From: Blautia luti | GTDB lineage: Bacteria; Bacillota; Clostridia; Lachnospirales; Lachnospiraceae | Assembly: GCF_033096465.1 (NCBI RefSeq) | Contig: NZ_AP028156.1 | Location: forward strand, 3,304,501 to 3,368,500 | Length of the DNA: 64,000 nucleotides | Direction of reading: 5' to 3' | Shown here: piece after piece, positions 1-64,000 of the stretch | Position numbering within the stretch: the stretch's first letter is position 1 | Layout of the letters: each line of letters starts with the position of its first letter | The notes under the pieces: generated by a model | What the model was told of the DNA's origin: nothing | The model's database searches: none | What the model saw: only the letters and a program-made list of their open reading frames with translations | Program-made: the position numbers and the translations under genes

Positions 1-718
1 TTAATCCTCCTGCCACTGCACACACACCTGCCCATATACTGATTGAAGCAGAAAATAATGCGCCGGAAATGTTTGATACCACTATATAGACACCTGAACA
101 GATAAGAATTCCTGCTGCCATTGCCACTGATGCTTTTTCTCCTGTCTTAAAAAGTAAAATCCCGAAATCTAATGAACCTGATACGAGATATGCTGTCAAA
201 ATATATATCACTGTCTGCAAATTTGATACTTCCCATGTATTTCCTGAATATAATGCCAATAACATAATAACTGTAAAATTAACGCTTCCGATAACCATCA
301 GCCCTGCTGCCGCACACATTCTGGTATCAAAATAACAGGTTGCTCCCAACTCTGCCATTTTTCCAAAATATAACTTGTTAATCCCCCAGACAGAAAGCGT
401 GCTCAAACAACCAGAAATTATCATACTTACCATTATCGCATCATTTTTCCCTGTTCCTGCATACTGCAAAAATACCATCAGCGCAAAACCTGCAAAAACT
501 GCCATAATATACACAATTACATATGTTTTATCTATAAGTCTGAATTGCTGCCACAAAATATCCCTCAATGAAATCTCTGTTCTTTTTCTCTGCTTTTTAT
601 TTTCATTTTTGTCGATCTCATTTTGAAGATATTCATACATTTTTAATATCCGCTTCTGTTCCGGACAAACCTGTATTTCCGCTTTTTGAAAAAGCCGTCT
701 GATATCTTTATCCTGCAT
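1..718 (-). CDS. membrane protein downstream of ECF sigma factor (3' end outside window)
   Basis: An open frame runs from an ATG at 718 to the left edge (239 codons, no stop seen), so the C-terminus is missing from view. The first ~60 residues are hydrophilic and highly charged; after that hydrophobic segments alternate with short loops, roughly at residues 68-87, 98-112, 135-155, 165-185 and 195-239, giving five or six membrane spans. The start is 2 nt after the sigma factor stop, with GGAG inside the last sigma codons, so the two genes are almost certainly co-transcribed. Position suggests an anti-sigma factor or a transporter subunit controlled with the sigma factor, but no family motif was recognised. 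Confidence 0.7.
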   Translation of the reverse strand, partial: MQDKDIRRLFQKAEIQVCPEQKRILKMYEYLQNEIDKNENKKQRKRTEISLRDILWQQFRLIDKTYVIVYIMAVFAGFALMVFLQYAGTGKNDAIMVSMIISGCLSTLSVWGINKLYFGKMAELGATCYFDTRMCAAAGLMVIGSVNFTVIMLLALYSGNTWEVSNLQTVIYILTAYLVSGSLDFGILLFKTGEKASVAMAAGILICSGVYIVVSNISGALFSASISIWAGVCAVAGGL

Positions 719-720
719 TC

Positions 721-1302
721 TCATTGATCTCCTTCCTTTATCATATTTTTCATCTGCTGAATTCCAATACGATATCTCGACTTTGCAGTAGAGAGACTAC
801 AATTCATCATCTTTGCAATATCTTTAAATTTCAATTCCTCATATGCACGCAAAATGATTACCTCCCTTACCTCCTGGGAAAGTCTGTTCAGTAGTCCTTT
901 CAGATAAAGATAATCTTCCATTTCTTTCATTTTATCTGTTCCGCAAATATCCGGATATTGCTGAATATTTTTCGTGTTTTCACTTATTTTAAGGATTCCG
1001 TTTTCATTCTCAGCTTCATAACTGCGGAGATTTTTTCCTGTCTCTTTTTTTCTCTGCTGATAATCAAAGCAGAGGTTTCTGGCAATGGTAAGAAGATATC
1101 CTTTCAGATTGTTTCTTTGATAAGATGTCCCATATTTCATAAACTTCAGGAAAGTTTCCTGCGTAATATCATAGGAATCTTCTTCGTTCTGTATCATGTA
1201 AAGACAGAAACGGAAAATGTCCGCATAATATTGTTTTATAATGTCAGATAATGCCTCTTTATCTCCGTCCCGTACTTTCTTCAGCAGCTTTCTGTCACTC
1301 AT
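721..1302 (-). CDS. ECF-type RNA polymerase sigma factor
   Basis: The 193-residue product has the two-domain layout of ECF sigma factors. Region 2 lies at about residues 8-75, with the core-binding and -10 recognition stretch DSYDITQETFLKFMKY. A charged linker follows, then region 4 at about residues 130-185, with a helix-turn-helix of the type LKFKDIAKMMNCSLSTAKSR. It would direct core RNA polymerase to a small regulon, often including its own operon. The gene behind it encodes a membrane protein, the usual place for an anti-sigma factor. The 240 bases upstream contain TATAAT- and GTGAAC-like sequences but no promoter I would commit to. Confidence 0.92.
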   Translation of the reverse strand: MSDRKLLKKVRDGDKEALSDIIKQYYADIFRFCLYMIQNEEDSYDITQETFLKFMKYGTSYQRNNLKGYLLTIARNLCFDYQQRKKETGKNLRSYEAENENGILKISENTKNIQQYPDICGTDKMKEMEDYLYLKGLLNRLSQEVREVIILRAYEELKFKDIAKMMNCSLSTAKSRYRIGIQQMKNMIKEGDQ

Positions 1303-1542
1303 TATATATTCTCCTGTTGTAAAACGTCTTACATATTATATAACCATAAATGATGTAAAAAAGTTCACAAAACTTATTACGTTTATAAAATTTCTCATGG
1401 AAAAACTGCATTGAAAGAGTTCTTCTGCTTTATATTGCATAATTACATGTTTCTGATAAATTACCCGATATGGGTATAGAAGTTATAGATGTGTACAAAT
1501 TTGCGGTAAAGAAAACCGCTTTTTGAAAAAAATATTGAAGTT

Positions 1543-2385
1543 TTACATGTTTCTTTCAAATTCTTCAAGAGAAGATACTTTCAGTGAGAGCAGGAACCAT
1601 GACTGCAATTTGGAAATATCCATCTCTGACATAATTTTTTTAGTCAGACTATCCGGAACAGAAAATTTCGATTCTAAAGAATCTATAAGAAATTGAACTG
1701 CCATTTCCTGGCGTCCCTCTTGCTTCTCTTTACGCATCATTTCCTCTAACAGCATATATCTTTCCTCCATGCTACGATCCTGCTTAATTGTATCAATCGT
1801 ATTCTGTAAATGTCTGACAAATGGATCCACAGTTGAAATTGTTTCTTTACGCCCAGTGTTTTTTACATAATCCAGAAACTGCATTAATTCCTCTGGAATA
1901 CCATCCCTGTTTTTCCCATGTGCGTTAAGATAAACAGTTTTCACGCCATCACCGATGGATTTTCCGGTTTCTTCACAGACTGTGCCTGTTGAATAGCGAT
2001 ACAATCCCTCTCCAAAAGGATCGAAATCACAGATAAAAATCACATACGTATCTGGCAGACTCTCATATGAATCTCCTGTCAGTAATGCATCCATATCTAT
2101 CTGATCATGGTAATAACGACTTCTTTTGGGAAGGAATTTCTGCAGTGTTACCTGCATTTCCACATTGAAACGTGTTCTGTCTGCATCTGCTGCGTAAACA
2201 TCCAGACGAACACCATGGTATTCTGAGTGATATGCCATAGTCTTCTCCGTCTGGATATGTACTTCTGAAATAGGAATCCCCAGTGCCAGTTCCAGCACTC
2301 TGCGACAAATTTCCGGATCAGACATCACTGCTGCAAACATAAACGCATCCCGTATTGTCAGCTCTTTAAATTTTCTGGTTATCAT
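1543..2385 (-). CDS. Rpn family / PD-(D/E)XK nuclease family putative transposase
   Basis: The 280-residue protein matches the Rpn/PF12784 group. Its N-terminus has the conserved 'tIRDaFMFAAVMSDPEICRRVLELALG' type helix, followed by an aspartate (GVRLDVYA) and the FNVEMQV strand, i.e. the D...E-x-Q core of the PD-(D/E)XK nuclease fold. Two conserved FICDFDPFG and VYLNAHGK type segments follow, and the C-terminal third is a charged helical region. Members promote RecA-independent recombination or are toxin-like nucleases; many genomes carry numerous diverged copies. It stands alone between the sigma factor and an IS remnant. A small hairpin at about 1503-1527 lies just beyond its stop. Confidence 0.85.
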   Translation of the reverse strand: MITRKFKELTIRDAFMFAAVMSDPEICRRVLELALGIPISEVHIQTEKTMAYHSEYHGVRLDVYAADADRTRFNVEMQVTLQKFLPKRSRYYHDQIDMDALLTGDSYESLPDTYVIFICDFDPFGEGLYRYSTGTVCEETGKSIGDGVKTVYLNAHGKNRDGIPEELMQFLDYVKNTGRKETISTVDPFVRHLQNTIDTIKQDRSMEERYMLLEEMMRKEKQEGRQEMAVQFLIDSLESKFSVPDSLTKKIMSEMDISKLQSWFLLSLKVSSLEEFERNM

Positions 2386-2529
2386 CCCTCTGTCCTTTCT
2401 GAGCAGAAGAACTCTTTGGACTTAGTATAGCGCAAAAAAATAGATTCGGCAAGGAAAAGCTTTCGACAACAGGAAGGTTCTTAAATGCATTATTTACGAG
2501 GATTGCTATAGATTGATTATTCCATATTC

Positions 2530-2871
2530 TTAAAACAACAGCTCCATCTGATCCCCCACTTCAATTCTCGCAGTGACAAGTTCATCCGGTTCTTTCCCTC
2601 TTTTGTGTTCGGCTTTCAGGTACTGGGTACCGCCTCTCAGACTTGCAGCGATCAGATTCAGCACATATATATTGTCAAAACGATTATAGATGGACTCTCC
2701 GCCCAGACCGGTAAGGCAGATAAGCTGTGTGTTGCTCTTTTTTGCCATATCCATCAACGGGGTCAGCAGATGGGAGGCATTGGTCTGTACGAACAGGTTG
2801 TCCATGATCAGAACCTTTCCCTCATTTTTATCTGCAAAAATGTCCGTATCATCCCGTCTCATATAATACAT
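2530..2871 (-). pseudogene. C-terminal tail of an SMC-like ATPase, probably Wadjet JetC
   Basis: Only the last ~110 residues remain. They contain a Walker B-like strand KVLIMDNLF, a D-loop-like stretch and a final lobe with TQLICLTGLGGES, as in the C-terminal ATPase lobe of Rad50/SMC coiled-coil proteins. The wording of this lobe fits the JetC subunit of Wadjet (JetABCD/MksBEFG-like) plasmid-defence systems; that assignment is from memory of the family. The Walker A half and coiled coil are gone. The frame abuts a TnpB fragment at about 2872-2890, so the break coincides with the IS remnant. JetA and JetD fragments on the same strand at 11.5-14.6 kb support the reading. Confidence 0.6.
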
Positions 2872-3262
2872 CGGTACGTTTTAAATATACACGGAACCAT
2901 TTCCAGTCATGCCCGTCGTACAGTTTCAGATATGCTTCATCTTTTCCTTCTGCTCCTTCGCGGTACATCACATCCCGGTAAAAGACCGGCATGGCATGGT
3001 TCCTGCAGGTAAGTTTCGGCCTTCCGGACAGCACTCCGGTCTCTTTCCACTTCCCCAGCCGGGTCTCATACGAAGATACACTTCCAAGCGCATGCTGGAT
3101 CGCGGACCTGCGGAGGTAAGACGGCATCTTCCTCAATTCTTCCCAGACCTGTGCGTAGATCTCTGTCAGGTAACCGACTGCCTGACGATAGATCTCCATT
3201 GTCTGACGGATCGGGATATTCTGTTTTCGTATCTCCACACCATAGCTGGATACTGTCCGCAT
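2849..3262 (-). pseudogene. tnpB: IS605-type TnpB, N-terminal fragment
   Basis: The product resembles the N-terminal domain of IS200/IS605-family TnpB, the RNA-guided nuclease ancestor of Cas12. It has the helical recognition region (MRTVSSYGVEIRKQ, then IYAQVWEELRKMPSYLRRSA) and the start of the beta-barrel. About 137 of the usual 370-450 residues are present. The RuvC-like catalytic domain and zinc ribbon are missing because the frame runs into a JetC-like sequence. The start is set by a GGAAAGGTGG ribosome-binding site before the ATG at 3262. It lies 51 nt downstream of tnpA in the same orientation. Nuclease activity is not expected, and the 3' end that normally encodes the guide RNA is absent. 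Confidence 0.75.
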
Positions 3263-3313
3263 CTTCTTCCACCTTTCCCGCAAAAACAAACGTTTCTGGA
3301 ATGATTCCTGTAC

Positions 3314-3757
3314 TCAGGGCTTTCTCTTTTCTTTTTCCTTCTGGCCTTCGATATAGGCAGATACCTGCTCACGGCTCCGGTCACTGACTGTAACGGCACA
3401 ATAAGACGGGTTCCACAAATGTCCTCCCCACAGTTCTTTTTTCAGCTCCGGATGTAAAAGGAACATCTGACGTGCAAGATTCCCTTTCATGATCTTGATC
3501 ATATCTGAAATATAAAACTGCGGCCGACAACCCACAAGCATGTGGATATGATCCGGCATGACTTCCATTGCCAGGATCTGAAACCGATACTCTTCTGCCA
3601 GATCCTGCAACATCTTTTTGCATTCCAGGTCGATCCCGTCTTTTAATACTTTCTTCCTGTATTTCGTACACCAGACCAGATGATACTGCAGAGAATATAC
3701 ATATCCTCTACCATATGAAAGCTGATTTTTATTTATATTAAATATATCTTTTTCCAT
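3314..3757 (-). CDS. tnpA: IS200/IS605-family TnpA (Y1 HUH transposase)
   Basis: At 147 residues this is the normal size for the single-domain Y1 transposases that cut and join single-stranded DNA. The metal-binding HUH motif is PDHIHMLV (His70 and His72), and the catalytic tyrosine is Tyr135 in VSAYIEGQ, both intact. The N-terminal SLQYHLVWCTKYRKKVL strand is typical. It would act on subterminal hairpins at the element ends; upstream at about 3824-3862 an imperfect GCGTC/GACGC pairing could be the left end, but this is weak. The enzyme itself looks functional although its tnpB partner is truncated. Confidence 0.92.
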   Translation of the reverse strand: MEKDIFNINKNQLSYGRGYVYSLQYHLVWCTKYRKKVLKDGIDLECKKMLQDLAEEYRFQILAMEVMPDHIHMLVGCRPQFYISDMIKIMKGNLARQMFLLHPELKKELWGGHLWNPSYCAVTVSDRSREQVSAYIEGQKEKEKRKP

Positions 3758-3919
3758 GTCTATATTATACCATATGCATTTCTTTAAGCAAACATTTGTT
3801 CTGGATATTTTTTATAAAAATTGTGCGTCTAACTCATCACTGAAGTAACGAGAATGCGACGCGCAGATATTCAAGAAATCACTCTCAAATTTTCCATATA
3901 TTATTTTATTTCTCTCCAT

Positions 3920-3947
3920 TTCAAATATATCAAAATGACTATATACT
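3920..3947 (+). promoter_or_regulatory. candidate sigma-A promoter of the sugar ABC operon
   Basis: TTCAAA (3920-3925) and TATACT (3942-3947) are separated by 16 bases and lie 46 bases before the solute-binding protein start. No clear operator or catabolite (cre) site was recognised. Confidence 0.35.
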
Positions 3948-3992
3948 TATTTTACTCGATAATCACTTTTAATAAAAAGGAGGACAAAAAGT

Positions 3993-5294
3993 ATGACAAC
4001 AAAAACAAAAAAACTGGCAGCATTACTCATGAGCGGAATCATGACACTTTCCATTGCCCCAGTTGTACATGCCGACGATAAGGTAGAGCTTACCGGTATG
4101 GTACAGCAATCCAGGTGGTACTCAGGATTACAGAGCATGGTTGAGAAACTGGAGAAAGAGGAAAATATTTCTATCGAATTTGAAGTTGTTCCAGATGACC
4201 AGTATGATAACCTGATGAAAATGAGATTAAATTCTCATGAAGCTCCAGACCTGATTGCTTATCAGTTTGCAGATTTATTTGCCGCTGTAGATCCTGAAGA
4301 ATTTTTTGTTCCATTAGATGATGAAAGCTGGGCTTCCAAAGTAAAAGCTCCCGAACTGACAGAATATAATGGAAAACATTACGGTTATTGTTTCGAAGCA
4401 TCCAACGGTTTTCAGGGACTTATTTACAACAAAGATGTTTTTGAAGCAAATGGAATAACAGAACTTCCAAAAACCTTAGATGAATTTTATGCTGTCTGCG
4501 ACAAATTAAAAGAAGCAGGAATTGTTCCTATTGCGATGCCATCAGATACCTGGGTTCCACAGATTTGGATGACCTCTGGTATGTCACGAGCACTTGGAAG
4601 TAAAGATGCTTGTGAAGATTTTGCAAATAAAATTTTAACAAATCAGGCAAAATTTAATGATTATCCAGAAATGGCTTCTGTAATTGACGAATACTTAGAA
4701 TTGTTTAAAAGAGGATACGTGAATGATGATTATATGACAGTAAGCTATGATGAAATTCTGGGACGTCTGGCAAGCGGAGAAACTGCAATGATCTATGGTG
4801 CGACAGAAATTTTAACTTCCATTGAAGAATCTTACCCTGATGCCAATCTGACTATTTTTAATCCTCCAGTAGGCTATGATGATAAAGATGTCCTGGCATA
4901 TCTTCCTACAGCAATGGGACTTGCTGTAAATAAAGATACTGAAAACCTTGATACTATTAAAAAAGTATTTGATCTGTGGAGTACTCCGGAATATGGAGAT
5001 TTATATTTCCAGTCTCGTCCAGGCTTCCCAAATATTGAAGGAATTGACGGAAACGAAGGTGCAATGAATCCAGATATCCCTAAAATCTACAACGAATATA
5101 TGGACGAAGGAAGAGTAGTCGCACAGATGAATCAGTACCTTGACACTCTCCAGCCACTGTTTGGAAATACAATTTGGGTTTACTATCTGGAAGCTCCATC
5201 TAAAGGAAATATGGATGGAAAAGCTGTTCTGGACCGTTTCCAGGAAGATGTAGATAAATTTATGACCGAAAAAGGAGCAGAAGGTTGGAAATAA
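3993..5294 (+). CDS. extracellular solute-binding protein of a carbohydrate ABC importer (family 1)
   Basis: The 433-residue protein has a basic N-terminus, a hydrophobic core and an AxA-like cleavage region near residues 24-28. It then shows the two-lobe fold of family 1 (MalE/UgpB-like) binding proteins, with typical stretches such as EAPDLIAYQFADLF and GLIYNKDVFEANGI. It would capture a sugar or sugar derivative outside the cell and pass it to the two permeases encoded next. The ATG has a strong AAAGGAGG site. Oddly, there is no cysteine in the signal region, so no lipobox, although Gram-positive binding proteins are usually lipoproteins. Substrate cannot be named from sequence. Confidence 0.9.
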   Translation: MTTKTKKLAALLMSGIMTLSIAPVVHADDKVELTGMVQQSRWYSGLQSMVEKLEKEENISIEFEVVPDDQYDNLMKMRLNSHEAPDLIAYQFADLFAAVDPEEFFVPLDDESWASKVKAPELTEYNGKHYGYCFEASNGFQGLIYNKDVFEANGITELPKTLDEFYAVCDKLKEAGIVPIAMPSDTWVPQIWMTSGMSRALGSKDACEDFANKILTNQAKFNDYPEMASVIDEYLELFKRGYVNDDYMTVSYDEILGRLASGETAMIYGATEILTSIEESYPDANLTIFNPPVGYDDKDVLAYLPTAMGLAVNKDTENLDTIKKVFDLWSTPEYGDLYFQSRPGFPNIEGIDGNEGAMNPDIPKIYNEYMDEGRVVAQMNQYLDTLQPLFGNTIWVYYLEAPSKGNMDGKAVLDRFQEDVDKFMTEKGAEGWK

Positions 5295-5333
5295 CACAAT
5301 CTCTGAAGTCTGATTAACAATATTTATTCAAAA

Positions 5334-5370
5334 GAAAGGGACTGAGGCAGAGAGCTTTAGTTCCTTTCTG
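5334..5370 (+). promoter_or_regulatory. intercistronic hairpin between binding protein and permease genes
   Basis: AGAAAGGGACT (5334-5344) can pair with AGTTCCTTTCT (5360-5370) around a 15-base loop, in the 91-base gap before the first permease. There is no U-run, so it is more likely an RNA-processing or stabilising element. Such elements allow more binding protein than permease to be made, as in malE-malF. Confidence 0.5.
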
Positions 5371-5385
5371 TTAAGGAGATCTAAT

Positions 5386-6264
5386 ATGCCCAAAAAAAAG
5401 AAATCAATTTATCCTTTATGGGTGCTTATTCCAGCGCTTTTGATATACACTGTTTTTTCCGTTGTTCCCATTGTGATCAGCTTGGTATGTTCTTTTACAG
5501 ACTGGAATATGGGCCGATTATATACACCCGCATTTAATGGAGTTGCCAATTACATCGAACTTTTAAAAGATCCTGTTTTTTTGCGTTCTATTGGCAATAC
5601 CTTTTTGTTTGCATTGGCAACTACCATCTTAAAAACAGTAGTCGGCTTTCTTCTTGCGCTTGTTATGGTAAAAAAAATACCCGGAAGAGGAATTATGCGA
5701 ACCATCTATTATGCTCCCTGTGTAATTAGTATCACGGTTGTCGGAGTGTTATTTAAATCTATTTTAGCAAATAAAGGATTACTCAATAATATCCTTCAAA
5801 TGATAGGATTAAGCAACTTAACTCATGATTGGCTTGGAAGTTATGGCACTGCTATTGGAAGTGTAATTTTGGTAGAGACATGGATGTGGGCAGGATTCAA
5901 TATGTTCATTTTCATTTCCGGTCTGCAGGCAATTCCTGAGGATTACTATGAAAGTGCTACCTTAGATGGTGCCTCTGCTTTTGCAAAGCTAAAAAACATC
6001 ACGCTTCCTTTAATTGTTCCGTCAATGACCGTTGTTGTGACACTAAGTATTGCTGGTGGTTTAAAAGTATTTGATATTATTTATGTACTCACAAATGGAG
6101 GTCCAGGTTTTGACACACAGGTTCTGGCAACTTATACCTATCAATCCTTCAGTCTCGGATTTCTTGGGGAATCATCAGCCGGAAGTGTCATTCTGGCAGT
6201 TATTGTAGTAATCATATCGTTTACTATGAATCGTTATTTTACGAAACGAGAGGTAGAAATGTGA
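5386..6264 (+). CDS. sugar ABC transporter permease, MalF/UgpA type
   Basis: The 292-residue protein has six predicted membrane segments, beginning with IYPLWVLIPALLIYTVFSVV. The cytoplasmic EAA loop that docks the ATPase is visible near residues 185-210 as YYESATLDGASAFAKLKNI. Short MalF-like permeases of the CUT1 family have this size. It forms the heterodimeric channel with the next gene product, whose GTG start overlaps its stop by 4 bases, so translation is coupled. No ATPase gene lies in the operon. Confidence 0.93.
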   Translation: MPKKKKSIYPLWVLIPALLIYTVFSVVPIVISLVCSFTDWNMGRLYTPAFNGVANYIELLKDPVFLRSIGNTFLFALATTILKTVVGFLLALVMVKKIPGRGIMRTIYYAPCVISITVVGVLFKSILANKGLLNNILQMIGLSNLTHDWLGSYGTAIGSVILVETWMWAGFNMFIFISGLQAIPEDYYESATLDGASAFAKLKNITLPLIVPSMTVVVTLSIAGGLKVFDIIYVLTNGGPGFDTQVLATYTYQSFSLGFLGESSAGSVILAVIVVIISFTMNRYFTKREVEM

Positions 6265-7082
6265 AGAAAAAACGCGCAGGAAAATGTATTCTTTTTTTAT
6301 TCATGGTTGCTTTGGCATTGTTATACGTAATACCATTTTTTATGATGGGATTGGGTTCTTTCAAAACCCAGGCAGAAGCAGCAAGATTTGACCTTGCCTT
6401 GCCATCAAAATGGCTTTTCTCCAACTATACTCATGTATTGGAATCTGGAAAAATATGGCTGGGATATCTTAACAGTATTATTATTACTATTCCCGTAACG
6501 GTGATTTCCGTTTTTTTGGGAGCAATAGCCGGCATTGTCATTTCCAGACGAAATGACAAATTATCGCAGGGAATTTATTATTATTTTATCTTTGGTCTTA
6601 CATTGACCTTACAGATTGCATCTATTTTCTTTTTGTTGCAATATTTACATATATATGGTACTTTTTTCTCTGTAATCTGTATCTTTATTTCATTACGGAT
6701 TCCTTTTACTGTTATGACATTCTGTAGCTTTGTAAAGGGAGTACCACGAGAGATTGATGAAGCATCCATAATGGACGGTTGTAATTTTTGGCAAATGACT
6801 ATTAAGATATTATTTCCAATTTTAAAGCCAATCATGGTAACTAACGTTGTAATTACCGCTATTGATGTATGGAACAATTTTATGATTCCGTTATTCTATT
6901 TGGGATCTGCAAAAAAATCAACTATCTCCATGGTAATTTACAGCTTTTTTGGACGCTACAACAGAGACTGGCAATATGTGTTTGCTGCATTGATGCTGGT
7001 CGTATTGCCAATGTTAATCTTTTTTATAATTCTTCAAAAACATATTATTGCCGGTATGACAGCCGGTGCTGTGAAAGGATAA
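6261..7082 (+). CDS. sugar ABC transporter permease, MalG/UgpE type
   Basis: The 273-residue product starts at GTG 6261, inside the last codons of the previous gene. It has six membrane segments and the EAA motif EIDEASIMDGCNFWQM near residues 165-185, as expected for the MalG-like half of a CUT1 importer. The C-terminal stretch IIAGMTAGAVKG is typical of this subunit. It would pair with the MalF-like subunit and need a separately encoded ATPase of the MsmK/MsmX type. Confidence 0.93.
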   Translation: MKKKRAGKCILFLFMVALALLYVIPFFMMGLGSFKTQAEAARFDLALPSKWLFSNYTHVLESGKIWLGYLNSIIITIPVTVISVFLGAIAGIVISRRNDKLSQGIYYYFIFGLTLTLQIASIFFLLQYLHIYGTFFSVICIFISLRIPFTVMTFCSFVKGVPREIDEASIMDGCNFWQMTIKILFPILKPIMVTNVVITAIDVWNNFMIPLFYLGSAKKSTISMVIYSFFGRYNRDWQYVFAALMLVVLPMLIFFIILQKHIIAGMTAGAVKG

Positions 7083-7093
7083 GGTGAAAACAG

Positions 7094-8164
7094 ATGAAAG
7101 CAAATTATATGGTTATTGGATATGGTTGGAGAGCTGATTTTTATTACCGGATTGCAAAACTTTTACCAGAACAGTTTTCAATATGTGCCGGTGTATTACG
7201 TACAGAGGCTCGTGCAAAAGAAGTTGCATCAAAGGAACATATTTTTACTACCGTTGATTTAGACGAAGCACTTTCTCAAAAGCCAGATTTTGCAGTCCTC
7301 TGCGTTCCACGGGAAATTGCAAAGGATTATCTCGTACAATTAATGGAAAAAGGAATTCCTGTACTCTGCGAAACACCTCCTGGAAAAAATGTCGCAGAAT
7401 TAAATGAATTATGGACATTGTCCCAAAAATATAATGGTCGTGTACAAATCGTAGAACAATATTTCCTCCAGCCTTATTACGCAAGTATATTAGATATTAT
7501 CAAGCAGGGTTATTTAGGCACAACCTCCAGCGTTATGTTATCTGCACTTCACGGATATCATGCAGTTAGCATATTCCGAAAATTTCTCGGTATTAAATAC
7601 GAAAATTGTATCATTCAGGGAAAAAAATTCTGGTCAGAAGTAACTGCTACCAATGGTCGAAATGGTTTTGATGAAAGTGGAACCATTATTCAGGAAGACA
7701 GAGACTGGGCTTTTATGCAATTTGAAAATGGAAAAAACGCCTTTTTAGATTTTGAAGGTGAACAGTATTTTTCACAAATTCGTACACGACGTTGGAATGT
7801 TCGTGGTGTTCGAGGTGAAATTAATGACAATACTGTAAGATTTCTAAATGCCTCCAATCAACCAATAGAACAATCTCTCCAAAGAGTAGACGTAGGCATA
7901 AATAATAATAGCGAATGGGCACACAAGGGAATTCTATTTTTAGATAAACAAGTTTATCAAAATCCTTTTTATCCCGCAAGAATGAACGATGATGAAATTG
8001 CCGTAGCGTCTTGCCTTGCATGTATGAAAAACTTCACAGAAAACGGAACAGAATTTTATTCATTACGCGAAGCACTTCAGGATACTTATTTATCTTTTAT
8101 GCTTGAGCAGGCAATTGAAAGCGAAAAAACAGTAAAAACAGAAACACAGCCCTGGGGCTTTTAA
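7094..8164 (+). CDS. Gfo/Idh/MocA family oxidoreductase
   Basis: The 356-residue protein carries an N-terminal Rossmann fold: VIGYGWRADFY in place of the usual GxGxxG, the PDFAVLCVPREIA strand, and ETPPGKN where most relatives have the EKP motif. A C-terminal alpha/beta dimerisation and substrate domain follows. Family members oxidise or reduce sugars, inositols or sugar acids with NAD(P). It begins 11 bases after the permease gene, so its substrate is probably the imported compound or its first product. The altered ETPPG motif, which normally holds the catalytic lysine, makes the reaction uncertain. Confidence 0.85.
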   Translation: MKANYMVIGYGWRADFYYRIAKLLPEQFSICAGVLRTEARAKEVASKEHIFTTVDLDEALSQKPDFAVLCVPREIAKDYLVQLMEKGIPVLCETPPGKNVAELNELWTLSQKYNGRVQIVEQYFLQPYYASILDIIKQGYLGTTSSVMLSALHGYHAVSIFRKFLGIKYENCIIQGKKFWSEVTATNGRNGFDESGTIIQEDRDWAFMQFENGKNAFLDFEGEQYFSQIRTRRWNVRGVRGEINDNTVRFLNASNQPIEQSLQRVDVGINNNSEWAHKGILFLDKQVYQNPFYPARMNDDEIAVASCLACMKNFTENGTEFYSLREALQDTYLSFMLEQAIESEKTVKTETQPWGF

Positions 8165-8184
8165 GAATCACGAGGGGTGAGGAC

Positions 8185-9996
8185 TTGAAGAAATATCAAT
8201 TTCAAAAGAGAATTTTATTGCGCAGCATTTTCATTATGCTAATACTATTTATCATACTAACTATGGTATTTTCCAGTTATGTCATCAAAACCAGCACAGC
8301 AGAATTCGAAGAACAAATTGATGTTCAACTTCGAGGAATCACCACTCAAATTGATAATACACTTCGGCTTGCCGATGATATTGCTCTGCAAATTGCTGCA
8401 AATTATCAAATTATTGATGCATTCAGCGGACTTCAGGAATATCACGATGAAAAAAACTATTTTGTTGAAAATACAGATGTTGATTATACTATAAAACAAC
8501 ATCTGGTTTCTTATATGCTAAAGCAAAATATTCTAAAACGTATCAGTTTATTTAATTCCAATCAGGATATCACTTATGTAGGAAAAGCTGTGGATTTTGG
8601 ATATTTGAAAAAAGATTGTCCGAACCCTGATATTTTTACAGATACACAATCTTATTTCGTAGATCAAAAAGGAAAAGGCAGTTTATTCCGAGTCGATTCT
8701 TCTGATCCTTACATGCGAGAAATATCACCAACAATTTCCGTACTGCGTGAAATTAAAAACTATCAGTTAATACCTTCCGAATGTCTTGGATATGCACAGG
8801 TTCAAATTCAGATTGATAGTTTCGCACGTCTTGGAAAACTCCTTGGAAAAGAAACGGAATGTTTTGTTTTAGATCAGAAAAATGACCATGTGCTATATTC
8901 CTTTCAAAGTAATCGCAAAGAATCAGAAATAAAAACACTTCTGAGACAAACTAACAATTTGCAAGGAGGATTGTACTGTAAACTCTGGGACTCTGAAAAA
9001 TATGGAATAAAAGTTCTGATTGTATCAAAAAACACAGGCCTGATTCATAGTCTTATGTCTACTTTTACCTGGGGAATCTTTCTACTTTTTTCTTTAATTA
9101 CTATCATGATTTTAGCACAAAAAATTATTATCCAGAGGACAACTGAGCCCATTGTTCAGATGTGTGAAATGTTAACCGGATTACAGGTTGATAAGAATTT
9201 ACAGGAAATACCTCTTGTGATCTGTGATGAAACAGATGAATTAAGGCAGTTAAATAATGCATTTAACGAATTGATAAAAAATTTAAAACTGTCCATGGAA
9301 AAAGAAATGGCCAGCAAAGTAAACGAAATACAGTGCCAGATGTATGCATTACAAACGCAGATGAACCCTCACTTTATTCATAACATCCTGACAATTATTT
9401 CAGCAATGTCCAGTACTTCCGAGTGTGAAAAGATACCGGAAATCTGCGATAAACTTTCAAGTATGATCAGATATAATATCAGTTCTTCCGAAGATTTTGG
9501 AAATTTAGATGGTGAGATTTTACATGCTGAAAACTATCTTGAACTAATGAAAATACGATACGAAGATAAATTTCAATATTCAATGTCCTATGTAGGTGAA
9601 ATTCAAAATTGTCATTTACCCAAATTTATCATTCAACCGCTTCTTGAAAATTGTTTTGCACATGGCTTTCGAAATAAAGAATTTCCCTGGCAAATTAATA
9701 TTCAAATCTATTGCACCGAAGAATGTTGGGAAGTACAGATTCAGGATAATGGATGTGGAATCTCTCCGCAAGAACTGGAAAATTTAAAGTTAGAATTATT
9801 TAAGATGCGTAGTCGCGATGTAAGAATGCTTATGAAAGAGATGAAAATCGGCGGTTTGTCTATAAAAAATGTTTATATAAGATTGTATCTTACCTATGGA
9901 AATCATATGCTTTTTGATATACAAAGCAATCCTAACGGAACTTGCATTACAGTTGGAGGGAACTATGAAAATACGTGTAATGGTTGTGGAAGATGA
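8185..9996 (+). CDS. sensor histidine kinase, YesM/LytS type
   Basis: A 603-residue membrane kinase. A first membrane span lies at residues 10-32, a large extracellular sensor region at 33-288, and a second span at about 289-312, followed by HAMP-like helices. The phospho-acceptor is His396 in QMNPHFIHNIL, with an N-box DNGCGIS (Asp521) and a GGLSIKNV glycine box. The start is TTG 8185, chosen for its GAGGGGTGAGG ribosome-binding site; no better ATG exists. It likely senses the sugar directly or through the binding protein and phosphorylates the regulator encoded next, whose start lies inside its 3' end. This is the usual autoregulated arrangement for CUT1 sugar operons in Lachnospiraceae. 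Confidence 0.92.
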   Translation: MKKYQFQKRILLRSIFIMLILFIILTMVFSSYVIKTSTAEFEEQIDVQLRGITTQIDNTLRLADDIALQIAANYQIIDAFSGLQEYHDEKNYFVENTDVDYTIKQHLVSYMLKQNILKRISLFNSNQDITYVGKAVDFGYLKKDCPNPDIFTDTQSYFVDQKGKGSLFRVDSSDPYMREISPTISVLREIKNYQLIPSECLGYAQVQIQIDSFARLGKLLGKETECFVLDQKNDHVLYSFQSNRKESEIKTLLRQTNNLQGGLYCKLWDSEKYGIKVLIVSKNTGLIHSLMSTFTWGIFLLFSLITIMILAQKIIIQRTTEPIVQMCEMLTGLQVDKNLQEIPLVICDETDELRQLNNAFNELIKNLKLSMEKEMASKVNEIQCQMYALQTQMNPHFIHNILTIISAMSSTSECEKIPEICDKLSSMIRYNISSSEDFGNLDGEILHAENYLELMKIRYEDKFQYSMSYVGEIQNCHLPKFIIQPLLENCFAHGFRNKEFPWQINIQIYCTEECWEVQIQDNGCGISPQELENLKLELFKMRSRDVRMLMKEMKIGGLSIKNVYIRLYLTYGNHMLFDIQSNPNGTCITVGGNYENTCNGCGR

Positions 9997-11470
9997 GCCT
10001 CCAATTCAGAGGAGTATCTGTCAAAAGATAGAAGAAACCAATAAAAACTTTACTGTAGTAGCCGCCATCGACAATGGGAAAGATGCACTACAATATCTGA
10101 AAGAACATCCTGTTGATGTCATGTTTGTAGATATGAATCTTCCCATTGTAAGCGGTAAAGAATTACTGGACTTTTGTTCTAATGAAAAGCTATCGGTATT
10201 GCCTGTAGTTTTAAGTGGATATACAGATTTTGAATATGTAAAATGCGCAATAACTAACCATGCTATTGATTATTTATTAAAGCCCTTAAAGGTCCAGGAA
10301 TTAAAACTGGTATTAGAAAAAATAGAAGAAAAAATCCAAAAACAGTACCTTAAAGAAAAGGTTCAAAATCTGACAGATGCGGTAAGAGGACTTGAAATGT
10401 TTCCAACAAAGGAAATACCTTCAGAAGTGAATTCCTCATACAGTATTTTACTGGTCTCTCTTGGCATGTGTCTCTATGAAAATGAAAGAAATTATCAGGA
10501 AATCTTTAAAAACATGGATCTGGAAAAAGCATTTTCACTTATTGTTCCTCCTGAAAACTTCTGGCTTGTAGATGGAAAAAACATTAATGAAAAATTAATC
10601 TTTATTCGCAAAGACAGTATTCCCGATATTAATCATTTGAATCAATTTTTTAGAAAAGTAAAATGTTCTGATATTATTGTTACGGTTGTATATTATAAAG
10701 AAACCGTAGAGCTTCCTGATATTTTTTCAACATATCATTTGTTACAAAAATACACCCGTGAACATATGATTTTTTTAAAAAATTCTGTTTTAATTTACAG
10801 TTCTGAAGAATTCAGACAAGATTTTTCTGATCTCAGAAATAAAATCGACTATCTGATACTTCAGTGTAAAAATACAAATATTGATAACATAATCGAATCT
10901 TTTGCTCAATTGCTTCACTTACTTACTATGCGTCCAATCATCCAAAAAGAAGCCTTGCGCAACATCAAATACTTTGTATCTGAAATATATAAATTATATC
11001 CTGGAAACAGAGAATTTTTTGAAGTTGAAGAAGATATCCAGTTTATTCTGGAGAATTATTATAGTGAAAAAGAACTACTTAAGGAGTTCAATTTCTTGTT
11101 AAAAGATATTTTTGGAATCGCAATGTATGACTCCGGAGACAAGAAAATAATTGCTTTAAAAATAAAAAACTACTTGGACGAAATGTTTCGGACTAATATT
11201 ACCAACCAATTACTGGCAGCTCGTTTCGGATTTGTCCCATCGTACATAGTTAGTATTTTTAAGACCTATTATGGTTTAACCCCAATGGATTATCTGGTAA
11301 AAACAAGAATTGATGAGTCCAAGTTCCTTCTGACAAATAGTTCGTTAAAAATTAAAGAGGTTGCCAATGAAGTGGGATACGAAGATTCTCTCTACTTTTC
11401 AAAGGTTTTCAAAAAAATCACAGGTGTAAGTCCTAAAGAATATATCCGTTCAGAAAAAATTAATTCATAA
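9965..11470 (+). CDS. AraC-family response regulator, YesN type
   Basis: The true start is ATG 9965, behind GGAGGG at 9955-9960, giving 501 residues and a 32-base overlap with the kinase gene. Residues 1-120 form a receiver domain with acidic pocket VEDEPP, phospho-acceptor Asp56 in VDMNLP and Lys106 in LLKPLK. A long helical linker of about 260 residues follows, then a C-terminal double helix-turn-helix of the AraC type (NQLLAARFGFVPSYIVSIF and IKEVANEVGYEDSLYFSKVF). It probably activates the ABC operon in response to the cognate sugar. Confidence 0.92.
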   Translation: MKIRVMVVEDEPPIQRSICQKIEETNKNFTVVAAIDNGKDALQYLKEHPVDVMFVDMNLPIVSGKELLDFCSNEKLSVLPVVLSGYTDFEYVKCAITNHAIDYLLKPLKVQELKLVLEKIEEKIQKQYLKEKVQNLTDAVRGLEMFPTKEIPSEVNSSYSILLVSLGMCLYENERNYQEIFKNMDLEKAFSLIVPPENFWLVDGKNINEKLIFIRKDSIPDINHLNQFFRKVKCSDIIVTVVYYKETVELPDIFSTYHLLQKYTREHMIFLKNSVLIYSSEEFRQDFSDLRNKIDYLILQCKNTNIDNIIESFAQLLHLLTMRPIIQKEALRNIKYFVSEIYKLYPGNREFFEVEEDIQFILENYYSEKELLKEFNFLLKDIFGIAMYDSGDKKIIALKIKNYLDEMFRTNITNQLLAARFGFVPSYIVSIFKTYYGLTPMDYLVKTRIDESKFLLTNSSLKIKEVANEVGYEDSLYFSKVFKKITGVSPKEYIRSEKINS

Positions 11471-11491
11471 AAATATTTTTTTAATTCAAAT

Positions 11492-11532
11492 AAAAAATCG
11501 CAGAACAATATTTTCAAGTCCTGCGATTTTTT
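11492..11532. terminator. bidirectional terminator
   Basis: AAAAAATCGCAG (11492-11503) pairs perfectly with CTGCGATTTTTT (11521-11532) around a 17-base loop. The A- and T-runs serve both the rightward two-component operon and the leftward jetA fragment, whose stop codon begins at 11533. Confidence 0.9.
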
Positions 11533-12031
11533 ATATATTTGAATTTTGGGATTCAAGGGTGGAAAGTATCAGATTGTATCCGTCATCTGTAAGATAATAA
11601 GAGGTTCTGCGAACCTCCTGATCCAGATACACGATCCGGTTCGCCACATAGCTGATATGCATAATATGATAATCGTTCTCTTCAAAATCATAGCCGTCAA
11701 AATACATAGCGCGGCCTTCATTTGATAAGATCACATTGACAACAAAATCTCCTAATTTTCTGCAGTCATCATAGGAAATTTCTTTACCCAGATACCTGGT
11801 ATTGACAGTATCAATATAGGCGCCTATATCATCCATAGTACAGTTCTCTTCCCGGAGAGACTGCTCCATAATATAAAGCATTACTGCAAAAATAAGATTC
11901 ATCTGTTCATCAAATTTCAGAAAGCCAAACTGTTTCCAAGATGTCTTCTGAATACTGTTTTGGATAAGGACACCGTACAAACCTACATTTTTCATTCGTT
12001 TTGGAAAGTTTTTCAGAAATTCGTATTGCAA
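11531..12031 (-). pseudogene. JetA-like (DUF5716) N-terminal fragment of a Wadjet system
   Basis: The 166-residue product resembles the N-terminal winged-helix part of DUF5716/JetA, the kleisin-like subunit of Wadjet plasmid-defence complexes. It ends just after the conserved YYLTDDGYNLILSTLE segment; full-length relatives are far longer. The 5' end looks intact (TTG start with AAGGAGG five bases before it), so a stub could be translated, but the C-terminal SMC-binding part is missing. A JetD-like tail lies directly upstream. Downstream, where the rest of jetA, jetB and most of jetC should be, sits the oppositely oriented sugar operon. Family naming is from recall; decay is inferred from length and context. 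Confidence 0.7.
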
Positions 12032-12072
12032 AGCTGCCTCCTTATTACACTGCTTCTTATAATTTTACATCT

Positions 12073-12125
12073 CAGAAATCCGTAGTATTTAAAATGTCCT
12101 GAGGGACATATTTATCCGATTCCAT
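12073..12125 (-). pseudogene. JetD C-terminal tail remnant
   Basis: The last 17 codons of a JetD-like gene (MESDKYVPQDILNTTDF, then TGA). They closely match the end of the longer JetD fragment at 14136-14570 (KDRYIPQEILNTADF) at protein and DNA level. It lies about 40 bases upstream of the jetA start, consistent with a D-A gene order. Nothing JetD-like is visible upstream of it. Confidence 0.6.
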
Positions 12126-12157
12126 ATATCCCCTCCGAGGGATCGGCTGCAGTGTAT

Positions 12158-12778
12158 TCAGCCGATTGTCTGCAGTATAGCCTTCAGAAGATCCCCCTGA
12201 AGATAATAGGTCGTCTCAAAATGAAGGTATGATAACGATACTTTATCCCACAACAATAAGATCTTTGGCGGGAATTCTTCATCCCCATCCCAGAACTGAA
12301 GCAACACAGAGAAATCCGGAAGAACAGGCATTTCAAATGTCAGATCTGCCCCTGCCAGACGCTCCCTCTGCTTTCCGCACAGACAGATACAGGCCTGCTT
12401 TACCTCTTCCACTTTGCCGGAAAATGCTCTTACATACTTTTCCACAAAGGGATCTGTTGACGGACTGCTCCCGGCAGTTACAAACCTGCCCACAGGCTGC
12501 CACTGCCCGGTAAGAGGAGGCAGTATCTCCTGCCCGGAACAGCAGAGAAAATCATAGATTGTCATAACAACTGTATATTCTCTGCAGTCCGTCCATTCTT
12601 CGCCTGTGGCATATTCAATAGCACCGTTTCTGCGATTGATCCGATATTCTGTTCCAATATATTTCAAATACAGATATTCTTCATCGTGTTTCAAACCATA
12701 TTTCTTTATCAGCTTATCCTGATCATATTTTAAAAACAACTCTCTTCCTATATATACCTGTTTTTCATAATTATCCAT
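12158..12778 (-). CDS. DUF3786 domain protein
   Basis: The product matches DUF3786, an uncharacterised family of anaerobes. It has an N-terminal YDQDKLIKKYGLKHDEEYL region, a middle TIYDFLCCSGQEILPP segment and the C-terminal signature FPPKILLLWDKVSLSYLHFE. I chose the ATG at 12778 (206 residues) because the family usually starts a few residues before such a LFLKYDQ helix; the reading frame continues upstream to a weaker TTG near 12847. No signal peptide or membrane span is present. Function is unknown; some relatives are fused to or lie near corrinoid or Fe-S proteins. It is probably transcribed with the antiporter gene upstream. Confidence 0.8.
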   Translation of the reverse strand: MDNYEKQVYIGRELFLKYDQDKLIKKYGLKHDEEYLYLKYIGTEYRINRRNGAIEYATGEEWTDCREYTVVMTIYDFLCCSGQEILPPLTGQWQPVGRFVTAGSSPSTDPFVEKYVRAFSGKVEEVKQACICLCGKQRERLAGADLTFEMPVLPDFSVLLQFWDGDEEFPPKILLLWDKVSLSYLHFETTYYLQGDLLKAILQTIG

Positions 12779-12854
12779 AATATACTTTATTCCATTTCTT
12801 ATTTTAATCGAATCAAGTAAGTCCCCTGCGGAGGTTGCGAAAAGCAATTATTCG

Positions 12855-13787
12855 TTATACCAGACATAAATACAGGAAATATGCGGCATAACACAACAGC
12901 ATAACCACACCACAGGGTTTTCTTAATTCTTTATGTCTGAATGTACCAATCCAGAGTATTGCTCCACACAGAACTGCAATTACAGTATCAATAATAAATT
13001 TGCTCTCAAACGGCACAGTACAGATGAGTGCTGTTGTACCAATAACAAACAAAATATTAAAAATATTGCTTCCGACTATATTTCCAATGGCGATTCCTGC
13101 ATTTCCTCTTCTGGCTGCTGTTACTGATGTGACAAGTTCCGGAAGAGATGTTCCCAGTGCAACAATTGTCAGCCCGATAAATCTCTCACTCATGCCAAAA
13201 TAACGGGCAATTTCCGTTGCTCCGCTGACTGCAAAATCACTGCCCTTTACAACCAGAATTCCACCGATCACCATCAGGAGCATACATTTCCATACCGGAT
13301 TGTCCTTTGCTTCTGCTTCTTCCTGATCGTTCCCTTTCTTTGCCATCACAAACAGATATCCCAAATATATCAGAAACAGTATCCAGAAAATCACACCTTC
13401 AATAAAAGTCACCTCTGAACCTGTGATACCAAAGATCAGCAAAACAATTGTTATCACTATCATGAACGGAATTTCGTAAAGAAGCGTGGATCTTTGAATC
13501 ACTACATTCGTAATTACTGCTGTGATTCCCAGGATGATCAGAATATTCAGGATATTACTTCCGACTACATTTCCAATGGTAATACCTGCATTCTTATTTA
13601 TTGCAGCAGTAATACTGACTGCTGCCTCCGGCATGCTGGTTCCCATTGCTACGATAGTTAATCCAATGATCAACTGTGGAATTCCCAGCTTTTTCGCAAT
13701 ACTGGCTGCACCCTCCACAAACCAGTCTGCACCTTTCACCAGAAACAAAAAACCTGCCAGCAAAATAATAACCTGTAAAAACATCAT
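12855..13787 (-). CDS. yrbG: calcium/sodium antiporter, YrbG/CaCA family
   Basis: The 310-residue protein contains two homologous halves of about five membrane spans, each with the alpha-repeat of cation/Ca2+ exchangers: GLTIVAMGTSMPE with GNVVGSNILNI in the first half, and GLTIVALGTSLPE with GNIVGSNIFNI in the second. The Gly-Thr-Ser-Pro-Glu residues coordinate the cation. The start is ATG 13787, after AGAGGTAG; the frame is open further upstream, but that part would run into the leader RNA. The leader is a yybP-ykoY type Mn2+ riboswitch, so Mn2+ export is a real possibility beside Ca2+ export. Confidence 0.92.
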   Translation of the reverse strand: MMFLQVIILLAGFLFLVKGADWFVEGAASIAKKLGIPQLIIGLTIVAMGTSMPEAAVSITAAINKNAGITIGNVVGSNILNILIILGITAVITNVVIQRSTLLYEIPFMIVITIVLLIFGITGSEVTFIEGVIFWILFLIYLGYLFVMAKKGNDQEEAEAKDNPVWKCMLLMVIGGILVVKGSDFAVSGATEIARYFGMSERFIGLTIVALGTSLPELVTSVTAARRGNAGIAIGNIVGSNIFNILFVIGTTALICTVPFESKFIIDTVIAVLCGAILWIGTFRHKELRKPCGVVMLLCYAAYFLYLCLV

Positions 13788-13870
13788 CTCTACCTCTCTT
13801 TCTTTTATTACGTACTCACAAAATCCAATATAAAAAGATTCCGGGAATACATTTATTTTGCAGTAGGTAT

Positions 13871-13909
13871 AAAAAAAGAGACTCCTACTGCATTCACAGT
13901 AAAAGTCTC
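13871..13909 (-). terminator. riboswitch-controlled terminator
   Basis: On the minus strand GAGACTTTTACTG pairs with CAGTAGGAGTCTC over 13 bp (two G-U) around a 6-base loop, followed by seven U. Its 5' arm is the same GAGACUUUU that closes the aptamer's P1 stem, so aptamer and terminator exclude each other. Confidence 0.88.
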
Positions 13910-14001
13910 GCAATTTCATCACTTTCCGAGTTATATGTTTCAATAACTGTCCTGACGAAGAAGTGAACCGAATCCACTCGGTAAGCTACTCCCTTTTCAC
14001 A
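13900..14001 (-). ncRNA. yybP-ykoY (manganese) riboswitch aptamer
   Basis: The leader has the two signature strands of the family: GUGAAAAGGGAGUAGC at the 5' side (14000-13985) and UUGCGAGACUUUU at the 3' side (13912-13901), which pair as P1. Between them are two helical arms; one is ACCGAGUGGAUUCGGU-like. Family members bind Mn2+ and switch on exporters. Here ligand binding should hold the GAGACUUUU strand in P1, prevent the downstream terminator and so turn the antiporter gene on. Confidence 0.87.
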
Positions 14002-14006
14002 GGTAT

Positions 14007-14035
14007 ATTCTAACAGACTGGCTCTTAAAAATCAA
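14007..14035 (-). promoter_or_regulatory. sigma-A promoter of the riboswitch-antiporter transcript
   Basis: TTGATT (14035-14030) and TAGAAT (14012-14007) are spaced by exactly 17 bases and place the start a few bases before the aptamer. Confidence 0.75.
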
Positions 14036-14135
14036 TTATTTTTTATCATAAGATTCTCCATAATATAAAGAAGCCAGTTACTGTTCACTCCGTTCTCAGC
14101 AACAAAGAAGCCACCTCCCTGTGTCAGAATCTGCA

Positions 14136-14570
14136 TCAGAAATCTGCAGTATTTAAAATTTCCTGAGGGATATATCTGTCCTTATCCAGAACAGCTTCCA
14201 TTTTTTTGACCATTATTTCATCAAAACAGGAGAAAAATTGTGTACTGATATTTCTGTTCTGATGCTCCTTTGTCTCCGGAAGTTCAGTTATCTGTTCTGC
14301 TTTTCCAAGCATAGCCTGATATGCCGGCACAAAAGGAAGGATTTTCCATCTGCTGCGAAATTTTTCTGCCAGATTTTCGTATATACCGATACCCTCATAA
14401 TCCAAATCCCCGAAATAATAAATTGTATTCTTCGGATGTTTCATATAGGGTTCCGCACACAGATCAAAATCCTGAAAAGAACGGATAATGCCCTTTCCTG
14501 CACCATAAATCAGAGTTCCGATTTCTGCACCAAAAATTTCCGTATATCCATTCAGCAGGTAATTGCGCAT
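14136..14570 (-). pseudogene. JetD-like TOPRIM fragment (Wadjet nuclease subunit, C-terminal half)
   Basis: The fragment shows the TOPRIM core of JetD (DUF2220): an NYLLNGYTEIFGAEIGTLIYGAG strand-helix region, then YYFGDLDYEGIGIYE with the DxD metal-binding motif. JetD is the DNA-cleaving subunit of Wadjet. About 144 residues are present, against 350-400 in full proteins. The homologous frame continues upstream to about 14617 (ILENKDPFFS) before a TAA, exactly where crcB ends, so the N-terminal half was lost at that junction. No JetA, B or C follows; downstream is the riboswitch-antiporter unit. Confidence 0.65.
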
Positions 14571-14611
14571 ACTGAAAAAAGGGTCTTTATTTTCCAGAAT
14601 CAGGAAGCAGC

Positions 14612-14977
14612 TTATCTTACAGTAAGATATTCCACTGCAAAAATCGCCAGCACGCCTACCAACACGCTAAGTAATACATAACACAGAGCTATTCCCATAT
14701 GTCCATCCCGGATCAGCTCCGACGATTCCAGTGCAAAGGTTGAGAATGTGGTAAATCCACCGCAGACTCCCACCTTCAGAAACAAAATCATCCTTGGCGG
14801 AACAGACAATTTCGCCGCCAGTACTGTGATTGCTCCGATCACAATACATCCAATCACATTGATACAAAAGGTTTTTACCGGAAAAATCATGGTTTCTCCT
14901 GTGGGAATCAGCCCGATCAGATACCGCAATACTGCTCCTGCAAAACCACCCAGCCCTACTGCCAAACAATTCATCAT
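14612..14977 (-). CDS. crcB: CrcB/Fluc fluoride ion channel
   Basis: At 121 residues with four membrane spans, this is a standard CrcB. It has the N-terminal GLGGFAGAVLRYLIG, the NVIGC segment and the fluoride-path signature GGFTTFSTFALE. The dual-topology protein exports F- as a dimer. Many Lachnospiraceae have two adjacent crcB genes forming a heterodimer; only one is visible here. I could not recognise the conserved pseudoknot of a fluoride riboswitch upstream, where two short hairpins are seen instead. Confidence 0.93.
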   Translation of the reverse strand: MMNCLAVGLGGFAGAVLRYLIGLIPTGETMIFPVKTFCINVIGCIVIGAITVLAAKLSVPPRMILFLKVGVCGGFTTFSTFALESSELIRDGHMGIALCYVLLSVLVGVLAIFAVEYLTVR

Positions 14978-15047
14978 TTTATCTCTCCAAAATCATCCGC
15001 TTCGCTACGCGGCTCTATACCAAATAACTGCTTCGCAGTTTATTCGG

Positions 15048-15509
15048 TTAATATAAATTTACTTGCTTATCTACGAGTTTTTCCCCTTCATACTGCAATT
15101 TTAAAGAAAAAAATCGCTCATCTCCTGAAAGAAGCAAATCCAGAAAAACTCTGTCACCTTCCCATGTGGGAAGTGTCGGCACAACAGCTTTATCTATCCA
15201 GTAAAGTTCTCCTTCATTGCATTCTGTTAATTCACCGATATATTCGTTGGCCGTAAACACACACATAAGCTCCGGTTCACATTTATCACTTATAAATGTA
15301 ACCAGACCTCGAAGTTTATATGATGTCAGTGTTAATCCTGTTTCTTCTTTCACTTCACGCAAAAGACATTCCTCCGGGGATTCCTGGCCCTCTGCATGTC
15401 CGCCAACTCCAATCCACTTTCCCTCATTTATATCATTATGCTTTTTTACCCTGTGAAGCATCAGATATTTGCCATTATTTTCTATATAGCATAAAGTCGT
15501 TATTGTCAT
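15048..15509 (-). CDS. Nudix hydrolase, MutT/8-oxo-dGTP diphosphatase-like
   Basis: The 153-residue protein has a complete Nudix box, running from GGHAEGQE through REVKEETGL at residues 36-58, with the REXXEE metal-binding core. The N-terminus (MTITTLCYIENNGKYLMLHR) and the C-terminal half fit MutT/YtkD-like enzymes that hydrolyse oxidised nucleoside triphosphates. Actual substrate cannot be read from sequence. It stands alone between crcB and thiT. Confidence 0.9.
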   Translation of the reverse strand: MTITTLCYIENNGKYLMLHRVKKHNDINEGKWIGVGGHAEGQESPEECLLREVKEETGLTLTSYKLRGLVTFISDKCEPELMCVFTANEYIGELTECNEGELYWIDKAVVPTLPTWEGDRVFLDLLLSGDERFFSLKLQYEGEKLVDKQVNLY

Positions 15510-15593
15510 TCTTACACTTCCCTAAACAAAATTACCATACCAAATGTTCTGAGTACCGGGCAACGACACATCCCTGTTGCCAGACAAAACAAA

Positions 15594-16259
15594 CTACTGC
15601 AGTGCGGCACGCTTTACCTGGGTCAGTGCCTTCGACACCGCAGGTACTGAAATGATGATTACCGTGATAATGCCCTCTGCCAGCAGATAGCTGTAATTGT
15701 ATAAGATCGGATATACGGCTGTCAGAGATTTCGGGAAATTGTCCGGCATATAGCTCATCCAATAAAGATAACCGCCCAGAGAATGAAAAGCTCCTCTGGC
15801 AATTACAGCTATTATGTATCCTTTCAGAAGTCCATGACTCTGTTTTGCAAATAATCCTGCCAGGCCAAGTGCAGCAAATGCAAGTATGTAATCACAGCAT
15901 ACCTGAAAAAATGAAAGTATATAAGGCTCCTGGATAAACTGCAGGATTCCGTAAGCAAACCCAGCCATAATACCTGTTCCAACTCCATACCAGTTTGCGA
16001 TCAGAACAATAAAAAGCATACTGCAAAGAGTGACGCTTCCTCCCCACGGCAGTTTAAAGATTTTCAGATAAGACGTAATAAAAGCAAGTGCAATAGCTAC
16101 GGCACAGAATACCAGTTGTCTTGTGGTAAGCTTTTTCTTGTCTGAATTCTTCCCTGCAAAATAAATCGCCAGGAAAAACAAAATGATTCCGGCAATAACT
16201 GTAATCACATATCCGGCAGTTGTAAGTCCGCCATCAGTAGTTACCATAAAACCAAACAT
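15594..16259 (-). CDS. thiT: ThiT, thiamine-binding S component of an ECF transporter
   Basis: The 221-residue protein has six or seven hydrophobic segments, with the S-component AxxxA-type helix QLVFCAVAIALAF that contacts the ECF T-subunit. Thiamine-binding residues typical of ThiT are recognisable in the GYLYWMSYMP and WYGVGTGIMAGFAYG regions. It works with a shared EcfA-A'-T module encoded elsewhere. A clear promoter lies upstream, but no TPP riboswitch (CUGAGA...ACCUGA) could be found in the leader. Confidence 0.9.
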   Translation of the reverse strand: MFGFMVTTDGGLTTAGYVITVIAGIILFFLAIYFAGKNSDKKKLTTRQLVFCAVAIALAFITSYLKIFKLPWGGSVTLCSMLFIVLIANWYGVGTGIMAGFAYGILQFIQEPYILSFFQVCCDYILAFAALGLAGLFAKQSHGLLKGYIIAVIARGAFHSLGGYLYWMSYMPDNFPKSLTAVYPILYNYSYLLAEGIITVIIISVPAVSKALTQVKRAALQ

Positions 16260-16326
16260 AAAATGACCTCCCTCTTGTTATTGATTTTTGTGTAATTGAT
16301 TTTATCTGTTGTTCAGATACTAATTT

Positions 16327-16355
16327 ATTATAAGGATTTTATCATTCTTCGTCAA
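16327..16355 (-). promoter_or_regulatory. sigma-A promoter of thiT
   Basis: TTGACG (16355-16350) and a consensus TATAAT (16332-16327), 17 bases apart, lie about 65 bases before the thiT start. Confidence 0.8.
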
Positions 16356-16404
16356 TTGTTCCTGCTTTCTTATTGAAAATCCACAAATAATTACTCTCTC
16401 AGCT

Positions 16405-16690
16405 CAACAGAAAAACCCCGGAAACCTTACGGTTCCGGGGTATCTTACGTTTGGACACATGTACCTTGCGGTACTCAATATATTTTATATAGACCACAGT
16501 GTATCCTCGATTTCGCTTCGCTCCATCTCGGTCGGGCATTCGCCCTATAAATTCTCCGACTAATGTCTTTGTGTGAGCAAGCTTCCACCGGACATTACTC
16601 TACGAATTTGCACAGCTCATTACTTGTCGGACATTATTCGATAACTGTAGCAACACGTCCTGATCCTACAGTACGTCCACCTTCACGATA
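16405..16690 (-). repeat. partial copy of the tuf 3' end and terminator region
   Basis: Bases 16405-16483 match 29085-29163 with one mismatch. Bases 16634-16690 encode the last 17-18 residues of EF-Tu ([16 protein letters not shown], then TAA) with a few third-position changes and one Ile to Val. Between the two blocks sit about 150 bases not present behind the intact tuf gene. The rest of the gene is absent. This is either the stub of a second tuf gene or a duplicated insertion target; the intact copy lies 12.5 kb to the right in the same orientation. Confidence 0.85.
16411..16441 (-). terminator. tuf-type terminator (second copy)
   Basis: ACCCCGGAA and TTCCGGGGT form a GC-rich hairpin followed on the minus strand by five U. 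It is a near-exact copy of the terminator behind the complete tuf gene at 29091-29121. Confidence 0.85.
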
Positions 16691-16869
16691 CTTTAATCCC
16701 GTTTTACCTCATATTTTTTATGGTTTTCTCTCCAAAATACAGTGAAAAACGGCTGAATTGCACCATTTATTTTTATTCGCCTGATTTCTTGGCACCGTTT
16801 TGGCACCAGAAGCCCTGGTCAAAAAGATTCTCTTCCACGGCTAACAGATGCTACTCTACCAACTTTATA
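16691..16869. other. gene-free stretch with a tRNA-like fragment
   Basis: No credible coding region was found. On the minus strand around 16850-16830 AGTTGGTAGAG resembles a tRNA D-arm, but no acceptor stem or T-arm can be built around it. A tandem TTGGCACC-type repeat occurs at about 16789-16806. Confidence 0.4.
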
Positions 16870-16898
16870 TTGCACCGGTAATTTTTAACTGTTATAAT
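16870..16898 (+). promoter_or_regulatory. promoter of the type I toxin mRNA
   Basis: TTGCAC (16870-16875), 17 bases, then consensus TATAAT (16893-16898). The transcript would begin near 16905 with a 5' UTR of about 160 bases before the toxin start. Confidence 0.75.
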
Positions 16899-17063
16899 CG
16901 AAAAATGGGTGCTACCATAACGGTAGGCGGTTAGTCCTTCAACAGAGGGTTGCAGAGTGCCAGTGGCACTCGTTTTGCAACGACCGAAGTGAAACGGAGA
17001 CCTGTGACCCTCTGATTACATAGAAACCTGTAAAGGAATCCAGTGGAAAGGAGGGCTAAGCCA

Positions 17064-17162
17064 ATGAGTATTATTGACTTCATAGCAGTAGTGAGCTTCG
17101 ACTTAACCTGCTTTAGTATCGGATATACATTAGGCAAAGATAATCATAAACCACAAAAATAA
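17064..17162 (+). CDS. 32-residue holin-like type I toxin peptide
   Basis: A small frame starting MSIIDFIAVVSFDL, with a single hydrophobic span at about residues 4-23 and a basic, polar tail (GKDNHKPQK). It matches the 'putative holin-like toxin' family related to TxpA-type peptides, which damage the membrane when over-produced. The start is fixed by AAAGGAGGGC nine bases upstream. The mRNA's 5' end (16909-16937) is complementary to its 3' end (17221-17244), the long-range fold by which such mRNAs block translation. An antisense RNA covers the 3' part of the message. This gene is too short for routine ORF calling. Confidence 0.8.
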   Translation: MSIIDFIAVVSFDLTCFSIGYTLGKDNHKPQK

Positions 17163-17252
17163 CCGCCCTGGTCTGGTAAACTAAGCGGTTATCTTTGATA
17201 GATATTCTAAATAGTAAAACGGACTAACCGTCTATCGGTAGCACTCTTTTTC
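17155..17252 (-). ncRNA. antisense RNA antitoxin of the type I system
   Basis: Predicted from promoter and terminator alone. The start is near 17252, set by the promoter at 17260-17288. The end is at a hairpin ATAACCGC/GCGGTTAT (17192-17159) followed by a U-run. The ~98-base RNA is antisense to the toxin's last codons and 3' UTR, including the segment that pairs with the mRNA 5' end, so it can silence or promote degradation of the toxin message. This matches the txpA/RatA layout. Confidence 0.72.
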
Positions 17253-17259
17253 TATAATC

Positions 17260-17288
17260 ATATTAGCACGCATCTGTGGAAATGTCAA
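17260..17288 (-). promoter_or_regulatory. promoter of the antisense antitoxin RNA
   Basis: Consensus TTGACA (17288-17283), 17-base spacer, TAATAT (17265-17260). It is stronger than the toxin promoter, as expected for an antitoxin RNA. Confidence 0.78.
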
Positions 17289-17330
17289 AAAGTTCTTTTT
17301 CCATAGTATGTAATACGAATTTGAAAATAC

Positions 17331-17936
17331 TTATAAGCCGAAAAAATACACCAGTACCAGCTTGATCACAGCAGCTCCACCAAAAGCAACAACTGCAGTT
17401 ACAACTAATTGCATAGGTTTTGGGAAATTTTCGAACACAAAAACTTTCCTACTCTTGCTCCGCACCTTGCTTAAAGATCCTGTCGTAAATGCTGCCATCA
17501 TTATGACTGACACAGATACCAAGGTCTCACAATAGCCGGCAAGCTTTCCTAACACATCATTATACATATATGCACCTGTTTCATGCAGAATCCAGTATAG
17601 AACCAATGCACAAACTCCCATGACACTTTGGAGCTTCATTTCCTTAAAAATCTTCTCTTTCTCTGTAGTTGCATAATCTGACATTGTTTTAGCAATTTTT
17701 CTTTCTTCTTCATTCATCATCTCGCTTTTCCTTTCTCCACTGATAATCTCAGGAATGCTGATATCATAATAATCTGCAATATCCACAAGAATACTGATAT
17801 CCGGCATATTGTTTCCGGTTTCCCATCTGGATACGGTCCTTCCAGAGACATTTAATATTTCTGCCAACTGCTCCTGTGTAATGCCTTTTTCTTTGCGAAG
17901 TTTTTTTTAAAAATTCCCGATTTTTACTTGGTCCAC
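17331..17936 (-). pseudogene. XRE regulator with membrane domain, broken by an early stop codon
   Basis: A GAAAGGAGG site and GTG start at 17936 open a frame that reads VDQVKIGNF and then hits TAA at 17909-17907. After the stop the same frame resumes as KKLRKEKGITQEQLAEILN, the expected XRE helix-turn-helix, followed by SGRTVSRWETG and about 100 residues with two or three membrane spans. Relatives have Leu (TTA) at the stop position. The frame after the stop can start only at TTG 17867, which would lose the first HTH helices. A paralogue lies at 22839-23463. The gene is either inactive or read through. Confidence 0.75.
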
Positions 17937-17987
17937 CTCAACTCCTCCTTTCATCATCAAATATAGAATCTGTTATCTGCAAATAAC

Positions 17988-18011
17988 ACGACACAAAGCG
18001 AGAAATGTCGT
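17988..18011 (-). promoter_or_regulatory. candidate operator dyad upstream of the XRE gene
   Basis: ACGACA and TGTCGT form a perfect inverted repeat with a 12-base spacer, about 52 bases before the GTG start. One half-site with the same flank (ACGACATAAAACGAGAA) recurs at 23514 upstream of the paralogous XRE gene, which suggests an autoregulatory site. Confidence 0.35.
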
Positions 18012-18114
18012 ATTTTCACTAATAGACACAGTTGTCTATGCGTTTTTCATTTTTTCAATTATACAAACTGAAAGTTGTTGGGTTCTTTACATAGATTAAA
18101 TATCAATTTATAAA

Positions 18115-19611
18115 TCAAACTCGTCTTCTATCTTTTCCTGTTCGTCTATAATATTCATCCTTATCTGCATACATCAACTTATCAGCCATTGCCTTAATTT
18201 CTTCAAAATTAAGTTCTATATGTTCTGAACAAACAACTACTCCCTTAGACACACTAAGTTCAGAAATAAGATTTCCCTGGAAGTTTTCAGTTAAATAATC
18301 AAATGTCTTAACTGCATCCTGTGCTTCTTCTCTCGTTCCTCTCAGTAATGCAGCAAACTCATCGCCACCTACACGATACGTCCTTCCAAGACCTGAGAAT
18401 GCATTATCCATACACTTCGAAGCGCCAATAATTAACTCATCCCCTGCTTCATGACCAATATTATCATTAGCTGCTTTTAAACCGTTCAAATCCATCATAA
18501 TAAGAACGTATTCTATTAAGTTATTATTTTTCTTGATTATTTCACAGTCAACTTCAAACCCTCGTCTATTATATAAGCCTGTAAGCTCGTCCTTTATAGA
18601 TGCTTCATATCTTCTGTTGTATGCATCCTTTGCCTTCTTCTCTCTCATACTAATAATAACAAATGAAGTTGCCATTATTAATACGCCTGCAATAAAGATT
18701 AAAACAATTGGAAGTATAATTTTATTTTCATCCAATTTAACAGGATTATTATCTCTTATTACTATATACCAATCAAATCCTTCGAAATACTTGGTCATAT
18801 AACAGCCATTCTCCGATAACTGATAATAAAAATCATCATCTGATATATTGCCAAAATATGAATTATCCAAGTAGCCTGTTTCTATAGAACTTACATCCGT
18901 ATCAACCTGTATAAGTCCATCATGATTAACTAAATATACTTTGATATTGTATTCTTCCTCGAACCTGGCAAGTATGTCTACAAGGTCATTCATATCAACT
19001 CCGACACCACATGCTCCCAAAATGTCTCCATTCGTGTCAATAATACCGTAATTAATAAACACCGAAAGACTCCCGTTATTATCTTCATCAGTATCAACAT
19101 TAACTGTATATCTTTTCCCTGAATCCAAGTAATCCTTATACCATATATCATGGCTGTCATTTTCAACATCAAGATACCTACTTATTCCATTATATGTATA
19201 ATATGCTCTTGTTTTATCCGAAACAACAAATACCATTTTATAATCAAATTCATTACCAATGGATACCAGACGATTAGTTATATCGTCTTTGACACTCTCC
19301 GCCTCTTCTCTGGTTTTCCCCTCTATGTAGGTTCTTATATCAATATCACTGCTAATCGTCTGAGAAACAGTAATTGGATTAATAAGTTCATTCTCAATCT
19401 TTGCTGAAACCATCTGCGCAATTGTTCTGCTCTGTATTTCAGAGTTTTCCTTAGTTACCTGCTGAATCACATTCACACATGCTATGATGGAAACACTCAT
19501 GCTAAGTAGCATTATGATAAACATAATAACAGCATCAAATCTGCTGTCATTAATCATATTCGTATGTTCATCCCCATTATGAGACCAATCATACATATAT
19601 GCAGCAAACAT
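18115..19611 (-). CDS. membrane diguanylate cyclase (Cache sensor plus GGDEF), N-terminus cut by an IS
   Basis: The visible 498 residues hold a membrane span at about 27-50 and an extracellular Cache-type sensor at 55-300, with a typical DIWYKDYLDSGKRYTVNV segment. A second span lies at about 308-330, and a C-terminal GGDEF domain has an intact RVGGDEFAALL active loop, so c-di-GMP synthesis is plausible. The frame remains open upstream to about 19740 and encodes another hydrophobic stretch (IPIIATVVQSFIYGFA). It then runs into the end of an IS1182-type element, so the native start and further N-terminal spans are missing. Expression would need an internal start such as ATG 19611. Confidence 0.85.
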   Translation of the reverse strand: MFAAYMYDWSHNGDEHTNMINDSRFDAVIMFIIMLLSMSVSIIACVNVIQQVTKENSEIQSRTIAQMVSAKIENELINPITVSQTISSDIDIRTYIEGKTREEAESVKDDITNRLVSIGNEFDYKMVFVVSDKTRAYYTYNGISRYLDVENDSHDIWYKDYLDSGKRYTVNVDTDEDNNGSLSVFINYGIIDTNGDILGACGVGVDMNDLVDILARFEEEYNIKVYLVNHDGLIQVDTDVSSIETGYLDNSYFGNISDDDFYYQLSENGCYMTKYFEGFDWYIVIRDNNPVKLDENKIILPIVLIFIAGVLIMATSFVIISMREKKAKDAYNRRYEASIKDELTGLYNRRGFEVDCEIIKKNNNLIEYVLIMMDLNGLKAANDNIGHEAGDELIIGASKCMDNAFSGLGRTYRVGGDEFAALLRGTREEAQDAVKTFDYLTENFQGNLISELSVSKGVVVCSEHIELNFEEIKAMADKLMYADKDEYYRRTGKDRRRV

Positions 19612-19747
19612 TACGACTGAACCTATTCCCAGTCCTAAATTGGTTATAGCAAATCCATAAATAAAGGACTGTACAACTGTTGCAATTATTGGAATAAACT
19701 TGTTCAGGATATTTTTATTTTGATAAATACTTTCTGTTTTTGGCCGT

Positions 19748-19771
19748 AAAAAATCCTTGTTTGGATTTTTT
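19748..19771. terminator. terminator at the end of the IS1182-type transposase gene
   Basis: AAAAAATCC and GGATTTTTT form a perfect 9-bp hairpin with a 6-base loop, 15 bases beyond the transposase stop. It also marks the approximate left end of the insertion. Confidence 0.7.
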
Positions 19772-19785
19772 CAGCCGCATTTTTT

Positions 19786-21528
19786 CTAGGCAGTTTTTCC
19801 TTCAAATTTTCTCAGTTTTTCGTATAAAAAACGATGATATTTATTTATATTTCTTCCAATAGCATACAGCATGAATTCTTTATATACCTTATCTGCTGAA
19901 CGGTAATTAAAACGCCGGAAGTTCTCATTTTCCTTGATATCTCCAAAATGTCCTTCCGTCTGAATGGAACGTGTCTGGCGTTTCAGGATCCCGCGTTCAC
20001 TCTGGATATTGGCATGCGATCTTTCTTTCAGTTCCTCCCATTGTTCATTGATCTTCATGACTTTGTTCTTTTCGGCATCTTTTTCCGCATCATACTTATA
20101 CAAACAGTGCGCTTTATGTTCACATCCACTGCAGTCTGCACAACCATATACCTCAAAGGTCTGTGTATATCCATCCTGCTCTTTGCTCTCTGTCCTGAGA
20201 TGCCACAGTTCACGTCCGTCATGGCAGATATAGAACTGTTCATCTTCAAAGATCCCTGTCCTCATGTTGTAATATTTACTGATATCTTCTGAATAAGCGC
20301 GTGTTTTTCGCTTTTCATGATCCTGCAGTTTTATATAACTGGATATTTCATTCCGTTTTAAATAAAGCAGATTTTTTTCACTACAGTACCCGCTGTCCGC
20401 AGTTACTTCTTCCAGAATACTCCCGAAAGCATTCTTATGTTTTTCAAGGACCGGGATCAGGGTATTATAATCGGTGCGGTCGCTGCTTACATATCCATGT
20501 ACGATAAAATAATTCTCTACCGCAATCTGAACATTATATGCTGGCTTTAACTGTCCGTTCAGCATGTGATCTTCTTTCATACGCATAAAAGTCGCTTCCA
20601 GATCTGTTTTGGAATAACTGTTTCTGTCTTTTCCCATGATCTCAAAGCATTCTTTATATTCCATCAGTCGTTTTCCGCATTGTTCCAGTTCCTCATGCAG
20701 CTGTTGAAGTGCAGGTTTTCTTTTTCCTTTTCCGTAAACGAATTCGATTCCCTCGTTGTCTGCGATCATCGTGAGATTGTTCTGGAGTTTCCGTATTTCA
20801 AGCGGTGAACAGTTATCGATCTCTATAATACGGTTATTTGAAAGCTTTTTATGTTTTACAAGCTTTCGTTTTCTGTTCTTTTCGATCACTTCCCGGACTT
20901 TATCCATCCCTTCGATCACAAACATCTGTGCATTTCCCAGCCCGTACTTTGTTCCATAATCATTCTCCTGCAAAAAAGAATTATATTTTTCAAAAAGCTG
21001 ATCGATAGAGTCCAGAAGTCCTGCCAGATGGTAATTGATGCTTCCGCGCCATACAAAAGTATAACGGTTTGCATTTGCCTCTATCTTTATACCGTCAATA
21101 AAAAGTTCTTTTAATGTGACCAGCCCTTCTTTCTGCAGCCGCCGCATAAACTGGTAATTCAGGTCATCCAGGACATCAGATGTCAGCTTCCTGTTTTTAA
21201 AGTCATAAAAAGCATCACGTTTCGGTTTTTGTCCGCGCGTCAGCCAGATAAAAGCAAGGTCTCTTTCACACAGATCAACAATACGGTCAACAGAACGTAT
21301 TCCACGCATATTTGCATAGATAACTACAGCATACATCATAATTGGGTTGTACCCGGTTCTTCCCTTATCTGAACAATTGGCTAACAAGCCAGAAAAATCT
21401 AATTCCTCCATCACTTTTTTCAGGGTATAGACTGGATCGTCGTCAGGTAAACTCAATTCGAAGAAACTAAAGTTAATTTTCTGTTGCCCAAACTCAAAAA
21501 AATCGTTATAATAATTAGTTGTTAGCAT
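19786..21528 (-). CDS. IS1182-family DDE transposase
   Basis: The 580-residue protein has the family layout. It begins with an N-terminal domain containing GYNPIMMYAVVIYANMRGIRS, which precedes the first catalytic Asp, then a mid-region LKELFIDGIKIEANANRYTF (IDGT/K-like). Next comes the DRTDYNTLIPVLE and EVTADSGYCSEKNL second Asp motif, then a cysteine-rich insertion (CADCSGCEHKAHC), and the C-terminal GHFGDIKENENFRRFNYR Glu motif. All parts are present, so the enzyme looks intact. Terminal inverted repeats could not be defined by eye. Confidence 0.93.
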   Translation of the reverse strand: MLTTNYYNDFFEFGQQKINFSFFELSLPDDDPVYTLKKVMEELDFSGLLANCSDKGRTGYNPIMMYAVVIYANMRGIRSVDRIVDLCERDLAFIWLTRGQKPKRDAFYDFKNRKLTSDVLDDLNYQFMRRLQKEGLVTLKELFIDGIKIEANANRYTFVWRGSINYHLAGLLDSIDQLFEKYNSFLQENDYGTKYGLGNAQMFVIEGMDKVREVIEKNRKRKLVKHKKLSNNRIIEIDNCSPLEIRKLQNNLTMIADNEGIEFVYGKGKRKPALQQLHEELEQCGKRLMEYKECFEIMGKDRNSYSKTDLEATFMRMKEDHMLNGQLKPAYNVQIAVENYFIVHGYVSSDRTDYNTLIPVLEKHKNAFGSILEEVTADSGYCSEKNLLYLKRNEISSYIKLQDHEKRKTRAYSEDISKYYNMRTGIFEDEQFYICHDGRELWHLRTESKEQDGYTQTFEVYGCADCSGCEHKAHCLYKYDAEKDAEKNKVMKINEQWEELKERSHANIQSERGILKRQTRSIQTEGHFGDIKENENFRRFNYRSADKVYKEFMLYAIGRNINKYHRFLYEKLRKFEGKTA

Positions 21529-21555
21529 AGTTATATTATAACATGTAACGGAGAG

Positions 21556-21585
21556 AAAGATGGTTGTCGTTAGCCATCTTTTTTT
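21556..21585 (-). terminator. hairpin terminator after the AI-2E-type permease gene
   Basis: AAAGATGG (21556-21563) pairs with CCATCTTT (21574-21581). The T-run is better in the plus direction (TTTTTTT) than in the minus direction, so efficiency for the permease gene is uncertain. Confidence 0.5.
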
Positions 21586-21621
21586 CGCACTTTACACTTC
21601 ATTTATATTTGTATCATATCA

Positions 21622-22839
21622 TTATTTTTCATTCGGCACAATAAAGGATGACGCAATTTCCTCCTCCGCATACTCTTCCACATCCGTTCTCGTTACTCGT
21701 TTTATATGTTGTTTTTTTAGGCGCAGATATACGAACTCCCTGAATATAGTATAAAATACCGATACAAGTGGAATGAAAATCAGCATACCTATAATTCCCA
21801 TAAGATTTCCGCCGATTGTAACTGCCGCCAGCACCCAAATTGATGGAAGTCCTACTGATCCGCCAACCACATGAGGATAGATCAGATTACCTTCTATCTG
21901 CTGCAAAAGCAGAAAAACTATAATAAATAAAACTGCCTGTTTTGGATTTACCATAAAGATCAGAAAACTTCCCACGGCACAGCCAATAAAGGCTCCAAAG
22001 ATAGGAACCAATGCGGTAAACGCAATCAAAATTCCAATCAAAAGTGCATATGGCATTTTTAAAATACTTAGCGTGATAACAAACATCATTCCGAGAATTA
22101 CTGCTTCCAGACACTGTCCTGCAAGAAAATTTGCAAATGTCCGATATGTCAGCGAACATATGTTAAGAATTGCATCTGCTTTTTGTTTTGGAATAAAAGC
22201 GAAAATCACTTTTCTTACCTGTAAATGTAATTTTTCCTTCTGAAAAAGAATATAGCATGCAAAGGAAAACGAAATAAAAAAGGTCGCTAATCCACTGGCA
22301 ATGGAACCTACTGCTGACATCGTCGTATTCATCATATTTCCGGCTCCGTTTCCAAGAAGACTTATTCCCCATTTAATTGCCTGATCAGGCTGAAACTGCA
22401 GCTGATCTACCAATTTCATAATATCCTGATTATCATGTGAAAATTCTCGAATCCAGTTTTGCATCTGTGGAATAAAATCTGAAATACTCGTCATCAGATT
22501 TCCCATAGTCTGCGTAAGCTGTGGAATCACACCAAACATTACCAATACCATTACACCTACTGCCAATATAATTGTAAGAAGCAGGCTTATCGGTCTCGCA
22601 GCTTTTTTTCCTATTTTATTGTTTTCTTTTATCTTTCCGAGCATTTTCTTTTCCAGGAAACTCATTGGTACATTAATCACAAAGGCAATTGCACCACCAA
22701 GCGCAAAAGGAAACACAATTTTCCATATTGACTTCAGCACTTCAATCACCACATCGAATTTCCACAAAGCAACTACAAGAAATGCCGTAAACACAATCAG
22801 TTCTCGAATTTTTTTCATAGAACATCTACTTAAATCCAC
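21622..22839 (-). CDS. AI-2E/PerM family membrane transporter
   Basis: The roughly 405-residue protein has seven or eight membrane spans and the family's C-terminal core (FGAFIGCAVGSFLIFMVNPK, then QQIEGNLIYPHVVGGSVGLP). Family members include the AI-2 exporter TqsA and Na+/H+ antiporters; substrate is not predictable. I chose GTG 22839, which has GAGGGG eight bases upstream. It overlaps by one base the TAG that ends the second frame of the XRE gene, a typical coupled arrangement. Upstream in-frame codons have no ribosome-binding site. Confidence 0.87.
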   Translation of the reverse strand: MDLSRCSMKKIRELIVFTAFLVVALWKFDVVIEVLKSIWKIVFPFALGGAIAFVINVPMSFLEKKMLGKIKENNKIGKKAARPISLLLTIILAVGVMVLVMFGVIPQLTQTMGNLMTSISDFIPQMQNWIREFSHDNQDIMKLVDQLQFQPDQAIKWGISLLGNGAGNMMNTTMSAVGSIASGLATFFISFSFACYILFQKEKLHLQVRKVIFAFIPKQKADAILNICSLTYRTFANFLAGQCLEAVILGMMFVITLSILKMPYALLIGILIAFTALVPIFGAFIGCAVGSFLIFMVNPKQAVLFIIVFLLLQQIEGNLIYPHVVGGSVGLPSIWVLAAVTIGGNLMGIIGMLIFIPLVSVFYTIFREFVYLRLKKQHIKRVTRTDVEEYAEEEIASSFIVPNEK

Positions 22840-23463
22840 TATCTTTCCCCTCTTTTTCTTAGTTTCATACGTATACACTTAAGTAATTGAATAATCAGAA
22901 GGCTTGCAAAAGCATATAAATATACACATCCAAGCTGCATCAGATTCAAAGTTTCCACTTTAAATAAGTTATGGAAACCATATAGTAGCACTTTTTGGCA
23001 AACATTTATCCCATATTCCATTGTACACCATAATAGAGGCGTACAGGATTCCTCCTACCAAAGCAGTTGCTGTCTCTCCTAAAACCAAGCGAATATCCAC
23101 AGTTAATAACATCTGAATAATAATCGCTAACACGCTAATCACAAACATTGATGCAAATGCAAGATTTCCAGCCTTTAATGCTTTTTGTTTCACCCATCCT
23201 TCATACACCACAACTTTGTCCAGTGTTTCTTTCATCTCTTTATTCATAGTCTGGCTCCTTTCTCCATCCAGGAGCTCTCTCATCTCAACATCGTAATATT
23301 CAGCAAGTTGAACAAGTATACTGAGATCTGGCATATTTATTCCTGTTTCCCATCTGGAAACTGTTCTTGCAGATACCTCAAACTTCTCGGCAAGCTGCTC
23401 TTGCGTAAGATTCTTTTCTTTACGACATTGCTTTAAAAAAGCTCCAATCTTTTTTGTGTCCAT
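22839..23463 (-). pseudogene. XRE regulator with membrane domain, frameshifted near the C-terminus
   Basis: ATG 23463 (after AGAGGTAGAG) opens an XRE helix-turn-helix (KKIGAFLKQCRKEKNLTQEQ, then SARTVSRWETG), a linker and two membrane spans. The first frame ends at 22969. The next frame, entered at a run of five A at 22996-22992, continues without interruption for about 50 residues, including another hydrophobic span, to a TAG at 22839. Joined, the product is about 205 residues, the same as the paralogue at 17331-17936. A single extra A is the simplest explanation; a sequencing error or programmed slippage are alternatives. Confidence 0.7.
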
Positions 23464-23613
23464 GTCTCTACCTCTCTTCCACTTACAGCTTACCAATATG
23501 TATCAAAATTACCACGACATAAAACGAGAATCCGCTAATTTTCAACCGGACATCGTATGTCTAAAACAAATAAACGGTATTTTCACCCCAAAAGCATTCT
23601 ATTCCTCTATAAA

Positions 23614-23934
23614 TTAACCTTCTCTTTTATGTCTATCCATAAGTAGCAGAATAAACATAACAAACCATATCACCCATGCAATTAAACAACCGATTCCTAT
23701 ATGCCAAATATCTATAATCATTCCAGCAATAAAAGGAATTGACATAAACATCATTCTCTTCCCATATGCCTTACACATAGCATTTTCATCATATTTTTTT
23801 CGTTCTTCTGCTGATTTCATATTATAACCAGACAAGAATTTGGATGCTTGTCCTTTTGACCTATAAAACCATATTCCAAATAAAAGCATAATCACTGCCA
23901 TTGCAAAGTCAAAAATAATATAAATATAGAACAT
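23614..23934 (-). CDS. DUF3784 small membrane protein
   Basis: 106 residues with an N-terminal span, the conserved cytoplasmic FLSGYNMKSAEERKKYDE loop that defines DUF3784, and two C-terminal spans. Function is unknown. It forms a tandem pair with the gene 41 bases upstream and is commonly found beside XRE-membrane regulators in Lachnospiraceae. Confidence 0.82.
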   Translation of the reverse strand: MFYIYIIFDFAMAVIMLLFGIWFYRSKGQASKFLSGYNMKSAEERKKYDENAMCKAYGKRMMFMSIPFIAGMIIDIWHIGIGCLIAWVIWFVMFILLLMDRHKREG

Positions 23935-23975
23935 ATAATGCCTTCCTTTCAGTCAATTCCTCAAACCAGAAGTTA

Positions 23976-24308
23976 TTACTTTTTGCATAGTGTGTTTTCT
24001 AAAATGATAATAACCACGACATCAACTACAATGATTCCCAATGCAATATATACAAAAAATGCAGGCAAAATATTTTCAAGCAAGCCCATAATTAATGCAA
24101 GAATTGCTATAATAGACATTCCAACTCCCATTGTCCTGCATAACTTCTTTTCATCATATTTTTTCTTTTCTTCTTTTGAAGCTGTATTATATCCAGAAAT
24201 AAACCAGCTTCCGTGTCCAGAAAGTAAAACTATAGAAAGTACAGCAAATATTACAAAGACAATCCACACTATCCAATCAGAACCTGTTGCTAAATCTGCT
24301 AATTTCAA
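23976..24308 (-). CDS. DUF3784 small membrane protein
   Basis: 110 residues with the same architecture as its neighbour: one span, the WFISGYNTASKEEKKKYDEK loop, then two spans. The two are diverged paralogues. The first residues (MKLADLATGSDW) are followed directly by the membrane segment. No function is assigned. Confidence 0.82.
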   Translation of the reverse strand: MKLADLATGSDWIVWIVFVIFAVLSIVLLSGHGSWFISGYNTASKEEKKKYDEKKLCRTMGVGMSIIAILALIMGLLENILPAFFVYIALGIIVVDVVVIIILENTLCKK

Positions 24309-24366
24309 TTATAGACCCCTCCCTAAATTCCGTTTTTCTTAATTCTAAAAATTTGAAAGTTGTCTT

Positions 24367-24564
24367 TTAAGATTTCAATTTCGTTAAATCCTCTAAATAC
24401 ATTTCTGTATAACCACATTCTGGGCAGACTGCAACTCTAACATCATCTATAGTTGTCGCCTTTTGTTTTTCATCTACACGAACAACCATCCCATAGCCAC
24501 CGCCATTAACTTTAAGTCTTAAATCTAATTTCATACTTGCTCCACACTTTTCACATTTCCTCAT
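24367..24564 (-). CDS. small zinc-ribbon protein
   Basis: 65 residues with two CxxC pairs (CEKC at residues 4-7 and CPEC at 48-51) flanking a beta-rich middle. This is a zinc-ribbon fold like those of short nucleic-acid-binding or YgiT-like proteins. No catalytic or DNA-binding domain accompanies it. Its partner is unknown. Confidence 0.7.
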   Translation of the reverse strand: MRKCEKCGASMKLDLRLKVNGGGYGMVVRVDEKQKATTIDDVRVAVCPECGYTEMYLEDLTKLKS

Positions 24565-24611
24565 TGTTTATACCTCCAAATCCCGAATTTGAGAAAAAGC
24601 TCAAAGGACTT

Positions 24612-25028
24612 TTAATGTCCCTTATGCTTTTCTCTTTTCTTTCGCTGTTTTAGTTCAAACATTCGCTGTTCTTCCGCCTCTTTTTTCTTTCGTTTTTTTT
24701 CTTTACGCTCCTGTTTGTTCTGTTCCTGTTGTAATTTCAACGCCTGTTGCGATTTTGTGCCAATGCCAGTTTCCAGCATCTGCTTTTTTGCTGAACGCTG
24801 CATCCGTTTCGGATTTCTTTTTATATCCTTTACAATAGCTTCAACAGCCGGACTGAATTTCAAACCGAAATAGTATTTTTGAATATATTCCTGCACTTCA
24901 TAATCTTTTGGTTCTACGCCAAATGTTACCTTTGCCACAGATAATTTACCATCTTCAATATGCTCAAATATGCCTACCCAAAATGGTTCTTCAAAATATA
25001 CCGTCAATCTTCCATTTACTTTGTCCAT
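24612..25028 (-). CDS. yjdF: YjdF family protein (DUF2992)
   Basis: 138 residues. The N-terminal half (GRLTVYFEEPFWVGIFEH, VAKVTFGVEPKDYEV, YYFGLKFSPAVE) is the YjdF signature. The C-terminal 50 residues are an extremely Lys/Glu/Gln-rich helix (KKRKKKEAEEQRM). Biochemical role is unknown, but the gene is typically controlled by the yjdF riboswitch, which senses azaaromatic compounds; a matching leader lies directly upstream. Confidence 0.9.
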   Translation of the reverse strand: MDKVNGRLTVYFEEPFWVGIFEHIEDGKLSVAKVTFGVEPKDYEVQEYIQKYYFGLKFSPAVEAIVKDIKRNPKRMQRSAKKQMLETGIGTKSQQALKLQQEQNKQERKEKKRKKKEAEEQRMFELKQRKKREKHKGH

Positions 25029-25054
25029 AAAAATCCCTCCTAAAATTTATTGAA

Positions 25055-25170
25055 CAAAGAATGGACAACCCGGAGGGGCAGGTTACTTACCCTATTTATA
25101 TAGGACGGCCGGGCTACCTACCGGCTCTGGCACATCAAAGATGCACGTTGCGTTTTTATCTTTGTTTTGA
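25055..25170 (-). ncRNA. yjdF RNA motif (azaaromatic-sensing riboswitch)
   Basis: The yjdF leader is strongly structured, with the elements GCCGGUAGGUAGCCCGGC and AGGGUAAGUAACCUGCCCCU near 25135-25065. A long-range pairing is seen near AAAGAU/AUCUUU at the 5' side. This composition and the position immediately before yjdF agree with the yjdF motif as I recall it. The aptamer ends near the ribosome-binding site (AGGAGG), suggesting translational control. Exact limits need a covariance search. Confidence 0.7.
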
Positions 25171-25269
25171 TAACTTTCAATTTACCTTCACTTTATTTTA
25201 CCATAGTGCTTTCTAAAGTTCTATTCTAATATACAAAAATGTAAAAAAGCGGTCTTATCCCCCTCGCAA

Positions 25270-25644
25270 TCACACATATATCATGTTTTTCAATACAATT
25301 TCTTCTGCACTAGCTTTTATATTATTCATCAGCCTGACCCACTCCATCTGATCCTGTGCCTTTAATTCTTCAGTTACACCCTGTTTTTCTGTCATCTGTT
25401 CCATAAGCGTTTCCACCTGTTCTCTGACTTCCTGATCGATCTGATTCAGATGTTCATTCAATTTTCCGGTCAATAACATGTATTGATATCTTGCTGATCT
25501 GTGTTCTTTTAAGAACTGCTTTCGTAACATTCCATATTTTCCATATGTCGGTTCTTCTTCTCTTAAAACCAGATCCGGCAAATAGTAATCTCCATGCAAC
25601 GTATAGCTCATTCCATTTTTCTCATCATAAATCTGTTTTTTCAT
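25270..25644 (-). CDS. tnpV: TnpV, transposon-encoded accessory protein
   Basis: 124 residues matching TnpV of Tn4451/Tn4453-like mobilizable transposons: an N-terminal MSYTLHGDYYLPDL motif, the YGKYGMLRKQFLKEHR helix and a coiled C-terminal region. Its role in transposition is not established. It follows the relaxase gene after 3 bases, so both belong to one operon. The serine recombinase TnpX that moves such elements is not in the window. Confidence 0.85.
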   Translation of the reverse strand: MKKQIYDEKNGMSYTLHGDYYLPDLVLREEEPTYGKYGMLRKQFLKEHRSARYQYMLLTGKLNEHLNQIDQEVREQVETLMEQMTEKQGVTEELKAQDQMEWVRLMNNIKASAEEIVLKNMIYV

Positions 25645-25647
25645 AGT

Positions 25648-27066
25648 CTAAATCTCCAATCCTTTGTATTTTGTTTTATTTTTCTTACGTTGTTGGTTTT
25701 CAATCTGGCTCTTTTGAGTTGCCCATTCCAACTGTTTCAGAACGCTTCCCTTTGGCATTTGCTCCATTCGCCGTTTTTCTTCCAGTGCCCTTTGTTCTTT
25801 AATGTCCTGCTGCACCACATCCTCTACAGTTTCCATTCCCAGAATACGCACCACTCTGTCATATCTGTCCGAAATCTCTTGTAAACGTTGATTATCATTT
25901 GATAATTTTCCATTTTCTTTACGCACATCATCTAACTGCGTTTGGATATCATCACATTTCTCCGTAGATTTTTGATATTTGTTTTTCCAGCTTTCTATCG
26001 TTTTGTTAAGTTCTACAACCTTTCCAGCTAATGCAGCAATCTGATTCTTCATCTTGATAAACAATGGCTTGATTTTATTTTCTCTGTAAGGTACTGCACG
26101 TTCAAATGTTCCTGCCTCCGGTAAAAACGTCTTAATCATTCCATATTCTTTTATTTCTTTACTGGCATTATCCATAATCGGCTGCAGCACATCTCGACGC
26201 TCTTCCAGACTTTTTACTTCTTTTTCTGCGTCCTCTGCCCTTTGTTCTGCTTCTTGTTTCTCCCTGCTTGCCTGTTCCTTATCGTCTTTTAAAATCTGGA
26301 TATCTGCTCTGAATTCCGCAATTTGTGCTGTCAGTTCTTCGTTTTCTGCAGTTAGATACTCTTTCTCCTGCTCCAGCTCCTGTACTTCCTTTTTTCGCTC
26401 TTTCTTCTTGAAGTTATAAACATCCAAATGTTCCTCATGAGTACCTTTCTGTTCCCATTCAATGCCATGCTGTTTTGCAATCTCTGCCAGGACCTTTTTT
26501 TCATGGTTCATCCACTGGTTCAACTCTGTATCATGCTTATTTCCACCTTGAAATCCAAGACTTTTTAATGCCTGTTTCAACGAAACTCTGGTGTCCATTC
26601 CTTTTCCTTTCCAATCAGTCACATAAGGAATAAAATCAATATGTAAATGTGGAGTAGACTCATCCTGATGTAGATAACACCCAAATACCCGTAGCGTTGG
26701 ATTCCGTTTCTGGAAGTCCTTTACATATTCATCCAGCACTTTTACAGCCAGATCTCCTTCTACTGTTCCGACAGCCATATCTTCTCGATTTCCAATTTGA
26801 AAAATCACTTCGTGGAACAACTTCTCTTGTTTTCCCTGCCGAATTTTTTCATAGTAATTTGTAATCTGCCGATCTTTTCTTTTTCCGATGTTGTATCTCC
26901 CCACAGCATCATCAAATAACTCTTTATAGACTTCCTTCAGATTTTCATTCTGGTAACAAATATTTAATTGTACTCTGTCCGGTTCTACATTCTCTGCGAA
27001 AAACTCTCTCCTGTTATGGGCCAAAGAACCTTTCCCTATCATACCGCTAATTGTTCGTTTTATCAT
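25648..27066 (-). CDS. MobV-family relaxase (plasmid recombination/mobilization enzyme, TnpZ-like)
   Basis: The start is ATG 27066 after GAGGTGAG, giving 472 residues. The N-terminal 200 residues are a Pre/Mob relaxase domain, with motif III HQDESTPHLHIDFIP carrying the metal-binding histidines His133, His140 and His142 and the catalytic helper residues. Residues ~220-380 form a long coiled coil (repeated Glu/Lys/Gln heptads), usual for the dimerising half of MobV proteins. It nicks oriT to mobilise the element when a conjugation system is supplied in trans. DUF5348 and small accessory genes lie upstream, as in other Firmicute mobilizable elements. Confidence 0.92.
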   Translation of the reverse strand: MIKRTISGMIGKGSLAHNRREFFAENVEPDRVQLNICYQNENLKEVYKELFDDAVGRYNIGKRKDRQITNYYEKIRQGKQEKLFHEVIFQIGNREDMAVGTVEGDLAVKVLDEYVKDFQKRNPTLRVFGCYLHQDESTPHLHIDFIPYVTDWKGKGMDTRVSLKQALKSLGFQGGNKHDTELNQWMNHEKKVLAEIAKQHGIEWEQKGTHEEHLDVYNFKKKERKKEVQELEQEKEYLTAENEELTAQIAEFRADIQILKDDKEQASREKQEAEQRAEDAEKEVKSLEERRDVLQPIMDNASKEIKEYGMIKTFLPEAGTFERAVPYRENKIKPLFIKMKNQIAALAGKVVELNKTIESWKNKYQKSTEKCDDIQTQLDDVRKENGKLSNDNQRLQEISDRYDRVVRILGMETVEDVVQQDIKEQRALEEKRRMEQMPKGSVLKQLEWATQKSQIENQQRKKNKTKYKGLEI

Positions 27067-27164
27067 AATGTTTCTCACCTCTTTTCTGAGCAAGTGCCAG
27101 ATAGCACATAATTTTTATTTACGCCAGTCATGGCGATATTAAAAAATTTTCGCCGGATACGGCG

Positions 27165-27250
27165 GTTTTGTTACTTTTGTCAAAAGTAACGCAAAAGCAC
27201 TTTCGACAGCCGTACCGTCCATCAAAAGTACCCTTGCGCCCTGCCGGGGG
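27165..27250. other. candidate origin of transfer (oriT)
   Basis: This gene-free stretch upstream of the relaxase start has GTTACTTTTGTCAAAAGTAAC, a perfect 10-bp inverted repeat at about 27170-27190. It is followed by AAGTACCCTTGCGCCCTG, reminiscent of nic regions. MobV oriT sites usually lie just 5' of the relaxase gene. Assignment rests on position and symmetry only. Confidence 0.35.
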
Positions 27251-27263
27251 CTATCCAATCAAA

Positions 27264-27491
27264 TTATTCCGGTATTCTTACCTGTACATATTCCAGATCT
27301 CCGCAATATGGTGTTCCCACCAGATACCATTCTCTTGCCGGATTCATCTCCATTCTTGTCCGTACCCACTTATCATCAACCAGCACCTCAAGACCTTCTC
27401 CACAGTGAAATCCCGTATCAATCCATAAGTCCGACGCTAATAACCCATATCTGTCATTGCTACTGTTATATCCTAATCTTCCCTGCTTCAT
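27264..27491 (-). CDS. DUF5348 domain protein
   Basis: 75 residues of the DUF5348 type: an N-terminal GRLGYNSSNDRYGLL, the central DLWIDTGFHCGEGLEVLV and a C-terminal REWYLVG. The family occurs in mobile elements of Firmicutes and is probably a small beta-barrel. Function is unknown. It sits upstream of the relaxase with the candidate oriT between them. Confidence 0.8.
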   Translation of the reverse strand: MKQGRLGYNSSNDRYGLLASDLWIDTGFHCGEGLEVLVDDKWVRTRMEMNPAREWYLVGTPYCGDLEYVQVRIPE

Positions 27492-27640
27492 CGAATCGTT
27501 CTCCCTTCTTCACAACTATCAAATTTACAGCAACCTCACCGTCCAGCCTCAGCTTTCCGTATGCGCCTTACCACTTTCTTCTTGTTTACTTCTCACAGGG
27601 GCGTGACACGCTCCTGTAAAAATGTAGTCAACAAGAACTG

Positions 27641-27874
27641 TTACCATCGAAAGCTCTCTTGCATTCCTTTTCTATCCAGATACTCCTGCCGGAACTTTTC
27701 CCGTTCTTCTTCTGTTGGTGCAGTTTTGGATTTACTGTATACCTCACGATTTACCATTGCATCCAGCTTTTTCTCCAAACCTTTTCTTATATCATCTGCT
27801 TCCTGTTCCTGATCCAGTAAATGATATTTTATAATCTTTCCAAATAACTCCTCTGGAATCATAACGTTTTTCAA
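27641..27874 (-). CDS. small helical protein of mobile elements (complexin-like annotation)
   Basis: 77 residues, strongly charged and predicted helical (HHLLDQEQEADD-like and EEEREKFRQEYLDRKGM segments). Similar proteins in Lachnospiraceae mobile elements are often labelled 'complexin-2', a name without functional support. It lies between the RepA-like fragment and DUF5348 genes. Three TGCAA-based dyads precede it. Confidence 0.65.
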   Translation of the reverse strand: MKNVMIPEELFGKIIKYHLLDQEQEADDIRKGLEKKLDAMVNREVYSKSKTAPTEEEREKFRQEYLDRKGMQESFRW

Positions 27875-27905
27875 GTTCTCACCTTCTTACAATTTATGTA
27901 AGGAC

Positions 27906-27981
27906 GCAACACTGCAATGTCTTTACAGATTGCAACCTTGCATTTTAATTCCGCATTTTCTATATACTCTGCAATGTTGCA
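27906..27981. promoter_or_regulatory. repeated TGCAA-N2-TTGCA dyads
   Basis: TGCAACCTTGCA (27931-27942) and TGCAATGTTGCA (27970-27981) are perfect inverted repeats with centres 39 bp apart. A related CGCAACACTGCAATG lies at 27905-27919. They lie immediately upstream of the 77-residue gene and just beyond the RepA-like gene. Spacing and symmetry suggest binding sites for a dimeric protein or iterons. Confidence 0.4.
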
Positions 27982-27989
27982 CCCTTAAT

Positions 27990-28634
27990 TTATTCCGGCT
28001 TAACTTTATTTAAATCCCAATACCATGAATTACCGATTCGTCTTGCCTTAATTCCAAGTTCCTTTTTTGCATTTTCCAGTGTTCTTTTAGAAATATTCAA
28101 ATCTTCTGCCATATCAAAGATTTCACTGCTTTGCACAGAAGTTGATGTTTCTGCCAGTTCCCTCAGCATCTTTTTTGCCTGTTCCAGTTTATTTACCTTT
28201 GGAGCAATTCCACCAAGCACCTCATCTGCTGTGATTTCATAGTCACCTATCCACTCAAATCCGGTTTCTGTCAGGCGAAATGCTTTGGAATGTCCAAATG
28301 CAGCCAGATTATTTTTAATCTGAACCACTGCTCTTAAGTCCGGTTCTCCCTCTATTCTTCCTACCAGTAATACGCTTCTGGCTACTGCAAAAAAGTCAAT
28401 CGAACCCCTTCCTCTATATACAGCTTTATTTCCACCAGCTTTATTCATATGTCCGATTAATAAAATTGCACATTTATACTTTTCTGCCAGCAAGCTCAAT
28501 CTTTTTGTCATATCCCTTGCTTCATTTGCCCGGTTCATATCCATTGTTCCTCCAAGGTATGCCTGAATCGGATCTAAAATAAGCACTCTCGCACCAGTCT
28601 GTTTGATAGCAGATTCCATTCTCTCATCAATCAT
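27990..28634 (-). pseudogene. RepA-like RecA-fold ATPase, N-terminal part with Walker A lost
   Basis: The 214 residues after the internal Met at 28634 match the AAA_25/RepA helicase-type ATPases of mobile elements. They include Walker B ARVLILDPIQAYLGG, the sensor strand CAILLIGHMNKAGG, RGRGSIDFFAVARSVLLVG, and a C-terminal winged-helix region (NISKRTLENAKKELGIKARRIG). The upstream in-frame residues are unrelated sequence from the other side of a junction at about 28632. The P-loop that should lie about 80 residues earlier is missing, so ATPase activity is not expected. Confidence 0.75.
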
Positions 28635-28985
28635 GAATCCAATGAACTCTGGTATGAACTGGATATAAATAATAAATTTCCCGGTGATATAGAAACAAAA
28701 ACACAGAAATGGTATGCCGGACTTCGCTTTTATGGAAATGATCCGGAACATTCTTTAAACGCAGATATGTGTAATTTTCTTGCTGATCTGCAGGAGAACA
28801 GAGAAAGCCTGGAATCTTATTTCACAGGCAAAGATATGTTTGATATGTGGAAAAAGCAGACGTTGGCATACTACACTTCCAAACCTGTCACCCATAAAGA
28901 AATTGAAGAACTGGATTTTGAGACACGAATCCGTAAACGAGATGAACTTTTAGCACAAAAATTTTCCAATAACGAACAGAAATAG
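28632..28985 (+). pseudogene. C-terminal remnant of an unrecognised protein
   Basis: On the plus strand a frame is open from the junction at about 28632 to TAG 28985 (about 117 residues, including YAGLRFYGNDPEHSLNADM and YTGK-like SYFTGKDMFDMWKKQTL). The only ATG is at 28767. It reads like a real soluble protein whose N-terminus was lost where the RepA-like gene was fused head-to-head. A good terminator follows its stop. I do not recognise the family. Confidence 0.5.
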
Positions 28986-28990
28986 TATCA

Positions 28991-29040
28991 CAGGCAGATA
29001 TGCGAAGATTTTCATTTTCTTCCCATACCTGCCTGTTTTT
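28991..29040 (+). terminator. terminator after the plus-strand remnant
   Basis: AGGCAGATATG and CATACCTGCCT pair with one mismatch around a loop of about 20 bases, followed by TTTTT. Confidence 0.75.
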
Positions 29041-29090
29041 AATTTATTCGCTATTCTTTACAGCCTTATTTTAAACTTTTTACCCAACAG

Positions 29091-29121
29091 AAAAACCCCG
29101 GAAACCTTGCGGTTCCGGGGT
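29091..29121 (-). terminator. tuf terminator
   Basis: ACCCCGGAA/TTCCGGGGT hairpin with five U on the minus strand, about 65 bases beyond the tuf stop. An almost identical copy occurs at 16411-16441. Confidence 0.9.
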
Positions 29122-29187
29122 ATCTTACGTTTGGACACATGTACCTTGCGGTACTCAATATATATAATTTAAGATGTTATGCTAAAA

Positions 29188-30381
29188 TTATTCGATGATT
29201 GTAGCAACACGTCCTGATCCAACAGTACGTCCACCTTCACGGATAGCGAAAGTAAGACCCTGGCTCATAGCGATTGGGTGGATCAGTTCGATTGTCATTT
29301 CGATGTTATCTCCAGGCATACACATTTCTGTTCCTTCTGGAAGGTTGCAAACACCTGTTACGTCTGTTGTTCTGAAGTAGAACTGTGGACGATAGTTGTT
29401 GAAGAATGGAGTATGACGTCCACCTTCATCTTTTGTCAGAACGTAAACCTGAGCTGTGAATTTTGTATGGCATGTAAGTGTTCCTGGTTTAGCAAGAACC
29501 TGTCCACGCTCGATTTCGTTTCTCTGAACACCACGAAGAAGTGCACCGATGTTATCACCAGCCTGAGCTTCATCAAGGAGTTTACGGAACATCTCGATAC
29601 CAGTTACAACTACTTTACGAGTTTCTTCTTTGATACCAACGATTTCAACTTCATCAGATACATGAAGAACACCAGCTTCTACTCTACCAGTAGCAACTGT
29701 ACCACGACCTGTGATAGAGAATACGTCCTCTACAGGCATTACGAATGGTTTGTCTGTATCACGCTGTGGATCTGGGATATAGCTGTCAACAGCATCCATA
29801 AGATCCATGATTCTGTCGCCCCACTCACCGTTCGGGTCTTCAAGAGCTTTAAGAGCAGAACCTTTGATTACCGGGATATCATCTCCTGGGAAATCATACT
29901 CGGAAAGAAGTTCACGAATCTCCATCTCAACCAGTTCAAGAAGTTCTTCGTCATCAACCATATCACATTTGTTCATGAATACAACGATGTAAGGAACACC
30001 TACCTGACGAGCAAGAAGAACGTGCTCTTTTGTCTGAGCCATAACACCATCTGTAGCTGCTACAACAAGGATAGCACCATCCATCTGAGCTGCACCTGTG
30101 ATCATGTTCTTAACGTAGTCAGCATGTCCTGGGCAGTCAACATGTGCATAATGTCTCTTCTCTGTCTGATACTCAACGTGAGCTGTAGAAATTGTGATAC
30201 CACGCTCTCTTTCTTCTGGAGCTTTATCGATATCTTCAAAGTTTTCTACTACGTTTCCAGCAACTCTCTCAGCCAGAACTTTTGTGATTGCAGCTGTTAA
30301 AGTTGTTTTACCATGGTCAACGTGTCCAATGGTACCAATGTTACAATGCGGTTTTGTTCTCTCAAACTTAGCTTTTGCCAT
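29188..30381 (-). CDS. tuf: elongation factor Tu
   Basis: The 397-residue GTPase delivers aminoacyl-tRNA to the ribosome. All G motifs are intact: GHVDHGKT (G1), the GITI switch I region, DCPGHADY (G3), NKCDMVDD (G4) and SALKAL (G5), followed by the two beta-barrel domains ending [10 protein letters not shown]. It is the last gene of the str cluster but has its own promoter in the 272-base gap behind fusA and a strong AAGGAGG site. A stub of the same 3' end exists at 16.4-16.7 kb. Confidence 0.99.
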
Positions 30382-30459
30382 TTTAAAACGTCCTCCTTAA
30401 AACAATTGGCTCTTATATTATTATAGAGCATCTTTTCGGTTTTAAACTTGCTATCCTTG

Positions 30460-30488
30460 ATTATATTGCATAATCAGAATATTTGCAA
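30460..30488 (-). promoter_or_regulatory. tuf promoter in the fusA-tuf gap
   Basis: TTGCAA (30488-30483), a 17-base spacer and consensus TATAAT (30465-30460), with the start about 75 bases before tuf. A CTGCCGG/CCGGCAG hairpin just behind fusA (about 30610-30633) lacks a U-run. Confidence 0.78.
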
Positions 30489-30653
30489 GCATTTTATACA
30501 ATTTGATAAGTTTCACACTATAAACAGTGTATCATTATCAATTGTTGTATCATTACAGTCCACACATTACTGAGAACATAGTGAACAGTAACTTTATATC
30601 TCCTACACCCTGCCGGCTTTAAACACCGGCAGACTGCAGATGATCAATAATTA

Positions 30654-32774
30654 TCAGTCTTTCTTAGAAAGGATCTTTTCCTGTACAGACTTCGGAACCT
30701 GCTCATATTTCTCAAAGAACATAGAGTAGTTACCACGTCCCTGTGTTCTGGAACGAAGGTCTGTAGCATATCCGAACATTTCGGAAAGCGGTACATATCC
30801 GCGGATCATCTTACCACCGCCGATATCTTCCATACCCTCGATACGTCCACGACGGGAGTTGATATCACCAATAACGTCACCCATGTAATCTTCTGGTGTA
30901 GTAACTTCGACCTTCATGATTGGCTCAAGAAGAACCGGAGCTGCTTTCTGCATAGCATCCTTGAATGCAAGAGAACCTGCAATGTGGAATGCCATTTCAG
31001 AAGAGTCGACTTCATGGTAAGAACCATCGTATACATTAGCATATACACCAACTACCGGGAATCCACCAAGGATACCAGCTTTCATAGCCTCTTCGATACC
31101 TTCGCCAACTGCAGGGATGTATTCCTTCGGAATAGCACCACCAACAACTGTGGATTCGAACTTGTACAGTTCTTCTCCGTTGGCATCCATAGGCTCGAAT
31201 TTAACTTTACAGTGACCATACTGTCCACGACCACCAGACTGTTTCGCATATTTGCTGTCGATATCAACAGATTTGGTGATTGTTTCTTTGTAAGCAACCT
31301 GAGGAGCACCTACGTTAGCCTCTACCTTGAATTCACGAAGGAGACGGTCAACGATGATATCCAGATGAAGCTCACCCATACCAGCGATAATGGTCTGTCC
31401 TGTTTCCTGATCTGTATGTGCACGGAATGTCGGGTCTTCTTCTGCAAGTTTTGCAAGAGCTTCACCAAGTTTACCCTGTCCAGCTTTAGTCTTAGGCTCG
31501 ATAGCCAGCTCGATAACTGGTTCTGGGAATTCCATGGACTCCAGGATTACCGGATGCTGCTCGTCACAGATTGTATCACCAGTTGTTGTGAATTTGAATC
31601 CGATAGCTGCAGCGATATCACCGGAATATACTTTATCAAGTTCCATACGTTTGTTAGCATGCATCTGAAGAATACGTCCAACACGTTCTTTCTTGTCCTT
31701 AGTAGCGTTAAGTACATAAGAACCGGAATTCATTGTACCGGAGTATACACGGAAATATGCAAGTTTACCAACGAATGGGTCTGTCATAATCTTAAATGCC
31801 AGAGCTGAGAATGGTTCTTCATCAGAAGAATGTCTCACTACTTCGTTACCGTCCAGATCAGTTCCCTGAATTGGAGGAATATCTGTAGGAGCCGGCATAT
31901 ACTCAAGGATAGCATCAAGAAGTTTCTGAACACCTTTGTTTCTGTAAGCAGAACCACAGCAAACCGGAACAGCAGTACACTCGCATGTAGCTTTTCTTAA
32001 TGTTGCTTTCAGTTTCTCAACAGTTGGTTCTTCACCTTCAAGATATTCCATCATTAAGTCGTCATCAAGCTCACAGATTTTCTCAATGAGCTCTGTATGA
32101 TAAAGCTCAGCATCTTCCTTCATGTCTTCAGGAATGTCAACGATGGAGATGTCATCACCTTTTTCATCGTTGTAGATGTAAGCTTTCATTTCGAATAAGT
32201 CAATGATTCCTTTGAAATCATCTTCTTTTCCGATTGGCAGCTGTAAGCAGATTGCGTTTTTACCAAGACGAGTCTTGATCTGCTCTACTGCACCGTAGAA
32301 GTTTGCACCAAGGATATCCATCTTGTTGATGAATGCCATACGTGGTACATTGTAAGTGTCGGCCTGACGCCATACGTTTTCAGACTGCGGTTCAACACCA
32401 CCCTTAGCACAGAAAACGCCGACAGCACCGTCAAGTACACGAAGAGAACGTTCAACTTCTACTGTGAAGTCAACGTGACCTGGGGTATCAATGATGTTGA
32501 TACGATGTTCCAGAGCACCTGGCTTCGGTTTGCAGTTCTCTTCCAGAGTCCAGTGACATGTTGTAGCCGCTGAAGTGATTGTGATACCTCTCTCCTGCTC
32601 CTGTTCCATCCAGTCCATGGTAGCAGTACCTTCATGAGTATCACCAATCTTATAGTTGACACCTGTGTAATACAGGATACGTTCTGTAAGAGTTGTTTTA
32701 CCCGCATCGATATGAGCCATAATACCAATATTTCTGGTACGCTCTAATGGATATTCTCTTCCCTCTTTAGCCAA
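30654..32774 (-). CDS. fusA: elongation factor G
   Basis: The 706-residue translocase GTPase starts [17 protein letters not shown], with P-loop [17 protein letters not shown] and NKMDILGA motifs, followed by domains II-V (for example [18 protein letters not shown] in domain III and GGQYGH-like [13 protein letters not shown] in domain IV). Full length and undisturbed. It lies 17 bases downstream of rpsG, in the conserved rpsL-rpsG-fusA-tuf order. Confidence 0.99.
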
Positions 32775-32791
32775 TGGATTTTCCTCCTATA

Positions 32792-33397
<606 letters not shown>

Positions 33398-33486
33398 CTA
33401 GTCTTCCGTGAATTTTCGATTGATTAATTCCTGCTGTCCTAAACAATAGGATCAGCTCTTAAAATTCTTATGAAACCTTTTTAGAA

Positions 33487-33903
33487 TTATTTCTTTTTCG
33501 GTCTCTTAGCGCCGTATTTAGAACGGGCCTGTTTTCTGTTAGCAACACCTGCAGTATCAAGAGTACCTCTGATGATGTGGTATCTTGTACCAGGTAAGTC
33601 CTTAACCCTTCCACCACGGATAAGAACAACGCTATGCTCCTGAAGGTTGTGACCTTCTCCTGGGATGTAGCTTGTTACTTCGATTCCGTTGGAAAGACGA
33701 ACTCTGGCGATTTTTCTAAGAGCTGAGTTAGGCTTCTTAGGAGTTGCAGTCTTAACTGCTGTACAAACGCCACGTTTCTGTGGTGCAGACTGTTCAACTG
33801 CTTTCTTTCTTAAAGAGTTGAATGTTTTCTGGAGAGCCGGAGCTGTAGATTTCTTTACAGATGTCTGGCGTCCTTTTCTTACTAACTGGTTGAATGTTGG
33901 CAT
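33487..33903 (-). CDS. rpsL: 30S ribosomal protein S12
   Basis: 138 residues with the N-terminal [11 protein letters not shown] and the decoding-centre loops [11 protein letters not shown] and [13 protein letters not shown]. The Lys in TPKKPNS is the wild-type, streptomycin-sensitive residue. It is the first gene of the str operon, behind a near-perfect promoter. Confidence 0.99.
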
Positions 33904-34014
33904 TCCATTTCACCTCCCGATTTATTTCTCCATAGATTTTTCTATGGGGCCTTGCGGTTGCTATTCGTGTAATTACGCGCAAAAAAATTAAACGTTCCTT
34001 TTGCACGCTTGCTT

Positions 34015-34043
34015 ATTATATCCTGCAAATCTCCTGCTGTCAA
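34015..34043 (-). promoter_or_regulatory. strong sigma-A promoter of the str operon
   Basis: Consensus TTGACA (34043-34038), 17-base spacer, consensus TATAAT (34020-34015), leaving a leader of about 105 bases before rpsL. Confidence 0.9.
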
Positions 34044-34115
34044 GGGATTTTACAGGAAATTTGCCTTAATTTTTCAACGTTTTTATTTATTGGATATTTT
34101 GGTCAGGATACGTAA

Positions 34116-34144
34116 TTGCATTTTCCGGATCACTTCATTATAAT
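34116..34144 (+). promoter_or_regulatory. promoter of the amidase gene
   Basis: TTGCAT (34116-34121), 17-base spacer, TATAAT (34139-34144). It overlaps an upstream in-frame ATG, which argues that translation starts later, at 34194. Confidence 0.75.
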
Positions 34145-34193
34145 AACATTCAAAGATAAATACCAACACTATCATATGCAGAAAGGATCATCT

Positions 34194-35195
34194 ATGAAGA
34201 AACCGAACATAATGACAGTTCTTGTGTTTCTGACAGGGCTTCTGTGCATTGTCTCCCTCTTTTTCTTTTCCTGGAGTACATACAGGCAGATCATTTCCAC
34301 AGAAAAAGATGTAGACGCTGTATCAGAGCAGATTACTGCCAAACAGTCTGAAATACACGAAGCACAGGAAAAATATACCAGCGCTGTGGATCAGGCACAG
34401 TCCAATATTGACCGCCTGAAACAGAAAGAGAAAAATCTTTCTCAGAAAGATACCAAGGAGAAAGCAGAAGTCTCTGCCGAAAGTTCTTCCAAACCATCCG
34501 TGTTCAACGAAGAAAATACTTCTGTATTCAGTGATTCCAGTGCCACTTCATCCGGTCTGGGCCACATCGTGGGAATCGATCCGGGGCATCAGAGTGAGAA
34601 TGTAGATATGAGTGCTCTGGAACCTAATGGCCCCGGTTCCTCTGAAATGAAGGCCAAATGCTCCACCGGCACCCAGGGATCTTACACAGGAGTTCCTGAA
34701 TATGAACTGAATCTGGAAATTTCCCTTCTATTAAAAGATGCACTGGAAGCGAAAGGTTATCAGGTGGTTATGACAAGAACAGACAATGACACAGCCATCA
34801 GCAATATGGAACGTGCACAGTATATAGCCGCCCAGGGAGCCGAAATCTATGTCCGCATTCATGCAAATGGTGATGATTCCCACACCACATCCGGTGCCCT
34901 GACTATGTGTCCATCTCCCAGTAATCCTTATGTTGCCCAGCTTTCCGAACCCTCTGCCAAATTATCCCAGGATATCCTGGATTCCTATTGCGCAGCTACA
35001 GGATTTCAGAATCTTGGCGTCCAGTATTACGACAATATGACCGGGATCAACTGGAGTACAGTTCCCGTCACCATTCTGGAAATGGGATTTATGACCAATG
35101 AAAACGATGATACCAAGATGAACAACCCGGAATTCCAACAGACAATGGTAACAGGAATTGTCAATGGCATTGACACTTATTTTGCAGCCAGTTAA
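34194..35195 (+). CDS. membrane-anchored N-acetylmuramoyl-L-alanine amidase
   Basis: Starting at ATG 34194 (AGAAAGGATC upstream) the protein has 333 residues. It has a membrane anchor at about 7-29, a coiled-coil stalk (Gln/Lys-rich, ~35-95), a Ser-rich linker, and an Amidase_3 domain from GHIVGIDPGHQSE. The zinc ligands and catalytic Glu are visible as DPGHQ, YELNLEIS, IHANGDD and LEMGFMTN. It cleaves the bond between muramic acid and the stem peptide, outside the cytoplasmic membrane. It is followed 78 bases later by another membrane-anchored wall-associated hydrolase. Confidence 0.92.
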   Translation: MKKPNIMTVLVFLTGLLCIVSLFFFSWSTYRQIISTEKDVDAVSEQITAKQSEIHEAQEKYTSAVDQAQSNIDRLKQKEKNLSQKDTKEKAEVSAESSSKPSVFNEENTSVFSDSSATSSGLGHIVGIDPGHQSENVDMSALEPNGPGSSEMKAKCSTGTQGSYTGVPEYELNLEISLLLKDALEAKGYQVVMTRTDNDTAISNMERAQYIAAQGAEIYVRIHANGDDSHTTSGALTMCPSPSNPYVAQLSEPSAKLSQDILDSYCAATGFQNLGVQYYDNMTGINWSTVPVTILEMGFMTNENDDTKMNNPEFQQTMVTGIVNGIDTYFAAS

Positions 35196-35273
35196 TTCAG
35201 CTCAATCCAGACGGATACCAGCCGTTTAATTATATTATCCGTTTAATCGTCTAATTATGAAAGGAAAATTTTA

Positions 35274-36365
35274 ATGTCCGAAAATAACCAGTCCAAAAAA
35301 CCTGTCTTTTTATATGTTGTGATCGCAGTATTGACGATCGCAGTTATCGGCCTGGGAGCTCTTTCATTCCTGTCTCTCAGCCATCTTGTTTCCTTACAGC
35401 AGAAAGTACAGACTCTCTCAGATACAGTGGAAGACATTTCCACTACTTCCAACACTCTGATCAGTCAGGCTGATCAGCTGAATCAGCTGAAGGAACAGGA
35501 AGCCGCACAGCAGGCATCTGCTGCTCAGAATTCTGCTGACGAATCAGAAAGCTCCGGTACTTCTCAGGAAGAAGGTACTCTTTCTCCTTCCAGCAATACA
35601 ACCTTTACAGATAACACAGACTCCAGTATGGACGCCCTCCTGAACCAGGTGCAGACTCTTCTTCCTCAGGATAACGGTACCTGGTCTGTATATGTGTGCA
35701 ATCTGTTGAAAGACTCCGACGGAACTGTCAACGATACCCCGATGCAGGCAGCCAGCCTGATCAAGCTGTATATCATGGGAGCTGTATATGAAAATTATGA
35801 CTCTCTTGCCCAGTCCCACAGTGCCGATACCCTGGACAGCAATATTTCTGCCATGATCACAGTAAGTGATAACGATGCAGCCAATACTCTGGTGAACTGG
35901 CTGGGTAATGGAGATGATGCCGCAGGTATGTCCGTTGTCAACCAGTTCTGCCAGGCACATGGTTTCACCAGCACACAGATGAACCGTCTGCTGCTCGCCA
36001 GCAGTGAAAACGGCGATAACTATACTTCTGCCAAAGACTGTGGTACATTTTTAAAAGAAATTTATCAGATCGTTAATGGCACTATTTCTGATTCCACGCT
36101 TCCGAATGCGGAAGCCATGTATTATCAGTTAAAAATGCAGCAGCGCAAAAACAAGATTCCTGCCCAGATGCCGGATGGCGTACACACAGCCAATAAAACC
36201 GGTGAACTGGACACTGTAGAAAACGATGCAGCCATTATCTTCGATACAGCCAAGGGTATTGATCTGGTCATCTGCTTCATGTCTCAGGATCTGAACGACA
36301 CCGCCACAGCCCAGAATACTATCGCAACAGATGCCCGTGCGATCTACGGTTACTACAATGAATAG
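35274..36365 (+). CDS. membrane-anchored serine hydrolase of the class A beta-lactamase fold
   Basis: 363 residues with an N-terminal anchor at about 10-33, a short coiled coil, a Ser/Gln-rich linker to residue ~120, then a beta-lactamase-like domain. The three active-site motifs are present: SxxK as ASLIKLYIM, SDN as VSDNDAANTL, and KTG as ANKTGEL. The domain resembles the PF13354 serine hydrolases of Clostridia rather than a resistance enzyme. Together with the preceding amidase it suggests peptidoglycan metabolism; real substrate is unknown. Confidence 0.85.
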   Translation: MSENNQSKKPVFLYVVIAVLTIAVIGLGALSFLSLSHLVSLQQKVQTLSDTVEDISTTSNTLISQADQLNQLKEQEAAQQASAAQNSADESESSGTSQEEGTLSPSSNTTFTDNTDSSMDALLNQVQTLLPQDNGTWSVYVCNLLKDSDGTVNDTPMQAASLIKLYIMGAVYENYDSLAQSHSADTLDSNISAMITVSDNDAANTLVNWLGNGDDAAGMSVVNQFCQAHGFTSTQMNRLLLASSENGDNYTSAKDCGTFLKEIYQIVNGTISDSTLPNAEAMYYQLKMQQRKNKIPAQMPDGVHTANKTGELDTVENDAAIIFDTAKGIDLVICFMSQDLNDTATAQNTIATDARAIYGYYNE

Positions 36366-36403
36366 GATACGGCAGAAATTTTTCTGAGAGATTCCGGTCA
36401 AAA

Positions 36404-36447
36404 GAAAGCCAGTCTGTAGTTATTTTTTCCACAGACTGGCTTTTTTA
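36404..36447 (+). terminator. terminator after the serine hydrolase gene
   Basis: AAAGCCAGTCTGT and ACAGACTGGCTTT form a 13-bp stem ending in a run of six T. Confidence 0.93.
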
Positions 36448-36486
36448 TTCTCTTTATCAGACGTAGATTCATAATTTACTCAATAT

Positions 36487-37713
36487 TTATTCGGTTTCTT
36501 CTGTTTCTTCATAGGATTTTTCCCATATTTCCGAAAAAACTGCCAGCGGACAGTCTGTCAGCAGGCACATGAGCAGAAAGCACTCATAGGGATTTACAAT
36601 ATAGATTTCTCCCATGCCGCACTTCAGCAGGATCTCCTGTATTTCAGTCAGGAAATGTTTATACCTGTTAAATGGATCATCATCTTCCATCTCCTGGGAT
36701 ACAATAAAAAATTCCAGTGTGATCAGGTCAAAACGTTCCACAGGAAGCTTGTGACTGAGAATATTGGTAATCCTCTGTCTGCTGAAACGCTTCTGGCTGA
36801 AATGTTTCGCAAGGATAGACGCTGACATCTTTTTCAGATTTCCCATCTTGTTGATAGGAATTCCGCTGCAGATCACTTTTTCCACATCAGAGGGTGTGAT
36901 CTTCTCTGCTGTCCACACTTTATCCCCGCCTTTTTCCTCTTCATCATGCTGATATAAGCCGGCAATGATCTGTTTCGCATGGTACAGCAGCCTGTCAAAT
37001 TCCCGAAATGCCTGGCTTCGCTCTGACATGGGATCATCCCTTTTCGCCTTTAATCTGGCCAGAAATTTCAGCAGCTTCTCTTCTGTATCCAGGCAGAGAT
37101 CATTGCTGCACAGTACCTGGGAACTGTCCATCTGTACAGGTTCCAGCTTCTCATATTTCTTCTTCAGTTCCTCTGCTTTATAGTATCCAAACTGATTACT
37201 GTAACAGTACCAGTAAATTACTTCTGCCGGATTATGGAAATCGAAATCCTGCTCTTTCAGGACTCTGGTAAGGAAATCTGAAACATCTTCTGCAGTCATC
37301 TTCAGTCCGAAACCCAGCAGAAAGACTGTCTCTCTTTTTACAGATGCCTGGTTCAGCCAGTTATTTACAAGAGCCGACAGCTTCGTAGATGTAGGATTCA
37401 TGGACTTCGGCGTATAGGTTTCTTTGAAAGAATCCAGAATGATATCTTTATATACTTCCTGTGGAACCTCAGAGAAAGGTTCCTCCAGTTCCGCTCTTTC
37501 GTATATGTAACGTTTCAGATGATCACCAAAAGAAACCAGCGTCATTTCTTTATACAGATAGTGAAAGATCACGTCAGCATCTTCATCCTCGAAGCTGTCC
37601 AAACTTACTACCTGCCGGAATCTCTGTGCCGCCTTTCTGGTAAATTCATAGTCCTGTACCTTATCAAATGCCACTGTCTGTTCAAAATCCAGATCCTGCA
37701 TACGATTTTTCAT
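36487..37713 (-). CDS. conserved protein of unknown function in a kinase-phosphatase operon
   Basis: 408 residues, soluble, with no signal peptide or membrane span. The start has GAGGTGATGCAGC upstream. I do not recognise a domain. The C-terminal half is helical and contains KLPVERFDLITLEFFIVSQE and MCLLTDCPLAVFSEIWEKSY; the segment KRFSRQRITNILSHKLPVER resembles a helix-turn-helix but not convincingly. It lies 6 bases after the PP2C gene and downstream of the Ser/Thr kinase gene, so it is probably a substrate, effector or partner of that pair. Confidence 0.7.
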   Translation of the reverse strand: MKNRMQDLDFEQTVAFDKVQDYEFTRKAAQRFRQVVSLDSFEDEDADVIFHYLYKEMTLVSFGDHLKRYIYERAELEEPFSEVPQEVYKDIILDSFKETYTPKSMNPTSTKLSALVNNWLNQASVKRETVFLLGFGLKMTAEDVSDFLTRVLKEQDFDFHNPAEVIYWYCYSNQFGYYKAEELKKKYEKLEPVQMDSSQVLCSNDLCLDTEEKLLKFLARLKAKRDDPMSERSQAFREFDRLLYHAKQIIAGLYQHDEEEKGGDKVWTAEKITPSDVEKVICSGIPINKMGNLKKMSASILAKHFSQKRFSRQRITNILSHKLPVERFDLITLEFFIVSQEMEDDDPFNRYKHFLTEIQEILLKCGMGEIYIVNPYECFLLMCLLTDCPLAVFSEIWEKSYEETEETE

Positions 37714-37719
37714 GCTGCA

Positions 37720-38541
37720 TCACCTCTCATTTTTGTCCTTAAGTCCTTTCAGCCAGGTTTTCAGTCTTCTTCCTGAATCCTGTTTCTGCACTTCACACAG
37801 GACGATTGTTACATTATCCCGTCCGCCTTTCTGCAATGCACGTTCCAGAAGAAGTTCCACAATATCTGCCAGTGGAATTTCCCTGGCAAGTATATCTGCG
37901 ATCTCACCGTCCGAGAGCATATCTGTCACTCCATCTGAACACATAAGATATCGATATCCCTCTTTATGTTCAATTTCCTGGATGGATGGTTCCAGAATCT
38001 GCTGTTCTTCCGGCACTCCCAGATACTGTGTCAGCGGAGCTTTTCCCAGAAGATTTCTTCCCAGGACATGATCCGTAGATACCTGTCTGAAATGCTCCCC
38101 GTCAGAAAAATAGATCCGGCTGTCTCCCAGATTGCATACAAACATGGATTCCGGGGTAAACAGCGTCATCGCCAGAGTTGTCCCCATACTCTGGATATGA
38201 TTCTCCTCACTGTAACCACACACTGCCTTGTTCATGCTTTTACACACACCCTGGATAAAATCTTCCGGTACATCTCTCAGTGTGCGTTTATTGGCACTGT
38301 AGTATTTCCCAAATTCCCGGGAAGCCACGAATGCTGCCATTTCTCCGCAGCTCTCTCCGCCCATACCGTCAAATACTGCCAGCGCAGGTGTTCTGTTTCC
38401 GGAAATGGTTTCCGACCGGATTCCCTGGGTTCCATGATTTTCTGCAGGAAGAAGCTCACCGCAGCACCAGAAATTATCCTCATTGTTTGCCCGTACCCTG
38501 CCCATATGGCAGGTATAGGCATACTCAATCTGATATGCCAT
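37720..38541 (-). CDS. PP2C-type serine/threonine phosphatase
   Basis: 273 residues with the PPM motifs in order: RANNEDNFW, AVFDGMGGESCGE, GTTLAMTLF, CNLGDSRIYF, CSDGVTDML and GGRDNVTIVL. The aspartates that bind Mn2+/Mg2+ are all present. It starts inside the 3' end of the kinase gene (17-base overlap), so kinase and phosphatase are made together and probably oppose each other, as with PrkC/PrpC. No membrane segment. Confidence 0.95.
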   Translation of the reverse strand: MAYQIEYAYTCHMGRVRANNEDNFWCCGELLPAENHGTQGIRSETISGNRTPALAVFDGMGGESCGEMAAFVASREFGKYYSANKRTLRDVPEDFIQGVCKSMNKAVCGYSEENHIQSMGTTLAMTLFTPESMFVCNLGDSRIYFSDGEHFRQVSTDHVLGRNLLGKAPLTQYLGVPEEQQILEPSIQEIEHKEGYRYLMCSDGVTDMLSDGEIADILAREIPLADIVELLLERALQKGGRDNVTIVLCEVQKQDSGRRLKTWLKGLKDKNER

Positions 38542-40315
38542 CTTCTGTTTTCGTTCCCTCTCCCTTCAATGCTTTCAGTGAATTATTCCAGTATTTCTCA
38601 CCGCGCTTTACATATTCGTCATTATCAGTTTCATTATCGTGACATGTTCCATTGGCATCGATCCAGCGGATCAGCTCACCGTCATCATAATAATAATACT
38701 CTGCTGTTTCGTCATACCAAATATATGCGAAAAACAGCTTCTCATCCCAGTAGAAATACTCTTCATACTTCTTCTCACCGGACTCTGCCGGATAGATCAG
38801 CGCTTTCATACACTGACTCTCTATATCCAGATTTCCATCTGCATTCTCAACTGTCTTTACACGTTTCAGGTATCTGAGCACTGTGCCTTCTGACCCTACC
38901 CAGTCATAACTGTCCAGATCATCCGTGATAGTTGTGGCTCGGTCTTTAATGTTCTCGATCGCTGTTGTGAAATCCTTGGAATCTCCTTTGTCAATGCCAT
39001 ATTTGTCATTGTCCAGAATATCTACCAGACTGTTTCCCGGAGCATCGGAAGAATTATGCATGCTGATTCTGATATAAAGTCCTCCTGCTATCAGAACTGC
39101 AAGTCCCACCACTGCCGCAACCAGGGCTCTTCTCAACATCTTCTCTTTCTTTCTGCGGCGTCTTCTGGCTGCCATGATTCTGGCAGACTGTGCAATATTC
39201 TGTTCTCTGTCCTTCTGTGAAACCGACTGCTGAACTGGCTGTGAAACTTTAACCGTTTCTGCCGGATGTACCTGTTTCGGCTGTACTGTAGCCGTCTTAT
39301 ATGCCTGACTCCTGGATTTCGGCTCCGTCTCTCCTGAAGATGTCGGAGCTGGACGATCTTTCTGTTTAATTTCTGAAGTCTTCTGAGCCCTTCCGGTCAT
39401 TCTGCCGTGTTTCAGATCATCCAGATCCCTGTAAAATTCCTCAGGAGTCTGGTATCGTTTGGCCGGATCAAAGGCGCACGCCTTCAGGATGATCTGTGCA
39501 AACAGTCTGCCTGCCTCTGCCGGAGGTTCCATCTGTTCCCCGGACATTCGTCTGGTCAGCGCATTCTCTTTATCCCTGTAAGTGATAAACTGTTTCTCCA
39601 GATTCATAAAAGGTAGTCTGTTATGGTTCATAAGCTTATATAGTACAATACCCAGTGAATAAATATCCACTCCGCTGTCATATTTCTCACCTTTATACAT
39701 CTCAGGTGCCATATAAGAATAAGTACCCTTTTTCGAAAAACCACTCATAGTGCGTTCCAGTTCCCGGGCAATGTCGAAGTCTCCCAGCTTGAAATCTCCG
39801 AATCTGGACACAAAAATATTCTCCGGTTTAATATCCCGGTGAATAATATTCAGCTTCCTGCAGTATTCCAGAGCCTTACTTAAGTCCAGGCCAAGCTGTA
39901 TCACTTCATTCTCAGTGAGCTGTTTCTCCGCGCAGCAGTCCATAAAACTAGTAAGATATTCCATACGTATGGAAATTTCCCATCCGATGGCATCCAGATA
40001 TTCCATTACCTTGAAGTCCTCTACGGATACAATGTAGGAATTTCCGCGGAAATACTCCATGGTGCTGATTTCCTGGATACATTCTTCTACCAGATTCTGG
40101 AAATACTGTCTGGCTGCCTGGTCATCTCCGGTTTCAGACCGTACACTGTTCAGTTCGCTCTGGCTTCCGGGAATATTGATGATCTTAATTGCTGAATAGA
40201 AAGATTTTCCCCGTTCTGTGCGCTGCGCTTTATAAACCTTGCCGAAAGAGCCTTCGCCGATCTTCTCAATAATCTTCCACTCCGGCCATGCGGAAACCGG
40301 CAGTTCCTTGTCCAT
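38525..40315 (-). CDS. transmembrane Hanks-type serine/threonine protein kinase
   Basis: 596 residues. The kinase domain spans ~14-290: a glycine loop IGEGSFGKVYKA, catalytic Lys44 (SAIKII), the HRD loop HRDIKPEN (Asp161), and the magnesium-binding motif, here DFD (179-181) instead of DFG. A TYSYMAPEMY segment closes the activation loop. A Ser/Thr/Gln-rich linker leads to one membrane span at about 395-417 and an extracellular domain of ~170 residues without PASTA repeats, rich in aromatic and acidic residues. It may sense wall or surface signals and works with the adjacent PP2C. AAAAGGAGG precedes the ATG. Confidence 0.93.
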   Translation of the reverse strand: MDKELPVSAWPEWKIIEKIGEGSFGKVYKAQRTERGKSFYSAIKIINIPGSQSELNSVRSETGDDQAARQYFQNLVEECIQEISTMEYFRGNSYIVSVEDFKVMEYLDAIGWEISIRMEYLTSFMDCCAEKQLTENEVIQLGLDLSKALEYCRKLNIIHRDIKPENIFVSRFGDFKLGDFDIARELERTMSGFSKKGTYSYMAPEMYKGEKYDSGVDIYSLGIVLYKLMNHNRLPFMNLEKQFITYRDKENALTRRMSGEQMEPPAEAGRLFAQIILKACAFDPAKRYQTPEEFYRDLDDLKHGRMTGRAQKTSEIKQKDRPAPTSSGETEPKSRSQAYKTATVQPKQVHPAETVKVSQPVQQSVSQKDREQNIAQSARIMAARRRRRKKEKMLRRALVAAVVGLAVLIAGGLYIRISMHNSSDAPGNSLVDILDNDKYGIDKGDSKDFTTAIENIKDRATTITDDLDSYDWVGSEGTVLRYLKRVKTVENADGNLDIESQCMKALIYPAESGEKKYEEYFYWDEKLFFAYIWYDETAEYYYYDDGELIRWIDANGTCHDNETDNDEYVKRGEKYWNNSLKALKGEGTKTEDGISD

Positions 40316-40471
40316 GCTGCACCTCCTTTTTTGTTTCTTTATATTTTTCTTATTATACTGAAATTATAACAGAAAAGATAGGTTTCTTTGTATTTTTCTT
40401 TTTTACATTTTCTTCCATATATCATACTTTCCTGCAGGATCTGATGTTAGTTTCCTGTCGATATATTTTGA

Positions 40472-40509
40472 CAAAAAAAGATGCAGACTTCCTGAGAAAT
40501 CTGCATCTT
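40472..40509 (-). terminator. rpoBC operon terminator
   Basis: AAGATGCAGA and TCTGCATCTT form the stem, followed on the minus strand by a run of seven U; it begins 8 bases past the rpoC stop. Confidence 0.92.
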
Positions 40510-40516
40510 CATATAA

Positions 40517-43500
40517 TTATTCGTTATCTTCGGACTCTTCCTGTTCTGTTTCAGCAGAATCTTCCTCAACGTCAGATTCCTCAACATCGAATTCCTCATC
40601 TTCCGGAAGTTCTTCTTCCATTGTGATAAGTTCTTCATCCTTCAGTTCTTCGTCCTGAAGCTCTTCTGCTTCCTCTAACTCATGATGTGGTTCAGGCATT
40701 GTAGTATCCAGTCTTACTTCGCTGTAGCGTTTCATACCAGTACCAGCCGGAATCAGTTTACCGATGATTACGTTCTCTTTCAGACCGATCAGCGGATCGA
40801 CTTTACCCTTGATAGCAGCTTCTGTCAGAACCTTGGTTGTTTCCTGGAAGGAAGCGGCTGACAGGAAGGAGTTGGTAGCAAGGGATGCCTTGGTGATACC
40901 AAGCATAACCTGTTTTCCTTCTGCAGGCTGTTTGCCTTCTTTTTCCATCTGCTCGTTAACATCCTCATATTCAAGGAAATCAACCAATGTTCCCGGAAGG
41001 AATTCTGTATCTCCGTTATCTTCGATACGGATCTTCTTCAGCATCTGGCGAACGATAACTTCGATATGCTTATCACTGATCTCAACACCCTGGAGACGGT
41101 ATACACGCTGTACTTCACGGATCATGTAATCCTGAACTGCACGTACACCCTTGATTCTCAGGATATCGTGCGGATTTACGCTACCTTCTGTAAGCTCATC
41201 ACCGGCTTCAAGAACCTGTCCGTCAGTGATCTTGATACGGGAACCGTATGGGATAAGATAAGTCTTGGACTCACCTGTCTCCTGATCTGTAACGATAACT
41301 TCACGTTTCTTCTTAGTGTCATTGATAACAGCAACACCAGGGATTTCTGTGATGATGGCAAGACCTTTCGGCTTTCTTGCCTCGAAAAGCTCCTCGACAC
41401 GAGGAAGACCCTGTGTGATATCTCCACCGGCAACACCACCACTATGGAAGGTACGCATGGTAAGCTGTGTACCTGGCTCACCGATAGACTGAGCAGCGAT
41501 GATACCGACAGACTCACCAACCTGAACTGCTTCACCAGTTGCAAGGTTCGCACCGTAACATTTCGCACAGATACCAACTTTACACTTACATGTAAGGATT
41601 GTACGGATCTTAACTCTCTCGATGGATCCACCTGTTACGTTGTCAACGCCCTCTTTCATAATGCGGGCTGCACGCTTCGGTGTGATCATATGGTTAGCTT
41701 TTACTATAACTTCGCCATCTTTATTCTTAATTGTCTCGCAGGCGAAACGGCCTGTGATACGTTCCTGAAGTCCTTCGATCTCTTCTTTACCGTCTACGAA
41801 GCCTTCTACATACATACCTGAGATTTCATCTCTGTTCTCACAGCAATCTGTCTCACGTACGATCAGATCCTGGGAAACGTCAACCATACGTCTTGTCAGG
41901 TAACCTGAATCGGCTGTACGAAGAGCGGTATCGGACATACCTTTTCGAGCTCCATGGGCAGACATGAAGTATTCCAGTACATCAAGACCTTCACGGAAGT
42001 TTGACTTGATAGGCAGCTCGATGGTGTGACCGGTTGTATCGGCCATCAGTCCTCGCATACCTGCAAGCTGTTTGATCTGTTTATCGGAACCACGGGCACC
42101 GGAGTCAGCCATCATGAAGATGTTGTTGTATTTATCAAGTCCGGACAGAAGAGCATGTGTCAGCTCATCGTCAGTCTTCTTCCATGTATCAACAACTTCT
42201 TTGTAACGCTCTTCTTCAGTGATAAGACCACGTTTGTAGTTCTTTGTAATAAGGTCTACTGTATCCTGAGCCTGTTTGATCATTTCCGGTTTCTGCGGCG
42301 GAACGGTCATATCGGCAATGGCAACAGTCATGGCAGCACGTGTGGAATACTTGTAACCTGTAGCCTTGATAGAGTCAAGAACCTCAGCAGTCTTTGTAGC
42401 ACCGTGAGTATTGATAACTTTTTCAAGAATCTGTTTCAGCTGTTTCTTAGCTACCAGGAAGTCAACTTCAAGGAGAAGTTCATTTCCAGGAATGCTTCTG
42501 TCTACGAAACCAAGATCCTGAGGAAGGATTTCGTTGAACAGGAAACGTCCAAGTGTAGATTCTACGTTACCGGTCAGAACGGAGCCGTCCGGCATTGTCT
42601 TGCTGCAGCGAACTTTGATCTTGGACTGCAGTGTGATTACTTTATTTTCATAAGCAAGGATTGCTTCGTTTACGCTCTTGAAGAACTTGCCTTCACCCTT
42701 GTTTCCAGGTCTCTCCTGAGTCAGATAGTAGATACCAAGTACCATATCCTGTGAAGGAACAGCTACAGGTCCACCATCAGAAGGTTTCAGCAGGTTGTTC
42801 GGTGATAACAGAAGGAAACGGCACTCTGCCTGAGCTTCCTGTGAAAGCGGAAGATGTACGGCCATCTGATCACCATCAAAGTCGGCGTTGAACGCGGTAC
42901 AAACAAGCGGATGCAGTTTGATCGCTTTACCTTCTACAAGAATCGGTTCGAATGCCTGGATACCAAGACGGTGCAGTGTAGGTGCACGGTTCAGCATAAC
43001 CGGATGTTCTTTGATAACATCTTCGAGAACATCCCATACAGCCGGCTCCAGTTTCTCTACCATTTTCTTAGCGTTCTTAATGTTGTGTGAAGTTCCGTTG
43101 GCAACAAGTTCTTTCATAACGAAAGGTTTGAACAGCTCGATCGCCATCTCTTTCGGAAGACCACACTGGTAAATCTTAAGTTCCGGTCCTACGACGATAA
43201 CGGAACGTCCGGAATAGTCAACTCGTTTACCAAGAAGGTTCTGACGGAAACGTCCGGATTTACCTTTCAGCATATCGGAAAGGGATTTCAGGGCTCTGTT
43301 TCCAGGACCTGTTACAGGACGTCCACGACGACCGTTGTCGATCAGGGCATCAACTGCTTCCTGAAGCATACGTTTCTCGTTACGAACGATGATATCCGGT
43401 GCACCTAATTCCAGAAGTCTCTTCAGACGGTTGTTACGGTTGATGATTCTTCTGTAAAGATCATTTAAGTCAGATGTTGCGAAACGTCCACCATCCAGCT

Positions 43501-44254
43501 GAACCATAGGACGCAGATCCGGCGGAATGACAGGGATAACTGTCATGATCATCCACTCAGGACGGTTTCCTGACTCACGGAAAGATTCTACAACTTCCAG
43601 ACGTTTGATGATTCTTGCACGTTTCTGACCTGTAGCATCTTTTAATTCTTTCTTCAGTTCTGCAGAATCTTTCTCAAGATCAATTGCCTCAAGAAGTTCC
43701 TTGATGGATTCTGCACCCATACCTACACGGAAATCATATCCATAAGCCTCACGGGCATCCTGATATTCTCTCTCTGTAAGTACCTGTTTGTACTGGAGTC
43801 CGGAATTAGCCGGATCCAGTACAATATAGTTTGCAAAGTAAAGGACTTTCTCCAGAGTTCTCGGAGAAATGTCAAGGATCAGACCCATACGGGACGGAAT
43901 TCCTTTGAAATACCAGATGTGGGATACCGGAGCAGCCAGCTCGATATGTCCCATACGCTCTCTACGTACAGAGGATTTGGTAACTTCTACACCACATCTG
44001 TCGCAGACAACGCCTTTATAGCGAATCTTTTTGTACTTTCCACAGTGGCACTCCCAGTCCTTACTCGGTCCAAAGATCTTTTCACAGAAAAGTCCGTCTT
44101 TCTCCGGTTTCAAGGTACGGTAGTTGATGGTCTCAGGTTTTAAAACCTCGCCTCTTGACCACTCTCTGATTTTCTCAGGGGACGCCAGTCCGATTTTGAT
44201 GGCATCGAAAGTCATTGGCTGATATGTTTCATTGGCGTTAGTTGTTTCTGCCAT
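40517..44254 (-). CDS. rpoC: DNA-directed RNA polymerase subunit beta'
   Basis: 1245 residues with the expected landmarks: the N-terminal zinc-binding CHCGKYK...CDRCGVEV, the rudder/lid region, the catalytic [12 protein letters not shown] triad, the bridge-helix and trigger-loop region ([29 protein letters not shown]), and the second zinc site. The C-terminal 60 residues are an extremely acidic tail, common in Lachnospiraceae. Immediately downstream of rpoB (17 bases). Confidence 0.99.
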
Positions 44255-44271
44255 GTATTCTTTCCCCTTTC

Positions 44272-47200
44272 TTACTCTTCGTCATCGTCTTCAAGAGCTT
44301 CATCCAGCTCAATGAAGTCGTCATCCTCATCTTCGTCCTCGTCAATATCAACGAGTTCTTCTCCGTCAAACTCCTGCTTTGTATAGCCGTGTTTGCCGTA
44401 GTCTTCTTCTCTGTCGTGATGTCTTCTGGAATCTCCTTCGATAACAGAACGAAGATCTGTATCGCCGTAATCTACAGATTCAAGAAGATGTACTTCTGTA
44501 TTGTCATCCTTGAGTACCTTCACATCCAGACCAAGAGACTGAAGCTCTTTTAAGAGAACCTTGAAGGATTCCGGAATACCCGGCTCAGGAATATTGTCAC
44601 CCTTGATGATCGCTTCGTATGTCTTCACACGACCAACAACATCATCGGATTTCACTGTCAGGATTTCCTGCAGTGTGTAGGATGCGCCGTATGCTTCCAG
44701 TGCCCAAACCTCCATCTCACCAAAACGCTGTCCACCGAACTGAGCTTTACCACCCAGAGGCTGCTGTGTTACCAGAGAGTAAGGACCTGTAGAACGTGCA
44801 TGGATCTTATCATCAACCAGATGATGCAGTTTCAGATAGTGCATGTGACCGATTGTTACAGGGCTGTCGAAGTATTCACCTGTACGTCCGTCACGAAGGC
44901 GTACTTTACCATCTCTGGAGATCGGAACGCCTTTCCACAATGCTCTGTGAGCTTTATTCTCATCCAGATACTGCATTACATCAGGTGCTAAAATGTCTTT
45001 GTATTTCTCACGGAACTCTTCAAAGTCTTCTGTGTTTACATAGTCGTTTGCAAGTTCCAGTGTATCCTGGATATCATGCTCGTTGGCGCCCTGGAAAATA
45101 GGAGTTGCAACGTTGAATCCAAGTGCTTTCGCTGCAAGGCTTAAGTGAATCTCCAGAACCTGTCCGATATTCATTCGGGAAGGCACACCCAGAGGGTTCA
45201 GCACGATATCAAGCGGACGTCCGTTCGGAAGGAATGGCATATCTTCAACAGGAAGTACACGGGAAACAACACCTTTGTTACCGTGACGTCCGGCCATCTT
45301 ATCACCAACGGAAATCTTTCTCTTCTGTGCGATGTAGATACGTACGGACTGGTTTACACCAGGGGACATCTCATCGCCATTCTCTCTTGTAAATACCTTG
45401 GCATCTACGACAATACCGTATTCACCGTGTGGTACTTTCAGAGAAGTATCACGAACTTCACGTGCTTTCTCACCGAAGATTGCACGAAGAAGTCTCTCTT
45501 CTGCAGTAAGCTCTGTCTCTCCCTTAGGAGTAACTTTACCAACAAGGATATCACCGGCACGTACTTCTGCACCGATACGGATGATACCACGCTCATCCAG
45601 ATCCTTCAGTGCGTCGTCGCCGACACCAGGAACGTCACGTGTAATCTCTTCCGGTCCAAGTTTGGTATCACGGGCTTCTGCCTCATATTCTTCAATATGA
45701 ACAGATGTATAAACATCGTCCATAACAAGTCTCTCACTAAGAAGTACAGCATCCTCGTAGTTGTAACCTTCCCAGGTCATGAATCCGATCAGTGGGTTCT
45801 TACCAAGGGCAAGTTCTCCGTTTGCTGTAGAAGGACCATCTGCGATAACCTGTCCTGCCTCTACGTGCTCACCCTGGAATACGATTGGCTTCTGATTGTA
45901 GCAGTTGCTCTGGTTACTTCTTAAATATTTGGTCAGATGGTAATCATCTTTTGTTCCATCGTCGTTCTTGATGCTGATGTCTGTAGATGTGGAACGAAGT
46001 ACAGTACCGGCTTTCTTTGCAACTACGCAGACACCGGAGTCGACTGCTGTCTTAACTTCCATACCTGTACCAACTACAGGAGCTTCTGTTGTAAGAAGCG
46101 GTACGGCCTGACGCTGCATGTTAGATCCCATCAGCGCACGGTTAGCATCGTCGTTCTGAAGGAACGGAATCAGTGCTGTAGCAACAGAGAATACCATACG
46201 AGGAGATACGTCCATGTAATCAAACATATGACGCTCATACTCCTGAGTCTCTTCACGGAAACGACCGGATACATTCTTATGAATGAAGTGTCCTTCTTCG
46301 TCCAGAGGCTCGTTGGCCTGTGCTACATGGTAATTATCCTCTTCATCTGCGGTCATATATACAACTTCATCTGTTACACGAGGATTCTTAGGATCTGTTT
46401 TATCGATCTTACGGTATGGTGCCTCGATAAATCCGTACTGATTGATTCTCGCATAGGATGCAAGAGAGTTGATCAGACCGATGTTAGGACCTTCAGGGGT
46501 CTCAACAGGGCACATTCTTCCGTAATGTGAATAGTGGACATCTCGAACCTCGAATCCGGCTCTGTCTCGTGACAGACCACCAGGTCCCAGGGCGGAAAGA
46601 CGTCTCTTGTGGGTCAGCTCACCAAGAGGGTTGTTCTGATCCATGAACTGTGACAGCTGGGAAGAACCGAAGAACTCTTTCACTGCTGCAGTTACAGGTT
46701 TGATATTGATCAGGGACTGCGGAGAAATGTTCTCTGTGTCCTGAGTTGTCATTCTTTCACGAACCACACGCTCCAGTCTGGAAAGACCGATTCTGTACTG
46801 GTTCTGAAGCAGCTCGCCTACCGCACGGATACGACGGTTGCCCAGGTGGTCGATATCATCGGCATTACCAAGGCCATATTCCAGATGCATATTGTAGTTG
46901 ATAGAAGCAAAGATGTCTTCTTTTGTAATATGCTTCGGAATCAGATCGTGGATATCTCTGTGGATTGCTGCGATTCTGTCTTCTAATGTGTCATTTTCTT
47001 CCAGAATGTTTTCGAGAACAGGGTAGTATACTAATTCTGTAACACCGATGCTCTTCGGATCTTCGATCTCTGGGAGATAGTGGCGGATGTCAACCATTAA
47101 GTTGGAAAGAACCTTGATTCTGCGGTCTTCCTCGCCGAGGATCCATACATATGGAACGGCGCTGTTCTGGATGGTATTTGCCATTTCTTTGGTTACAACA

Positions 47201-48135
47201 GTTCCCTCTTCTGCCAGGATCTCGCCTGTAGAAGCATCAACAACATCCTCAGCCAGTTTATGGCCAACGATTCTTCTGTTGAGGTGGAGTTTCTTGTTGA
47301 ATTTATAACGTCCAACTTTCGCAAGGTCATATCTTCTCGGGTCAAAGAACATTGCGTTGATCAGGCTCTCCGCACTCTCAACTGCAAGTGGCTCACCCGG
47401 ACGGATTTTCTTGTATAATTCAAGAAGACCTTCCTGATAGTTAGTGGATGTATCCTTTGTAAAACTTGCAAGGATCTTTGGCTCTTCGCCGAAGAGATCA
47501 ATGATCTCAGCATTGCTTCCTACACCAAGTGCACGGATCAGAACAGTGATCGGAACCTTTCTTGTTCTGTCCACACGTACATAGAAAACATCATTGGAGT
47601 CTGTCTCATATTCCAGCCATGCACCTCTGTTCGGGATAACAGTACTGGAGAACAGTCTCTTACCAAGTTTATCATGCGCAATCGCGTAATAGATTCCAGG
47701 GGAACGTACTAACTGGCTGACAATTACACGCTCAGCACCATTGATGACAAAGGTACCGGTAACTGTCATAATAGGTAAATCTCCCATGAAAATCTCGTGT
47801 TCGTTGATTTCCTCTGTTTCTTTATTAATCAGTCTCACTCGAACCTTCAAAGGTGCGGCGTAAGTTGCGTCACGTTCTTTACACTGTTCGATATTGTATT
47901 TCGCATCTTTCTCGTCAAATGTAAAGTCGATGAATTCCAGACTGAGCTTTCCGCCGTAATCTGCGATCGGAGAAATGTCATCAAAGACTTCCCTCAGTCC
48001 TTCATCAAGAAACCATTTGTAAGAATCTCTCTGGACTTCGATCAGGTTCGGCATTTCCAGGACTTCTTCTTGTCTCTGGTAGCTCATACGCATGCTTTTT
48101 CCAGTTTTTACAGAACGAATTCTGTTTTTTTCCAT
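44272..48135 (-). CDS. rpoB: DNA-directed RNA polymerase subunit beta
   Basis: 1287 residues, full length. The rifampicin-binding region shows the sensitive consensus ([21 protein letters not shown], then [10 protein letters not shown]). The catalytic lysines in [12 protein letters not shown] and the C-terminal clamp segment [20 protein letters not shown] are intact. An acidic C-terminal extension of about 60 residues follows. It has its own promoter downstream of an rplL terminator, so its expression is partly uncoupled from rplJL. Confidence 0.99.
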
Positions 48136-48231
48136 TGACGTTTCACCCCTGTTTTTTCTTTAAATTTATTATAACTTGACCCTTTTTGTCAAAGACATAA
48201 AGGCACATCTTGCCATAATATAGCATTCTTC

Positions 48232-48260
48232 ACTATAGCACAGCAAATTGTACCTGTCAA
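48232..48260 (-). promoter_or_regulatory. rpoBC promoter
   Basis: Consensus TTGACA (48260-48255), 17-base spacer, TATAGT (48237-48232), about 95 bases before rpoB. Confidence 0.85.
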
Positions 48261-48320
48261 TCACTTTTTTGATATTTTTTAAATTATTTTTATTGTTTCT
48301 TATGCAAAATATTCTGTCTG

Positions 48321-48371
48321 TACCGGCATGGTAAATACGTATTGATCCAATACCTATTTACCATGCCGGTA
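48321..48371. repeat. long perfect inverted repeat in the rplL-rpoB gap
   Basis: TACCGGCATGGTAAATA (48321-48337) is the exact inverse of TATTTACCATGCCGGTA (48355-48371). Inside, TATTG/CAATA continues the pairing after a 2-base bulge, giving about 22 bp in total. It has no U-run and lies between the rplL terminator and the rpoB promoter. In read-through transcripts it would be a strong double-stranded target, for example for RNase III. Confidence 0.9.
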
Positions 48372-48385
48372 TCTCTGATTGTCTC

Positions 48386-48418
48386 AAAAAAAGCAGGAAC
48401 GCCAATGACATTCCTGCT
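48386..48418 (-). terminator. terminator or attenuator behind rplL
   Basis: AGCAGGAA/TTCCTGCT stem with an 11-base loop, followed on the minus strand by seven U. Confidence 0.85.
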
Positions 48419-48449
48419 CGCAATTTTTCTATATATAATAGAAAGATAA

Positions 48450-48824
48450 TTATTTAAGGTTAACCTTAGCGCCTTCAGCTTCAAGTTTTGTCTTGATGTC
48501 TTCAGCTTCTGCTTTGGATGCGCCTTCTTTAACAACCTTAGGAGCTCCGTCAACCATTTCTTTAGCTTCTTTAAGACCTAAGCCAGTTACTTCACGAACA
48601 ACTTTGATAACTTTAACTTTGTTTGGTCCAACTTCTGCAAGTTCTACGTCGAACTCATCTTTTTCTTCAGCTGCTTCTCCAGCTGCTCCAGCTGCTGCTA
48701 CTACAACACCTGCTGCTGCGGATACACCAAATTCTTCTTCACAAGCTTTTACTAAGTCGTTTAATTCTAATACAGATAATTCTTTGATTGCTGCAATAAA
48801 TTCTTCTGTTGTTAATTTTGCCAT
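48450..48824 (-). CDS. rplL: 50S ribosomal protein L7/L12
   Basis: 124 residues: N-terminal dimerisation helices ([29 protein letters not shown]), an Ala/Gly-rich hinge, and the C-terminal factor-binding domain with [21 protein letters not shown]. It forms the stalk that recruits elongation factors. It lies 67 bases behind rplJ. Confidence 0.99.
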
Positions 48825-48890
48825 TTTAATTTCCCTCCATATAATATATTTTAGATTCGTTCTTTTTGCGCCCTGAGGCGTTAATAATAA

Positions 48891-49394
48891 TTATTCAGCT
48901 GCTGCTTCAGAGCCGTTTTTCTCAGCGATCTGATTAAGCACACGAGCGAAGTTTGTAATCGGAGACTGGATGCTTCCAAGCAGTTTGCCAAGAAGTTCTT
49001 CTCTGGACGGGATTCCAGCCAGTGCCTGAATACCTGCCTGATCGTTGTAGTTTCCTTCAACGACACCTGCGATCAACTCTAAAGCCGGGTTCTTCTTTGC
49101 GAATTTATCAAGGATTCTTGCAGGAGCAGTTGCGTCTGTAGCAGAAATTGCCAGAGCGTTTGTTCCATGTAAGTGCTGGATAAGTTCTTCGCACTGAGTA
49201 CCTTCGAATGCACGATGCATCATTGTGTTCTTGTATACTTTATACTGAACACCAGCTTCTCTTAATTCCTTACGTAAAGCAGTATCCTGTTCAACTGTAA
49301 GACCGCTGTAGTTAACAAGTACTACAGATTCTGCATCTTTCACGTTGTTGATGATTTCTTCTACGATCGGTTGTTTAAGTTCTACTTTTGCCAT
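48891..49394 (-). CDS. rplJ: 50S ribosomal protein L10
   Basis: 167 residues from ATG 49394 (MAKVELKQP), with GGAGG 11 bases upstream. A GTG four codons earlier overlaps the ribosome-binding site and is unlikely. L10 anchors L7/L12 dimers to the ribosome and, when free, binds its own mRNA leader to repress the operon; that leader is visible upstream. Confidence 0.97.
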   Translation of the reverse strand: MAKVELKQPIVEEIINNVKDAESVVLVNYSGLTVEQDTALRKELREAGVQYKVYKNTMMHRAFEGTQCEELIQHLHGTNALAISATDATAPARILDKFAKKNPALELIAGVVEGNYNDQAGIQALAGIPSREELLGKLLGSIQSPITNFARVLNQIAEKNGSEAAAE

Positions 49395-49445
49395 GAAATG
49401 GTACACCTCCTTATAGATTTTGTATACCGCTGCAAATGAGTAAAG

Positions 49446-49474
49446 AAAAAGCCTTACTGCATGACAGTAAGGCT
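49446..49474 (-). terminator. attenuator terminator in the L10 leader
   Basis: GCCTTACTGTC/GACAGTAAGGC-type stem (GCCTTACTG with CAGTAAGGC) followed by five U on the minus strand, 52 bases before rplJ. Confidence 0.85.
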
Positions 49475-49562
49475 TGCGTAATCTTCCATAAAGAATACTT
49501 AGTCCTCGGTAGGCGTTTGCAACTTATGCCTTACGGCACCTACTGTCTTCGGCAGCGTTCTG
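49475..49562 (-). ncRNA. ribosomal protein L10 leader
   Basis: The 5' UTR contains the conserved kink-turn and paired elements of the Firmicute L10 leader: GCCGAAGACAGUAGGUGCC near its 5' end and the complementary GCCUACCGAGGACU about 40 bases later. A terminator follows. Binding of the L10-L12 complex would favour premature termination. Confidence 0.85.
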
Positions 49563-49566
49563 ATAT

Positions 49567-49595
49567 AGAATAGCACACAAAGATATGCTTGTCAA
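49567..49595 (-). promoter_or_regulatory. rplJL promoter
   Basis: Consensus TTGACA (49595-49590), 17-base spacer, TATTCT (49572-49567), starting the L10 leader. Confidence 0.83.
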
Positions 49596-49700
49596 GTATT
49601 TTTTACTTTTTATTCAAAAGGATATTCGCAATCCGCTTCGCTGCCTGCTTCTGCCACTTTTTCAGATGTCATATTCCTGTATATTTTCAAAGTTTCCAAA

Positions 49701-50330
49701 TTACTTTGTACCGAAAATTCTGTCTCCTGCATCCCCAAGTCCCGGGCAGATGTAGGCGTGGTCGTTTAATTCACGGTCAAGGTGACCGCAGTAAATCTGT
49801 ACATCCGGGTGTGCTTCGTGGAGACGTTTAAGTCCTTCAGGAGCTGCAATAATACACATAAATTTGATGTTCTTGCCGCCCTGTTTTTTGACGAAGTCAA
49901 TAGCTGCTTCTGCGGAACCGCCGGTTGCAAGCATCGGGTCTACGATGACTGCAATACGTTCATCAATGGATTCCGGAAGTTTGCAGTAGTATTCGTGCGG
50001 TTCATGTGTTACAGGATCACGATAGAGTCCTACATGACCTACTTTTGCTGACGGTACAAGTGTAAGGATGCTGTTTACCATTCCAAGACCTGCACGGAGA
50101 ACCGGAACAACTGCCAGTTTCTTTCCTGAGATCATCGGAGTCATACAGGTTTCGATCGGAGTTTCTACTTCTACATCTTCTACAGGAAGATCTCTCAGGG
50201 CTTCGTATCCCATAAGAATTCCGATCTCTTCTACCAGTTTACGGAATTCATTTGTTCCTGTATTCTTGTTTCTCAGCATAGAAATCTTGTGCTGGATCAG
50301 CGGGTGATCCATGATATAAACGTTTTCCAT
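49701..50330 (-). CDS. upp: uracil phosphoribosyltransferase
   Basis: 209 residues. The PRPP-binding loop is [19 protein letters not shown], with further family signatures [14 protein letters not shown] and the C-terminal [17 protein letters not shown] that recognises uracil. It makes UMP from uracil and PRPP for pyrimidine salvage. Monocistronic behind its own promoter; no PyrR-type leader structure was noticed. Confidence 0.98.
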
Positions 50331-50410
50331 TGTTTCGTTTCCTCTCTCAGTTGAATATTTGTCACGCTCTCCGGCACACCTGATAGTTGTACCGATTGCA
50401 CTGTTATCCT

Positions 50411-50438
50411 ATTATAATGCATAACCGCATTTTACAAA
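50411..50438 (-). promoter_or_regulatory. candidate upp promoter
   Basis: TTTGTA (50438-50433), 16-base spacer, consensus TATAAT (50416-50411), about 80 bases before upp. Confidence 0.5.
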
Positions 50439-50458
50439 AGGGAAAATTTTTATAATTT

Positions 50459-50641
50459 TTACATCTGTTTACGCACGATACGATATTCGTCGCCCATTTT
50501 AAAATATGGGCACTGGTGGAAATTTCCGGTGATAAATTTCACCATCTCGTCCTCATCGAGATTCACCTCGCAGGTATAGCATTCGTAATCGTCATCGTAG
50601 CTGTAGTTTACACAATATTCGCAGTTTACTGCATCGGACAT
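50459..50641 (-). CDS. DUF6472 small cysteine-rich protein
   Basis: 60 residues with a conserved cysteine pattern (CEYC at 8-11, CYTC at 21-24, CPYF near 45) and acidic loops, consistent with a small metal-binding fold. It matches the DUF6472 family of Clostridia, which has no known function. A GGAGGAAC site precedes the ATG. Confidence 0.75.
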   Translation of the reverse strand: MSDAVNCEYCVNYSYDDDYECYTCEVNLDEDEMVKFITGNFHQCPYFKMGDEYRIVRKQM

Positions 50642-50762
50642 CGTCTGGGTTCCTCCTGTTCAAGTTCTATCTTTTCTGATATACTATATTTTATTCTTAT
50701 AGTGATAAATCATTTTCATTTAGAGACCTGGCACTCTAGTTTTATAAAACGAGGTTACATTT

Positions 50763-51860
50763 ATGACATTATATCATATATCTATAAAAAAAATAATAAA
50801 ACGCTGTACTTTTTCCATATTTGCCGCATCTCTGCTGCTATCTTCGGCTGCTTTTTCCGGATGTTCTCTGAAAGCAAATACTGCTGAAAATTCTGATGCA
50901 GGATCACAGGAACCTGTTTCTGCTACTGCGATCAAATTGAATACCGCCGTTACTGTTACCATCTATGATTCCCAGGACCGGGAGCTGCTGACGGAATGTA
51001 TGAACCTGTGCGATAAGTATGAAAAAATTTTCAGCCGTACTGCAAGTGACAGTGAACTGTATCAGTTAAATCACAGGGAACTTACACCTGTAGCTGGAAC
51101 TGAGGACACTTTTCAGATATCGGATCCTCTGGCGGAATTGATCAGGAAGGGACTTTATTATTCAGAATTGTCGGAGGGGGCTTTTGACATTGCCATCGAA
51201 CCGCTGACTTCTCTGTGGGATTTCACTGCCGAAGATCCGCAGGTGCCGGAGGATAGGTTGATCCAGAAGGCGTTGACGAAATGTGATTATCATAATGTTT
51301 CTGTCAGTGATAATAACGAAGTTATATTAAAAACGGAAGATACTGCCATTGAGCTTGGCGCGATCGCAAAAGGGTATATTGCAGACCGCCTGAAAGACTA
51401 TCTGATCTCCCAGGGTGTAAAGAGTGCCATCATTAATCTTGGCGGAAATGTCCTCTGTATTGGTGGGAAACCGGATGATTCTTCTTTTAAGATCGGGATT
51501 CAAAAACCTTTTGCGGATCGAAGTGAGACGATCGCAGTTATGGATATTAAAGATAAGTCCGTGGTTTCTTCGGGAGTTTATGAGAGGTGCTTTGAGCAGG
51601 ATGGAACTTTGTATCACCATCTGCTGAACCCCAGAACGGGATATCCTTATGATAATGGATTGATCGCAGTTACGATCATTTCTGATGAGTCCGTAGATGG
51701 AGACGCATTAAGTACTACCTGCTTTGCACTTGGGCTTGAAGATGGAATGAAATTGGCAGAATCTCTGGATAATGTTCAGGCGTTTTTTGTAACTTCTGAT
51801 TATGAGATTCATTATACGAAAGATTTCCAGAAGAAAATTACGGTTACGGAAACTGATTGA
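50763..51860 (+). CDS. apbE: FAD:protein FMN transferase (ApbE)
   Basis: 365 residues with a lipoprotein signal (hydrophobic SIFAASLLLSSAAF followed by SGCS, lipobox Cys about residue 34), so it is anchored outside the membrane. The ApbE fold is clear: GAFDIAIEPLTSLWDF, ELGAIAKGYIADRL, INLGGNVLCIGG, HHLLNPRTGYPYDNG and DGDALSTTCFALGLEDGM. It attaches FMN covalently to threonine in flavoproteins such as RnfG/NqrC or extracellular reductases. No flavinylation target is visible nearby. It converges with the next gene, with only 2 bases between their stops. Confidence 0.95.
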   Translation: MTLYHISIKKIIKRCTFSIFAASLLLSSAAFSGCSLKANTAENSDAGSQEPVSATAIKLNTAVTVTIYDSQDRELLTECMNLCDKYEKIFSRTASDSELYQLNHRELTPVAGTEDTFQISDPLAELIRKGLYYSELSEGAFDIAIEPLTSLWDFTAEDPQVPEDRLIQKALTKCDYHNVSVSDNNEVILKTEDTAIELGAIAKGYIADRLKDYLISQGVKSAIINLGGNVLCIGGKPDDSSFKIGIQKPFADRSETIAVMDIKDKSVVSSGVYERCFEQDGTLYHHLLNPRTGYPYDNGLIAVTIISDESVDGDALSTTCFALGLEDGMKLAESLDNVQAFFVTSDYEIHYTKDFQKKITVTETD

Positions 51861-51862
51861 TC

Positions 51863-52627
51863 TCATCCCCAGATTCCGCTTCTCTGTTCTTCCAGGTGAT
51901 CCAGAATATAATTATAAATATCCACAGATACACTGTCCGGATAGTGTGTTCCATCCAGGGTTGAAAATCCCTCTGTTACCAGATGGGAATAGATATCTAT
52001 ATAAGTAACACCGCTTAAATTCGCCTGCATGGACGCATTGAAGCTCTCAATTTCCGCGTTGCTGGCATAGGGGTCGTTCTGTACCGGACCTACAGATACA
52101 AAATAGGTCTGGGCTCCTTTGGCAGACCATTCTGCAGCCTTGGCATTGATATAGCTGATGTAGGAATTTACATGATACAGGTCATTTACGCCCATCAGGA
52201 TGATCACTGCAGTGTTATCTCCGATCTCGTCCTCTACCTGGGGAACACCTGTAGAAACCATCCAGTCATATCCCATAGAAGAAAGGCAGGACCAGATACT
52301 GTCATCCTGCACTGCATCGCGAAGGCCTTCTGTTCTGGAATCACCGATGAAAATCCGTTTATCTGCTTCAACAGTGTCGGGATGATCCGGCTTGGTCAGC
52401 GTTCCCTGTGATGCCGGATCCGAAGTGTCTGCCGCAGGTGTCACCGTTGGTTCCGGGGTTGGAGTCGATGTCGGCGTTACTGTCAGCCCAGGCGTGGGAG
52501 ACGGCGTCACGGTTAATGCAGCCGGTCTGGGTGGTCCCGCTGTTTCTGCACCACAGACATTCGAGAACATACAGATCACGGCAAGACCTGCTGCCAAAAC
52601 TGTTTTTCTGATTTTATATCTTCCCAT
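51863..52627 (-). CDS. secreted SGNH/GDSL-type hydrolase
   Basis: 254 residues with a signal peptide (AAGLAVICMFSNVCGA), a Pro/Thr/Ser-rich linker of TPTP type to about residue 75, then an SGNH domain. Block I is IFIGDSRTEGLRD (Ser nucleophile), the block III Asn is in LMGVNDLYHV, and block V is DGTHYPD (catalytic His). Such enzymes remove acyl groups from polysaccharides or wall polymers. A Cys occurs near the end of the signal sequence (NVCGAE), so lipidation cannot be excluded. Confidence 0.85.
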   Translation of the reverse strand: MGRYKIRKTVLAAGLAVICMFSNVCGAETAGPPRPAALTVTPSPTPGLTVTPTSTPTPEPTVTPAADTSDPASQGTLTKPDHPDTVEADKRIFIGDSRTEGLRDAVQDDSIWSCLSSMGYDWMVSTGVPQVEDEIGDNTAVIILMGVNDLYHVNSYISYINAKAAEWSAKGAQTYFVSVGPVQNDPYASNAEIESFNASMQANLSGVTYIDIYSHLVTEGFSTLDGTHYPDSVSVDIYNYILDHLEEQRSGIWG

Positions 52628-52698
52628 ATTGCCTTCTCCCTTCCTGTTGTACTTGTTTGTTCATTCTCTGGCTCCGGCGAAACACCCATCCTGAATAT

Positions 52699-52956
52699 TT
52701 ACTGCATTCCCGGCATCATATCCGGCCATGAGAGGATTTCACGGGAAATGATTTCTTCGTAATCTCCCTCGATATCCTGACTTCTGCCAGCTTCAAATAC
52801 ATTCGTCTCGGCGCCCCAGACGCGGTCTTCATATTCCCATACATGAAATCTCAGACCCCGGAACATGAAATCCAGACTTCCGCATCCGTTCTCTTCTGTA
52901 TATTCATATTTTATGTTCTTTGTGTTTAACGCTTCCTGCACTTTTTCTAACCGCAT
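52699..52956 (-). CDS. small protein of unknown function
   Basis: 85 residues, acidic, one-domain, with a well-placed CAGGAGG site six bases before the ATG, which supports translation. Visible features are MRLEKVQEALNTKNIKYEY (alpha-beta start), GCGSLDFMFRGLRFHVWEYED, and a C-terminal DYEEIISREILSWPDM. No motif was recognised. It is probably transcribed with the SGNH gene that follows. Confidence 0.65.
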   Translation of the reverse strand: MRLEKVQEALNTKNIKYEYTEENGCGSLDFMFRGLRFHVWEYEDRVWGAETNVFEAGRSQDIEGDYEEIISREILSWPDMMPGMQ

Positions 52957-53227
52957 TAGAAATACCTCCTGTTTATCTGCGCAGTTTCTGTTTTTATACC
53001 GGCAGTTATTTATTGTAAAATATATCCCTGTGTATACCCCATTACATTAAATTTATTATAACATACTTTGCATAATGCTGTGTAATTGTAAAACACCTTT
53101 TATTATCATCTGGCATTCAGCCATGTTCATCTTTTCTCCTGCTGTTTCTCCATATTCGCCACTTACATGTAACCGAATATCAGCTTCGTTGAGTATAAGC
53201 CCCCGATCATCTATTGTCAAGAAATGC

Positions 53228-53272
53228 ACAAAATACCGCCTGCAGAGGTTTTTCTCTGAAGCGGTATTTCGT
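53228..53272 (-). terminator. terminator of the sulfate assimilation operon
   Basis: AAATACCGC/GCGGTATTT stem with an inner CAGAG/CTCTG helix, followed by a short U-run on the minus strand, 60 bases beyond the cysN stop. Confidence 0.75.
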
Positions 53273-53334
53273 TTTGTCATATGCAGTTATATAACCGGCA
53301 AAACTCTTCTGGTCTGCTACTATTTCGTCATCCC

Positions 53335-54975
53335 TTAGATGTAATTTCCATCCTCTACATTCTGTATGGTAAACGCAGATTTCTTCTTCACGAAATCAAC
53401 TGCATCTTTTACAGTAATTCCGTCCGGCTGCCAGTTTGCATAGAAGTTATCCAGTCCTTTCAGCGTCTCGTCTTTCGCTGTATTTTCATCAAGAACAAGA
53501 AGTACGATCAGGCCGGCTGCTTTCAGATGGCGGACAGTCTCTGCGTAATTTTCGCTTGCTGCAGGATGGTAGAGGTAAGTGTGTCTTCCAAGTACAGTCA
53601 GTCCTTTTTCTACCTGTTCTGCGAAATCAAGAGTGATTCCTTCTTTGCCGATCGGGAATTCTACCACTACCGGGGTCTGGCCTTTCAGACCTGCGCGAAC
53701 CTGTTCGTCTACTTTACCGATCTGGGATTTATCCTGGGAAACCAATGTTTTTCTTACAACACCGCAGGCAGATGTCATATTTGTAACACGGTCGATGAGG
53801 ATGAGTTCACCCAGAGTTCTGTGTTTGTCGAATTCGTCTACTACGATCTTCTCAGAGAATTCCAGAGTGCAGGATGCGATTTCGTTTTTCTTTAAAGTAT
53901 AGGCGTTTTTCTTTTCGCCTGTATTTACGTCTACGGAATAATTAATTTTTGTAACAAGCCCCGGGATCATCTTTGTGCCAATCTTTACAAAGAAGTTCTT
54001 TCCGTCTGTGAGAGCGTTATCGTCCATCCAGAGGATGTCTGCTTCTACGGAATCTGTGAGGACTGCACCGGAATCAATCGTAAGCACGCATCCACGGGAA
54101 ACGTCTACTTCTCTGTCAAGCTGGATGGTTACAGGCTGTCCCTGTACTGCTTCTTCTGCTTCTTTGTCACCGACAAGGATACTCTTTACATGCGCTTCTT
54201 CTTTGCTTGGAAGAGTTGTCACAAGGTCACCGACTTTAATGGTTCCATTCTCGATCTGGCCCTGAAACCCACGGAACTCATGGTTCGGTCTGCAGACTCT
54301 CTGTACCGGCATGCAGAAACCTTTTTCTGTGTCTTCTTTGATGTCTACGGTTTCCAGATATGTCAGAAGTGCTTCGCCTGTGTACCATAGCATATTGTCC
54401 GATTTAGTTGTAACGTTGTCACCTTCTGTAGCAGATACCGGAATGATAGTTACATTTTCCAGTTTCAGTTCATCGATCAGACCTGCGATCTGGTTCTCGA
54501 TCTCGCGGAAACGTTTCTCATCGTAACCAATCAGATCCATTTTATTTACTGCAAATACGAAGTAGCGGATTCCCATCAGTGCACAGATTCTTGCATGACG
54601 TCTTGTCTGCACCAGTACGCCCTGAGAAGCATCTACCAGAATAACTGCCAGGTCTGCAAAAGATGCGCCCACTGCCATGTTTCTGGTATATTCTTCATGG
54701 CCTGGTGTATCAGCTACGATAAAACTGCGGTTGTCTGTTGTAAAATAGCGGTATGCAACGTCAATAGTGATACCCTGCTCACGTTCTGCCATCAGACCAT
54801 CCAGAAGAAGGGAATAGTCAATGGCGCCGCCTCTGCTTCCTACCTTGGAATCCAGCTCCAGAGCTTTTTCCTGGTCTGCATAGAGAAGCTTTGCATCATA
54901 AAGAATATGTCCGATCAGAGTGGATTTTCCATCGTCCACACTTCCGCATGTAATAAATTTCAATAATCCTTTCAT
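53335..54975 (-). CDS. cysN: sulfate adenylyltransferase GTPase subunit with a degenerate APS-kinase-like tail
   Basis: 546 residues. The GTPase domain has CGSVDDGKST (11-19), GITIDVAYRYF, ADTPGHEEY (88-96) and NKMD (144-147); two beta-barrel domains follow to about residue 410. CysN uses GTP hydrolysis to drive formation of APS by CysD. Residues ~433-546 resemble an APS kinase (LTVLGRHTYL, and LKAAGLIVLLVL for the usual DAGLIVL), but the P-loop is replaced by FPIGKEGITLDF and about 60 residues are missing, so no kinase activity is expected. A CysNC fusion that lost its kinase fits a route that reduces APS directly. It follows cysD by one base. Confidence 0.93.
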   Translation of the reverse strand: MKGLLKFITCGSVDDGKSTLIGHILYDAKLLYADQEKALELDSKVGSRGGAIDYSLLLDGLMAEREQGITIDVAYRYFTTDNRSFIVADTPGHEEYTRNMAVGASFADLAVILVDASQGVLVQTRRHARICALMGIRYFVFAVNKMDLIGYDEKRFREIENQIAGLIDELKLENVTIIPVSATEGDNVTTKSDNMLWYTGEALLTYLETVDIKEDTEKGFCMPVQRVCRPNHEFRGFQGQIENGTIKVGDLVTTLPSKEEAHVKSILVGDKEAEEAVQGQPVTIQLDREVDVSRGCVLTIDSGAVLTDSVEADILWMDDNALTDGKNFFVKIGTKMIPGLVTKINYSVDVNTGEKKNAYTLKKNEIASCTLEFSEKIVVDEFDKHRTLGELILIDRVTNMTSACGVVRKTLVSQDKSQIGKVDEQVRAGLKGQTPVVVEFPIGKEGITLDFAEQVEKGLTVLGRHTYLYHPAASENYAETVRHLKAAGLIVLLVLDENTAKDETLKGLDNFYANWQPDGITVKDAVDFVKKKSAFTIQNVEDGNYI

Positions 54976-54976
54976 C

Positions 54977-55876
54977 CTAGAAATACCCCTCTCTCTTTCT
55001 TCTCTCCATGCTGCCTGCTGCCTCGTGGTCGATCACACGGCTGGTACGTTCGGAGGAAACAGCACTTAATGTCTCATCAATGATTTCGTCCAGTGTATCT
55101 GCATCAGATTCGATGCCGCCTGTAAGCGGATAGCATCCAAGAGTACGGAATCTGACTTTTTTGTACTCGATTTTTTCATCTGGACGGAGTTTTAATCTAT
55201 CGTCGTCTACCATAATAATATTACCGTCTCTGTAGATAACCGGTCTTTCTTTTGCAAAATATAATGGCACGATTTCGATGTTTTCACGCTGAATGTACTG
55301 CCAGATGTCTTTCTCTGTCCAGTTGGAGATTGGGAAAACTCGCATGCTTTCACCTTTCTGGATCTTGGTGTTGTAGAGTTTCCACATTTCCGGGCGCTGG
55401 TTCTTCGGGTCCCATGCCTGAGCTGCGTTACGGAAAGAGAAGATTCTTTCTTTTGCTCTGGATTTCTCCTCATCACGACGGCCGCCGCCGAATGCTGCAG
55501 TGAATCCGTATTTGGTAAGGGCCTGTTTTAATGCCTGGGTTTTCATGATGTCGGTGTATGCGGAACCGTTGTCAAATGGGTTGATCCCTGCTTTTACACC
55601 TTCTTTGTTGGTGTAGACTAGCATGTCGATGCCGTTTTCTTTGGCGATCCTGTCACGGAATTCGATCATTTCGTGGAATTTCCAGGTGGTGTCGATATGC
55701 AGGAACGGGAACGGCGGCTTCTCCGGATAGAATGCTTTCAGCGCCAGATGGAGCATAACGGAGCTGTCCTTTCCTATAGAATAGAGCATAACCGGCTTTT
55801 CACACTCGGCTGCTACTTCTCGCATAATATAAATTGCTTCTGCTTCAAGCTCATCAAGATGAGATAAGTTACTCAT
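54977..55876 (-). CDS. cysD: sulfate adenylyltransferase subunit 2
   Basis: 299 residues of the PAPS reductase/N-type ATP pyrophosphatase fold. The PP-loop is [13 protein letters not shown], with the family segments [17 protein letters not shown] and [15 protein letters not shown], and the C-terminus [22 protein letters not shown]. It adenylates sulfate to APS together with CysN. It lies 117 bases downstream of the AprB-like gene; that gap has no recognised element. Confidence 0.97.
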
Positions 55877-55993
55877 TGCATTATCCTCCTCTGTTTGTTG
55901 ATTTATCGTAAAGTCCGGCAGTCTGTTCTGCTATCTGACTGATAAACTGCCAGAACATTTCATGCCATTCTCATCGAAAACTTTTTTATAACG

Positions 55994-56308
55994 TTAATAT
56001 TTGTTTGCATCCTTCTTATTGACCTGAATGGTAATCTTCGTGCCGTCTGGCTTCTCTACTGTCCAGGTGGAAATATCAGGTTTCTCTGACACGATCATGC
56101 TTGCGCCTCTGCCTCCCACATCGGCTCCAAGAAAGAAGCGGATGGCGTCGCGGCTGCATTCTTTGATACAGGATGTGCATCCCCAGCAGTCTCTGACCTG
56201 GCGGATAAAGGCTTTACCGTCTTTGTCCTTTTTGATCAGGTTTCCGGGACAGGCTTCGATACATCTGCCGCATCCTACACATTTACTTTTCTGAATCCGA
56301 ATGCTCAT
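55994..56308 (-). CDS. AprB-like ferredoxin subunit of APS reductase
   Basis: 104 residues with two 4Fe-4S cluster motifs: CVGCGRCIEACP (Cys10-Cys20) and CWGCTSCIKEC (Cys41-Cys51). The C-terminal tail STWTVEKPDGTKITIQV is characteristic of AprB. It is shorter than dissimilatory AprB, as in the assimilatory Clostridia type. It feeds electrons to the flavoprotein encoded just upstream; its ATG overlaps that gene's stop (ATGA). Confidence 0.9.
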   Translation of the reverse strand: MSIRIQKSKCVGCGRCIEACPGNLIKKDKDGKAFIRQVRDCWGCTSCIKECSRDAIRFFLGADVGGRGASMIVSEKPDISTWTVEKPDGTKITIQVNKKDANKY

Positions 56309-58107
56309 CTTTCACCTGCTCCTTTCGCTGCTGTATTTTGTGATATTTTTGAATCTGCTGTCTGTAAATCTGTTGTATCTTTGTGCTGTATTCCGAACGC
56401 TGCTGTCTGACTATCAGCGGTTTCTTTTGTAATTAAATCACGATACAGGATTTTTATCTCGCCGTTTTCCATGCGGGAGTTTACATATTTCATCCAGTCT
56501 TCACTCTGTTCCGGGTAATCTGTGTTCTCTCCGAAGCTGTGCCATCTGGTCTCTTTTCTGGCTGCCAGATGTGCGATAACTGCACGGCATACGATCAGTC
56601 GTTCGCGAAGTTCGTAGATCTGCATCAGTTCATAGGTATCGGCTGCTGCCAGAGTATCTACCACCGGGAGAAGTGCGGCGATCTTTTCCTCTGCTTTTGC
56701 AAGGCTTGTCTCGCTGTATCTGTAGTCTGTGCCGATTCCGCCGGCGTACTGATCCATGATCTTCTGCATGGCCTCTTCCAGCTGTTCTGCATTCATCAGG
56801 GAACGAACGGCACTTAAGTGAGCTTCGTATTCTGCTTTCTTGGCTGCTGCAGTGCCGGATAATTCCTGATCTTTTACTTCTCCTGAAGTTTCTGTATTTC
56901 CAGAAGTTTTTGCACCACTCAGATATTCCAGAATCGCCTCTGCCGCGATCTCACCTTCTGCCAGTGCACCGGTTACATATTTCTGCGGGCAGCCACCTGC
57001 TACGTCCCCAGCGGCATATAAGCCCTCGATGGTTGTAGCTCTGTTATTATCTATCCAGTAACCGCTGGCTGTATGACCGCCTACAATATACGGCTCCGTA
57101 CCCTCGATCTCTATGTTTTCTTCAGATGGACCTTTTCCTGCTTCCATCCATTTCAGTGTCTGGGACGGTGCCATGTTCAGGTAAGCTTTATAAAGATCCT
57201 GCTCCTGTTCTTTGGAAATGCCTTCTGTTTTGAGGTAGCACGGACCGTTTCCTTTTCTGTTCTCCATGACTGTACCGTAAACTCGCTGGGAAGTTGTCAG
57301 TCCATATTTCGTCTCGTAAATATCTCCATGTGCATTGACCTGTCTGGCTCCTACGCCCTGGGCGATCGTTCCTGTGGGAGCAATAGTGTCCTTACATCTC
57401 AATGCGATGAAACGCATCTCAAAAGTCGTCATCTCTGCACCGGAAAGAAGTCCCATCGCGTATCCTGCGCCTGTGTTAAATGGTGGATACCACATTTTAT
57501 GTCTGGAGAATCCCGGGTTGTTTGGTCTGTAAAGTCCGGCCGCACCACCTGTTGCACAAAGGACTGCTTCTGCGTCGATATCATAGAAGATTTCTTCGTT
57601 TACGCTAAATCCTACAGCTCCGGTGATCTTTCCGTTTTCTGTTTTATAATCTGTAATGTTTACATGATTGAGAACTGTAACATTCTCCTGCTCAGCTGCT
57701 GCTTTTGCAAGGATTGGTTTCATGTTCTCGCCGTTGATCTTGATGTTTCGGTTTCCTCTGGCAACGTATTTACCATTCTCATCTTTCAGAATGACCAGAC
57801 CCAGATCTTCCATTACCTTTGTCACATGATTTAATCGCTCTGACATGGTGAGAAGAAGATCTTCTCTTACGATTCCGTGGGCATCCTTTTTGGCATAGTC
57901 TACATAATCCTGTGGTACTCTGCCCTCTGTGATATATGCATTTAATGCGTTGACACCTGCTGCCAGGCATCCGCTTCGCTTAATGTTTGCTTTCTCTGCG
58001 ATCAGCACTTTTTTATCGCTTTTCTGTCCAATCACGTAAGCTGCGAAACATCCTGCCGTACCGCCACCGATAATCAACACATCTGTTTTGATTCTCTCTG
58101 TTCTCAT
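56305..58107 (-). CDS. AprA-like flavoprotein subunit of APS reductase
   Basis: 600 residues from ATG 58107, after CCGGAGGAAAG. The frame is open 17 codons further upstream without a ribosome-binding site. FAD-binding motifs are VLIIGGGTAGCFAAY and GLYAAGDVAGG. The stretch NNPGFSRHKMWYPPFNTGAGYAMG and MRFIALRCKDTIAPTGT match AprA rather than fumarate reductase. It reduces adenylylsulfate to sulfite and AMP. The C-terminal part has a variable linker and a helical domain. Genes for sulfite reductase are not in the window. Confidence 0.9.
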   Translation of the reverse strand: MRTERIKTDVLIIGGGTAGCFAAYVIGQKSDKKVLIAEKANIKRSGCLAAGVNALNAYITEGRVPQDYVDYAKKDAHGIVREDLLLTMSERLNHVTKVMEDLGLVILKDENGKYVARGNRNIKINGENMKPILAKAAAEQENVTVLNHVNITDYKTENGKITGAVGFSVNEEIFYDIDAEAVLCATGGAAGLYRPNNPGFSRHKMWYPPFNTGAGYAMGLLSGAEMTTFEMRFIALRCKDTIAPTGTIAQGVGARQVNAHGDIYETKYGLTTSQRVYGTVMENRKGNGPCYLKTEGISKEQEQDLYKAYLNMAPSQTLKWMEAGKGPSEENIEIEGTEPYIVGGHTASGYWIDNNRATTIEGLYAAGDVAGGCPQKYVTGALAEGEIAAEAILEYLSGAKTSGNTETSGEVKDQELSGTAAAKKAEYEAHLSAVRSLMNAEQLEEAMQKIMDQYAGGIGTDYRYSETSLAKAEEKIAALLPVVDTLAAADTYELMQIYELRERLIVCRAVIAHLAARKETRWHSFGENTDYPEQSEDWMKYVNSRMENGEIKILYRDLITKETADSQTAAFGIQHKDTTDLQTADSKISQNTAAKGAGER

Positions 58108-58206
58108 ACTCTTTCCTCCGGAAGTATGTATCCTGTTTATTTTCGATTTTATCATCAATCCGATTCCGTTGGATTAATGCCAGGTAAAATTCAGGTAAAA
58201 TATGGT

Positions 58207-59265
58207 TTAGATAATTACGAAGTCATCTCTTACAGCTTCATTCTCAATCAACTGTACCGTATCGCCACGCAATGCAAAAATCCTGTACAGGAACACATTG
58301 ACCGTTTCCCCTTCGTGGATATCTGCTTTCTCAAGGCTTCTTCTGGCGGTTACTATGGAATCATTGACTCTTACCTGAAGTTCCAGGTTATCTCCTCTGA
58401 AGGAAACCCGTTCAACAACTCCCTGCGATACGGATGTTCTGAACTTCTCTACCTCATCCAGTTTGGAAACTTTTACGAATTCCGGGCGGACAATGATCTT
58501 GTCTGCGCTTTCTGCCTGAGTGAAAGTGTGGAAATCATCTGCATTCTTTAATACAGACGGCTGTCCGAAGAAAGATGCGGTAAAAGCTGTCTCCGGATTT
58601 CTGTAAACTTCTACAGGTGTTCCCTTCTGTTCAATCCGCCCTGCATTTGTGATGATGATCTCATCTGCCACTTCAATGGCTTCATCCTGATCGTGAGTAA
58701 CAAAGATACTGGTGATTCCCAGTTTCTCAATCATCTCTTTTAACCAGCTTCGCAGCTCCTGGCGGATTTTTGCATCAATGGCTGCGAATGGTTCATCCAG
58801 AAGCAGTACCTGTGGATTCGGAGCAAGAGCTCTGGCGAAAGCCACTCTCTGTCTCTGTCCACCGGACAACTGACTGGGATATCTTTTCTCCAGTCCTTCC
58901 AGTCCTACCAGCTTTACCAGTTCTCTGACTCTGGCATCGATCGTCTTTTTATCTACTTTCTGAACTTTCAGACCGAATGCCACGTTGTCGTAGACGGTCA
59001 TGTAACGAAACAGTGCATAATTCTGAAATACAAATCCAATCCCGCGTTCACTTGCAGGAACATCGTTGACTACTTTTCCATTAATAATGATCTCGCCGCT
59101 GTCCGGAGTTTCCAGACCTGCAATCATTCGAAGAATGGTTGTTTTTCCGCTTCCACTTGGTCCCAGCAGGCCGATCAGCTTGCCTTTTTCGATACCGAAA
59201 TTCACATTCTTTGATGCCTGGTAGGAACCATAGGTCTTGTTTATATTTTTTAACTCTACATACAT
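58207..59265 (-). CDS. cysA: sulfate/thiosulfate ABC importer ATPase
   Basis: 352 residues with Walker A GPSGSGKTT, signature LSGGQRQRVAFARAL, Walker B VLLLDEPFAAID and switch histidine FVTHDQDEAIEVA. The C-terminal TOBE-like domain is as in CysA. It powers uptake through CysT/CysW. The start is one base after the cysW stop. Confidence 0.96.
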   Translation of the reverse strand: MYVELKNINKTYGSYQASKNVNFGIEKGKLIGLLGPSGSGKTTILRMIAGLETPDSGEIIINGKVVNDVPASERGIGFVFQNYALFRYMTVYDNVAFGLKVQKVDKKTIDARVRELVKLVGLEGLEKRYPSQLSGGQRQRVAFARALAPNPQVLLLDEPFAAIDAKIRQELRSWLKEMIEKLGITSIFVTHDQDEAIEVADEIIITNAGRIEQKGTPVEVYRNPETAFTASFFGQPSVLKNADDFHTFTQAESADKIIVRPEFVKVSKLDEVEKFRTSVSQGVVERVSFRGDNLELQVRVNDSIVTARRSLEKADIHEGETVNVFLYRIFALRGDTVQLIENEAVRDDFVII

Positions 59266-59266
59266 A

Positions 59267-60091
59267 TCAGGCTTCCTTCTTTCCTTTGTATTCGATCACG
59301 CTTCGGACCACCAGGATAATTACTGCCATGATCACCAGCAGTGAAGATACGGCAAATGCCGGAACATACTGAAACTCATTAAATAAAATCTCTACATGAA
59401 GAGGAAGTGTATTGGTCTTTCCTCTCAAATGTCCGGAAAGGACGGACACTGCGCCAAACTCTCCCATCGCTCTCGCTGTACAGAGTACGATGCCGTAAAG
59501 CAATGCCCATTTAATATGAGGAAATGTAATCTTCCAGAAGATGGTCCATCCGCCGGCTCCCATGAGAGCTGCAGCTTCTTCCTCATCCGTTCCTTCTGCT
59601 TCCAGAACCGGAATCAGTTCTCTGGAAATAAAAGGAAATGTTACAAATACAGTTGCAATGATGATTCCCGGTACAGAGAATACAACTTTAATTCCAAATT
59701 TCAAAAGAAAAAAGTAGACGGGACTCTGTCGTCCGAAAATCAGGAGAAAGATCAGACCTGCAATGACCGGCGAGATTGTAACCGGAAGATCGATCAGTGT
59801 GGTCAGCAGTTTTTTGCCCTTAAACTGAAACTTGGTCAGCGCCCAGGCTGCGAAGATACCGAAGATGGTATTGAAGATAACTGCGAAAAGTGTTGCTTTC
59901 ACAGTGAGGAGAAGTGCTTTGATGGTGTACTCGTCTGTCACCGCAGCCACGTATACTTTCCATCCGCTTCGAAGCGCTTCTGTAATTACTGTGATCAGCG
60001 GGAGGAGGAGCATTACTGCCAGAAATATTACGCTGATCCCGATCAGTAGCCATTTTGTGATTTTCTCTGAAGTCTTTCCATTGTTGTCCAT
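59267..60091 (-). CDS. cysW: sulfate ABC transporter permease CysW
   Basis: 274 residues with six membrane spans and the EAA loop EAEGTDEEEAAALMGAGGWTIF that docks CysA; the C-terminus carries FGAVSVLSGHLRGKTNTLPL, a CysW signature. It forms the channel with CysT, whose stop overlaps its start by one base (TGATG). Confidence 0.95.
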   Translation of the reverse strand: MDNNGKTSEKITKWLLIGISVIFLAVMLLLPLITVITEALRSGWKVYVAAVTDEYTIKALLLTVKATLFAVIFNTIFGIFAAWALTKFQFKGKKLLTTLIDLPVTISPVIAGLIFLLIFGRQSPVYFFLLKFGIKVVFSVPGIIIATVFVTFPFISRELIPVLEAEGTDEEEAAALMGAGGWTIFWKITFPHIKWALLYGIVLCTARAMGEFGAVSVLSGHLRGKTNTLPLHVEILFNEFQYVPAFAVSSLLVIMAVIILVVRSVIEYKGKKEA

Positions 60092-60927
60092 CAGGCATTT
60101 CCTCCTCTTAAGATTCTTGCGTTTCTCTGCTGGATCATACTGTTGAGGAACAGTATGAAAAATGAAACCGCCAGCATTACCAGCGCGATGGCTGTTGCAC
60201 TGGAATAATCAAATTCCTGAAGTTCTGACATAATGATCAGCGGTGTGATCTCTGTGTAATACGGTTTATTTCCTGCGATAAATACGATGCTTCCGTATTC
60301 ACCGAGACATCTGCCAAAAGCAAGTCCGGTTCCTGCAAAAATCGCAGGTTTCAGTTCCGGGAAAATAACTTTCCAGAAGATTGTGGATTTCTTTGCTCCC
60401 AGTACTCCGGCTGCTTCGCTACAGGAGTTGTCCATTTTCTCCAGAACCGGCTGTACGCTTCTTACAACAAACGGGATTCCTACGAAGATCATGGCAACTG
60501 TGATGCCGATCCTTGTGTATGCGATCTTGATACCAAATCTGGCAAAGAAGCTGCCTACCATGCCGGAATCAGATGTTAAGGATGTAAGTGCGATACCGGC
60601 TACCGCGGTTGGAAGTGCGAAAGGAAGTTCGATCATTCCGTCCATGATTCGTTTGCCTGGGAATTCGTATCTCACAAGCACCCATGCAAGGATGATTCCC
60701 ATAATGCCGTTAATTACTGCTGCTGCGAAAGCAGATATGAAGCTGGTGTAAAAGGATGCCAGTACTCTGGCTCTTGTGATGGTTTCAATGAAATCTCTGA
60801 AGCTGAGCTTCGCTGTATAAATCACAAGACTTGCAAGGGGGATCAGAACCACCAGACTTAATATGGAAATGGTAATTCCCATAGAGAGTCCGAATCCTGG
60901 AATCACTGGTTTGTTTCTTTTTTTCAT
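60091..60927 (-). CDS. cysT: sulfate ABC transporter permease CysT
   Basis: 278 residues from ATG 60927 after GAGGTGG; a TTG two codons earlier is less likely. Six membrane spans, the motif LPFALPTAVAGIALTSL, an EAA loop (NSCSEAAGVLGAKKSTIFWKV) and the CysT/U signature CLGEYGSIVFIAGNKPYYTE are present. It is preceded by the sulfate-binding protein gene after about 120 bases. Confidence 0.95.
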   Translation of the reverse strand: MKKRNKPVIPGFGLSMGITISILSLVVLIPLASLVIYTAKLSFRDFIETITRARVLASFYTSFISAFAAAVINGIMGIILAWVLVRYEFPGKRIMDGMIELPFALPTAVAGIALTSLTSDSGMVGSFFARFGIKIAYTRIGITVAMIFVGIPFVVRSVQPVLEKMDNSCSEAAGVLGAKKSTIFWKVIFPELKPAIFAGTGLAFGRCLGEYGSIVFIAGNKPYYTEITPLIIMSELQEFDYSSATAIALVMLAVSFFILFLNSMIQQRNARILRGGNA

Positions 60928-61045
60928 AATCAATTACCACCTCTCTGTCTCGTATGTTCTGGTCGTGTTATCTTCGTGCTCTATTTTGCGCCCCGTTATT
61001 ATGGGTCGATAGTTTCCGCATCCTGGATCATGGTTGCATCTGTTT

Positions 61046-62044
61046 TTATCGCTCGTAAATCTCATCAAAGATTCCGCCATCCCCGAAGTGCTTTTTCTGC
61101 ACCTCATCCCATCCGCCATATTCACTGATGTTTACCAGGTCTACGCTCAGATCAAACACATCGCTATGTTCTTTCAGGATTTTCTCATTGGTCGGGCGGA
61201 AGTAATTCTCTGCTTCAATTTCCTGTGCTTCGTCAGAATAGAGATAGTTTAAATACTCTGTCGCCACTTCTCTTGTATCTCTGTAATCCACTACCTCATC
61301 TACCACCGCTACAGTCGGCTGTGCCAAAATGCTGACGCTCGGAGTAACGATCTCGTACTCATCCGGGTAGTCACGCATGGAAAGATAGGCTTCGTTTTCC
61401 CATGCTACCAACACATCGCCCTGTCCGTTCTCTACGAATGAAGTAGTTGCACCTCTCGCACCGGAATCCAGAACTACTACATTCTGATAGAGCTTCTTGA
61501 TGAAATCTTTGATCTGGATCTCGTCTCCGTTGTATTTCTTATCTGCATAAGCCCATGCTGCCATGTAGTTCCATCTGGCTCCACCGGAAGTCTTCGGGTT
61601 GGGAGTTACCACTCCTACGCCCTCTTTCGTCAGATCATCCCAGTCCTGAATGTTTTTGGGATTTCCTTTCTTAACCAGAAATACGATGGTGGATGTATAC
61701 GGGGAACTGTCATTGTCAAAGTTATCTATCCATCCCGCCTTGATCAGTCCTGCGTTCTCTATGGATTCAATATCGTATTCCAGTGCCAGTGTTACCACAT
61801 CTGCATCCAGTCCGTTGGCTACCTCCAGTGCCTGTTTTCCGGAACCGCCGTGAGACTGTGTAACTTCCACATCTTCTCCGGTTTTCTCTTTCCAATGTTT
61901 TTCAAATATTTTGTTGTACTGTTCAAACATCTCTCTGGTTGGATCATAGGAAACGTTTGTAATAGAAACGGTTTTCCCAAACGCCTGTACCGGTGTCAGC
62001 GCCAGCACTGCTGCCAGACCGAATGCAAATATTTTTTTGATCAT
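61046..62044 (-). CDS. sbp: sulfate/thiosulfate-binding protein
   Basis: 332 residues with a signal sequence (IFAFGLAAVLALTPVQAFG) and the Sbp/CysP core: VSYDPTREMFEQYNKIFEKH, SHGGSGKQALEVANGL, ADVVTLALEYDI and the C-terminal NYFRPTNEKIL. It binds sulfate outside the membrane and hands it to CysTW. There is no cysteine in or after the signal sequence, so no lipid anchor, unlike most Gram-positive binding proteins. The ATG has CAGGAGATG upstream. Confidence 0.95.
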   Translation of the reverse strand: MIKKIFAFGLAAVLALTPVQAFGKTVSITNVSYDPTREMFEQYNKIFEKHWKEKTGEDVEVTQSHGGSGKQALEVANGLDADVVTLALEYDIESIENAGLIKAGWIDNFDNDSSPYTSTIVFLVKKGNPKNIQDWDDLTKEGVGVVTPNPKTSGGARWNYMAAWAYADKKYNGDEIQIKDFIKKLYQNVVVLDSGARGATTSFVENGQGDVLVAWENEAYLSMRDYPDEYEIVTPSVSILAQPTVAVVDEVVDYRDTREVATEYLNYLYSDEAQEIEAENYFRPTNEKILKEHSDVFDLSVDLVNISEYGGWDEVQKKHFGDGGIFDEIYER

Positions 62045-62172
62045 GTTTCATCTCCTGAGTATTCACATAACATTTTTCTCTTTTGCTGATTTATGTCTTT
62101 ATACTCTGTCTTTGCTGTTTTTAACTGTTCAGCATCGTCTTCATTGGCAGCCGAACAGTCGTCTTTATCTTT
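62045..62172 (-). other. gap between JAMM protease and sulfate-binding protein genes
   Basis: 128 bases with one hairpin (ACTGTTC/GAACAGT, about 62128-62160) without a U-run. No promoter, SAM riboswitch or T-box was recognised, so the operon probably reads through. Confidence 0.4.
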
Positions 62173-62586
62173 TTATACTAATACAAGTTCTTCTTTCTCA
62201 GATTCTGTTCCTTCTATATGGAAGGAATTCAGAACCGGGTTCTCATTGTCCATGAGAGAAAGGATCATGTAGCTTGCTGTACTGTCGTATGCCAGTCTCT
62301 TGTCTTCTTCAGATGGCCTGGAAGGGCTTTCCGGGTGGGAATGCCAGTTTCCGAGAGGTACCAGACCGTTGGCACGCATGTCTTTTACTGCTGTAAGCTG
62401 TTCTTTCGGATCCAGAGAAAAATGTTCATTGGAATGGTCAATGTTTGTCAGGCAGTAAACTTTCTCGATGGATTTGTTATTGCCGTCTTTTTTTCCGGCG
62501 ATCAGTCCGCAGGCTTCTTCCGGTAGATTTTCTCTGGCATGCTTTAAGATTATTTCATAGTCATTTTTTGACATTGTGATCATCAT
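62173..62586 (-). CDS. JAMM/MPN+ metalloprotease of a sulfur-carrier system
   Basis: 137 residues from ATG 62586 (AAAGGAGTT upstream). The full JAMM zinc-protease signature is present: Glu24 in LPEEACGLIAG, then WHSHPESPSRPSEED with His82, His84, Ser92 and Asp95 (HxHx7SxxD). Prokaryotic JAMM proteins next to ThiS/MoaD and ThiF homologues (for example Mec+, QbsD, HcyD) cut off residues after the carrier's Gly-Gly or release a sulfur-loaded amino acid. The carrier two genes upstream ends in Gly-Gly-Gly-Arg, a plausible substrate. Confidence 0.9.
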   Translation of the reverse strand: MMITMSKNDYEIILKHARENLPEEACGLIAGKKDGNNKSIEKVYCLTNIDHSNEHFSLDPKEQLTAVKDMRANGLVPLGNWHSHPESPSRPSEEDKRLAYDSTASYMILSLMDNENPVLNSFHIEGTESEKEELVLV

Positions 62587-62599
62587 GTTTCTAACTCCT

Positions 62600-63406
62600 T
62601 TAGATTCCGTCACATTCCGCCTGCTCATAGTCGATCAGTTTTGTGATTGTCGGATGCTCACCGCATACCGGGCAGTTCTTCACATGTTTCGGAAGTTTGA
62701 TCTTACGGAATTCCATTGTAAGTGCATCGTATGTGAGAAGAGATCCTGTGAGAAGATCACCGACTCCAAGAATGTATTTGATGGCTTCCATAGCCTGAAG
62801 GCTTCCGATCACACCACCCATTGCCCCGATGACACCTGCCTGTTTACAGGTAGGTACAGCATCCTTTGGCGGCGGATCTTTGAAGATACATCTGTAACAT
62901 GGTCCTTCTCCGGGAACGTATGTCATCAACTGACCTTTGAAACGAATGATTCCTGCATGAGAGAATGGTTTCTTTGCCATAACGCAGGCATCATTGATCA
63001 GGAATTTCGCCGGGAAGTTATCGGTTCCGTCAATAATGAAATCGTAATCTTTGATCAGATCCATGATATTCTCGGAATCTACGAAAGTCTGGTAAGTTTT
63101 TACTGTCACATCCGGATTGATGGCTTCCATGGATTCTTTTGCGGAAATTACTTTTGGCTTGCCGATATCTTTGGTTGCGTGAATGACCTGACGCTGAAGA
63201 TTGGAAAGGTCTACCTCATCTGCATCTGCGATTCCGATGGTTCCCACACCTGCTGCAGCAAGATAAAGGGCTGCCGGTGCTCCAAGTCCACCTGCTCCGA
63301 TGATCAGGACGCTGGAATTAAGTAATTTCTTCTGTCCTTTTGCTCCAACCTCTTTCAGAATGATGTGTCTGGAATAGCGTTCGAGCTGTTCGTTTGTGAA
63401 TGCCAC
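62600..63406 (-). CDS. ThiF/MoeB/HesA-family sulfur-carrier adenylyltransferase
   Basis: 268 residues. The ATP-binding motif is IIGAGGLGAPAAL (37-42), followed by the conserved Asp pair region FIIDGTDNFPAK, zinc-binding cysteines CYRC (170, 173) and CPVC near the C-terminus, and Cys187 in PTCKQAGVIG as the possible thioester or persulfide cysteine. It adenylates the C-terminal Gly of a ThiS-like protein so that sulfide can form a thiocarboxylate. Its GTG start overlaps the carrier gene's stop (TAGTG), so the two are tightly coupled. Confidence 0.93.
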   Translation of the reverse strand: MAFTNEQLERYSRHIILKEVGAKGQKKLLNSSVLIIGAGGLGAPAALYLAAAGVGTIGIADADEVDLSNLQRQVIHATKDIGKPKVISAKESMEAINPDVTVKTYQTFVDSENIMDLIKDYDFIIDGTDNFPAKFLINDACVMAKKPFSHAGIIRFKGQLMTYVPGEGPCYRCIFKDPPPKDAVPTCKQAGVIGAMGGVIGSLQAMEAIKYILGVGDLLTGSLLTYDALTMEFRKIKLPKHVKNCPVCGEHPTITKLIDYEQAECDGI

Positions 63407-63612
63407 TATCTTCCACCTCCCATGAAGTACAGAAATTCAACGCTGTCGCCTTCTTTTAATGCATAGGTGTCAAATTCTGCTCTGTCGATGAAGTCATCGT
63501 TTACGGATACTGTCACGTACTGAGGAGTTTCTACGTTCTCCTGTACGATCAGTTCTGAAACTGTGATTGCGTCTTTTACTTCTTTTTTATCTCCTGCTAC
63601 TGTAATAACCAT
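63406..63612 (-). CDS. ThiS/MoaD-like sulfur carrier protein ending in Gly-Gly-Gly-Arg
   Basis: 68 residues from ATG 63612, behind GGAGAGC; in-frame codons further upstream lack a ribosome-binding site. The ubiquitin-like beta-grasp pattern is visible (MVITVAGDKKEV, ITVSELIVQEN, YVTVSVNDDFIDR, LKEGDSVEFLYFMGGG). Carriers of this type normally end in Gly-Gly; here one extra Arg follows (…FMGGGR), so the protein must be trimmed before adenylation. The adjacent ThiF-like and JAMM genes supply both activities. The sulfate operon context points to cysteine or homocysteine synthesis rather than thiamine. Confidence 0.9.
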   Translation of the reverse strand: MVITVAGDKKEVKDAITVSELIVQENVETPQYVTVSVNDDFIDRAEFDTYALKEGDSVEFLYFMGGGR

Positions 63613-63744
63613 AACTTTTGCTCTCCATTTCTTTATATTTTGTATTATCCGAAATTTAATTTTCAAAATTTGCTGCCAATGAAGAAAAGCATCTGCATTT
63701 CTGCTTGCTTCATAATCTGATAGCAGCTTCTCTATCTGATTTAA

Positions 63745-64000
63745 TTAAATGTTCTTGTCAATAATCTCTTCCAGCTCTGCTGCTTTCTTTGCTCCTGTCA
63801 GCCGTTCGATCTGTTTTCCGTCTTTCAGGAAGATCAGGGTCGGTGCTGACATGACCTTGTATTCTTCTACCAGATTCTGTTCGTAAGCTACATTTATTTT
63901 TCCGATATAGATCTGGTCACCGTATTTCTCTTCCAGCTTCGCAAATACCGGAACCATTCGCTTACACGGTACGCAACTGTCGGAATAGAAATCGATCAGT
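63745..64000 (-). CDS. thioredoxin (5' end outside window)
   Basis: The frame is open to the right edge. It reads LIDFYSDSCVPCKRMVPVF, then YIGKINVAYEQNLVEEYKV, MSAPTLIFLKDGK (cis-Pro) and the terminal helix. The redox motif is CVPC rather than the usual CGPC. It is the most upstream visible gene of the sulfate operon; it may donate electrons to the APS reductase or keep sulfur-transfer cysteines reduced. A gap of about 130 bases separates it from the carrier gene. Confidence 0.9.
   Translation of the reverse strand, partial: LIDFYSDSCVPCKRMVPVFAKLEEKYGDQIYIGKINVAYEQNLVEEYKVMSAPTLIFLKDGKQIERLTGAKKAAELEEIIDKNI

What the first reader, a model, noticed from the sequence alone, without database searches (positions are those of the whole stretch)
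62173..63612. Sulfur carrier with a C-terminal Arg cap, plus its JAMM protease and activating enzyme, inside a sulfate operon
The ThiS-like protein ends Gly-Gly-Gly-Arg, not Gly-Gly. Immediately downstream are a ThiF/MoeB-like adenylyltransferase (one-base overlap) and a JAMM protease with all zinc and catalytic residues. By analogy with QbsE/QbsD and the HcyS/HcyD/HcyF system of Wolinella, the protease should remove the cap so the Gly carboxylate can be adenylated and thiocarboxylated. Co-transcription with sulfate uptake and APS reduction suggests that newly made sulfide is carried on a protein into cysteine or homocysteine, an unusual route for gut Clostridia.
Basis: partly seen in the sequence, partly recalled or inferred. 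Interest (0 to 1): 0.8.

Follow-up and report, generated by a model that had tools for sequence, protein, structure and literature searches.

The report
Capped sulfur carrier for methionine synthesis
A gut bacterium makes a small sulfur-carrying protein with one extra amino acid over its working end, next to the enzymes expected to remove that cap and load sulfur; this is a new case of a known pathway, and relatives hint that the same protease may also serve vitamin B1 synthesis.

Summary
A 68-aa ThiS-type carrier ends ...FMGGG-R, overlaps a ThiF/MoeB-type E1 gene by one base, and is followed by an intact JAMM gene in a sulfate-assimilation cluster. Outside the window the cluster also holds a sulfite reductase and TusA. 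The Arg itself is not special: 72 of 72 JAMM-linked carriers read in named genomes carry a cap, of 1 to 40 residues and 34 different sequences, while 113 of 120 listed relatives of this genome's thiamine ThiS end at GGG.

Best reading: the JAMM trims the cap, the E1 adenylates Gly, sulfide or TusA-sulfur makes the thiocarboxylate, and a Wolinella-type MetY uses it for homocysteine. MetY lies in 58 of 80 related loci; the window genome has its ortholog elsewhere. Iyer et al. 2006 described this neighbourhood and capped carriers needing a JAMM are in print: a new member of a known kind, not an unusual route.

The new part is a natural experiment: in 16 of 22 genomes with a JAMM but no dedicated ThiF, the thiamine ThiS is capped (13) or fused to ThiG (3); in 38 of 38 genomes with that ThiF it is uncapped. 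Six genomes go against a strict rule.

The parts
63406..63612 (-). capped ThiS-type sulfur carrier, 68 aa, ends ...FLYFMGGG-R
63409..63411 (-). Arg cap codon (AGA) after the three glycine codons
63416..63420 (-). GGAGG inside the glycine codons, possible ribosome-binding site of the overlapping E1 gene
   Evidence: read by eye
62600..63406 (-). ThiF/MoeB-type E1-like adenylyltransferase, only a ThiF domain found (no rhodanese), GTG start overlapping the carrier stop by one base
62173..62586 (-). JAMM/Prok-JAB metalloprotease, EACG and HSHP-x6-S-x2-D intact; closest solved structure by sequence 2kks
61046..62044 (-). sulfate ABC transporter substrate-binding protein
60091..60927 (-). sulfate ABC permease CysT
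   Evidence: TIGR02139 362.4 bits, cut-off 246.1
59267..60091 (-). sulfate ABC permease CysW
   Evidence: TIGR02140 346.7 bits, cut-off 329.1
58207..59265 (-). sulfate ABC ATPase CysA
   Evidence: TIGR00968 349.3 bits, cut-off 342.75
56305..58107 (-). AprA-like adenylyl-sulfate reductase alpha subunit
   Evidence: NF005331 926.7 bits, cut-off 557
55994..56308 (-). AprB-like ferredoxin subunit (below the cut-off of the aprB model)
54977..55876 (-). CysD, ATP sulfurylase small subunit
53335..54975 (-). CysN, ATP sulfurylase large subunit with C-terminal extension
63745..64000 (-). thioredoxin-like protein; its start (about 64062 in window numbering), tusA and the sulfite reductase gene lie beyond the window end, in L031

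Best explanation
The locus encodes a protein-thiocarboxylate route from sulfate to homocysteine of the Wolinella HcyS/HcyD/HcyF kind. Sulfate is imported and activated (CysD/CysN), APS is reduced (AprAB), sulfite is reduced (sulfite reductase with ferredoxin domains). The carrier is made as a capped precursor; the JAMM protease removes the residue(s) after GGG; the E1 adenylates the exposed glycine; sulfide or TusA-bound sulfur converts it to the thiocarboxylate; a MetY, encoded elsewhere in this genome, transfers the sulfur to O-acetylhomoserine. The JAMM may act a second time to release homocysteine from the carrier, as recalled for Wolinella. The cap must be present but its sequence and length are nearly free. 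Shown: gene content, intact motifs, cap conservation, MetY association. Inferred: every chemical step and their order.
For: Cap: 72 of 72 carriers with a BLAST hit in the 80 loci, 38 of 39 operon carriers in a family sample (the other has lost frame before GGG), and 120 of the 120 best-scoring homologues listed of 7894 are capped; of the 120 listed of 499 relatives of the genome's own thiamine ThiS, 113 end at GGG, 3 have three extra residues and 4 have no clear GGG end. JAMM motif HSHP-x6-S-x2-D in 80 of 84 JAMM-like ORFs, three of the four misses being cut by a contig end. E1: GxGGLG in 80 of 80. MetY in 58 of 80 loci, a CysK homologue in 12, of which 11 have MetY too. The window genome's MetY ortholog L034 falls in a 48-row clade of operon-linked MetY (support 97/87), apart from classical enzymes and from the genome's other sulfhydrylase L033, and has a short loop like Wolinella 3RI6 (17 and 16 residues against 26-27 in three classical structures). 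TusA, sulfite reductase and sulfate genes. In print: Streptomyces carriers with caps MV and C; deleting the JAMM gene abolishes the thioacid products (PMC6006322, passages).
Against: No cleavage, adenylation or thiocarboxylate was tested. metY is not in this genome's cluster, and I recognised no sulfur genes among L034's neighbours, by eye only. 22 of 80 loci show no MetY, several on short contigs. The 3RI6 branch and 11 Bacteroidota MetY rows lie outside the 48-row clade. The genome also has CysK and a classical sulfhydrylase, so free sulfide can bypass the carrier. Six of 80 loci have a related E1 but no carrier that I could see. In the Streptomyces work deleting one capped carrier did not stop the products, which its authors put down to redundancy. 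Loci and homologues are related and picked by similarity, so counts are not independent events.
Confidence: 0.78

Rival explanations
1. The cap is a neutral by-product: a JAMM kept to release homocysteine from the carrier will also trim stray residues, so the stop codon drifts freely and the cap has no role.
For: Cap sequences and lengths look unconstrained (34 strings, 1-40 residues). Wolinella HcyD is recalled to cut both the cap and the carrier-homocysteine adduct.
Against: Drift should also give zero-length tails, the state next to the commonest one (1 residue, 33 of 72); none is seen in 72 or in the 120 listed homologues. In genomes with a JAMM match and a dedicated ThiF the thiamine ThiS stays uncapped (0 of 8 capped), though the same kind of protease is present.
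Confidence: 0.2
2. The tail is a side effect of translational coupling: glycine codons that double as a ribosome-binding site and a stop overlapping the E1 start push the stop past GGG.
For: In 53 of 72 loci the nearest possible E1 start lies within 12 nt of the carrier stop, and 10 more show no start by this measure, mostly longer overlaps; the window has GGAGG in the glycine codons and a one-base overlap.
Against: In 9 of 72 loci the nearest possible E1 start is 16-233 nt after the carrier stop and the carrier is still capped. The capped thiamine ThiS are followed by thiG, not by this E1.
Confidence: 0.08
3. The JAMM is a desampylase-like isopeptidase and the carrier is conjugated to proteins, as Iyer et al. 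2006 suggested for JAB-associated E1 systems.
For: PMC1779556 (passages) proposes it; the best NCBIfam match of the JAMM is desampylase, below its cut-off (84 against 130 bits).
Against: Linkage to MetY, sulfite reductase and TusA points to sulfur delivery; the caps give the JAMM a simpler substrate.
Confidence: 0.07
4. The carrier delivers sulfur mainly to cysteine synthase.
For: A CysK is present in the genome (TIGR01139 458 bits, cut-off 351); 12 of 80 related loci hold a CysK homologue; related neighbourhoods with cysteine synthase are tabulated in PMC1779556.
Against: 47 of 80 loci have MetY without CysK, 11 both, 1 CysK alone.
Confidence: 0.08

Closest known systems
[quoted passage not shown] paper not held, details recalled; cited in PMC6225789)
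   Same: Capped carrier, JAMM, E1, sulfite reductase, sulfate genes, MetY-type acceptor; MetY loop length as in 3RI6
Gene neighbourhood 4e of Iyer et al. 2006 (PMC1779556, passages and table)
   Same: ThiS/MoaD-like protein, JAB, rhodanese-free E1, SirA/TusA, sulfate ABC transporter, ATP sulfurylase, sulfite reductase; low-GC Gram-positives listed
   Different: AprAB in place of PAPS reductase; sulfhydrylase not adjacent in this genome; caps are not mentioned in the passages read
QbsE/QbsD and PtmS1/PtmS2/PtmS3 (PMC6006322, passages)
   Same: Carrier with cap after GG and a protease needed to expose GG (QbsE cap itself recalled)
   Different: Serve thiocarboxylate natural products
MoaD-MoaE fusion cut by DRJAMM (PMC8832034, passages)
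   Same: JAMM frees a C-terminal glycine from a fusion, a parallel to the ThiS-ThiG fusions seen here
   Different: Molybdopterin synthase
PDB 2kks (JAMM) and 2k5p/3cwi (ThiS-like), solved structures
   Same: Closest solved relatives by sequence of the JAMM (E 1e-47) and of the carrier alignment (E 5e-23)
   Different: Deposited as uncharacterized or as thiamine-biosynthesis proteins

Membership tests
Wolinella-type protein-thiocarboxylate methionine system | carrier with residue(s) after GG | tested here: met
   GGG-R
Wolinella-type protein-thiocarboxylate methionine system | adjacent JAMM with intact catalytic motif | tested here: met
Wolinella-type protein-thiocarboxylate methionine system | adjacent E1-like adenylyltransferase | tested here: met
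Wolinella-type protein-thiocarboxylate methionine system | MetY-type acceptor enzyme | tested here: inconclusive
   Ortholog of the operon-linked MetY is in the genome but unlinked
Wolinella-type protein-thiocarboxylate methionine system | direct relatedness to the Wolinella carrier, protease and E1 | not tested
   Wolinella sequences were not fetched; only 3RI6 was compared
Wolinella-type protein-thiocarboxylate methionine system | cap cleavage, thiocarboxylate and carrier-homocysteine intermediate | not testable with these tools
   needs mass spectrometry
Iyer 2006 neighbourhood 4e | ThiS-like + JAB + rhodanese-free E1 + SirA + sulfur assimilation genes | tested here: met
Iyer 2006 neighbourhood 4e | PAPS reductase | tested here: not met
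   AprAB-type APS reductase instead; the table lists genes seen across the class, so not every member need have it
Iyer 2006 neighbourhood 4e | O-acetylhomoserine sulfhydrylase in the neighbourhood | tested here: not met
   absent here, present in 58 of 80 related loci and in several same-genus relatives
Thiamine ThiS (TIGR01683) | model cut-off | tested here: met
   68 bits, cut-off 37.45; the automatic name would be ThiS
Thiamine ThiS (TIGR01683) | thiG/thiF2 partners and free GG end | tested here: not met
   no thiG in the cluster, capped end; a thiG-linked ThiS lies elsewhere in the genome

The most novel reading that the evidence does not exclude
The cap follows the E1/JAMM pair and not the pathway: a carrier becomes capped when it is served by the JAMM-linked E1. 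In gut Lachnospiraceae that lack a dedicated thiamine ThiF, the methionine JAMM/E1 pair was taken over for thiamine, and the thiamine ThiS then gained its own cap or became fused to ThiG, so that one protease gates sulfur flow to both methionine and vitamin B1.
Probability: 0.5. Interest if true: 0.65.

Novelty: new member of a known kind. Interest (0 to 1): 0.45.

Why it matters
Iyer et al. 2006 called the association of JAB with this class of operons mysterious; near-universal but sequence-free caps give the protease an obvious substrate. The route looks widespread in gut and rumen anaerobes, and the carrier is automatically named ThiS. The thiamine natural experiment makes a further question testable: is a cap a routing or gating device that ties a carrier to one E1? 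It suggests shared control of methionine and vitamin B1 synthesis in gut bacteria.

Tried and rejected
Arg as a specific signal: rejected, the first cap residue is C 17, Q 16, R 15, S 11, A 10, E 1, Y 1, K 1 among 72. Known RNA element: no Rfam match in L031 at E 0.1. A strict rule that lack of a dedicated ThiF requires a cap: rejected, six genomes break it (G022, G028, G314, G365, G378, G432). A second E1 of about 490-530 aa near some loci (e.g. L053, L056, L071): a simple GG search showed no carrier of its own beside it, left open. L033 as MetY partner: rejected, it groups with classical sulfhydrylases. Structure prediction was not used, since 2kks and 2k5p are close.

Rows dropped or odd: the thiamine table leaves out G007 (thiF2 match partial and on another contig), G056 (ThiS not read), G082 (capped SSC, no JAMM and no thiF2 found, no thiG seen in the 15 kb read, genome 93% complete: a result against the rule), Selenomonas L091 (uncapped ThiS beside the JAMM/E1 genes; thiF2 not searched), and other genomes whose ThiS was not read. 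Genomes were chosen by similarity, not at random. JAMM matches in G407, G046 and G378 are weak; without them 16 of 21 against 0 of 6. Fisher values ignore phylogeny. Among the 120 listed of 186 relatives of the capped thiamine ThiS, 86 are capped, 4 end at GGG and 30 have no clear GGG end. In the MetY tree one row (L125_genusMetY167) is a wrong reading frame and two rows (L092, L045_metY4) have long branches. In one search the query meant as CysK (L038) was in fact a neighbouring gene (mnmA-like by eye); the CysK count was redone. The gap counts were rough and were redone.

Full report
WHAT IS THERE. On the - strand of the window end lie a 68-aa ThiS-type carrier ending FLYFMGGG-R, an E1-like adenylyltransferase whose GTG start overlaps the carrier stop by one base, and a JAMM protease with its motif residues intact. 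Downstream on the same strand follow sbp, cysT, cysW, cysA, aprA, aprB, cysD and cysN. The genome is one 3.74 Mb contig. Beyond the window (L031) the cluster begins with a sulfite/nitrite-reductase-type protein with ferredoxin domains (Pfam NIR_SIR 113 bits, cut-off 27; below the cut-off of the NCBIfam sulfite reductase subunit C model, 168 against 324), a TusA (Pfam 74.5 bits, cut-off 28.6) and a thioredoxin. A promoter-like TTGACA-17-TAATAT lies before the reductase gene, but the region holds no more such sites than shuffled sequence. The only other ThiS-family match in the genome is a normal thiS-thiF-thiG-thiH cluster whose ThiS ends GGG-stop. One Prok-JAB match was found in the genome.

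THE CAP IN RELATIVES. A scan of genome contigs with an E1 alignment gave 80 loci in named genomes, the best 80 of 590, itself a capped list. 72 have a carrier by BLAST, all 72 of these loci also have a JAMM-like ORF, and all 72 carriers have residues after GGG: 1 residue in 33, 2 in 18, 3 in 7, 4 in 3, 5 in 5, 6 or more in 6; 34 different strings; R 13, C 11, Q 9. Of the eight without a hit, L090 and L108 show GGGQ and GGGR by eye, and in six I saw no carrier. Of 7894 homologues (only the 7999 best candidates were scored) the 120 listed are all capped. In a same-family sample, 38 of 39 operon carriers are capped; the other (L208) loses the frame before GGG. Control: of the 120 listed of 499 relatives of this genome's thiamine ThiS, 113 end at GGG, 3 have three extra residues and 4 have no clear GGG end. 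So the cap must be there but is hardly specified. Overlap with the E1 gene does not explain it fully: in 9 of 72 loci the nearest possible E1 start lies 16-233 nt after the carrier stop and the carrier is still capped.

WHERE THE SULFUR GOES. A MetY-type PLP enzyme lies in 58 of 80 loci, and in 57 loci a member is closest to the window genome's L034 (G000:C1:1122385-1123587), which is unlinked here. A homologue of the genome's CysK is in 12 of 80 loci, 11 of them with MetY. In a tree of 68 rows, L034 sits in a 48-row clade of operon-linked MetY (97/87), while the genome's other sulfhydrylase L033 groups with three classical solved enzymes; 3RI6 and 11 Bacteroidota rows fall outside both. L034 shares a short loop with the Wolinella enzyme 3RI6 (17 and 16 residues, against 26-27). 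Several same-genus relatives keep metY in the cluster. Homocysteine is therefore the likely product. The genome also has CysK and L033 close together, so ordinary free-sulfide assimilation probably runs in parallel.

A NATURAL EXPERIMENT. In three same-genus genomes (G003, G004, G015) the thiamine ThiS, beside thiG and thiH and a few kb from this cluster, ends GGG-SC. I therefore compared thiG-linked ThiS ends with the presence of the dedicated ThiF (TIGR02354 over its cut-off) and the JAMM (PF14464). Without that ThiF and with a JAMM: 13 capped (G003, G004, G015, G220, G426, G066, G321, G128, G298, G326, G165, G207, G422), 3 fused to ThiG (G435, G221, G411), 6 uncapped (G022, G028, G314, G365, G378, G432; G022 is 83% complete). 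With that ThiF: 38 of 38 uncapped, 8 of them with a JAMM match over the cut-off. Fisher, not corrected for phylogeny: 5e-10 overall; 5e-4 among JAMM genomes; 0.0046 with genera as units; 0.0016 without weak JAMM matches. Relatives of the capped thiamine ThiS in the protein search include Dorea formicigenerans ending GGG-SF. Capped or fused ThiS mostly have FM before GGG (12 of 16), as do 70 of 72 operon carriers, while ThiS with a dedicated ThiF have FV (36 of 38); the six uncapped exceptions are three and three (tabulated by hand; Fisher for 12 of 16 against 2 of 38 is 4e-7): a candidate E1 recognition residue. Thiamine synthesis makes no amino-acid adduct on ThiS (established knowledge, recalled), so cap or fusion cleavage is the plain role for a JAMM there.

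HOW IT WORKS. Most likely: capped precursor, JAMM trimming, adenylation, thiocarboxylate, transfer by MetY, possible second JAMM cut. Only sequence evidence supports this. In vivo precedent: in Streptomyces, deletion of the JAMM gene stopped thioacid production thought to depend on capped carriers (PMC6006322, passages). DRJAMM cuts MoaD-MoaE to a C-terminal Gly (PMC8832034, passages).

NOVELTY. The neighbourhood is row 4e of PMC1779556 (passages and table). The Wolinella pathway is known (paper not held; cited in PMC6225789, PMC5764234 and PMC11796402, passages; chemistry recalled). The locus is a new member of a known kind. I saw no report of capped thiamine ThiS or of a JAMM serving thiamine in the listings of the searches, which cover open-licence papers only.

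Noticed in passing
window 56305-58107: AprAB-type APS reductase in what looks like an assimilatory cluster; AprA passes NF005331 but stays below the cut-off of the TIGR02061 aprA model.
   Followed up: no
window 53335-54975: CysN has about 130 extra C-terminal residues beyond the CysN model TIGR02034, where some relatives carry an APS kinase domain (the relatives recalled).
   Followed up: no
L179 and L166/L190, L207: In-frame ThiS-ThiG fusions with GGG at the junction (followed by SGMSKD, EEESD, EEKD) in genomes without dedicated ThiF but with a JAMM.
   Followed up: partly
L228 (G426): E1, JAMM and a classical-type MetY without a carrier gene that I could see beside them; the only match of that genome in the ThiS search is the capped thiamine ThiS, which may serve both pathways.
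   Followed up: no
L045, L053, L056, L060, L071, L073, L075: A second, distant E1 of about 490-530 aa with a JAMM-like ORF lies close to the carrier module in several loci.
   Followed up: no
L191 (G082): ThiS ending GGG-SSC in a genome where neither JAMM nor dedicated ThiF was found.
   Followed up: partly
L031 9770-9840: Palindrome-like TATTG/CAATA repeats just before the sulfite reductase gene, a possible operator (by eye).
   Followed up: no
L031 16794-17729: LysR-type regulator that by eye resembles one found in 10 of 80 related loci, a candidate sulfur regulator.
   Followed up: no
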